Source: Bacillota bacterium
GTDB taxonomy: Bacteria; Bacillota; Sulfobacillia; JAIMAT01
DNA: 33,626 nucleotides
NCBI GenBank assembly: GCA_023511835.1
Contig: JAIMAT010000014.1
Coordinates: 1-33,626 of the forward strand
Direction of reading: 5' to 3'
In this document: piece by piece, positions 1 through 33,626 of the stretch
Position numbering within the stretch: position 1 is the stretch's first letter
How the letters are laid out: every line of letters starts with the position of its first letter
Program-made: the position numbers and the translations under genes
Notes under the pieces: generated by a model
Seen by the model: the letters and a program-made list of their open reading frames with translations, nothing else
The model's database searches: none
Told to the model about the DNA's origin: nothing

Positions 1-221
1 AGCTCGCCCAGGTCGCCGCCGGGGAAGAAGGCCGGCTGGACGGTGAAGGAGTCGGTGGTGACGGCCAGCCGCCCGCGGGGCGCGGGGAGGACCGCGGCGT
101 CGGTCAGCTCGGCCAGCCCCGGATCGGGGAAGGCCTTCAGGAAGAGCTCCCGGATGAGGCGGTGCGTCAGCTGCCCGCCGTCCCCGTGCTGGAGGAGGAT
201 CCGCTCCTTCTCCCTGGGCAT
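1..221 (-). CDS. hypE: HypE, hydrogenase maturation carbamoyl dehydratase (N-terminal part)
   Basis: Only the first ~73 codons are in the window; the rest lies beyond position 1. The protein opens MPREKERILLQHGDGG, followed by a stretch containing AVLPAPRGRLAVTTDSF and FFPGGDLGE. These match the HypE N-terminus (HGxGG..., then TTDSFxVxPxFFPGGDIG). HypE dehydrates the carbamoyl group passed from HypF to its C-terminal cysteine, giving the thiocyanate that becomes the CN ligands of the NiFe site. That C-terminal PRxC tail cannot be seen here. The ATG lies 3 bp after the hypD stop on the same strand, so it is the last visible gene of the hydrogenase operon. Identity is secure; completeness of the gene is unknown. 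Confidence 0.93.
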   Translation of the reverse strand, partial: MPREKERILLQHGDGGQLTHRLIRELFLKAFPDPGLAELTDAAVLPAPRGRLAVTTDSFTVQPAFFPGGDLGE

Positions 222-224
222 CGC

Positions 225-1445
225 TCACGCCCCCTCCCCGGAGCCGCCCACCGGGGCGGCGGCACGGGCGCCGGTCGGCCGCGTCCCCGCACCGCCGGGC
301 CCCCTCCGGACGGCGGCCAGCGCCGCCTCCACGGCCTCGGGCTCGTACTGGTAGTAGGCCGCGCAGGCGCCCTCGCTGGAGACCATGCAGGGGCCGATGG
401 GCCGCTCCGGCCGGCAGGCGACGGCGAAGAGCCGGCAGCCGGTGGGCAGGATCTTCCCCTGCAGCACGTCGCCGCAGCGGCAGCCGGGCGGCACCCGCGA
501 CGGCGGCAGCTCCAGCTCCAGCCGCTTCCGCGCGTCGTAGGCGGCGAACGCCCCGGCGATGGCCATGCCGCTCTCCGGGATGGGGCCGAGCCCCCGCCAG
601 ACCGCCTCCGCCGGGCGGAAGACGCGCCGGATCAGCTCCTGCGCGTGCGGGTTTCCGTGCTCCTGCACCGTGCGCGGGTAGGCGTTCCGCACCTCGGCGC
701 GCCCCTCGGCCACCAGCGAGGCCAGCTCGCCCACGCCGGCGAGCAGGTCCAGCGGCTCGAAGCCGGTGACGACGCCGGGCAGCCCGAACTCGCGGGCGAG
801 GAAGCGCCAGCCGTCGGTCCCCGTCACCACGCTGACGTGGCCGGGCAGGACGAAGCCGTCCAGCTGCGCCCCGCCCGCGGCCAGGAGCGCCCGGACCGCC
901 GGCGGCGTGTACTTGTGCGCCGAGAGGACGGCGAAGTTGCGCAGCCGCCGCGCCTCGGCCTCCAGGAGGGCGTGGGCGACGGCCGGCGCCGTCGTCTCGA
1001 AGCCCACCCCCAGGAAGACCACCGTCGCCTCGGGCCGCTCCTCGGCCACCTTCAGCGCGTCCAGCGGCGAGTAGACCACGCGCACGTCGGCGCCGCGCGT
1101 CCGCTCCTGCTGGAGCGTCGTCCGGCTGCCGGGCACGCGCATCATGTCGCCGAAGGTGGTGACGATGACGCCCGGCAGCCGCGCCGTCTCGATCATGGCG
1201 TCGATGTCCGCCTGGTCGGTGACGCAGACCGGGCAGCCCGGCCCCGAGACCAGCTCCACCAGGTCGCCGAGCAGGCTGCGCACGCCGCTGCGCGAGAAGG
1301 AGACGGTGTGCGTGCCGCAGACCTCCATCAGCCGGAGCTTCCTCCCGAGGCGCCGGTCGACGCGCTCCAGCTCCTGGCGGACGCCGCGCACCACGGCGCG
1401 GGCGCGCTCCGGATCCCTAAAGCCCTTCAGCGTCGTCCAGTCCAT
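225..1445 (-). CDS. hypD: HypD, Fe(CN)2CO scaffold protein of [NiFe]-hydrogenase maturation
   Basis: 406 aa, a normal length for HypD. With HypC it forms the scaffold on which the Fe(CN)2CO unit is built, and it carries a [4Fe-4S] cluster and a redox disulfide. Visible HypD motifs: MEVCGTH with Cys43, GPGCPVC with Cys71 and Cys74, an FLGVGFETTAP segment, LPGHVSVVTG, and a C-terminal cysteine-rich part (GCRCGDVLQG, PTGCRLFAVACRP, IGPCMVSSEGAC). The start MDWTTLKGFRDP lies inside the end of hypC (29 bp overlap), which fits translational coupling. The open frame continues far upstream through hypF in another frame; that part is a high-GC artefact. The last residues (after VRRGPGG) are a low-complexity Ala/Gly/Pro tail not typical of the family. 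Confidence 0.95.
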   Translation of the reverse strand: MDWTTLKGFRDPERARAVVRGVRQELERVDRRLGRKLRLMEVCGTHTVSFSRSGVRSLLGDLVELVSGPGCPVCVTDQADIDAMIETARLPGVIVTTFGDMMRVPGSRTTLQQERTRGADVRVVYSPLDALKVAEERPEATVVFLGVGFETTAPAVAHALLEAEARRLRNFAVLSAHKYTPPAVRALLAAGGAQLDGFVLPGHVSVVTGTDGWRFLAREFGLPGVVTGFEPLDLLAGVGELASLVAEGRAEVRNAYPRTVQEHGNPHAQELIRRVFRPAEAVWRGLGPIPESGMAIAGAFAAYDARKRLELELPPSRVPPGCRCGDVLQGKILPTGCRLFAVACRPERPIGPCMVSSEGACAAYYQYEPEAVEAALAAVRRGPGGAGTRPTGARAAAPVGGSGEGA

Positions 1446-1656
1446 AGAGCTCCGTCCAGAGCGCCAGGCTCGCCTCCGCCTCGTCGGCGTCGACGATCTC
1501 GATGGCCTCGCCGGCGTGGACCATGACGAAGTCGCCCACCTGCACCTCGGGCACCAGCGCCACGCCCACCTCGCGCTCGTTGCCGAAGTACTCGACGGTC
1601 GCCATCTGCCGCTCGCGGTCGACGGCGACCACCCTACCGGGTGCCGCCAGGCACAT
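1417..1656 (-). CDS. hypC: HypC, hydrogenase assembly chaperone
   Basis: 79 aa, starting MCLAAPGRVV, the HypC/HybG signature in which Cys2 binds the Fe atom and docks with HypD and the large-subunit precursor. The central part (ATVEYFGNEREVGVALVPEVQVGDFVMVHAGEA as scattered blocks) is the usual small beta-barrel, and the protein ends in an acidic helix (DADEAEASLALWTEL). It overlaps the hypF 3' end by 23 bp and the hypD start by 29 bp, so the three are almost certainly translated from one message. Cytoplasmic chaperone; no odd features. Confidence 0.95.
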   Translation of the reverse strand: MCLAAPGRVVAVDRERQMATVEYFGNEREVGVALVPEVQVGDFVMVHAGEAIEIVDADEAEASLALWTELYGLDDAEGL

Positions 1657-4060
1657 CCTCGACCCACCTCCTGCGCGCGATCACCGCCTGGCCCAGCGCC
1701 AGCCCCCCGTCGTTGGGAGGAAGCAGGACCGGCGTCACCACCCCGATCCCCCGCTCGCGGAGCCTCCGCTCCGCCCGCTCCAGCAGGAGCGGGTTCTGCA
1801 TCGTGCCGCCGGTGAGGATCACGCGGTCGACGCCGCGCTCCTCCGCCAGCCGCCCGAGCGCCTCGGCCAGCGCCGCCGCCACGGTCTCGTGGAAGTCGGC
1901 GGCCAGCCGCTCCGCCGCCTCGCCCGCCAGGCGCCGCTCGGCCAGCTCGAGGAGCGCGGGCCGCAGGTCGAACTCGAGCGGGCCGTGCGGGGCATCCCGG
2001 GCGGAGGCCTCCGCCGAGCCCTCCGCGCCCGGGGCGGCGGGCGCGAGGCGGAAGGGGAGGGGGCGGGGCTGGTAGCCCTCGCGCACCGCCCGCCAGGCCC
2101 TCTCGCCCAGCTCGATGGCGGCCTGGCCCTCGTAGGTGTTGGCCCGCGCGACGCCGAGGAGCGCCGAGACGGCGTCGAAGAGGCGGCCGGCGCTGGAGGT
2201 GAGGGGGGCGTTCAGCCCGCTCCGCACCAGCGCCCGGAGCGCCGCCAGCTCCGCCTCCGGGAGAGCGAGGAGGAGGCGGGCGAGCTCGCTTCCTCGCGAG
2301 GCGCCGAAGGCGTCCCAGAGGTGGCTGACCGCCATCCGCCAGGGCTCGCGGACGGCCGCCTCGCCGCCGGGCATGGGCACGTAGCGCAGGTGCCCGAGCC
2401 GCACGAAGCCCGAGGCGTCGCCCCACAGCACCTCCCAGCCCCAGACGCGGCCGTCCGCGCCGTAGCCGGTGCCGTCCAGCACCGCGCCCAGCGCCGGCCC
2501 CTCCAGGCCCGCCTCGGCCAGCGCGGCGGCGAAGTGGGCGTGGTGGTGCTGGACCGGGACGACGGCGACGCCCCGCTCGCGGGCGAACTCCCGCGCCAGG
2601 CGGGAGACCCGGTAGCCGGGATGGGCGTCGACACCGATCACCTCGGGGCGCACGGCGAGGAGGCGCTCGAAGCGGTCGAGGGCGAGCCGCCAGGCTTCCT
2701 CCGCCTCCAGGCTCTCCATCTCGCCGACGTGCGGACCCGGGTAGGCCTCGGCGCCGCGCAGCAGGCAGAAGGCGTTCTTCATCTCCCCGCCGGCGCCCAG
2801 CGCGGCCGGCCCGTCGGCGAGGCGCCCGCGGAGCGGGACGGGACGGGGCACGTAGCCCCGCGAGCGCCGCTGGAGCTGCGTCCGGCCGGCGACCCGGCGG
2901 ACCACCGAGTCGTCGGCCCGGTTGACGATGGCGCGGTTGTGGAGCAGGAAGCGGTCCGCGATCCGCCCGAGCCGCTCCAGCGCCCCCTCGTTCTCGAACT
3001 CCAGCGGCAGGCCGGAGACGTTGCCGCTGGTCATCACCAGCGCGTCCGGCCCCCCGGCCAGGAGGAGCAGGTGGAGCGGCGTGTAGGGGAGCATGACGCC
3101 CAGCGTCTCCAGCCCCGGCGCCAGCGAGGGCGCCAGCTCCCGCCGGGCGGCGGGCGTCTTCCGCGCCAGCACGATGGGCGCCTCGGGGCTCGCGAGAAGC
3201 GCCTCCTCCTCGGCGTCCAGCTCCACGTAGCGGCGGGCCGTCTCCAGGTCGCGCACCATCACCGCGAAGGGCTTGGCCGGCCGGCGCTTCCTCAGGCGGA
3301 GGCGCGCCACCGCCTCCTCGTTCCGCGCGTCGCAGGCCAGGTGGAAGCCGCCCAGCCCCTTCAGCGCCACGATCTCGCCGCGGGCGATGGCCCGGCGGAA
3401 GCCCTCCAGCCAGTCCTCCTCCAGCCGCTCGCCCGCCGGCGTGGCCAGCCAGACCTCCGGCCCGCAGGCCGGGCAGGCGACCGGCTGGGCGTCGAAGCGC
3501 CGGTCGGCCGGGTCGTGGTACTCGCGGGCGCACGCCTCGCACATGGCGAACTCCGCCATGGCCGTCAGCGGCCGGTCGTAGGGGAGGTCGCGGACGATGG
3601 TGTAGCGCGGCCCGCAGTTGGTGCAGTTGGTGAACGGGTAGCGGTAGTGGCGGTCGCCGGGGTCGAAGATCTCCCGGCGGCAGTCGCCGCAGGTGGCCAG
3701 GTCGGGTGGCACGATCACCTGCCGGCCGGCCCCTCTCTGCGACTCGACGATGCGGAAGCCGGCCTCGCCCTCCACCGTCGCGACCCGCTCCCGCCGGAGC
3801 GAGCGGATCCGCGCCAGCGGGGGTGCTTCCTTCTGCAGGTTTGCCTCGAAGGCGGCCAGCGCCTCGACGCCGCCCTGCACCTCGATGATCACGCCGGCGT
3901 CGGCGTTCCAGACCCGCCCGCCCAGACCCAGCCGCGTGGCCAGCCGGTAGACGAAGGGCCGGAAGCCCACGCCTTGGACGGTCCCGGCGACGGTCAGGCG
4001 CCAGCGCTCTTGCTGAGCTCCAGCCGCTCCCGCGCGTTCCGCACGAGCCAGTCCAGCCAC
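1634..4060 (-). CDS. hypF: HypF, carbamoyltransferase of [NiFe]-hydrogenase maturation
   Basis: About 808 aa. HypF turns carbamoyl phosphate and ATP into carbamoyl-AMP and transfers the carbamoyl group to HypE, the source of the CN ligands. Domains in order: acylphosphatase (VQGVGFRPFVYRLA); two HypF zinc fingers (CGDC...NCTNCGP and CEAC...ACPACGP); a YrdC-like domain (LGGFHLACDARN, RRPAKPFAVMVRD, LVMTSGNVSGLP); and a Kae1-like domain (VVPVQHHHAHFAAALAE, DGTGYGADGRVWGWE, ILTGGTMQNPLLLERA). The open frame extends upstream past 4060, but a GTG at 4060 is preceded by GGGGAGGGGG at a good distance and gives the full acylphosphatase strand, so I use it; this overlaps hypB by about 67 bp. A CTG at 3997 would truncate the first strand. 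Family assignment is certain, the start is not. Confidence 0.93.
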   Translation of the reverse strand: MAGLARAERAGAAGAQQERWRLTVAGTVQGVGFRPFVYRLATRLGLGGRVWNADAGVIIEVQGGVEALAAFEANLQKEAPPLARIRSLRRERVATVEGEAGFRIVESQRGAGRQVIVPPDLATCGDCRREIFDPGDRHYRYPFTNCTNCGPRYTIVRDLPYDRPLTAMAEFAMCEACAREYHDPADRRFDAQPVACPACGPEVWLATPAGERLEEDWLEGFRRAIARGEIVALKGLGGFHLACDARNEEAVARLRLRKRRPAKPFAVMVRDLETARRYVELDAEEEALLASPEAPIVLARKTPAARRELAPSLAPGLETLGVMLPYTPLHLLLLAGGPDALVMTSGNVSGLPLEFENEGALERLGRIADRFLLHNRAIVNRADDSVVRRVAGRTQLQRRSRGYVPRPVPLRGRLADGPAALGAGGEMKNAFCLLRGAEAYPGPHVGEMESLEAEEAWRLALDRFERLLAVRPEVIGVDAHPGYRVSRLAREFARERGVAVVPVQHHHAHFAAALAEAGLEGPALGAVLDGTGYGADGRVWGWEVLWGDASGFVRLGHLRYVPMPGGEAAVREPWRMAVSHLWDAFGASRGSELARLLLALPEAELAALRALVRSGLNAPLTSSAGRLFDAVSALLGVARANTYEGQAAIELGERAWRAVREGYQPRPLPFRLAPAAPGAEGSAEASARDAPHGPLEFDLRPALLELAERRLAGEAAERLAADFHETVAAALAEALGRLAEERGVDRVILTGGTMQNPLLLERAERRLRERGIGVVTPVLLPPNDGGLALGQAVIARRRWVEDVPGGTR

Positions 4061-4683
4061 GGGTCCACCCCCTCCCCGGAGCGCGCCGAGAGGGGAAAGA
4101 CGGGTACCCCGGGGTGGACGGCCTGCAGGTCTTCTCGGACGCGTTCGAGGCGGAAGTCCAGGTGGGGAGCCAGGTCCATCTTGTTGAGCACCACCACGTC
4201 GGCGGTGCGGAAGACCTCGGGGTACTTGGCCACCTTGTCGTCGCCCTCGGGCGTGCTGAGGAGGACCACCCGCAGCTCCTCGCCCAGCAGGTACTCGGCG
4301 GGGCAGACCAGGTTGCCCACGTTCTCGATCAGGAGCAGTCCCCATCCCCGCTGGGGGCGCCCCAGATCGAGCTCGTCCAGCGCGCGCGAGACCATGCGCG
4401 CATCCAGGTGGCAGGCGCCGCGCGTCTCGATCTGGACCGCGCGACCGCCGGCGCCGGCCACGCGGTCGGCATCCCGCGCCGTCTCCACGTCGCCCTCCAC
4501 CACGGCCACGTCGCAGCGCGCGCGGAGACGGGGCAGGACCGCCTCGATCAGGCTGGTCTTGCCCGAACCCGGGGAGCTGAGCAGGTTGACCGCCACCCAG
4601 CCTGCCTCCAGGAGGCGCCGGCGGTTCAGATCGGCCTGGCGTTCGTTGGCGCCCAGCGCCTTGACGCCGATCTCCACCTTCAT
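3994..4683 (-). CDS. hypB: HypB, GTPase for nickel insertion
   Basis: 229 aa from ATG 4683, which has GAGGGTG just upstream; a GTG at 4701 would add six residues and overlap the hypA stop. HypB is a SIMIBI-class GTPase that works with HypA to load nickel into the large-subunit precursor. Seen: P-loop SSPGSGKTS (about residues 36-44), EGDVETARDADR switch region, GACHLDA with Cys91-His92 and GNLVCPAEY with Cys125 (G-domain metal-site ligands in characterised HypBs), and G4 motif NKMD (165-168). There is no N-terminal His-rich stretch and no CxxCGC motif, so it lacks the nickel-storage segment of some homologues. It lies between hypA (starting about 11 bp inside the end of the longer alternative frame) and hypF. 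Confidence 0.95.
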   Translation of the reverse strand: MKVEIGVKALGANERQADLNRRRLLEAGWVAVNLLSSPGSGKTSLIEAVLPRLRARCDVAVVEGDVETARDADRVAGAGGRAVQIETRGACHLDARMVSRALDELDLGRPQRGWGLLLIENVGNLVCPAEYLLGEELRVVLLSTPEGDDKVAKYPEVFRTADVVVLNKMDLAPHLDFRLERVREDLQAVHPGVPVFPLSARSGEGVDPWLDWLVRNARERLELSKSAGA

Positions 4684-4693
4684 CGGCTCACCC

Positions 4694-5041
4694 TCATTCA
4701 CCCTCGATCGAGGCCACCAGGAGCTCTTCGCCCGCGAGGAGCTCGCCGCCCAGCGCGCCGCACGCGGGGCAGACCAGGAGGAAGCCCTCCTCCGGGTGGT
4801 ACTCGCGCCCGCAGGCCGGGCAGCGCGCCCGCGCCTCGCGCCACTCCACCTCCAGCCGCGCGCCGGGCGCGAAGGGCTCGCCCACGCGCAGCGCCTCCCA
4901 GGCGAACTCCAGCGCGTCGGGCAGGACGGCGGTCCGCTCGCCCACCACCATCTCCACCCGCTCCACGCGGCGGAGGCCGGCCTTGGCCGCCTCCTGGCGG
5001 ACCACCTCCACGACGGATTCCATGATGCCGAACTCGTGCAT
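4694..5041 (-). CDS. hypA: HypA, nickel metallochaperone
   Basis: 115 aa, the usual HypA length. It starts MHEFGIMESVVEVV: the amine, the His2 side chain and nearby residues form the square-planar nickel site. The C-terminal half has a structural zinc site of two CxxC pairs (CPAC at 74-77 and CPAC at 91-94) set in CGREYHPEEGFLLVCPACG. It passes nickel to the hydrogenase large subunit together with HypB, encoded just downstream. The ATG is preceded by GGGAGG at seven bases. A 32-bp gap separates it from the unknown gene upstream; this is one of the few non-overlapping junctions in the operon. Confidence 0.95.
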   Translation of the reverse strand: MHEFGIMESVVEVVRQEAAKAGLRRVERVEMVVGERTAVLPDALEFAWEALRVGEPFAPGARLEVEWREARARCPACGREYHPEEGFLLVCPACGALGGELLAGEELLVASIEGE

Positions 5042-5073
5042 CCCGGGCCCTCCCGCCGAGCGAACCGGCGTCC

Positions 5074-5907
5074 CTAGCGCTCGATCCAGCGGAGGCCGTC
5101 CGCCAGGATCTCGCTGACCACATCCAGCCAGGACAGCTGCCTCAATATAGCGGGGTCGAGCTCGTCCGGCCAGGTACCCTGGGAGGTAGGATCGGTGACG
5201 AAGAGTTCCACCTCTGCCGCTGATGGCCGGTGCCAGGCCACCTGGAGCGCCCGCGTGGGGTCGAAGCCAGGATCCAGCTTCGCCAGGGCACTCAGGTCGC
5301 GCCGCGCCTCCACGTCGAAGAGCTCCAGTTCGAGTTCGGGGTCGGCGCCCTCCACCCGCCAGGGCAGGCGCCCGCGACGCCGGTTGCGGAGGCGGCAGCC
5401 GTTCTCCAGCGCCAGCCGCGAGAGCTGAAAGGCCACCTGCTCGTCGCTCGCCTCGCTCAGGAAGCGCCGGTGGCGCGGCCGCGGAGGTTCGCCCCGCCTC
5501 TGTCGCCACCAGCTCGAGAGGAGGCGTTCGGCCGCCTCGGCCGTCTCCTGCGCCGCCCCGGCCACCCGGGGTTCCGCCGCCTCTTCGGCTTCAGCCGCCT
5601 GGCTCTGCCAGAAGGCGGCCTCGAAACGGTCCAGCTCCTCACGGAAGCGCGCATAATCCCGGAGCGGGTCGATGCCTGCCGCCACCAGCTCCTCTTCCTT
5701 CCGCCGGAAGGGCAACTCGTAGCGGTAGAGGAAATCGAGCGCCTCTGCCACCTCCGGCTCGAACTCCTGGCGACGCCGCCAGAGCGCCTCCAGGCTCCGG
5801 CTCGTCCAGTCGAAGTCGGGCTCGCTCCACTGGAATCGCGCTCGAACCCGGGCGCGCGCCTCCGGCAGCCAGCCCTCCACCTGCTCGCGCAAGACCTCCG
5901 CCCTCAC
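5074..5907 (-). CDS. Unrecognised 277-aa protein encoded within the hydrogenase operon
   Basis: I do not recognise this protein. It is soluble-looking, without a signal peptide, membrane segment or cysteine cluster, and very charged. The N-terminal half is rich in Trp, Arg and Glu (DFDWTSRSLEALWRRRQEFEPEV near residue 33, then LPFRRKEEELVAAGIDPLRDYARFREELDRFEAAF) and probably helical. A low-complexity Ala/Glu linker follows (about 124-148), then an Arg-rich patch (RNRRRGRLPWRV) and a final alpha/beta-looking part (AEVELFVTDPTSQGTWPDELD, LSWLDVVSEILADGLRWIER). It does not show the HyaE, HyaF/HupH, HupK or rubredoxin motifs I know. GTG 5907 overlaps the protease stop by 4 bp (GTGA), so it is translationally coupled and plausibly a hydrogenase maturation or stability factor (inference from position only). 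Confidence 0.75.
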   Translation of the reverse strand: MRAEVLREQVEGWLPEARARVRARFQWSEPDFDWTSRSLEALWRRRQEFEPEVAEALDFLYRYELPFRRKEEELVAAGIDPLRDYARFREELDRFEAAFWQSQAAEAEEAAEPRVAGAAQETAEAAERLLSSWWRQRRGEPPRPRHRRFLSEASDEQVAFQLSRLALENGCRLRNRRRGRLPWRVEGADPELELELFDVEARRDLSALAKLDPGFDPTRALQVAWHRPSAAEVELFVTDPTSQGTWPDELDPAILRQLSWLDVVSEILADGLRWIER

Positions 5908-6479
5908 CGGCCGTCACCCCCCTGGCCAGCTGCGCCGCCCCCCAGGAGCCGGACGGGGTCGATCCGGAAGGGCGCCTCCCGCCGGGCCAGCGGCCGGATG
6001 CCGAGCTTCTCCAGCTCATCCAGCACAGCCTGCTCCATGGCCGGCAGGCGCGACTCCACGGCGGGGGAGAGCCCCAACTTCATCTCGCGGATCTCGCCCG
6101 GCTGCATGGCGACCACCACGGTCTCCGGGAGTTCGCCCAGCAGCACCAGCCCTGCCAGCACCTCGAGGATCTCCACGTCGTGGGCCGAACTGACGGCCCG
6201 GCGGGCCACCTGGTGGAGATCCTGGGGCGCGAAGCGGTAGAGGGTGCCAGGCTGGGCGTCGGCCTCGATCGCGTCGGCGATGACCACGGCCCGGTGGCGC
6301 GCCACCAGGTCGAGCAGGTCCCAGCCCAGCGTTCCCCCGTCGACCAGTCGGAGGCCTTCAGGGAAGTCGTAGGCCCGGCGCATGTGGTCCGCGAGATAGA
6401 CGCCCAACCCCTCGTCGCCCAGGAGCACGTTGCCGAGGCCGAGCACCAGGACCTCCCCCGGAGCCTCCGTCCCCATCAT
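5904..6479 (-). CDS. hyaD: Hydrogenase maturation endopeptidase (HyaD/HybD family)
   Basis: 191 aa. It removes the C-terminal peptide of the large subunit once nickel has been inserted, which closes the active site. The N-terminus EVLVLGLGNVLLGDEGLGVYLAD is the M52 peptidase signature, with Glu23 as the first nickel-sensing ligand; VVIADAIEAD supplies Asp69 and SSAHDVEILEVL supplies His100, the other two residues of the HybD Glu/Asp/His triad. A GDLPETVVV-like strand and ...PGEIREMKLGLSPAVESRLP follow, as in HybD. Its expected substrate is the product of the gene at 7298-8989. The ATG lies 3 bp after the cytochrome gene stop; its own stop overlaps the next GTG. Confidence 0.94.
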   Translation of the reverse strand: MMGTEAPGEVLVLGLGNVLLGDEGLGVYLADHMRRAYDFPEGLRLVDGGTLGWDLLDLVARHRAVVIADAIEADAQPGTLYRFAPQDLHQVARRAVSSAHDVEILEVLAGLVLLGELPETVVVAMQPGEIREMKLGLSPAVESRLPAMEQAVLDELEKLGIRPLARREAPFRIDPVRLLGGGAAGQGGDGR

Positions 6480-6482
6480 CCC

Positions 6483-7301
6483 TCACCGCGCCGGATGGAC
6501 CGGCTGGCCACCGGCCGGCGGCGTCACGGGCGGAGCGGGAGGCGCGCGCCGCTCGGACGGCCTGGGGGCGGCTGCCACCCCGGAGACCGGGGCCGGTGCC
6601 CTGCGGAATCCGACGATCATGTTCTCGATGGTTCCGTCGCGGTTCTGGACGGCATTCCAGACGGCCATGTAGACGTGGACGACCACGAAGAGGAGGATGG
6701 CCAGCGCCAGCCAGTGGTGCCAGGAGCGGAGTCCCGCCAGGCCGCCGAAGACCGGGTAGAGGAAGCCCAGCGTGTAGTAGGCGAAGCCGCCCAGGCCCGC
6801 ATGGTAGTTGGCGCCATAGAGCAGCCAGCCGGTCAGCGCGATCAGCACCAGGAGCACGTAAAAGATGGCGTAGGTGACGAACTGGAGGGGCCCGTATCGC
6901 CCCGCCACGTTCCGCTCCTTCCCCTGTAGAAGCAGGTAGTACTTCACCTGGGAGGCCCAGTGGCGCCCCGAGAGGCAGACCCGCCCGTCACGCCACTCCC
7001 GCGCCAGGATGGCGGTGTAGATGCGGACCAGCGTCACCGCGATGAGGGCGAAGCCCACCATCTCGTGCGTCCCGCGTACCAGCCCCACCAGGAAGTTGTC
7101 CCGCGTGGGGATCCCCAGGTTGGTCTGCAGAAACGGGTTGGCGATCTCGAACCCGGTCAGCAGCAGGTAGGTGATGAACAGCACCCGCAGCCAGTGCATC
7201 CAGCGCGTGGTCGGGGAGAACTCCTCCCAGGGCTGCTCCTGCGCGGAGGCCGAGGTGTTCGCCGGCGCCCGTTTCGCCGCTTGGGACTGCACGCCCCTCA
7301 C
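6483..7301 (-). CDS. hyaC: Ni/Fe-hydrogenase b-type cytochrome subunit
   Basis: 272 aa. This integral membrane diheme cytochrome b anchors the hydrogenase and passes its electrons to the quinone pool. Four hydrophobic helices are visible: WLRVLFITYLLLTGFEIA, VGFALIAVTLVRIYTAIL, FVTYAIFYVLLVLIALTGWLLYG and WLALAILLFVVVHVYMAVW. Candidate heme ligands are His in RWMHWLR, RGTHEMVG, SWHHW and VVVHVYMA. The middle loop with HWASQVKYYLLLQGKERNVAG matches HyaC/HupC. The C-terminal ~40 residues (FRRAPAPVSGVAAAP onward) are a Pro/Ala-rich tail not usual in the family. GTG start overlaps the large-subunit stop by 4 bp. Adjacent structural genes support a respiratory uptake role. Confidence 0.93.
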   Translation of the reverse strand: MRGVQSQAAKRAPANTSASAQEQPWEEFSPTTRWMHWLRVLFITYLLLTGFEIANPFLQTNLGIPTRDNFLVGLVRGTHEMVGFALIAVTLVRIYTAILAREWRDGRVCLSGRHWASQVKYYLLLQGKERNVAGRYGPLQFVTYAIFYVLLVLIALTGWLLYGANYHAGLGGFAYYTLGFLYPVFGGLAGLRSWHHWLALAILLFVVVHVYMAVWNAVQNRDGTIENMIVGFRRAPAPVSGVAAAPRPSERRAPPAPPVTPPAGGQPVHPAR

Positions 7302-8989
7302 CCCCGTACCTCAAACTGGGCCAGCTCCTGGCCCCGGGCGTCGATCACGTGGACGGCGCAGGAGAGGCAGGGGTCGAAGGAGTGGATGGTGCGCAGAACC
7401 TCCAGCGGCTGATCGGGTTTGGCCAGCTTGGTGTTCATCAGCGATGCCTCGTACGGGCCGACCTGACCCTGGGCGTCGCGCGGGCTGGCGTTCCAGGTGG
7501 TCGGCACGACCACCTGGTAATTGGCGATCTTGCCGTCCTTGATCTCCACCCAGTGGCCCAGCGCGCCGCGCGGCGCGGCCCCCAGGGCGAAGCCCCGACC
7601 GTCCTTCATCTGGTAGGCGGTGAAGCTCTCCGTTTGACCCTTGCTGATGTTGGTGACCAGTTCATCCACCCATCCCGGCACCGCCTCGGCGAGAGCCACG
7701 GTTTCCAGCATGCGGGCAGCCGTCCGGCCCAGAGTCGAAAACCAGTAAGAAGGCTGCCAGCCCACCTCGCGCTCGAACTGCTGCTTAAGGCCCAGGAAGG
7801 GTTGCGCGCCGGCGGCCGAAGCGATCAGCAGGCGGGCCAGCGGGCCGGTCTCCATGGGTTTGCCATCGTACCTCGGCGCCTTGATCCAGCTGTACTTCCC
7901 GCTCCGCTGGAGCGAGCCGTCGGACTCGAGACCCGTGTAGTGGGGGAGGGTTTCCTCGTCGAAAGGCGGTACGCCCTTCTCCGGCCCCTCGTACCAGGAG
8001 CGCGTGACGTCCTCGGTGATCCGCCTCTCGTCCACGGGATAGACCTGGCTCAGATCGCGGTCCAGGATGACGCCCTTGACGAAGAACTCCTTGCCCTTCG
8101 GCCACGGCTGGTCGTCCAGGGGGAAGCCGCCGTAGTCGAGGAAGTTGGGCACGCCGTTGCCGACCCCGGCCGCCGCCTCGTCCTTGTAAGCCTGTGCCAG
8201 CATGCGCATGTCGGCCAGGTAGGCGTTGAAAACGAAGGGCAGAGCGCTCTTCACCTGGTAGAGAAACTCGCCCACGCGAGACGGGTCTTCCATGTCCATG
8301 ATGGAGGTGACCCCGCCCACCACCACCGTCTGCGGGTGCGGGTTCTTGCCCCCGAAGACCACCATGGCCTTGGCCAGCGGCCGCTGCACCTGGAGCGCGT
8401 CCAGGTAGTGGGAGAGCAGGATCAGGTTCTGCTCGGGCGTCAGCTTGTAAGCGGGATGGCCCCAGAAGCCGTTGGCGAAGGGCCCGAGCTGGCCCGATTC
8501 CACCAGCTGCTTGACCCGGGCTTGGACGGCGGCGTACGTAGCTTGGCTGGCGTTGTAGGGCTGGTCGGTGTATTTGAAAGCCTCGGCCGCTGTCTTGGCG
8601 GGATCCGCCTTGAGCGCCGCCACGGGGTCGAACCAGTCCATGCCGTGCAGCTGGTAGAAGTGGATCACATGGTCCTGAATGAATTGGGCGCCATTCATCA
8701 GGTTGCGGACCAAGCGGGCGTTGGGGGGTACCTGCACGCCCAGCGCGGCCTCCACGGCCTGGGTGGCCCGCTCCAGGTGGACATAGGTACAGACGCCGCA
8801 GATCCGCTGGGCGAAGAGACCCGCGTCGCGAGGGTCGCGGCCCCTCAGGATCAGCTCGATGCCGCGGAAGAGCGTGGCCGCGCTGTACGCGTCGCGCACG
8901 GTGTTGCTCTCGTCCAGGTCCACCTCGATGCGGAGATGGCCCTCGATGCGCGTGACGGGATCGATGGTGACTCGCTTGAGGGCTGGCAC
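7298..8989 (-). CDS. hyaB: [NiFe]-hydrogenase large subunit (group 1 type)
   Basis: 563 aa, the usual length. It carries the NiFe(CN)2CO active site. The start is VTIDPVTRIEGHLRIEVDLD; the L1 motif is RICGVCTYVH with Cys64 and Cys67; the L2 motif is SFDPCLSCAVH with Cys541 and Cys544. His547 is the expected cleavage point, leaving a 16-residue tail (VIDARGQELAQFEVRG) for the protease at 5904-6479. Other family blocks: GHPAYKLTPEQNLILLSHYLDAL, GGKNPHPQTVVVGGVTS, and GRGFALGAAPRGALGHWVEI. The GTG start follows the small-subunit stop by 6 bp, with GGGGAG in the end of that gene as ribosome site. It is co-exported with the Tat-bearing small subunit; no signal of its own. Confidence 0.97.
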   Translation of the reverse strand: MPALKRVTIDPVTRIEGHLRIEVDLDESNTVRDAYSAATLFRGIELILRGRDPRDAGLFAQRICGVCTYVHLERATQAVEAALGVQVPPNARLVRNLMNGAQFIQDHVIHFYQLHGMDWFDPVAALKADPAKTAAEAFKYTDQPYNASQATYAAVQARVKQLVESGQLGPFANGFWGHPAYKLTPEQNLILLSHYLDALQVQRPLAKAMVVFGGKNPHPQTVVVGGVTSIMDMEDPSRVGEFLYQVKSALPFVFNAYLADMRMLAQAYKDEAAAGVGNGVPNFLDYGGFPLDDQPWPKGKEFFVKGVILDRDLSQVYPVDERRITEDVTRSWYEGPEKGVPPFDEETLPHYTGLESDGSLQRSGKYSWIKAPRYDGKPMETGPLARLLIASAAGAQPFLGLKQQFEREVGWQPSYWFSTLGRTAARMLETVALAEAVPGWVDELVTNISKGQTESFTAYQMKDGRGFALGAAPRGALGHWVEIKDGKIANYQVVVPTTWNASPRDAQGQVGPYEASLMNTKLAKPDQPLEVLRTIHSFDPCLSCAVHVIDARGQELAQFEVRG

Positions 8990-8995
8990 GCCCGA

Positions 8996-10297
8996 TCACT
9001 CCCCTTCCTTCGACTGCGTCGGCGCCTTGGGCTCGCCGTCCGGGCCGGCTCCGGCGCGGGTCCACTCCGGAGAGAGCCGGTTGCGGAGCGACGTGGCGAC
9101 GGCATGTGCCGCGATGCCGGCACCGGCGATCCCCAGTGCCCACTCGCCAACCGTGTTGGCCTTGGCGTCGATGCCGATGCCCGCCGCCGAGCCGTACACC
9201 TTCTCGCCCAGCGGCTGCTCGAAGGGGCTCATGGAATCCCAGAAGGCGGGCTCGCTGCAGCCGATGCAGCCGTGCCCGGCGCGGATCGGCCAGGAAGTTC
9301 CCTCGTTCCAGCGGATCAGGGAGCAGTTGTTGAAGGTGTACGGGCCCTTGCAGCCCATCTTGAACAGGCACCAGCCCTGCTCGGCGCCGGCGTCGCCCCA
9401 CTGGAGCACGTACTCGCCCGCGTCGAAGTGCCCGCGGCGTTCGCAGTTGTCGTGGATGCGTCGACCGTACGCCCAGACCGGGCGGCCGTAACGGTCCAGC
9501 GCCGGCATCCGCCCGAACATGACCACGTCCAGGACGGTGCCCACGATGTTGGTGGCGTTGGCCGGGCAGCCGGAGATGTTGATCACCGGGATGCCCAGCG
9601 CCTCACCGACGCCTTTGGCCCCGGTGGGGTTGGGCCCGGCGGCGGGGATGCCCCCGAACGTCGCGCAGCTGCCGACCGCCAGAACGGCTTTGGCTCCGGA
9701 GGCGACGCGGCGTGCCAGCGAAAGCCCCGTCTCACCCCGGGAACCCAGCGTCAGGAAGGCGCCGTTCAGCCCGGTGGGCAGAGCGCCCTCGAACATGGCG
9801 ACGTAGTTGCCGCGCTCCTTCTTCAGGATCTCCTCCAGGCGCGCCTCGGCAGCGGTGCCCGCCGCCGCCATCACCGTCTCGTTGTAGTCGAGGGAGATGG
9901 TGTCCAGGATGAGGGTGGCGAAGTCGGGGTCGCCGGTGCGGAGGAGAGACTCGGTGTTCCCGTCACAGTCGGCCAAGTTGATCCAGACTACCGGAAGGCG
10001 TGTGCTCAGCGTAGCCGCCCTGGCCACCCGCGGCTCGAAGATGGGCGGCAGCATGAGCGTCGCCGTCATCATGGAGCTCCAGCGTATGAAGTCGCGCCGG
10101 GTCAGCCCGGTGGAGAAGAGACGGTCCAAGATGGATCCGCGCCCAGGCTGCGGTTCGACCTGCTCGAGGAGATCGAGGCGCCGGTCGACCTGTTCGGCGA
10201 TCTCCTCCAAGCGTGCCGGATCGCCGGCAGCGGGCTCGCCTTCCAGCGGCCGTTCCTGGACCACCGGGAGGTCGTCGAGCCTGATATCGGTCCTCAC
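8996..10297 (-). CDS. hyaA: [NiFe]-hydrogenase small subunit, Tat-exported, with altered proximal cluster site
   Basis: 433 aa from GTG 10297, which has AGGAGGAGG eight bases upstream. It relays electrons through three Fe-S clusters. A 66-residue charged leader precedes the twin-arginine signal LTRRDFIRW (Arg67-Arg68) and hydrophobic segment, with likely cleavage after ARA near 94. Proximal cluster: Cys111 in ADCDGNTESLL, then GSCATFGG and SGCPANATN; where standard enzymes have the second Cys of CxxC, this one has Asn114. Distal site: RIHDNCERR, QGWCLFKMGCKGPYTFN; medial: FNNCSLIRW and HGCIGCSEPAFWD (three Cys). A weak C-terminal hydrophobic stretch (EWALGIAGAGIAAHAV) may be the membrane anchor meeting the cytochrome. 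The open frame upstream of 10297 has no ribosome site and is not coding-like. Confidence 0.94.
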   Translation of the reverse strand: MRTDIRLDDLPVVQERPLEGEPAAGDPARLEEIAEQVDRRLDLLEQVEPQPGRGSILDRLFSTGLTRRDFIRWSSMMTATLMLPPIFEPRVARAATLSTRLPVVWINLADCDGNTESLLRTGDPDFATLILDTISLDYNETVMAAAGTAAEARLEEILKKERGNYVAMFEGALPTGLNGAFLTLGSRGETGLSLARRVASGAKAVLAVGSCATFGGIPAAGPNPTGAKGVGEALGIPVINISGCPANATNIVGTVLDVVMFGRMPALDRYGRPVWAYGRRIHDNCERRGHFDAGEYVLQWGDAGAEQGWCLFKMGCKGPYTFNNCSLIRWNEGTSWPIRAGHGCIGCSEPAFWDSMSPFEQPLGEKVYGSAAGIGIDAKANTVGEWALGIAGAGIAAHAVATSLRNRLSPEWTRAGAGPDGEPKAPTQSKEGE

Positions 10298-10842
10298 CCC
10301 TGTTGCCTCCTCCTGTCCCTTCCGCCCCGGCTGCACCGTCCACGCCCAGAGAGGAGATCGACGGACAGATGAAGGAGAGGAGTGCACTGCCATCACCTTG
10401 CATCTCTGGGCGTACCCACGGCGGTACAACGCCCGGACGATCCAGGGAAGTGCTGAACGGTTGAATGTTCTCGTCCAACTAGAGCGAGCCTCCTGCGGGA
10501 TGCCAAGGCCTCCCGTCCCCAATGGACCCCCGGGGTGTTCCCCCCTCTCCGGCGCGCGACCCACACGTGCCCGGTTGACGCCGGGTCGCCACTTACTCCT
10601 TGCACCATAGAGGCAGTAGGCCACATCGGACGATTACCCGATCGGGTACTCGCGATCACTTCGGCGGACTACGAAAACATGCAAGCGAAGGAGGCCCCGC
10701 GGGAGGAAAATCGATCCATAACTCGTAATGTAATCCAGCGGGGGAGGGCGCCCCCACCGCCGCTTCGCTCCCATCGCGCAGCCGTCCCCGCGAACGGTGC
10801 CACCAATCGCCCGCCCGGGCGAGAAGGAAGGATGATCCTGCC
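10298..10842. other. Divergent intergenic region between the hydrogenase operon and a small unknown gene
   Basis: About 545 bp with no convincing gene. It must hold the promoter for the 11-gene minus-strand operon and one for the plus-strand gene at 10843. It contains a perfect 14-bp palindrome (10635-10648) and a locally AT-rich patch (about 10706-10735) with TGTAAT and TTATGG elements, but no pair of -35 and -10 boxes at normal spacing that I would defend on either strand. TTGACG at 10575-10580 has no partner. Open frames crossing it lack ribosome sites and have poor codon structure. Confidence 0.6.
10635..10648. promoter_or_regulatory. Perfect 14-bp palindrome, candidate operator
   Basis: TACCCGATCGGGTA reads the same on both strands. 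It sits 338 bp upstream of the hydrogenase small-subunit start and 195 bp upstream of the divergent gene start. A dimeric regulator could bind it and govern either side. I do not recognise the cognate family, and short palindromes made of CG-rich words also arise by chance in such DNA. Confidence 0.35.
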
Positions 10843-11274
10843 ATGGAAACCCCGACGCCGGCCGCCGAGGGGCCGGAGCCGGGCTCCTCCCAGGAGCACC
10901 CGCTGGAGCTGAGCATCCGCATCGTCGCCGACCGGTCGCGCCTCCTGGCGCTGGAGGGGCGCCGCCTCCACCTCCACTACGCCCTGGCCTGCCTGCGGGA
11001 GCCGGGACGGGGCATCGAGCGGTACTTCCTGGGCGCGCTCCTCTGGGCGCGCCCCGCCGCCCACGGCCGGCACATGCTGGAGCAGCCCGAGCAGGCCGTC
11101 TGGTCCGACGCCTTTGTGCTCGAGGCCGACGAGGCCCGGGCCCTCTTCGACTTCGTGGCCGGCGCCGCGGAGCCGGTGCTGCCGGTCCACGTGCCGGACG
11201 TCGTCGCCGACGTCCTCTCCGACGGCGAGTGGCTGGCCCGCCTGGCGGCGCGGGCCGGTGACGCCGCCGCCTGA
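10843..11274 (+). CDS. Hypothetical 143-aa protein divergent from the hydrogenase operon
   Basis: Not recognised. The ATG (METPTPAAEGPEP) is preceded by AAGGAAGG at 11 bases, a slightly long spacing. After a Pro/Glu-rich leader of about 20 residues, a compact domain runs from LELSIRIVADRSRLLALEGRRLHLHYALACL through RYFLGALLWARPAAHGRHMLEQPEQAVWSDAFVLEADEARALFDFVAGAA to VLPVHVPDVVADVLSDGEWLARLAA. No signal peptide, membrane helix or metal-binding cysteines (a single Cys). Mixed alpha/beta appearance and normal third-position GC suggest a genuine cytoplasmic protein. Its divergence from the hydrogenase operon invites a shared-regulation idea, but nothing in the protein itself shows a function. 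Confidence 0.65.
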   Translation: METPTPAAEGPEPGSSQEHPLELSIRIVADRSRLLALEGRRLHLHYALACLREPGRGIERYFLGALLWARPAAHGRHMLEQPEQAVWSDAFVLEADEARALFDFVAGAAEPVLPVHVPDVVADVLSDGEWLARLAARAGDAAA

Positions 11275-11585
11275 CCCGCCCACCGCCGACGGGCCGCCCT
11301 CCCCCGACGGAGGGCGCGACGCCGGCCCCGCCCTGGACGTCACGTCCACGAGCCCGCAGAGAGCCGTCCAGATTCCCCGCCCGTCCCCGCCGCGGCGCTG
11401 CGCCCGCCGGCTTCGGGTTCGGGAGCCCGAAGAAGGCCGCTATGGACCTCCGAAGATCACCCGTCCGGGCGATGGACGTCCGCTTTGAGAATCCTTATCG
11501 TCTAGGTATCGGTAATGCGAATCGTTCTCACGGGGCCGGCAGCGCCCAGACGCCGCCGCCCCGGGGAAGCGCGGGAGGCGGCGCC
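11275..11585. other. Intergenic region: terminator-like hairpins, then the feo control region
   Basis: The 311 bp hold two GC hairpins without T runs (GCCCTCC/GGAGGGC at 11296-11315 and CTTCGGG/CCCGAAG at 11411-11432), which may end the upstream gene, and then the Fur-box pair at 11486-11530 before feoA. No gene seen. Confidence 0.5.
11486..11530 (+). promoter_or_regulatory. Tandem Fur-box-like operators upstream of feoA
   Basis: Two 15-bp sequences resemble the 7-1-7 Fur box TGATAATNATTATCA: TGAGAATCCTTATCG at 11486-11500 (11 of 14 specified positions) and TGCGAATCGTTCTCA at 11516-11530 (10 of 14). They are exactly 30 bp apart start to start, close to three helical turns, in a locally AT-richer island in very GC-rich DNA. 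The first box covers a possible -35 (TTGAGA, 11485-11490), with weak -10 candidates just downstream (TATCGG at 11507 or GGTAAT at 11511). Iron-bound Fur would repress the feo operon here. Agreement and placement before feoA make this convincing by eye, though not proven. Confidence 0.7.
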
Positions 11586-11864
11586 ATGGACGGTGGGCTG
11601 CGGGCGGAAGGCAGGGGGCTTCCCTCGCTGGCGGCGCTGGGCGACGGGGAGGAGGGGCGCATTGCCGCCCTGGGAGGTCCGGCGCCCTTCCGCCGCCGCC
11701 TGGCGGCGCTGGGCCTCCTGCCCGGGAGCCGCCTCCGCCGGCTGGGCGCCATGCCGGCGGGTGGCCCGCTCATGGTGGAGGTGGGCGGGACGCGCCTCGC
11801 ACTCCGCCGGCGCGACGCCGCGGCGATCCTCGTGGAGCCGCGCGGAGAGGGCGGGGCGGCATGA
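11586..11864 (+). CDS. feoA: FeoA, SH3-like partner of the ferrous iron transporter
   Basis: 92 aa. ATG 11586 has GGGAGG seven bases upstream; the open frame runs further up but that part includes the operator region. FeoA is a small cytoplasmic SH3-like protein needed for full FeoB activity. The family pattern is clear: LAALGDGEEGRIAALGG, then RRRLAALGLLPGSRLRRLG (the RLxxLGLxPG motif), AMPAGGPLMVEVGGTRLALRRRDAAAILVE. The stop overlaps the feoB start by 4 bp (ATGA), so expression is coupled. Expected to be iron-repressed through the upstream Fur-like boxes. Confidence 0.92.
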   Translation: MDGGLRAEGRGLPSLAALGDGEEGRIAALGGPAPFRRRLAALGLLPGSRLRRLGAMPAGGPLMVEVGGTRLALRRRDAAAILVEPRGEGGAA

Positions 11865-13789
11865 GCTGCCATCTGCCGCCGGCCGGGGCGACGGCTGGCG
11901 CCTCCGCGGCCGCCGCCTCCGCCGTCGCCGCGGGGGGCACCGTCCGGGCGGAGGCGGGCGCGCGGCGCCGCTGGCTCCTGGCCGGCCCACCCAACGCCGG
12001 CAAGACGACGCTCTTCAACCTGCTCACGGGCGGCCGGCGCGAGGTGGCCAACTGGCCCGGCAGCACCGTGGAGCGGGCGGCGGGGCGGCTCCGTGCGGGC
12101 GAGGGGCTCGCGACGGGCGAGGTGGAGGTGGTCGACCTCCCCGGCGTCTACAGCCTGGACGCCCTCTCCGAGGAGGAGCGGGTCGCCCGCCGGGCGCTCC
12201 TGGAGGAGGCGGACGAGGCGCTGGTGCTGGTGGTGGCCGACGCCTCGCGGCTGGAGCGGAGCCTGGCGCTCGTCCTCGAGGTGGCGGAGGTGGCGCCCGC
12301 CGTCGTCGTGGCGCTCAACATGCTGGACGTGGCGGCGGCGGAGGGGAAGGCCGTCGACGCGGCGCGCCTGGAGGAGGAGCTCGGCCTGCCGGTGGTGCCG
12401 CTGGTGGCGCGGCGGGGCGAGGGCGTGCGGCGCCTGGTGGAGGTGGCCGCCGCCTCCGCGCGCGAGCCGCGCCCGCGCCGCGCGAGGCCCGCGCCGCCGG
12501 CGGGCGAGGAGGAAGCCTTCCGGCGCGCGGAGGAGCGCTTTCTGCGCGTGCAGGAGCTGGTGCGGGAGGCCGTGCGCGAGGGCGGGCGGCGGCGGACGAC
12601 GGCGGAGCGCCTCGACCGCTGGGCGCTCCACCCGCTCGCTGGCTACCTGATCCTGGCGGCCGTGCTGGGCGCGGTCTTCGCCGTCGCCTTCGTCGCCTCG
12701 GCGCCGCTCTCCGAGGCCGTGGGCCGCCTGCTGGACGGCCTGGGCGGGGCGCTGGCGGCGCGGCTCGAGGCGGCCGGCGCGCCCGTCTGGCTGGGCGGCC
12801 TGGTGCGCGACGGGCTCCTGGGCGGGGCGGGCGCGGTGCTCGCCTTCGTCCCCTACCTGACGCTCTTCTACGTGATGCAGGAAGCGCTGCAGGACTCGGG
12901 CTACATGGCGCGCGCCGCGGTGCTGGTCGACCGGCTGATGGAGGCGGTGGGCCTCCACGGCAAGGGCTTCTTCGCGCTGGCCACGGCCTACGGCTGCAAC
13001 GTGCCGGCCATCGGCGCCACGCGCGTCCTGGAGAACCCGCGCGAGCGGATCGCGCACCAGCTGGTCATCCCCTTCCTGCCCTGCAACGCCCGCATCGGCG
13101 TCCTGCTGCTCCTGACGGCCGCCCTCTTCCCGGGCGCGCGCGGCGCCCTGGCCTTTGCCGGGTTGATGCTCATCAGCCTCGGGGTGGTGGCGGGCGTCAG
13201 CCTGCTCCTCCGCCGCACCCTCCTCCCGCGCGAGGAAGCCCCGCTGGTGATGGAGCTTCCTCCCTACCACCTGCCCACCTGGCGGAACGCCGTGCTGCCG
13301 GCGCTCCACCACGTCGGCCTCTTCGTCCGCCGCATCTGGGGCTTCATGCTCTGGGCGACGCTGGCGCTCTGGGCGCTGGGCGCACTGCCGGCGGGCGCGC
13401 CTCCGGAGCAGAGCTACGCCGCCCGGCTGGCGGGCGCGCTGGGTCTGCTGGGCGCGCCCTGGCACCTGGACGGGCGGCTGGTGCTGGCGCTGGCGGCCGG
13501 CTTCGTGGCCAAGGAGACGACGCTGGGCACGCTGGCCGTCCTCTACGGAAGCGCCGCGGCCGGCGGCCCCGCGGCGGCGCTGGCCGCCTCGGTCCGCCCG
13601 CTGGCCGGCTTCGCCTTTCTCGTCATCTACATGCTCTACACGCCCTGCCTGGCCACCGTGGTGGCGCTCCGCCAGGAGTCGGGCAGCCGGCGCTGGGCGG
13701 CCCTCTCGGTCCTCCTCTCGCTGGCGGTGGCCGGCCTGGCGGGCTGGCTGGTGGAGGCGCTGGGCGCGCTGGCGGGGTGGGCGCCGTGA
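11861..13789 (+). CDS. feoB: FeoB, GTP-dependent ferrous iron permease
   Basis: 642 aa, somewhat shorter than the 700-770 aa of many FeoBs. Inner-membrane Fe(II) importer. After an Ala-rich leader of about 40 residues comes the G domain: G1 GPPNAGKTTLFN, switch region NWPGSTVE, G3 DLPGVYSL, G4 NMLD (usual for FeoB), then an Arg/Glu-rich linker. The membrane part has two Gate-like repeats: DSGYMARAAVLVDRLMEAVGLHGKGFF with ATAYGCNVPAIGATR, IPFLPCNARIGVLLLL, and later FVAKETTLGTLAVLYG and MLYTPCLATVVALRQE. These conserved Cys/Pro segments line the transport path. It overlaps feoA by 4 bp upstream and feoC by 4 bp downstream. Confidence 0.96.
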   Translation: MSCHLPPAGATAGASAAAASAVAAGGTVRAEAGARRRWLLAGPPNAGKTTLFNLLTGGRREVANWPGSTVERAAGRLRAGEGLATGEVEVVDLPGVYSLDALSEEERVARRALLEEADEALVLVVADASRLERSLALVLEVAEVAPAVVVALNMLDVAAAEGKAVDAARLEEELGLPVVPLVARRGEGVRRLVEVAAASAREPRPRRARPAPPAGEEEAFRRAEERFLRVQELVREAVREGGRRRTTAERLDRWALHPLAGYLILAAVLGAVFAVAFVASAPLSEAVGRLLDGLGGALAARLEAAGAPVWLGGLVRDGLLGGAGAVLAFVPYLTLFYVMQEALQDSGYMARAAVLVDRLMEAVGLHGKGFFALATAYGCNVPAIGATRVLENPRERIAHQLVIPFLPCNARIGVLLLLTAALFPGARGALAFAGLMLISLGVVAGVSLLLRRTLLPREEAPLVMELPPYHLPTWRNAVLPALHHVGLFVRRIWGFMLWATLALWALGALPAGAPPEQSYAARLAGALGLLGAPWHLDGRLVLALAAGFVAKETTLGTLAVLYGSAAAGGPAAALAASVRPLAGFAFLVIYMLYTPCLATVVALRQESGSRRWAALSVLLSLAVAGLAGWLVEALGALAGWAP

Positions 13790-14205
13790 GCGGCCGGCGC
13801 GCTCCGCTGACGCTGGGCGAGGTGGCGCGGGAGGCGGCGCGGCGCCCCGGCCTCACCGCCGCCGAGCTGGCGGCGCGGCTGGGCGCCGAGCCGGTCTGGG
13901 TGGAGCTGGCGCTGGCCGAGCTGGAGCGGCTCCGCCTGCGTGCGGCGGCCGACGGACGGCCGGCCGCCGCGCGGCCGGCCGCGCCGCAGCCGGAGCTTCT
14001 CGCGGGCTGCCGGGGCTGTCCGCTCGAGCCCGCCTGCAGCCGGTACGGCGCCGCCTGCGAGACGGGCCGGAGCGGCGGGGGCGCCTCAGCGCGAGCGCCC
14101 CGGCCGGCGCTTCTTGCGCGGCCGCCCGGTCCAGGCGCTGCGCCCGGCGCCGGCGGGGCGCGGTCCGGAGGAAGCGCCCTCGCCGGCCCGCCCGCGCCGG
14201 GCTGA
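13786..14205 (+). CDS. feoC: FeoC-like winged-helix protein with Fe-S type cysteine cluster
   Basis: 139 aa from GTG 13786, which overlaps the feoB stop by 4 bp. Residues 8-52 (LTLGEVAREAARRPGLTAAELAARLGAE...VELALAELERLRL) look like the winged-helix fold of FeoC. An Ala/Pro linker leads to four cysteines, Cys75, 78, 84 and 91, in CRGCPLEPACSRYGAAC, close to the CxxCx5Cx6C region proposed to bind Fe-S in FeoC. Residues from about 95 on are Ala/Pro/Gly-rich and lie opposite the 3' end of the convergent gene at 14086-14520, so the true functional protein may be mostly the first 95 residues. Likely a small regulator or stabiliser of FeoB. Confidence 0.75.
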   Translation: MSGRRAPLTLGEVAREAARRPGLTAAELAARLGAEPVWVELALAELERLRLRAAADGRPAAARPAAPQPELLAGCRGCPLEPACSRYGAACETGRSGGGASARAPRPALLARPPGPGAAPGAGGARSGGSALAGPPAPG

Positions 14206-14520
14206 GGCGGCGCGCGGCCGCGGCTGCGGGCGCGGCAGCTGGGTCTGGACGATGCCGTAGGCCAGGCCGAAGGCCAGGGCGGGTCCGAACATGGCGGCCC
14301 AGTTGCGCGAGGCCGGCGGCAGGAGGTAGGTGACGCCGACGACGAGGGCCCAGAGGCCGAGGGCGAGGACGGCTAGGTTGAGATACCACTGCTTGAACAG
14401 GTAGCGCTCGGGCGGGAAGCGCCGGGCGATGCGGATGCCGGCGGCCCAGAAGCCCAGGGTGACCGCGAACAAGAGGATGATCTGGAGCCAGAGCGGCCAC
14501 TTGGTCACGTCGGCCGGCAA
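14086..14520 (-). CDS. Small three-helix membrane protein with basic tail, function unknown
   Basis: 144 aa from TTG 14520, which has AGGAGGGG a few bases upstream; a GTG at 14505 is an alternative without a ribosome site. Three membrane helices: PLWLQIILLFAVTLGFWAAGI, YLNLAVLALGLWALVVGVTYLL and AAMFGPALAFGLAYGIV. Between helices 1 and 2 lies a polar loop RIARRFPPERYLFKQWY. The last ~50 residues are Arg/Pro-rich, ending TGRPRKKRRPGRSR, and lie antisense to the feoC tail (120-bp convergent overlap). I do not recognise the family. The membrane part is convincing as coding sequence; where the protein really ends is less so. Confidence 0.65.
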   Translation of the reverse strand: MPADVTKWPLWLQIILLFAVTLGFWAAGIRIARRFPPERYLFKQWYLNLAVLALGLWALVVGVTYLLPPASRNWAAMFGPALAFGLAYGIVQTQLPRPQPRPRAASARRGRAGEGASSGPRPAGAGRSAWTGRPRKKRRPGRSR

Positions 14521-14619
14521 GGGGACCCCTCCTCGACGCGGGCTCTCTCGCTGCGCCGGGGCCGGCCGCCGGTCGCGGCAGGCGGGCGGCCGCCGGGCCG
14601 GGACAGGGAGGCGCGGAGC

Positions 14620-14649
14620 TTGCGGCGCCTCGCGAGGCTGCGCTATACT
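14620..14649 (+). promoter_or_regulatory. Promoter of the tRNA genes
   Basis: TTGCGG at 14620-14625 and TATACT at 14644-14649 are 18 bp apart and end 12 bp before the mature tRNA-Gly. Good spacing and a near-consensus -10 box, as expected for a stable RNA promoter. Confidence 0.65.
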
Positions 14650-14661
14650 ACCACACGCCGG

Positions 14662-14737
14662 GCGAGAGTAGTTCAGTTGGTAGAACATCGGCTTCCCAAG
14701 CCGAGGGTCGCGGGTTCGAGTCCCGTCTCTCGCTCCA
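14662..14737 (+). tRNA. tRNA-Gly (anticodon CCC)
   Basis: 76 nt with encoded CCA. Acceptor GCGAGAG/CTCTCGC pairs completely; D stem GTTC/GAAC; anticodon stem TCGGC/GCCGA around loop TTCCCAA, anticodon CCC reading GGG; T arm with GTTCGAGTC. The GTAGTTCAGTTGGTAGAAC D region is typical of bacterial tRNA-Gly. GGG codons are common in such GC-rich genomes. Confidence 0.97.
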
Positions 14738-14863
14738 GAATTGAAAGGTTTGCAGGCGTTTCCTCCGGGCGTCGTCCGGCGACAGGCCTCCTGTCACCGG
14801 ACAGCTTCTTGTCAGGGCGACTTGCCCGGCGCACCCGCGCCCGGCGGTCCGACGGCCAACGAC

Positions 14864-14939
14864 GCTGGAGTAGCTCAGCCGGCAGAGCAGCGGTTTCGTA
14901 AACCGCAGGCCGTGGGTTCGAGTCCCACCTCCAGCTCCA
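14864..14939 (+). tRNA. tRNA-Thr (anticodon CGT)
   Basis: 76 nt with encoded CCA. Acceptor GCTGGAG/CTCCAGC, D stem GCTC/GAGC, anticodon stem GCGGT/ACCGC, loop TTCGTAA giving CGT (reads ACG), T stem GTGGG/CCCAC with TTCGAGT. It lies 126 bp after tRNA-Gly and may share its promoter; the spacer has a GACAGG/CCTGTC mini-hairpin but no clear promoter of its own. Confidence 0.97.
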
Positions 14940-14962
14940 CCTTTTCGAGCCCTTTCCTACCC

Positions 14963-14993
14963 AGGCCCCGGGCGAAGGTCCGGGGCCTTCGCC
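14963..14993. terminator. Mutually exclusive terminator-like hairpins between tRNA-Thr and a convergent gene
   Basis: AGGCCCCGG (14963-14971) pairs with CCGGGGCCT (14980-14988); alternatively GGCGAAGG (14971-14978) pairs with CCTTCGCC (14986-14993). The two share sequence and cannot form together. They lie between a plus-strand tRNA and a minus-strand gene end, so a bidirectional terminator is the simplest reading. T runs are weak on both sides. Confidence 0.5.
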
Positions 14994-15027
14994 TCTCCCG
15001 GAAAGAAAGGCCGGCGGCGGTCGCCAG

Positions 15028-16614
15028 CTACCCCGCCCCGGCGGCCGCCAGGCGGGCCCGCGCGCCGGGCGGCACCTCCAGCAGCCAGACGCCGCCGGAG
15101 TCGTAGAGTCGCCTTGCCCCGGCCGCCTCCAGCCGCGCCAGTAGGCGCCGCTCGCCGGCCGTGTCGATGCCGGCGAAGGCGAGGTCCGGGGCCGCGAAGA
15201 CGTAGAGCGGCACGCCCTCGGGCAGCGCGGCGACGAAGCGCCGGAAGTCGGTGTAGGGCCAGGAGCCGCTGAAGCGCCGCCAGGCCAGCCAGGAGACGGT
15301 GCCGTTCTCGCCGTAGAGCGCCGCCTCCGGCGGGATGAGGGCGGTCGCCCGGCGCAGGTCGGCCTCGGCGGCCGGCGGCCGGAGCCGCCAGGCCTCGTTG
15401 GGCAGGGTGGCTCCGAGGAGCCACCGCGCCGAGAGGAGCAGCACCGCCAGGGAGAGGAGGCCGGCCGGCGGGGGCAGGCGGCGGAGAAGCGCCCGGCCGG
15501 GCACCGCGGGGCGCCCTTGGCGGAGGCCGGCGCCGGCGGCGCGGAGGCGCGCCAGCGCGTCGACGGTCGCCAACAGCAGCCCGGGCGCCGCCCAGAGCGC
15601 GTACTGGTCGTAGGGGAGCGTCAGCGCCGGCTGGTCGGCCAGGCTGTCGGCCGCCATCGCCGCCAGCCCGGAGAGCGCGGAGAGCGGGGCCAGGAGCGGA
15701 AGGTAGGCCAGAGGCTCCAGCATCGCCCGCCAGTAGTCCGGGTGCGCGGCCACGCGCCGCGCCACCAGGAGCGGGTGGTGCAGGATCGAGAGGAGGACGG
15801 CCGGCAGAGAGCCGCCCAGCGAGGCGTAGTCGGTCGCCACGTTCAGGTTCCGCCCGCCCAGCAGCGCCGTGGCCGCCCACTCGTCGCCGGCCAGAAAGAG
15901 CGCGCCCAACCCCAGCGCCCAGAGCCCGTGCCAAAGGAGCAGACGGCGCTCCGGGGCGGCGCGGGCGAGGAGCCCCTTGCCCAGGAGGCCGAGCCCGTAG
16001 GCCGCCACCGGCACCGCCGCCTGGTTCTTGGTCAGAAGAGCCACCAGCAGCGCCGCCAGCCAGGGCGCCTCGCGCCTGCGCTCCCAGGGCGCCTCGCGCC
16101 TGCGCCGCTCCAGGACCGCGGCCCAGGCCAGCGCCGCCGCGCCCACGGGATCGGGGTGCCAGTCGAGGATGTGCGTCCCCAGCACCGACGGGTAGGCGGC
16201 GGCGACGGCGAGGAGGAGGAACGACGTCACCGTGCCGAGCCCGCGGTCGTGGGCGTAGACCGCCACCGCCGCGGCCAGCAGCGCGCTGGCCGCCGCCTGG
16301 GCGGCCAGCGGGAAGAGAGGCCCGGCCAGCCGCGTCAGGAAGCCCAGCGGGAAGAGGATCCACTGCTCGGCGTCGGCCAGGTTCGGCTGCGAGGTGAAGA
16401 AGTTGTACGCGTCGGGCAGGCCGTGCGAGACCAGCCACATGGCCTGGTAGTAGATGCCCGCGTCGTAGGCGGTGAGCAGCCAGTGGCGGTACTGCCAGAG
16501 CTTGACCGCCGTCGCGGCGACGAAGAGGAGTCCCGTCGCCGCCGCCAGGAGGACCTTCCACGGCAACCTCCAGCCTCCGGCCGGGCGCCGGTCGCACGCT
16601 CCCCCAGAGGCCAT
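15028..16614 (-). CDS. DUF2079 family polytopic membrane protein
   Basis: 528 aa from ATG 16614 (MASGGACDRRPAGGW), preceded by GGGGGTGG; the open frame upstream is not coding-like. Many hydrophobic helices alternate with short loops, and the first long loop has the family's DxGIxxQxxW-type segment (TAYDAGIYYQAMWLVSHG) followed by ILDWHPDPVGAAAL and YDQYALWAAPGLLLA. DUF2079 proteins resemble GT-C fold glycosyltransferases with the acidic/aromatic first loop near an active site, but their substrates are not established. The soluble C-terminus (GENGTVSWLAWRRFSG ... YDSGGVWLLEV) fits the family. A 24-bp tandem duplication in the gene gives a REAPWERRREAPW repeat. Transcribed toward the tRNAs. Confidence 0.82.
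   Translation of the reverse strand: MASGGACDRRPAGGWRLPWKVLLAAATGLLFVAATAVKLWQYRHWLLTAYDAGIYYQAMWLVSHGLPDAYNFFTSQPNLADAEQWILFPLGFLTRLAGPLFPLAAQAAASALLAAAVAVYAHDRGLGTVTSFLLLAVAAAYPSVLGTHILDWHPDPVGAAALAWAAVLERRRREAPWERRREAPWLAALLVALLTKNQAAVPVAAYGLGLLGKGLLARAAPERRLLLWHGLWALGLGALFLAGDEWAATALLGGRNLNVATDYASLGGSLPAVLLSILHHPLLVARRVAAHPDYWRAMLEPLAYLPLLAPLSALSGLAAMAADSLADQPALTLPYDQYALWAAPGLLLATVDALARLRAAGAGLRQGRPAVPGRALLRRLPPPAGLLSLAVLLLSARWLLGATLPNEAWRLRPPAAEADLRRATALIPPEAALYGENGTVSWLAWRRFSGSWPYTDFRRFVAALPEGVPLYVFAAPDLAFAGIDTAGERRLLARLEAAGARRLYDSGGVWLLEVPPGARARLAAAGAG
16061..16104. repeat. Short tandem duplication within the DUF2079 gene
   Basis: A 24-bp unit beginning CAGGGCGCCTCGCGCCTGCG (16061-16084) is repeated for 20 bp directly after (16085-16104). 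The reading frame is kept and the protein gains a repeated RREAPWE stretch in a cytoplasmic-looking loop. Confidence 0.8.
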
Positions 16615-16702
16615 GCGCGCCACCCCCGGTTCCGTCGTGCCCCTTTCCACGTCGGGGGCGGGTCGCCCTTCCTTCCGCGGGCGAACCCTTTGACGATCTA
16701 GA

Positions 16703-16708
16703 TATAAT
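16703..16708 (+). promoter_or_regulatory. Probable -10 box of the MFS gene
   Basis: A perfect TATAAT ends 94 bp before the chosen start codon. No -35 box is found at 16-18 bp; the tempting TTGACG at 16690-16695 is only 7 bp away. It overlaps the 8-bp palindrome ATCTAGAT (16696-16703). The promoter call rests on the -10 and the gap between divergent genes. Confidence 0.45.
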
Positions 16709-16724
16709 GGCTCCGGTGGCCATC

Positions 16725-16760
16725 GCCCGGCGGAGCGCCGGGCCCGGTCACCCGCTTTTT
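16725..16760 (+). promoter_or_regulatory. Leader hairpin followed by a T run upstream of the MFS gene
   Basis: GCCCGGCG (16725-16732) and CGCCGGGC (16736-16743) form a strong 8-bp stem with a 3-nt loop; 12 bases later comes TTTTT (16756-16760). It lies in the transcribed leader, 43 bp or more before the start codon. It could slow or partly stop transcription, although the T run is further from the stem than in a normal intrinsic terminator. Confidence 0.35.
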
Positions 16761-16802
16761 CCCGGCTCGCACCGGAAAGAGAAGGCAAGGGAGGGACGCC
16801 CG

Positions 16803-18581
16803 TTGGCAGGAACCGTCGGACCGGCAGCACGGCGAGGGCCGCTCGGGGGTGTGGCCTACAAGTGGGTGGCCCTCTCCAACACCACGCTGGGCGTGTTGAT
16901 GGCCAGCATCAACGCGACCATCGTGATGATCTCGCTGCCCATGATCTTCCGGGGGATCGGCGTCAATCCCCTGGCGCCCGGCCAGACGGGGATGCTGCTC
17001 TGGGTGCTGATGGGCTACCAGCTGGCGACCACCATCCTCCTCGTCACCTTCGGGCGCATCTCCGACGGCTACGGGCGGGTCCGCCTCTACAACCTGGGCT
17101 TCGTCCTCTTCACGCTGGGCTCGATCCTGGCCTCGCTCACCTGGGGCAGGGGCGCGGCCGGCGAGATCCAGCTGATCGCCTTCCGCATGATCCAGGGCAT
17201 CGGCGGCGCCTTTCTCTTTGCCAACAGCGCCGCCATCCTGACCGACGCCTTCCCTCCGCAGCAGCGCGGCTTCGCCCTGGGCGTCAACCAGATCGCCGGC
17301 ACCGTCGGCTCCATCGCCGGCCTGGTGCTGGGCGGCGTGCTGGCGGCGGTCAACTGGCGCTGGGTCTTCCTGGTCAGCGTGCCCATCGGGCTGGCCGGCA
17401 CGGTCTGGGCCTACCTGGCGCTGCGTGAGATCGGCGAACGGCGGCCGCAGCCGCTGGACCTCTGGGGCAACCTCACCTTCGGCCTCGGCCTGACGGCCCT
17501 CCTGGTGGGGCTCACCTACGGGCTGATGCCGTACGGCGGGGCGGCCATGGGCTGGGGGAACCCGTGGATCCGGGCGGCCCTCGTCCTGGGGGCGCTGCTG
17601 CTGGCGCTCTTCGTCTGGATCGAGGGGCGCGTCCCCTACCCCATGTTCCGCCTCGGCCTCTTCCGCAACCGCGCCTTCGCCGCGGGGAACGTGTCGGGCT
17701 TCCTGGCCTCGCTGGCGCGCGGCGGGCTCCAGTTCATGCTGATCATCTGGCTGCAGGGGGTCTGGCTGCCGCTGCACGGCGTCCCCTTCGACCAGACGCC
17801 GCTCCAGGCCGGCATCGACACCGTCCCCATGATGGTGGGCTTCGTGGCGGCGGGGCCGCTGAGCGGCGCGCTCTCCGACCGCTACGGGGCGCGCCCCTTC
17901 GCCACCGGCGGCATGCTGCTCAGCGCGCTGGGCTTCGCCCTGCTGACCAGGCTGCCGGCGGACTTCTCCTACCCGCTCTTCGCCTTCTACATCTTCCTGC
18001 TGGGCGTGGGCATGGGGCTTTTCGCCTCGCCCAACTCGAGTTCGATCATGAACGCCGTGCCGCCCGAGCACCGGGGCGTCGCCTCGGGTATGCGCGCCAC
18101 CTTCCAGAACGCGGGCCAGATGATGAGCATGGCGGTCTTCTTCACCATCGTCATCGCCGGCCTCGGCCGCCAGCTGCCGGCCGCGATGGCCGCGGGGCTG
18201 CGGCCGCTCCACCTGGCGCCGGCGCTGGCCGGAGAGCTGGAGCACATCCCGCCGCTGGCGGCGCTCTTCTCCGCCATCCTCGGTTACAACCCGCTGGGCA
18301 TGTTGCTCCCGGCGGCGCTCCTGCACGCCCTGCCCGGCGACGTGGTGCGGACGCTCCTGAGCGAGCGCTTCTTCGCGCGCCTGGTGGCGGCGCCCTTCCT
18401 GGGCAGCCTGCGCGCCGCCTTCGCCATCTCCGTGGGCCTCTCGCTGGTGGCCGCGGTCGCCTCGCTGCTGCGCGGGCAACGCTACGTCTGGGAGGAAGAG
18501 GCCTCGCCGACCCGGCCCGCCGCCCTCTCCGGCGCGGCGCCGGCGCCGGAGGCGCTGGGCGGCGAGCGGAGCGCGCCCTGA
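16803..18581 (+). CDS. MFS multidrug-type exporter (DHA2, 14-helix family)
   Basis: 592 aa from TTG 16803, which has GGGAGG eight bases upstream; the frame remains open to 16707 but that part holds the leader hairpin. Proton-driven efflux permease of the inner membrane. Helix 1 motif NTTLGVLMASINATIVMISLPMIF (the D/N-x-T-I-V-N/M-x-x-L-P type of DHA2), motif A-like GRISDGYGRVRLYNLG, RMIQGIGGAFLFANSAAILTDAFPP, the motif C-like GVNQIAGTVGSIAGLVLGGVLA, and WRWVFLVSVPIGL are all present. Later NSSSIMNAVPPEHRGVASGMRATFQNAGQMMSMAVFF is typical of EmrB/QacA relatives. The substrate cannot be told. C-terminal ~30 residues are Ala/Pro-rich. Confidence 0.88.
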   Translation: MAGTVGPAARRGPLGGVAYKWVALSNTTLGVLMASINATIVMISLPMIFRGIGVNPLAPGQTGMLLWVLMGYQLATTILLVTFGRISDGYGRVRLYNLGFVLFTLGSILASLTWGRGAAGEIQLIAFRMIQGIGGAFLFANSAAILTDAFPPQQRGFALGVNQIAGTVGSIAGLVLGGVLAAVNWRWVFLVSVPIGLAGTVWAYLALREIGERRPQPLDLWGNLTFGLGLTALLVGLTYGLMPYGGAAMGWGNPWIRAALVLGALLLALFVWIEGRVPYPMFRLGLFRNRAFAAGNVSGFLASLARGGLQFMLIIWLQGVWLPLHGVPFDQTPLQAGIDTVPMMVGFVAAGPLSGALSDRYGARPFATGGMLLSALGFALLTRLPADFSYPLFAFYIFLLGVGMGLFASPNSSSIMNAVPPEHRGVASGMRATFQNAGQMMSMAVFFTIVIAGLGRQLPAAMAAGLRPLHLAPALAGELEHIPPLAALFSAILGYNPLGMLLPAALLHALPGDVVRTLLSERFFARLVAAPFLGSLRAAFAISVGLSLVAAVASLLRGQRYVWEEEASPTRPAALSGAAPAPEALGGERSAP

Positions 18582-18618
18582 GGGGCGGAGCCGACCGGCG
18601 GGGCGGGCGCGCCGGCAC

Positions 18619-19320
18619 GTGCCGGCACGTGCGCGGAGAAGGGAGGCGGCGGCGACGAGCATTCCGCGAGACGGCCCAGGAAGCGCACCCGAGGCTGGCC
18701 TCCCGCCCGCCGAGCGCCGCCTCCTCGCCTCGCTCCTCGGCCCCGTCCGCTGCCGCCTGCGCTACTGGGAGGCGGAGCCGGAGCCCGGCCGAAAGCTGCC
18801 CGTGGAGCCGCTCCTCGCCGACCTGGCCGGCCTCGCGCCGGGCCTCGAGCTGCGGCGCGAGGAGGATCCCCCGCGGGAGCCCGCCGAGCCGCCGCTCCTC
18901 GGCCGCCCGGAGATCCGCCTGGAGCGGCCCGGGGGCCTTCCGGCCCGCCTCCGCTTCGCCGGCTACCCCGCCGGCTTCGTCCGCCTGGAGCTGGCGGAGG
19001 CGCTGCTGGCGCTGGGCGGGAACGGAGCCGAGCCTTCCGCCGCCGGCGAGGCGGGGGCGCCCGCCGGCGGGGAGACGCCCGTACCGGAGGCCGTGGTCTG
19101 GGTCAGCCCCACCTGCGCCCGCTGCGCCCGCACCGTCCGCCTCGCCCTGGCCGTCGTCCTGGCGCTGCCCCGGGCCCGGCTGACGGTGGTGACGGCCAGC
19201 GAGTTCCCTCGCGAGGCGCGGGCTGCGGGCGTCCAGGCGGTCCCCACCCTCGTCGCCGGCGGCCGGCGCTGGAGCGAGCCGCCCGCGCCGGCCGAGCTCT
19301 GGGCGGCGCTGGCGGGGTAG
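18619..19320 (+). CDS. Two-domain thioredoxin-fold protein resembling AhpF N-terminal domain / protein disulfide oxidoreductase
   Basis: 233 aa if the GTG at 18619 is used; no ribosome site supports it, but GGGAGG at about 18641 would suit a start near residue 14, so the true N-terminus may be shorter. The second domain (155-233) has an active-site pair WVSPTCARCARTV (Cys166, Cys169) and the cis-proline VPTL (208-211), as in AhpF N-terminal domains and archaeal PDOs. The first domain keeps the late AhpF/PDO pattern FAGYPAGFVRLELAEALLALGG (like FAGxPxGHEFxSLVxALL) but has no cysteine pair. The linker (135-157) is Gly/Ala/Glu-rich. Likely a cytoplasmic disulfide reductase or oxidoreductase; no partner flavoprotein is nearby. 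Confidence 0.7.
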   Translation: MPARARRREAAATSIPRDGPGSAPEAGLPPAERRLLASLLGPVRCRLRYWEAEPEPGRKLPVEPLLADLAGLAPGLELRREEDPPREPAEPPLLGRPEIRLERPGGLPARLRFAGYPAGFVRLELAEALLALGGNGAEPSAAGEAGAPAGGETPVPEAVVWVSPTCARCARTVRLALAVVLALPRARLTVVTASEFPREARAAGVQAVPTLVAGGRRWSEPPAPAELWAALAG

Positions 19321-19346
19321 CTTCCTGGCCTCCGGGGCGCGCGAAA

Positions 19347-19370
19347 GGGAGGCCCCGCGCGGGGCCTCCC
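19347..19370. terminator. Strong bidirectional terminator hairpin
   Basis: A 24-bp perfect palindromic hairpin (GGGAGGCCCCGC then its complement) sits 26 bp after the thioredoxin-fold gene stop and 47 bp before the convergent M23 gene stop. It is followed by TTCGGCTTTCC on the plus strand and CCCTTTCGC on the minus, weak T tracts, but stem strength and position between convergent genes support termination in both directions. Confidence 0.75.
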
Positions 19371-19417
19371 TTCGGCTTTCCGCCTTCCCGTCCCGACCCC
19401 GGCCGGCCGGGGCGGCC

Positions 19418-20467
19418 CTAGCCGCCCACCACCGTCAACGGGTTGACGAAGCGGCCGTCGACGATCACCTCGAAGTGGATGTGGGGGCCGGTGGCCAGGC
19501 CGGATTCGCCCACCCGCCCGATCACCTGGCCGGCGCTCACCCTCTGGCCGACGGAGACCAGGATGCGGCTCGCGTGGGCGTAGCGGGTGACGACGTTGTT
19601 GTCGTGGCGGATGGCGATGAGACGGCCGTAGCCGCCGTCCCAGCCGGCGTAGATGACCACCCCGGGACCGGCGGCGCGGATGGGGGCGCCGTAGGGGGCG
19701 CCGATGTCCACGCCGGTGTGGAAGTCGCGCGCACGCTGCCCGAAGGGCGAGGTGATGGGGCCCGGGTAGGGCAGGCGCAGGACGAGGCGCGCCGCGCTCG
19801 CCAGGATGCCCGCCGCCGCGGCCGCCAGGGTGCGCCGGCTGCTCTGGACGCTGGCCCGCTGGGCCGAGGCGGCCACGAAGGTGGCGCGCCCGCCGGGGAT
19901 GAGCAGCCGCATGCCCGGCTGGAGCCCGCCGGCCGCGTCGGGGTTGGCCTGGGTGATGGTCTCCACGCTCACCTGGTAGCGCGCCGCCAGGCCGCTGAGC
20001 GTGTCGCCGGGCTGGACCGTCACCACGGCCCCGGCGAAGTTGGGCAGCAGGAGCGTCTGCCCGGGATGGAGGAGCGAGGCCTCGGAGAGGCCGTTGGCCG
20101 CGGCGATGCTGGCCACGTCGCTGCCGACCTTGGCGGCCAGCGACCAGAGCGTGTCGCCGGGCTGGACCACGTACTGGATCAGTTGCGGACGAACCTTCGC
20201 CGGTGCCACGGCAAGGCTCTCTTGCTTGGCCACGCTGCTGGCCTGCGCTGGGACGGGCGAGGGCCGCATCTTCAGGACGCCGGCCAGGGCGCCATCCGTG
20301 GCACTGGCGACGGTTTCGACCGCTCGCGGTGCTGCCGCCGCTTCCGCGGCGTAGGGCGGCTGCAGGTGGATGACCGTGGTGGTGAGGACGCCGACCACGG
20401 CCACGGAAAGCGCAGACTGGGCGATCCGCGCCTTCCAGCCGCCGCCCGAATCGGGCGACCGGAGCAT
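19418..20467 (-). CDS. LysM-LysM-M23 cell wall endopeptidase
   Basis: 349 aa from ATG 20467, with AGGAGG eight bases upstream. Secreted or membrane-anchored peptidoglycan hydrolase. A basic N-terminus and hydrophobic segment [18 protein letters not shown] (18-35) act as signal or anchor. Two LysM domains bind the wall (about 98-142 and 148-191, each with [19 protein letters not shown]). The M23 catalytic domain (about 236-349) has all zinc ligands: HTGVD (His250, Asp254) and GPHIHFE (His329, His331), with the [20 protein letters not shown] block. M23 enzymes cut peptide cross-bridges. It is divergent from walRK, whose regulator controls such hydrolases in Firmicutes; direct control here is inference. 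Confidence 0.93.
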
Positions 20468-20922
20468 GGACGATGCCTCCTGATGGGTGGAGTGGCGCTC
20501 TCTGCTGCCTGGATCCCTTCCTCCTCCTGGCGGCCGATGATCCCGCTCCGGTTCCGGCTCCGCGGGACGCAGGGAGATCACATTTCCAGTTACTAGGCGA
20601 ACCCCCTCGACCGCACGGGACCTACTATTTGACATGTCCCGCCGTTTCCCTGCCGGACGGTAGACAGCCCGACGGACCGCCCCCGGCCCCGGCCGGGCGG
20701 GCGCCTCCTCCGCCTCGCGCGCCGTCTCCGCGCGCACGAGCGCTCCCTCGGCCATCCTCTCCGCACCTCCTCCGCGCCGCTGGCAGCGGGTTGACTAAGC
20801 CTATGCGGCGGCGGGTCGAGCCGCACGCGGCCGCGCGCGGCAATGCCTGGAAGAGGTCCCGGGCGGCCGGGCGCGCTTCCGGCAGGAAGGAAGCCGCCTC
20901 CGGGCGAAGGAGGCCGGCGGAG
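20468..20922. other. Divergent intergenic region between the M23 peptidase and walR genes
   Basis: 455 bp without a convincing gene; it must hold both promoters. Plus-strand TTGACA (20629-20634) and TTGACT (20791-20796) lack a good -10 at 16-18 bp. The GACATGTC palindrome is at 20631-20638. No WalR direct repeat (TGTWAH-N5-TGTWAH) is obvious. Open frames in it are high-GC artefacts. Confidence 0.5.
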
Positions 20923-21638
<716 letters not shown>

Positions 21639-21642
<4 letters not shown>

Positions 21643-23453
21643 GCATGCGCCCGCCCTGGGGGGAGCGGCTCCGCCGGCTCGGCGACTCGCTCCAGGTCCG
21701 CATGGTGGTCGTCTTCCTGGCGCTGATCGCGCTCTCCATGCTCTTCATCAGCGCCTACCTGCTGCGCACGCTGGAGAGCTACACCATCGACGCCTACGAG
21801 CGGCGCCTCGACGGCACGGCCGAGACGCTGGCCCGCCTGGCGGCGCCCGCCCTGGCCGCGGGGCGGCCGGAGGCGCTGGACGCCCTCCTGGCCCAGTGGC
21901 AGGAGCGGGGGCTGGAGATGGCGGTGGTCGACCGCGGCGGGCGGGTGGTCTCGGCCAGCTCGCCGGCGCCCTCCGGGGCGGAGGCGGGGACGAGCCTGGG
22001 GGGCGCGCCGGAGGTCCACGAGGCGCTGGCCGGGCGGCCCGTGACGCGCATCCACCTCGACCCCGAGAGCGGGACGCGCAAGGTCTACGTCGCCTGGCCG
22101 CTGCCCGGCGGCGGGCGCCAGCCGCCGGGCGCCGTCTACCTGACGGGCTCGCTGGGCGACGTGGACGCCACCCTGGGGCGGGTGCGGGCGGCGCTGATGT
22201 GGGCCAGCGGGCTGGCGGCGGCGCTGGCGGCGCTGGTCAGCGCCCTCCTGGCGCGGCCCATCACCGGGCCCATCCGCGAGCTGACCGCCCACGCCAGCCG
22301 CCTGGCGCGCGGCCACTTCGGCGAGCGCATCCAGGTCCGCTCGCGCGACGAGGTGGGCCAGCTGGCCGAGGCCTTCAACCGCATGGCCGAGCAGCTGGCG
22401 GCCAGCATGGAGGAGCTGGCCCGGCAGAAGGAGCAGGCCGAGGCGATCCTCAGCCACATGGCGGACGGCGTGGTCGTCCTGGACCGGCGGGGGCGGACGC
22501 TGCTGGTCAACCCGGCGGCGGCGGAGGCGCTGGGCGGCCGGAGCGCTGCCGAGGCGCTGGAGGAGGTGCTGGCGCGGCGCGACGGCCCCGGCGGGGCCGG
22601 GAGCGGCCTGGTGGAGCTGGGCGCGCGCCAGTACGAGGCGCGCCTGGCCGTGCTGCGCGGGCCGGGCGGGCAGCCGGGCGGCGTGGTGGCGGTGCTCCAC
22701 GACGTCACCGAGCGGCAGCGCCTGGACACCATGCGCAAGGAGTTCGTGGCCAACGCCTCGCACGAGCTGAAGACGCCGCTGACCGCCATCAAGAGTTACG
22801 TGGAGACGCTCTTGGACGGCGCCTGGGAGAACCCGCGGGTGGCGCCCCGCTTCCTCGGGGTGGTGCACGAGGAGACGGAGCGCATGATCCGGCTGGTCAA
22901 CGACCTCCTGGACCTCTCCCAGCTGGAGGCGGGCGCGCCGCTGGGGCCGGCCGAGCGGGTCGAGGCCGAGGACCTGCTGGCCGCCGTCCGGCAGCGCTTC
23001 CTGCCGCTGGCGCGCTCGCGCGGGATCGCGCTGGAGGTGCGCGACGAGGGCGCCCCGCCGGTCCTGGCCAACCCCGACCGCCTGGAACAGGTGCTGGCCA
23101 ACCTGGTCGAGAACGCGCTCAACTACACGCCCGGGGGCGGGCGCGTGGAGGTGGTGGCCGCCGCCGCCGGCGAGGGCGAGGCGGCCGCGCGGCTCCGCCT
23201 GGAGGTGCGCGACACGGGCGCGGGCATCCCCGAGAAGGACCTGCCGCGGGTCTTCGACCGCTTCTACCGGGTGGACAAGGCGCGCTCGCGCCGCATGGGC
23301 GGGACGGGCCTGGGGCTGGCCATCGTGCGCGAGATCGTGGAGGGCTACGGCGGCCGGGTGGCCATCCGGAGCCGCGTGGGGGCGGGGACGACGGTGGAGG
23401 TGGAGCTGCCGGCCGCCGCCCGCACCCCCCGGGGGGAGGAAGCGCCGCGGTGA
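21639..23453 (+). CDS. walK: WalK (YycG), sensor histidine kinase
   Basis: 604 aa; GTG 21639 overlaps the walR stop, with ATG 21645 as an alternative. Membrane sensor that phosphorylates WalR. Order: TM1 (about 21-42), extracytoplasmic domain (about 45-182, WalK-like with AETLARLAAPALAAGRPEALDALLAQW), TM2 (186-204), HAMP (205-258), PAS (about 265-356, SHMADGVVVLDRRGRTLLVNPAA), HisKA with His375 in FVANASHELKTPLTAIKSYVETL, and HATPase with N box NLVENALNYTP, G1 DTGAGIPEKDLPRVFDRFYRVD and G2 GGTGLGLAIVREIVEGYGG. All catalytic blocks are intact. The retained PAS domain matches low-GC Firmicutes WalK. Confidence 0.95.
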
Positions 23454-24865
23454 GCGCGCGCCTGCGCGGCCTCGGGGGCGACCTCCTGCTGGCGGCGCTG
23501 GTGGCGCTGGCCTTCTGGCTGAACGGGCAGCTCTGGCGCCTGCCCGCCGCCGGCGAGAGCACGCCCCCGGTCTACACTGCGCCCGGCGCCGTCTCCAACC
23601 TGCGCCTGGGCGAGGTGCTCCGCCCGGCCCGCCTCGTGCTCCGCGCGCCCGCGGGCGGAGCCTGGCTGCGCCTGCCCGACCCCCAGTCGCAGGCGGCCGC
23701 GGCGCTGGAGCGCGCCGCCCTGCAGCTGGCCGCCTCCGTGGAGGCGGGCCGGCTGGAGCGGGCGCCCGCCGTCCGGCCGGCCGATCTGCTCGGCCGGCTC
23801 GAGGGACCGGCGGCGGAGATCCTCCTGCCCGCCCCGCTGCCCTGGGCGAGCTGGCTGGCCGTCTGGCGGAGCGAGGAAGCGGGCGGCGCCCCGCTCGCCT
23901 CCCTCCCCTCCGGGGGCCCCTCCGTCGACCGCCTCCTGATCTTCGCCGCCCCCGCGGCCGAGGGCCAGGCGGCGCCGCAGCTGGAGCTGGCGGCCGGCGA
24001 CGCCTCCTCCTGGCACCGGCTCCCGCTGCCCCAGGGCGAGGCGGCGGTGGCCTGGCTGGCGGCGTTGAAGGCGGCACAGGGCGAGGCGGTGGCGCCCGAG
24101 GCGGCGGCGCTGCCCGCGGGCCTCGGGGCGGAGGCCGACTTCGCGGGGGCGACGCCCCCCGCGGAAGGGCTGGCGGCGCCCCGCCTGGCGGAGATCCGCC
24201 CCGACCCGGAGGGCCTGGGCCACGCCGTCTTCGGCGACATGGCGCTGGTCCGGCGCGTCGAGCTGGTGGGCGGCCAGGTGCTCTTCACCGACGGCCGCAC
24301 CCTCCTCCGCTTCCCTCCCCGGGGCGGCTACGTCCTGGAGCGCCAGGAGGCGGCCGGCGGGCCCGACCGCGGCCTGGGCCGCGCGCTCCTGGAGGCGGTC
24401 CAGGAAGTGGACCGCCTGGGCGGCTGGCCGGCCGGCAGCCGCCTCCTGGCGGCGCGGCGGCTCCCCGGAGAGGCCGGCTGGCAGCTGGCCTTCGCCGCCG
24501 GCGACCGCGGGCTGCCGCTGCTGGCGGCCGCCGAGCAGGCGCCCGCGGCTCCGGCCGAGTTCCAGACCGTCCCGCCCGCGGGCGCCATCGACGTGCAGGT
24601 CAGCCCGGCCGGGGTGGTGGAGCGCATCGCCTGGCACGTGGAGCAGGTGGAGGGCCGCGGGGGCCTGCTGCGGCCGCCGTCGCTCCAGGCGGCGCTGGCC
24701 GCGGCCAGCGCCGCGGGCAGCCTGCCGGCGGGCGCGACGCTGGCCGACGCCGGCCTTGCCTGGGAGCCCGCGGGCGTCGACGGCGCCGCGGCGCGCCCGC
24801 TCTGGCTGCTGACGCTGGCGGACGGGCGCCTCGTCCGCCTGCCCACCGGGGCGGAGGGGGGATGA
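23450..24865 (+). CDS. yycH: YycH-like regulator of WalK
   Basis: 471 aa, near the usual length. GTG 23450 overlaps the walK stop by 4 bp. A single N-terminal membrane helix (LLLAALVALAFWLNGQLW, about 11-28) leaves the rest outside the membrane, the YycH layout. Blocks seen: PAPLPWASWLAVW, VDRLLIFAAPA, FADGRTLLRFPPRGGYVLERQ-like (actual FTDGRTLLRFPPRG), LLEAVQEVDRLGGWPAGSRLLAARRLP, and PLWLLTLADGRLVRLPT. YycH and YycI restrain or activate WalK through the membrane depending on species. YycH is a fast-evolving family, so the call depends on position and topology as much as sequence. Confidence 0.82.
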   Translation: MSARLRGLGGDLLLAALVALAFWLNGQLWRLPAAGESTPPVYTAPGAVSNLRLGEVLRPARLVLRAPAGGAWLRLPDPQSQAAAALERAALQLAASVEAGRLERAPAVRPADLLGRLEGPAAEILLPAPLPWASWLAVWRSEEAGGAPLASLPSGGPSVDRLLIFAAPAAEGQAAPQLELAAGDASSWHRLPLPQGEAAVAWLAALKAAQGEAVAPEAAALPAGLGAEADFAGATPPAEGLAAPRLAEIRPDPEGLGHAVFGDMALVRRVELVGGQVLFTDGRTLLRFPPRGGYVLERQEAAGGPDRGLGRALLEAVQEVDRLGGWPAGSRLLAARRLPGEAGWQLAFAAGDRGLPLLAAAEQAPAAPAEFQTVPPAGAIDVQVSPAGVVERIAWHVEQVEGRGGLLRPPSLQAALAAASAAGSLPAGATLADAGLAWEPAGVDGAAARPLWLLTLADGRLVRLPTGAEGG

Positions 24866-24869
24866 GGGC

Positions 24870-25769
24870 GTGGACTGGGCCAAGGCGCGCCTCTGGCTGA
24901 TCCTCCTCTTCGCCCTCCTCGACGGCTACCTGGCGCTGCAGGTGCGGGCCGAGCGGGCGGCCTGGCAGTCGTGGGCCTGGGTGCCGCCGGGCAGCGCAAG
25001 CGAGCCCTCCTCCGCCCAGGTCGCCCGCCAGCTGGCGGAGGCCGGCGTGCTGCTGGAGACGGGCCTGCCCTCCGGCGCGCCCGCGCTGCCGCTCTGGAGC
25101 GTGCGCGCCCAGCCGGCCGACGGCGAGGCGCTGGCCCGGCGCCTCTTCGGCGCCGGCGGCTGGACGGCCGAGCCCTGGCCCGGCAGCCCGGGAAGCTACA
25201 CCTACGTCGACCGCAAGACGCCGCAGCAGCGCCTGACGGTGCTGCGCGAGGGGCCGGTGGAGGTGCAGGAGCCGGCGGGCGGGGGCGGCGCTTCCTCGCC
25301 GGAGGCGGCGAGGCAGGCGGCGGACGCCTTCCTCGGGCGGCTGGGCTGGCCGCCCGCCGGGCAGCTGGCCTACGACGGGCTGGAAGCCTCACCCCGGGCG
25401 GGCGGGGGCCTGGTGGTACACTATGTCGAGATGTTCCAGGGGCGCCCGCTCTTCGGGGGGTACGCGGCCGTGGAGGTGCGCGGGGGCGAGGTGACGCACC
25501 TGGAGGGCGTCTGGCTGGAGGTGGGCGGGCGCGGCGGCGCCTCGCGGCCGGTGATGCCGGCGGAGGAGGCGCTCTTGCGCCTGGCGGCTGACCGCGGGGC
25601 CAACCCCGCCCAGCCGCTGCGCGTGCGCGAGGTGCGGCTGGGTTACTTCAGCCCCGTCTACCGCGTCTACGAGGCCAACCGCTGGGACGTGGCGCCGGTC
25701 TGGCGCGTCCGCCTGGCGGACGGCTCGGTCTACTACGTCAACGCCTACACGGGACTCCTGGAGAGGTGA
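24870..25769 (+). CDS. yycI: YycI-like regulator of WalK
   Basis: 299 aa from GTG 24870, four bases after the yycH stop, with GGAGGGGGG in the end of yycH as ribosome site. It starts MDWAKARLWLILLFALLDGYLALQV, the classic YycI opening with a single N-terminal helix. The C-terminal part (VVHYVEMFQGRPLFGGYAAVEVRGGEVTHLEGVWLEV ... PVWRVRLADGSVYYVNAYTGLLE) is the YycI/PepSY-like beta fold. It acts with YycH on WalK at the membrane. Last gene of the wal block before murA. Confidence 0.87.
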   Translation: MDWAKARLWLILLFALLDGYLALQVRAERAAWQSWAWVPPGSASEPSSAQVARQLAEAGVLLETGLPSGAPALPLWSVRAQPADGEALARRLFGAGGWTAEPWPGSPGSYTYVDRKTPQQRLTVLREGPVEVQEPAGGGGASSPEAARQAADAFLGRLGWPPAGQLAYDGLEASPRAGGGLVVHYVEMFQGRPLFGGYAAVEVRGGEVTHLEGVWLEVGGRGGASRPVMPAEEALLRLAADRGANPAQPLRVREVRLGYFSPVYRVYEANRWDVAPVWRVRLADGSVYYVNAYTGLLER

Positions 25770-25832
25770 GCGGCCCCGCCCGGCTCCGCCGCCGGCGCGG
25801 CCGGGGACCGGCGGGCCGCGAGCGAGGGTGGG

Positions 25833-27149
25833 ATGCGCTTGAGCCGACTCGTGATCCACGGGGGGCGCCCGCTGATAGGAAGCATTCCGGTCTCCGGCCG
25901 GAAGAACTCGGCGGTCGCGGTCATCCCCGCCGCCGTCATGGCCACCGGCCCCAGCACCCTGGCCAACATCCCGGACATCGCCGACGTGCGCACGGCGCTG
26001 GAGATCCTGCAGGCGCTGGGCGTGCGCTGGGAGTGGACGGCGCCGCACACGCTGCGCATCGACCCGCGCCCGCTGCGCGCCGAGCGCGTGCCGGCGGCGC
26101 TGGGCAAGCGCATGCGGGCCTCGTACTACCTGCTGGGGGCGCTGCTGGGCCGGACGGGCGAGGCCGTGGCGCCCCTGCCGGGCGGCGACGACATCGGCCA
26201 GCGCCCCATCGACCAACATCTGAAGGGCTTCGCGGCCCTGGGCGCCGAGGTGGCGGTGGCCCGCGGCGACGTGCGCGTGGCGGCCACGCGCCTGGAGGGC
26301 GCGCGCATCTACCTGGACGTGGTCAGCGTCGGCGCCACCATCAACCTGATGCTGGCGGCGGCGCTGGCGCCGGGCGTGACGGTGCTGGAGAACGCCGCGC
26401 GCGAGCCGCACGTGGTGGACGTGGCCAACTTCCTGAACGCCATGGGCGGCTACGTCACCGGCGCGGGCACGGACGTGATCAAGATCCGCGGCGTGGAGGA
26501 GCTCCACGGGGCGGAGCACGCCATCATCCCGGACGAGATCGAGGCGGCCACGTACATGATCGCGGCGGCGGGGACGGGCGGCGACCTGCTCCTGGAGAAC
26601 GTGGTGCCGCAGCACCTGGAGCCGGTGACGGCCAAGCTGCGCGAGGCGGGCTGCGAGGTGCGGGAGGAGGACGAGACGCTGCGCGTCCGCTCGACGGGCC
26701 GGCTGCGCGCGGTCCACGTCAAGACGCTCCCCTACCCGGGCTTCCCCACCGACGCCCAGCCGCCCATGACAGCGCTCCTCTCGGTGGCCGAGGGGACGAG
26801 CGTCATCACCGAGACCATCTGGGAGAATCGCTTCCACCACGCGGCCGAGCTGCAGCGGATGGGCGCCCGCATCCGGGTGGAGGAGCGGACGGCGGTGGTG
26901 CAGGGCGTGGAGCGGCTGGAGGGGGCCGACCTGCGCGGCGTCCACGACCTCCGCTCCAGCGCGGCCCTGGTGGTGGGCGGCCTGATCGCGCGCGGGACGA
27001 CGCGCATCTTCGGCCTGGAGTACCTGGACCGGGGGTACGAGGCGCTGGCGGAGAAGCTGGCCGGCGCGGGCGCCTTCGTGGAGCGCTTCGACGACGACGA
27101 CGTCCGCCTGGAGCCGGAGGACATCCTGCCCGGCTCGCTGGAGGGGTAG
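25833..27149 (+). CDS. murA: MurA, UDP-GlcNAc 1-carboxyvinyltransferase, with Asp in place of the fosfomycin-target Cys
   Basis: 438 aa; ATG 25833 has GAGGGTGGG just upstream. Transfers enolpyruvate from PEP to UDP-GlcNAc, the first committed step of peptidoglycan synthesis, in the cytosol. Clear EPT-fold motifs: SGRKNSAVAVIPAAVM (Lys24-Asn25, the UDP-GlcNAc/PEP contact), LPGGDDIGQRPIDQHLKGFAALGA (the catalytic loop), SVGATINLMLAAALAPG, EPHVVDVANFLNAMGG, IIPDEIEAATYMIAAA, and YPGFPTDAQPPMTALL (catalytic Asp). The loop normally reads PGGCxIGxRPxD; here Cys is Asp119 (codon 26187-26189). Such MurAs are active but escape fosfomycin. It follows yycI by 63 bp and may share its transcript. Homologues MurAB/MurZ and AroA are less likely given the motifs. 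Confidence 0.95.
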   Translation: MRLSRLVIHGGRPLIGSIPVSGRKNSAVAVIPAAVMATGPSTLANIPDIADVRTALEILQALGVRWEWTAPHTLRIDPRPLRAERVPAALGKRMRASYYLLGALLGRTGEAVAPLPGGDDIGQRPIDQHLKGFAALGAEVAVARGDVRVAATRLEGARIYLDVVSVGATINLMLAAALAPGVTVLENAAREPHVVDVANFLNAMGGYVTGAGTDVIKIRGVEELHGAEHAIIPDEIEAATYMIAAAGTGGDLLLENVVPQHLEPVTAKLREAGCEVREEDETLRVRSTGRLRAVHVKTLPYPGFPTDAQPPMTALLSVAEGTSVITETIWENRFHHAAELQRMGARIRVEERTAVVQGVERLEGADLRGVHDLRSSAALVVGGLIARGTTRIFGLEYLDRGYEALAEKLAGAGAFVERFDDDDVRLEPEDILPGSLEG

Positions 27150-27191
27150 TCCCGGCAGGAGGGGCGGCGAGCGGCGGGCGGGCCCTGCGGT

Positions 27192-29258
27192 TCAGGGGAA
27201 GCCCGGGAAGGGCAGGCGGAAGAGCGGCCAGCGGCTGCGCGGGCCGGGCGGGGCTGCGGCCGGCGGCCGGGGCGCGCCGGCGGCGGGGCCGCCGGCGGAG
27301 CCGGGCCGGCGGGCGGGGGGAGCGAGCGCGGCTCCCTGCCAGGCCGGGCTGATGCTCTGCGGCTCGGTTCCGGCCAGGAACCACTCCTCGGTCCGCGGCG
27401 AGGCGGGGTTGGGCAGGAGGCCGTCGACGGCCGAGACCACCATGAGGCGCACGTCGGGCGGCGGGGTGAAGTCGCCCGGCGGCGGCTCCAGGGCGAGCGC
27501 GCGGCGCATGAAGTCCGCCCAGATGGGGCCGGCCAGGGTGGCACCCACGCCGTTCATGGGCCGGGGCTGGTCGTAGCCGACCCAGCTGACGGCCACCAGG
27601 TTGGGCGAGTAGCCGGCGAACCAGGCGTCGACGGAGCCGTCGGTGGTGCCCGTCTTGCCGGCCACGGGCAGGCCGGCCACCCAGCGCTGCAGGTTGGCGC
27701 CCGTGCCGGTGCGGAGCACGTCCTCCATGGCCTGGGTGAGGAGGAAGGCGATGCCCGGGTCCAGGACCGGGCGGGGATCGGGGCGGACGTCGAGGAGGAC
27801 GCGCCCGCCGGGGGCGACGATGCGGCGGACGGCGTAGGGCTCGACGCGGCGCCCACCGTTGGCCAGGGCGGCGTAGACCCCTGCCACCTCCAGCGGCGTC
27901 AGCGCCGAGCTGCCCAGGGCGATGGTCAGGTCGTTCCCCAGCGGGCTCCTGACGCCCAGCCGGCGGGCCATGGCCTGGATCCGCGCCACCCCTTCCACGG
28001 CCGCCCAGCGGACGGCCACCACGTTGTCCGACTCGGCGATGGCCTCGCGGATGGTGAGCGGGCGGTTCTGGTAGGGGGGCTCGCCCTCGCCGGCGTAGTT
28101 GCGCGGTACGTAGAGCTGGCCGGGCTCGCGCCCGGGAAAGGCGACGTGGCTCGACATCTGGCGGTCCACCAGGGTGTAGCCGGACTCGAGGACCGCGGCG
28201 TAGAGGATGGGCTTGAAGGCAGAGCCGGTCTGCCGGGGGGCGAAGAGGTGGTCGAGGCTGCCGGCCGCCCCGGCGCCGCCCACGGCCGCCCGGATGGCGC
28301 CGGTGGCGGGATCGAGGGCGACCAGGGCGGCCTGGGGCGGCTCGCTGGTGCCGCGTCCCACCGCGCCGGGGCGCTCGGCCTGGACCGCCGCCTCGGCCGC
28401 CTTCTGCAGCGCCGGGTCGTAGGTGGTCTCGATGCGGTAGCCGCCGGCGTCGATCACCTGTGCCAGCTGCGGGTAGCGGCGGCTGATCTCCTCCATCACC
28501 AGCTGGTCGAACCAGGCGCCCGCCTGGCTGCGGGCAAGGCCGCGCAGGTGGAGCGGCTCCGCCGCCAGGCGCGCCGCTTCCCGGGCGTCGAGATGGCCCG
28601 CCGCCACCATGCGCTCGAGGACGACGCGCCGGCGGGCCAGCGCCCTGGCCGTGTCGGCGTAGGGCGAGTCCAGCTCGGGGGCGCGGATGAGGCCGGCGAT
28701 CAGCGCCGACTCGGCGGTGGTCAGCTCCCAGACCGGCTTGCCGAAGTAGAGCTCGGAGGCGGCGGCCACGCCCCGCGCGCCGTAGCCCAGGTAGACGCGG
28801 TTGAGATACATCTCCAGGATCTGGCGGCGCGAGTACCAGCGCGCCAGCTGCAGCGCCAGCACCAGCTCGCGCAGCTTGCGGGCCAGGGTCCGCCGGGGCG
28901 TCAGGTAGAGGTTCTTGGCCAGCTGCTGGGTGATGGTGCTGCCGCCCTCCACCACCCGCCCCGCGCGAAGGTCGGTCCAGGCGGCGCGCAGCAGGCCCAC
29001 CGGGTCGACGCCGAACTCGTGCCAGAAGCGGCTGTCCTCGGTGTCCACCACCGCCTCCACCAGCGCGCGGGGGATGCGGGCATACGAGACATAGGCCGGC
29101 GCCCAGGGGGGCGAGGGCATGGCCCGGCCGCGCGCGTCGAAGAGGAGCGGCGCCCGCAGGATCGGGGGTGGCGGCGGGGGGACGAGCGCCACGTAGGCGG
29201 CCAGCGCCGCCGCCCCCAGCAGGACGGCGAGGACGAGGGCACCCAGGATCCGCCGCAG
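27192..29258 (-). CDS. Class A penicillin-binding protein (PBP1A-like)
   Basis: About 688 aa. Bifunctional peptidoglycan glycosyltransferase/transpeptidase anchored by one helix (LGALVLAVLLGAAALAAYVALV). GT51 domain: EDSRFWHEFGVD (catalytic Glu), EGGSTITQQLAKNLYLT, RKLRELVLALQLARWYSRRQILEMYLNRVYLG. Transpeptidase: SxxK in TGSAFKPILYA, SxN as ESDNVVA, and KTG in AGKTGTTDGS; all intact. The tail is Pro/Ala-rich. The start is unresolved: the frame is open to 29513 but would overlap the divergent gene. I use CTG 29258 (LRRILG...), just before the helix, with GGGGGAGG about ten bases upstream. An ATG at 29320 is in another frame, joined only if a G run near 29261-29275 gained one base. Confidence 0.88.
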   Translation of the reverse strand: MRRILGALVLAVLLGAAALAAYVALVPPPPPPILRAPLLFDARGRAMPSPPWAPAYVSYARIPRALVEAVVDTEDSRFWHEFGVDPVGLLRAAWTDLRAGRVVEGGSTITQQLAKNLYLTPRRTLARKLRELVLALQLARWYSRRQILEMYLNRVYLGYGARGVAAASELYFGKPVWELTTAESALIAGLIRAPELDSPYADTARALARRRVVLERMVAAGHLDAREAARLAAEPLHLRGLARSQAGAWFDQLVMEEISRRYPQLAQVIDAGGYRIETTYDPALQKAAEAAVQAERPGAVGRGTSEPPQAALVALDPATGAIRAAVGGAGAAGSLDHLFAPRQTGSAFKPILYAAVLESGYTLVDRQMSSHVAFPGREPGQLYVPRNYAGEGEPPYQNRPLTIREAIAESDNVVAVRWAAVEGVARIQAMARRLGVRSPLGNDLTIALGSSALTPLEVAGVYAALANGGRRVEPYAVRRIVAPGGRVLLDVRPDPRPVLDPGIAFLLTQAMEDVLRTGTGANLQRWVAGLPVAGKTGTTDGSVDAWFAGYSPNLVAVSWVGYDQPRPMNGVGATLAGPIWADFMRRALALEPPPGDFTPPPDVRLMVVSAVDGLLPNPASPRTEEWFLAGTEPQSISPAWQGAALAPPARRPGSAGGPAAGAPRPPAAAPPGPRSRWPLFRLPFPGFP

Positions 29259-29361
29259 AGGCCTCCCCCCTCCCCCGGGCGAGTTTCCCCGCGGAGGCAG
29301 GGAGGGATGCGCCTTTCCATACCGAATGCACCAACGATTGGAAAGTTGGGGGTGCCCGCGC

Positions 29362-30033
29362 GTGCCGTTCTTCCGACGCCTCCGTCGCGCCGAGCCGCAG
29401 CCGGCGCCGCCCGCCGAGCCGGAGCGGCCGCCCGAACCGGTGGCGCCGCCCCTGGCGCTGAAGCTCTGGGCGACCATCATCGCCGGGCTGGACCGGGGCG
29501 ACCAGTCGGTCATCCTCCTGCCCGGCGGGCGGGCGGAGGCGCCCGAGCGCGTGGAGGCCGACCGCTTCTACCTTTACCCGCTCTTCGAGGAGCAGCGCCA
29601 CGAGCTGCTGCTGCCGGAGTTCCGGGAGCTCCTGGTGGAGCAGGCCCCGCTGGAGGACGCCGGGGCGGGGCGGGTCTCCATGCGCCACTGGGTGCGGGTG
29701 AGCGACGTGCGGCGGATCGAGAAGGAGGCCGCGCTGGAGGCGCTGGCGCCCTTCCTGGTGGTCGATCCGCTGCGCTACCCGCGCGAGGCGCTGGGCTGGC
29801 AGCCGGGCGAGACGCTCTGGGTGCTGGTGGTGCGCGTCTTCCGCATGCGTCAACCGAGGAGCGTACCCTGGCGGGAGGCGTATGCCGCGCCGGGCCGCTG
29901 GGTGACGCTGGACGCGGAGGACGCCCGCGAGCTGCCGCCCGAGCCGCCGGCGGGCTTCGAGATCTGCATCTCGGACACCGCCTTCTCCCACGACCGGGGC
30001 GAGATCCTGAAGGCGCTGGCGCCCTTCGCCTGA
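29362..30033 (+). CDS. DUF1802 family protein
   Basis: 223 aa from GTG 29362 (VPFFRRLRRAE), with GGGGGTG about seven bases upstream; ATG 29326 would add 12 residues but has no ribosome site. After a Pro/Glu-rich leader the DUF1802 pattern begins: LALKLWATIIAGLDRGDQSVILLPGG, EADRFYLYPLFEEQRHELLLPEF, then VRVSDVRRIEKEAALEALAPF, LGWQPGETLWVLVVRVFRM, and a C-terminal FEICISDTAFSHDRGEILKAL. DUF1802 proteins are small cytosolic proteins, some reading like nuclease-related or restriction-associated genes, but none is well characterised to my knowledge. Divergent from the penicillin-binding protein gene, about 100 bp between starts. Confidence 0.75.
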   Translation: MPFFRRLRRAEPQPAPPAEPERPPEPVAPPLALKLWATIIAGLDRGDQSVILLPGGRAEAPERVEADRFYLYPLFEEQRHELLLPEFRELLVEQAPLEDAGAGRVSMRHWVRVSDVRRIEKEAALEALAPFLVVDPLRYPREALGWQPGETLWVLVVRVFRMRQPRSVPWREAYAAPGRWVTLDAEDARELPPEPPAGFEICISDTAFSHDRGEILKALAPFA

Positions 30034-30107
30034 GGGCGGGACCGGGGCCGGGACCGGCGGGAGAAGAGGCCCGGGGAGGGGGAGTACGCTCCCTCCGGGC
30101 GCGGCGT

Positions 30108-30113
30108 TATAAT
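30108..30113 (+). promoter_or_regulatory. Candidate -10 box upstream of the arginine decarboxylase gene
   Basis: A perfect TATAAT, 107 bp before the chosen start codon. The hexamer 17 bp upstream (TACGCT) is a poor -35. A pyrimidine-rich stretch with TTTTTCTTT follows at about 30150 in the leader. Confidence 0.4.
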
Positions 30114-30220
30114 GGCGCGGACCCGGACAGGACCCGCTCTTGCCCGCTCTTTTTCTTTATCAGGCCGCGCAAGCGCCGGGGCGTTCACCGGGTCACTCTC
30201 CCGCATCGGGGGTCGATCGC

Positions 30221-30679
30221 TTGCTGCCCACGCCCAAGCGGGTCAAGCTGACCGCCGGCGCCGCCGAGGGTGACCATCCCCTCACCGCCTTCGACAAGGC
30301 GCTGCTCCAGGCGGGCATCGGCAACCTCAACCTGATCAAAGTCTCCAGCATCCTTCCTCCGCAGTGCGTCTACGAGGAAGACTTCCCCGTCCCGCCGGGC
30401 TCGCTGACGCCCACCGCCTACGGGCAGCTCACCTGCAGCGAGCCGGGGCGCGAGATCTCGGCGGCCATCGGGCTGGGCTTCTCGCGCGACGACTACGGCG
30501 TGATCATGGAATTCTCCGGCTACTGCGGTGAGGAGGAGGCGCGCCGGCGCGTGGAGGCCATGGTCCGCGAGGCCTTCGAGGTGCGCGGCAAGGAGCTGGC
30601 GGACATTCGCGTGGTGGCCGTCTCGCACCGCGTGCAGAAGACCGCCGCCGTGGTGGCGGCGGCCGTGCTCTGGTACTGA
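30221..30679 (+). CDS. Pyruvoyl-dependent arginine decarboxylase
   Basis: 152 aa from TTG 30221, with CGGGGGT seven bases upstream; longer forms of the frame lack a ribosome site. The length matches PvlArgDC (150-165 aa). It converts arginine to agmatine using a pyruvoyl group made by self-cleavage. The cleavage motif KVSSILPPQC (Ser42-Ser43) is clear: chain cut between the two serines, the second becoming pyruvoyl. Other family blocks: PLTAFDKALLQAGIGNLNLIKVSS, GSLTPTAYGQLTCSEPGREISAAIGLGF, DYGVIMEFSGYCGEEEARRRVEAMVREAF, and VVAVSHRVQKTAAVVAAAVLWY. No agmatinase or spermidine synthase is next to it here, although such genes often follow; the pathway use cannot be told from the window. Confidence 0.92.
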   Translation: MLPTPKRVKLTAGAAEGDHPLTAFDKALLQAGIGNLNLIKVSSILPPQCVYEEDFPVPPGSLTPTAYGQLTCSEPGREISAAIGLGFSRDDYGVIMEFSGYCGEEEARRRVEAMVREAFEVRGKELADIRVVAVSHRVQKTAAVVAAAVLWY

Positions 30680-30847
30680 ACCTTCGACTCGGAAGGCGCA
30701 CGACCCGGGGCTCGGGCTGAGCCTGGGGCTCCGGCCGGGGCCGGGAGCGCTTTCGGCGCACGGCCCCGGCTGGTCTTCTTGGCCGCTGCCCGGCCCCGCC
30801 TGCCGTCTCTCTCCTTCCCGTCGGGGACCGGAGATTGCCCGCCAAAC

Positions 30848-31252
30848 GCAGAAAAGGTTCCGCTGGGGATGAACAACACCTACGTCATGGCGGTGCGCCA
30901 GGAAGACGCCCAGAAGTACGGCCTCAAAGTTCTTCACCCGGCCCGACGGCTACCCGGGGCTGCAGAGCGTCTACGGCCTGCACTTCAATCAGGTGGTCGC
31001 CATGGACACCGGGACCCGCTGACGGCGCTGGTGGACGACAAGCACCTCTACCCGCCCTACTACGGCGCCTATGTGGTGCGCATGAGCAACCTCAAGGCGC
31101 ACCCCGAGGTGGAGAAGGTGCTGGACGAGCTGGCCGGCCGCATCACCGACGCCAAGATGCAGCAGATGAACGATCTCGTGGACGAGAAGGGCGAGTCGGT
31201 CTCCAAGGTGGCGCATGACTTCCTGGTGCGCGAGGGGCTGATCACCGGATAG
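30848..31252 (+). pseudogene. Remnant of an OpuCC/ProX-type osmoprotectant ABC transporter binding protein
   Basis: Three blocks of the substrate-binding (OpuAC/QAT) family survive. First, AEKVPLGMNNTYVMAVRQEDAQKYGLK (30848-30928), without the N-terminal half. Second, FFTRPDGYPGLQSVYGLHFN and QVVAMDTGTR (30930-31019) in a different frame. Third, LTALVDDKHLYPPYYGAYVVR through VEKVLDELAGRITDAKMQQMN to FLVREGLITG (31019-31252), back in the first frame. About 20-25 residues are missing at each junction compared with OpuCC-type proteins (the SDLA region and the TDAFSTDG region). The two deletions cancel in phase, so the frame stays open while the middle is scrambled. No N-terminal signal or lipobox remains. 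Non-functional as a transporter component; the permease and ATPase genes are not seen. Confidence 0.85.
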
Positions 31253-31401
31253 GGCGCGTGGCCCGACCTTCTCGCGGGAGGCGCCCGCCCGCCCCTCTCC
31301 CGGCACGGGGCGAGCGCCTCCCGCCCGCGCACGGCCGCGGAGCGTAGCGCCGGGGGCGCTGCGGAGGCCTCCGTTCGAGCAGGCGGGGCCCGTCCGCCCC
31401 A

Positions 31402-31426
31402 CCGGCCGGCTTTCCAAGCCGGCCGG
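31402..31426. terminator. Inverted repeat, terminator-like
   Basis: CCGGCCGGCTT pairs perfectly with AAGCCGGCCGG across a 3-nt loop (11-bp stem). No T run follows. A shorter 9-bp hairpin (GCGGCCGC around CTCC, 31459-31480) lies just downstream. They may end transcription coming from the decarboxylase side or be remnants of an element end. Confidence 0.4.
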
Positions 31427-31615
31427 CGTCCATCTGTGGTTGAATGATGTGACGGCGGGGCGGCCGCCTCCGCGGCCGCCGGGCAGCAGCCATCGGGGGG
31501 AGTCGAAGATGAACGCCTGGTTCGCCAGAATCCCTGTTGGCAGGATGCGCCTAGAGCTGAAAGCCTTGTCCTGTGCGGCTTTGCGGTGTTGACTAGCACG
31601 TGGAGAGGTGCCCAG

Positions 31616-31649
31616 AATTGGGGACCATCGGGGCCTTCGGTCCCCAATT
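31616..31649. repeat. 11-bp perfect inverted repeat next to the transposase remnant
   Basis: AATTGGGGACC (31616-31626) and GGTCCCCAATT (31639-31649) flank a 12-nt loop. The word TCCCCAAT recurs at about 31700. It could be a mobile-element end, a small palindromic (MITE-like) repeat, or a terminator. Confidence 0.6.
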
Positions 31650-31737
31650 CCGTCCCCAAAAGATTACCTAAAGTCTTCCATGTTGGGCGTCTCCTCCGTC
31701 CCCAATCCTGGGACTCAGCGGGCCACCAACCCGGCTC

Positions 31738-32063
31738 ATGATCCGGGCGGGGCGACCCCTCCATCTCGCCCCTCTGCAACTTCGCCCGGGAGACAAAAGT
31801 TCGGCGCTCGGTGAAGAAGCGCTGAGGGCAGTCGGGCTCCACGCAGCGCAGGTGCACGTGAAGGACGATGGGCACCGCGGCCCAGGGCAAGTCGCGGAGC
31901 GTCCGCTGGGTCCAGTTGTGGCCGCGTCGAGAGAGCCAACCGCAGCTCGGACAGGCGGACTCCTGGCGCGTGGACTCAAGCTCCAGGACGACGGCGTCGC
32001 CATCGCCACGCACGCCGACGAGACGAGGTCCGCGCTGCGAGGTAGAATCGACTCGGCGGGCAT
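31738..32063 (-). pseudogene. Decayed ISL3-family transposase, N-terminal zinc-finger part
   Basis: The minus strand encodes RLVGVRGDGDAVVLELESTRQESACPSCGWLSRRGHNWTQRTLRDLPWAAVPIVLHVHLRCVEPDCPQRFFTERRTF as consecutive short blocks: a CPSCG...C...C zinc-finger with the R-T-L-x-D-L-P and FFTE patterns of ISL3/IS1167-type transposases. An upstream ATG (32063, MPAESILP) is one base out of frame with the rest, and similarity stops after about 100 residues; the DDE catalytic domain and the element ends are missing. This is a broken fragment, not an active insertion sequence. Similarity ends near 31790; the left boundary given is approximate. Confidence 0.7.
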
Positions 32064-32192
32064 GAGGGTCGACTCCTTTCGCACGGGGATCTCATGCTCG
32101 CCATTGTGTTAGCTCAGCCTTCCGCCATCACCAAGCCCTGGATGGAACGTCAATAACTCTGCGGAAGAGCCCCTCCTCAGGTAGCGTAAACG

Positions 32193-33185
32193 TCACGGGA
32201 CGGAGGTAGTGCTGGAAACCGGCTTACGCGGCCAGTCCCACAAGTCTGTCGGGTCTGATTCCCCCGGACCTCCACCGAAAGCGAGAAGGTAGTTCTGCTC
32301 AATTAACGCTTTCGACGCGGCTGTGAAGAAGCCGCCGGGATAGGCAAAGGACTCGTGTGGTGAACCCAGGCACGCCAACAGGCGGTCTTCCATAGCCAGG
32401 TCAGCGGAGACAAGCCACCACGGTGCGTTGCCGAAGTGCACGGGCGACGGTGGATGGAGGTTGAAACTGTGGCTCTCCACGTCCCAGCCATTTTGTTGGA
32501 GCTGCGCCAACTGCGCGACGGTCATGTGCCCTGCTCCAACTGCAGGGACGTAACTGTCGATGCCAATAACGAACGCGGTCGCGCGGAAGCCGAAGGACCG
32601 CAGGATCGGGAGGGCGTACTTGTAGACACCCTGATAGCCGTCGTCAAAGGTAATCACCACGGAACCCCAAGGGACGTCATGCCGGCGAATTGCCGAGATG
32701 AGGTCGTGGACCGTCAAGACTGGGCGCCCACCTCGCTGAATAGCCTTCATCTGCTCTCGTAACGCGCTGACCGAGACGGTGAACACATTGGTCGCGCGGG
32801 GGGCCACCTCATGGTACTCGAGGACCGTCACCCAGCCGGGGGTACCCTCCACACGCTTGGCGTAGGTCAGCTGGTCTTCGGTCCAGGGAAGAGGGGGTGC
32901 GGGAACGGGCGCTACATCCGGCCTGGAAGAGCAGGCTGCCGCCTCGTTCGTTTGCGCTGGTGCCGGTCCTCCCTGGAGCGCAACTGTACTCCAGTTGACC
33001 GCTTTGAGCTTCAATGGAGCATGTGCAGCCAGGACCAAGGGCAAGAAGGCCATGCCGAGGAGAAGCCAGCGCCGCTTCCGGCGCGTACTCTCGATGACGC
33101 GACCAAGGACGGTAGACGGGCGCTGTCGCCACGCAGCCAGATGCGGTTGCGGCTCAGGGGGAGAAGTCATCCCTGGATCCTGCAT
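32193..33185 (-). CDS. Polysaccharide deacetylase (NodB/CE4) family protein, membrane-anchored
   Basis: 330 aa from ATG 33185 (ribosome site GGAGGT is 13 bases away); ATG 33170, with AGGA six bases upstream, is equally likely. A basic N-terminus and one helix (WLLLGMAFLPLVLAAHA, about 40-56) put the enzyme outside the membrane. The CE4 motifs are present: motif 1 VVITFDDGYQGVYKYALPIL (catalytic Asp and metal Asp), motif 2 DVESHSFNLH (metal His), motif 3 FAYPGG, preceded by VTVLEYHEVAP, which is typical of PgaB/IcaB-like extracellular deacetylases. It likely removes acetyl groups from a surface or wall polysaccharide. Its base composition is clearly lower in G+C than the envelope genes at 18-30 kb, which suggests separate acquisition. 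It lies next to the transposase fragment. Confidence 0.85.
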   Translation of the reverse strand: MQDPGMTSPPEPQPHLAAWRQRPSTVLGRVIESTRRKRRWLLLGMAFLPLVLAAHAPLKLKAVNWSTVALQGGPAPAQTNEAAACSSRPDVAPVPAPPLPWTEDQLTYAKRVEGTPGWVTVLEYHEVAPRATNVFTVSVSALREQMKAIQRGGRPVLTVHDLISAIRRHDVPWGSVVITFDDGYQGVYKYALPILRSFGFRATAFVIGIDSYVPAVGAGHMTVAQLAQLQQNGWDVESHSFNLHPPSPVHFGNAPWWLVSADLAMEDRLLACLGSPHESFAYPGGFFTAASKALIEQNYLLAFGGGPGESDPTDLWDWPRKPVSSTTSVP

Positions 33186-33626
33186 GGGCGTCTATTCCAC
33201 CTCCGAAGGGGTGGCCATGGTCTTCGCTGGAGCCCGACTGAGGGAGTAGGACGACTATGCCAAGAATTACCTTCGACCTCCGCCCCTTTTTCGACTCGGA
33301 CGCCTGTAGTCCTGCCAGCGGGTTTTGATTGGCCCGGGCGGCGAGGTCTTTGGCCGTGGAAGGCGGATATGAGCAAAGTCCCGCTGGGTCTGGATCCTCT
33401 CAGTGAACGCTCGGTGACATCACTTTCGGCGCGCGGTGTTCTCCGCGCTGACTTCGGTGCCGGGCAGAAAACCGGGCGGGTGGCGGGAATCTTACGGCTA
33501 GTATTGGCCTCGGCAGGCGCACACGCCGTTCGGCGGCGTCAACTGCCGTGGATAGCGTCCCAGCTCGTGGTGTAATTCCTGGCGGCAGCTTCAGGGTCAG
33601 GATACCGCCGTCGGCGGAAGAGAGAT
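33186..33626. other. Window end with no clear gene
   Basis: About 440 bp. A 68-codon frame at 33369-33575 on the plus strand (ATG with GGAAGG five bases upstream, MSKVPLGLDPLSERS...) is the only candidate; it matches nothing I know and its codon pattern is unremarkable, so I do not call it. A 24-codon frame (MPRITFDLRPFFDSDACSP, 33259 on) may be another element scrap. Confidence 0.4.

Follow-up and report, generated by a model that had tools for sequence, protein, structure and literature searches.

Asparagine at the fourth proximal-cluster position in a branch of group 1b-type [NiFe]-hydrogenases from Bacillota and Campylobacterota

The question raised by this locus is what stands in for the fourth cysteine of the proximal iron-sulfur cluster in a [NiFe]-hydrogenase small subunit, and which kind of cluster such a site could hold. 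The stretch of DNA analysed, here called the window, covers 33,626 nucleotides of a Bacillota contig (JAIMAT010000014.1). Its hynA/hydA gene (8996-10297, minus strand, GTG start) encodes a [NiFe]-hydrogenase small subunit of 433 residues with matches to PF14720, PF01058 and TIGR00391 (hydA, 437 bits), and the translation contains VVWINLADCDGNTESLLRTGDP. The first-pass annotation had placed an Asn where the fourth proximal Cys is expected, and both its coordinates and its reading were upheld by the codon and the translation: within the motif ADCDGNTESLL, Asn114 is encoded by AAC at 9956-9958 on the minus strand (GTT on the plus strand). The other ligands are present, as had also been claimed. 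Translation and alignment located the three proximal cysteines, namely Cys111 of CDGN, the first ligand (9965-9967), Cys211 of GSCATFGG (9665-9667) and Cys244 of SGCPAN (9566-9568), all on the minus strand, together with intact distal (H282, C285, C310 and C316) and medial (C325, C344 and C347) ligands.

The TIGR00391 and PF14720 profiles and the complete distal and medial ligands place the protein among group 1 small subunits. The twin-arginine motif TRRDFIR of a signal peptide was read from the sequence at 10082-10102 (minus strand) and is kept in the non-fused relatives; as TRRDFIRW at residues 66-73 it constitutes, by motif, a twin-arginine export signal. A hydrophobic C-terminal anchor helix was likewise read at residues 386-404 (9086-9142, minus strand), and the matching region aligns with the C-termini of HoxK/HyaA. 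The predicted structure of the mature small subunit reached a mean pLDDT of 64, with a poor C-terminal half.

The same strand carries the remaining genes of the operon: hynB/hydB for the large subunit (7298-8989; PF00374, 668 bits; L1 QRICGVCTYVH and L2 DPCLSCAVH), hynC for a b-type cytochrome subunit (6483-7301; TIGR02125, 196 bits), a hupD-type maturation protease gene (5904-6479; PF01750), a 277-residue frame with no Pfam or NCBIfam match between hupD and hypA (5074-5907), hypA (4694-5041, start approximate; profile match), hypB (3994-4701; TIGR00073), hypF (1634-4000, start approximate; TIGR00143, 768 bits), hypC (1417-1656; PF01455) and hypD (225-1420, start approximate; TIGR00075). In its gene content, this set corresponds to a typical periplasm-side H2:quinone oxidoreductase. 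S. acidophilus likewise has an unassigned gene before hypA. Near the hydrogenase operon, the divergent feoA and feoB genes for ferrous iron uptake were found at 11442-13789 on the plus strand. The hydB gene is the sole full NiFe large subunit gene in the assembly; a second match, on another contig, covers just 67 positions. The host genome also encodes three COX1-family (haem-copper) oxidases and two cytochrome b proteins, and O2 respiration is therefore possible.

The relationships of the small subunit were examined in an alignment of 183 distinct sequences from Bacillota, Campylobacterota and plasmids, in which the window gene was counted twice (as the window and as L001). In the small-subunit tree, the window sequence clusters with Sulfobacillus-like and Campylobacterota HydA sequences (100/100), and its nearest described relatives are classed as group 1b in PMC10080006. 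The window enzyme is accordingly classified here as group 1b-type, on the basis of its nearest relatives and the published classification rather than of HydDB. A careful tree was built from 48 sequences after removal of the four motif columns. In it, the 31 1b-type sequences formed one set (support 100/100), and all 22 CxGN rows of 1b type fell on one branch, recovered in 89% of bootstrap trees with a support of 90/90, which lies below the star threshold. The Asn motif thus behaves as the conserved clade that the first-pass annotation had proposed to look for. The branch has three parts: Sulfobacillus-like Bacillota including the window, Campylobacterota with CAGN, and Campylobacterota that have CTGN or CSGN and a small subunit fused to a flavoprotein. 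Its sister group comprises nine CTGC HydA sequences of Campylobacterota. In a quick tree of 98 rows, the CTGC set lay among the CxGN sets at an open fork, leaving the order of the sets open, and therefore a single origin or fixation of the Asn swap within this branch of group 1b-type enzymes is favoured but not proven. The change may have gone from Cys to Asn or from Asn to Cys.

The closest described systems share most of the anatomy of the window. The group 1b enzymes of Sulfobacillus and Candidatus Hydrogenisulfobacillus filiaventi R50 (PMC10080006; S. acidophilus plasmid CP003180) belong to the same branch, and their gene set resembles that of the window in its cytochrome b, HupD, HypA and HypB. 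The order of the hyp genes differs: hypF, hypC and hypD follow hypB in the window, whereas in S. acidophilus hypF, hypC, hypD and hypE precede hynA. The HydABC enzymes of Campylobacterota, characterised in Wolinella, Helicobacter and Sulfurospirillum, fall in the same 1b-type set of the tree and have a Tat motif and a cytochrome b partner. The main HydA form sampled in that phylum keeps four cysteines (CTGC), while a second set has CAGN, compared with CDGN in the window. The main HydA set also rules out the Asn as a signature of all group 1b.

Two side observations were made on signal peptides in these relatives. Several Campylobacterota genomes (L004-L009, L165-L167, L075 and L076) carry a CxGN small subunit at the end of an open frame of 816-871 residues. 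In L004, an Arcobacteraceae MAG and the one case in which the domains were checked, the open frame at 4546-7074 joins the small subunit to a preceding pyridine-nucleotide flavoprotein (PF07992) and BFD-like [2Fe-2S] domain (PF04324), and the large subunit follows immediately downstream. The Tat region of L004 is degenerate (KNEYNKWISMMTAS), which suggests that the enzyme is cytoplasmic and was derived from an exported one. L043, probably Ca. H. filiaventi R50, has a 1b-type small subunit with a clear TRRDFLKW twin-arginine motif, in contrast with PMC10080006, where the R50 1b small subunit is stated to be without a Tat signal.

Across the 183 rows, the fourth proximal residue was Cys in 117, Asn in 44, Asp in 18 and His in 1, counts that mirror the sampling and not natural frequencies; one more row has Asn but opens the motif with Ser, and two rows were unaligned there. 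Group 2a-type rows have CxGN and group 1h-type rows CDGD. One Bacillota branch mixes Asp, Asn and a single His at this position (L131, L135, L048, L138, L141 and L142, and also L145, L152, L154, L155, L158, L050, L162, L163, L051, L055, L060 and L125). The extra cysteines of the six-cysteine [4Fe-3S] type (group 1d) are absent from the window protein, which has Gly at both supernumerary positions (CTCC; Cys after GSC). Group 1h, represented by C. necator HofK, shares the arrangement of three cysteines and one non-cysteine at the same proximal position, but the residue there is Asp (CDGD), a charged ligand, whereas Asn was found in 22/22 rows of the branch; the 1h-type rows are also far away in the tree. 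The comparison with group 1h made in the first-pass annotation was correct as to three Cys and one Asp, but that Asp aligns with Asn114 and not with Asp112 (CDGD in L067, L200, L201 and L206). Group 2a, with Huc and cyanobacterial HupSL, has Asn at the same position as the window. Nevertheless, its rows form a separate branch far from the window, which has a Tat motif, unlike the group 2a enzymes of Sulfobacillus and cyanobacteria (PMC4378227, PMC6616624), and HupS has Gln in place of the distal His (PMC6616624), where the window keeps H282.

The swap had been put forward as a possible new variant, a claim overtaken by earlier publications. Mohammadi et al. (2016, PMC5364354) described HupS of mesophilic Methylacidimicrobium as having one proximal cysteine of the four exchanged for Asn, and reported Asn or Asp at the proximal position in group 1f and Asn in group 2a; those Methylacidimicrobium enzymes (HupS/HynA) were later classed as group 1b (PMC6813726). 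They share the Asn with the window but come from Verrucomicrobiota. Yonemoto et al. (2014, PMC4070099) listed the Cys-to-Asn change at this position for Nostoc HupS, and the corresponding C81N variant of HynS from Alteromonas (A. macleodii) was functional. A partial literature search, in which absence weighs little, did not find the swap described in the Sulfobacillus-like/Campylobacterota branch, nor the Asp110/Asn247 pair considered below. The window enzyme is real, conserved and functional-looking, with a known ligand swap.

In the main reading, to which we give a probability of about 0.85, the protein would belong to a group 1b-type H2:quinone oxidoreductase with a three-cysteine proximal site. 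The Tat-exported small subunit, the large subunit and cytochrome b would make up a complete enzyme of this type, accompanied by its maturation genes. After cleavage of H2 at the NiFe site, electrons would pass from the proximal to the medial and distal clusters, then to cytochrome b and the quinone. Three cysteines would hold the proximal cluster, and Asn114 would occupy its fourth corner.

Asparagine is a weak neutral ligand, and therefore the likeliest forms of the proximal cluster would be [3Fe-4S], or [4Fe-4S] capped by Asn or water. In the structure of the group 1h enzyme from C. necator, the 3Cys-1Asp proximal cluster is reportedly of the [4Fe-4S] kind. A [3Fe-4S] cluster, in which the fourth iron is absent, would be the form adopted with a probability just short of even, by analogy with Huc: HucS carries Asn at the position aligned with Asn114, and cryo-EM of Huc found three [3Fe-4S] clusters, in agreement with EPR (PMC10017518). 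The rival reading is a proximal [4Fe-4S] cube in which the Asn114 side chain or water binds the fourth iron, that is, a near-ordinary, site-differentiated cluster. We regard it as a serious contender, though somewhat under an even chance, given that the proximal cluster of Nostoc punctiforme HupS, bound by three Cys and one Asn, was reported in a review to be [4Fe-4S] (PMC6616624), and that the C. necator group 1h enzyme provides a precedent in its unusually coordinated 3Cys-1Asp cluster, linked to O2 insensitivity (PMC6813726). Against the cube, Huc is the sole structure located with Asn at this position, and it was modelled as [3Fe-4S]. The [3Fe-4S] form is given a slight edge because the Huc precedent rests on structure. 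A 3Fe cluster, raised as one option in the first-pass annotation, is consequently a live possibility, which Huc supports and HupS weakens. The literature found describes no spectroscopic characterisation of a CxGN enzyme of group 1b.

The authors of the Huc study tied its 3Fe clusters to a higher potential and to feasible uptake at low H2 (PMC10017518). By the same analogy, a 3Fe form in the window enzyme would give the first relay step a higher potential and bias catalysis towards H2 uptake; we infer which cluster it holds, at what potential, and how O2 tolerance would be affected.

An unlikely alternative is that another residue (Asp112, Asp110, Glu170 or Asn247) serves as the fourth ligand, Asn114 being just space-filling. 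Asp112, proposed in the first-pass annotation as a substitute ligand, is unlikely on conservation, since position 112 varies between D, A, T and S in this branch (CDGN, CAGN, CTGN and CSGN). Asp110 (9968-9970, minus strand) and Asn247 (9557-9559, minus strand) speak for this alternative. In the alignment neither varies within the CxGN branch, and almost all of the Cys relatives compared have other residues there: Glu dominates at position 110 among Cys rows, being the residue of CxGC/CTCC relatives, and position 247 is Ser or Ile in nearly all of them. The branch has Glu170 throughout, as do nearly all Cys relatives. However, Asn114 is itself strictly conserved, as if functional. Asp110 adjoins a proximal ligand and Asn247 lies three residues after Cys244, and these two residues may be second-shell partners of Asn114. 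Group-specific residues were also sought in the large subunit, where none passed the 95% filter.

The Asn is shared by close and distant relatives of the window. CDGN was found in 7/7 Bacillota rows of the branch, whose relatives are 90-67% identical to the window. The motif recurs in two further assemblies of the same genus (~90% identical; one of them and the Bu54 record may represent a single genome), in both Sulfobacillus thermotolerans and S. acidophilus (67%), and in further genomes belonging to the class; the small subunits of Sulfobacillus and of the probable R50 row are 67-68% identical to that of the window. The Asn codon is AAC in some orthologues and AAT in others and therefore it is the residue, not the DNA, that is conserved, which points to purifying selection on Asn114. 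A sequencing or assembly error, for which close homologues with CDGC would have spoken, or a decaying gene can be dismissed almost entirely, as every close orthologue found has CDGN, the same residue occurs in independent assemblies, complete genomes included, both synonymous codons are in use, and the reading frames and operon are intact.

The whole of group 1b usually carries the label 'oxygen-sensitive'. In Methylacidimicrobium, H2 consumption requires O2 to be below 40 µM (PMC6813726). For R50, its authors saw no physiological evidence for O2 sensitivity of the 1b enzyme, but this organism also has a group 1h enzyme, which confounds the comparison (PMC10080006). These relatives give no consistent guide to the O2 behaviour of the window enzyme.

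The broader proposal combining these elements is a tentative one, and we consider it rather more doubtful than probable: a periplasmic 1b-type branch marked by Asp110/Asn114/Asn247 would have a [3Fe-4S] proximal cluster independent of Huc, a 3Fe-3Fe-4Fe relay, a raised first potential and a changed O2 response, while the sister HydA of Campylobacterota would keep four cysteines. If true, closely related enzymes of a single class would carry different cofactors beside the active site. The fourth proximal residue is labile across hydrogenases, yet the HydDB classes rest mainly on large subunits (PMC5037454), and the natural CxGN/CxGC pair inside one class offers a clean system for asking what role the fourth ligand plays.
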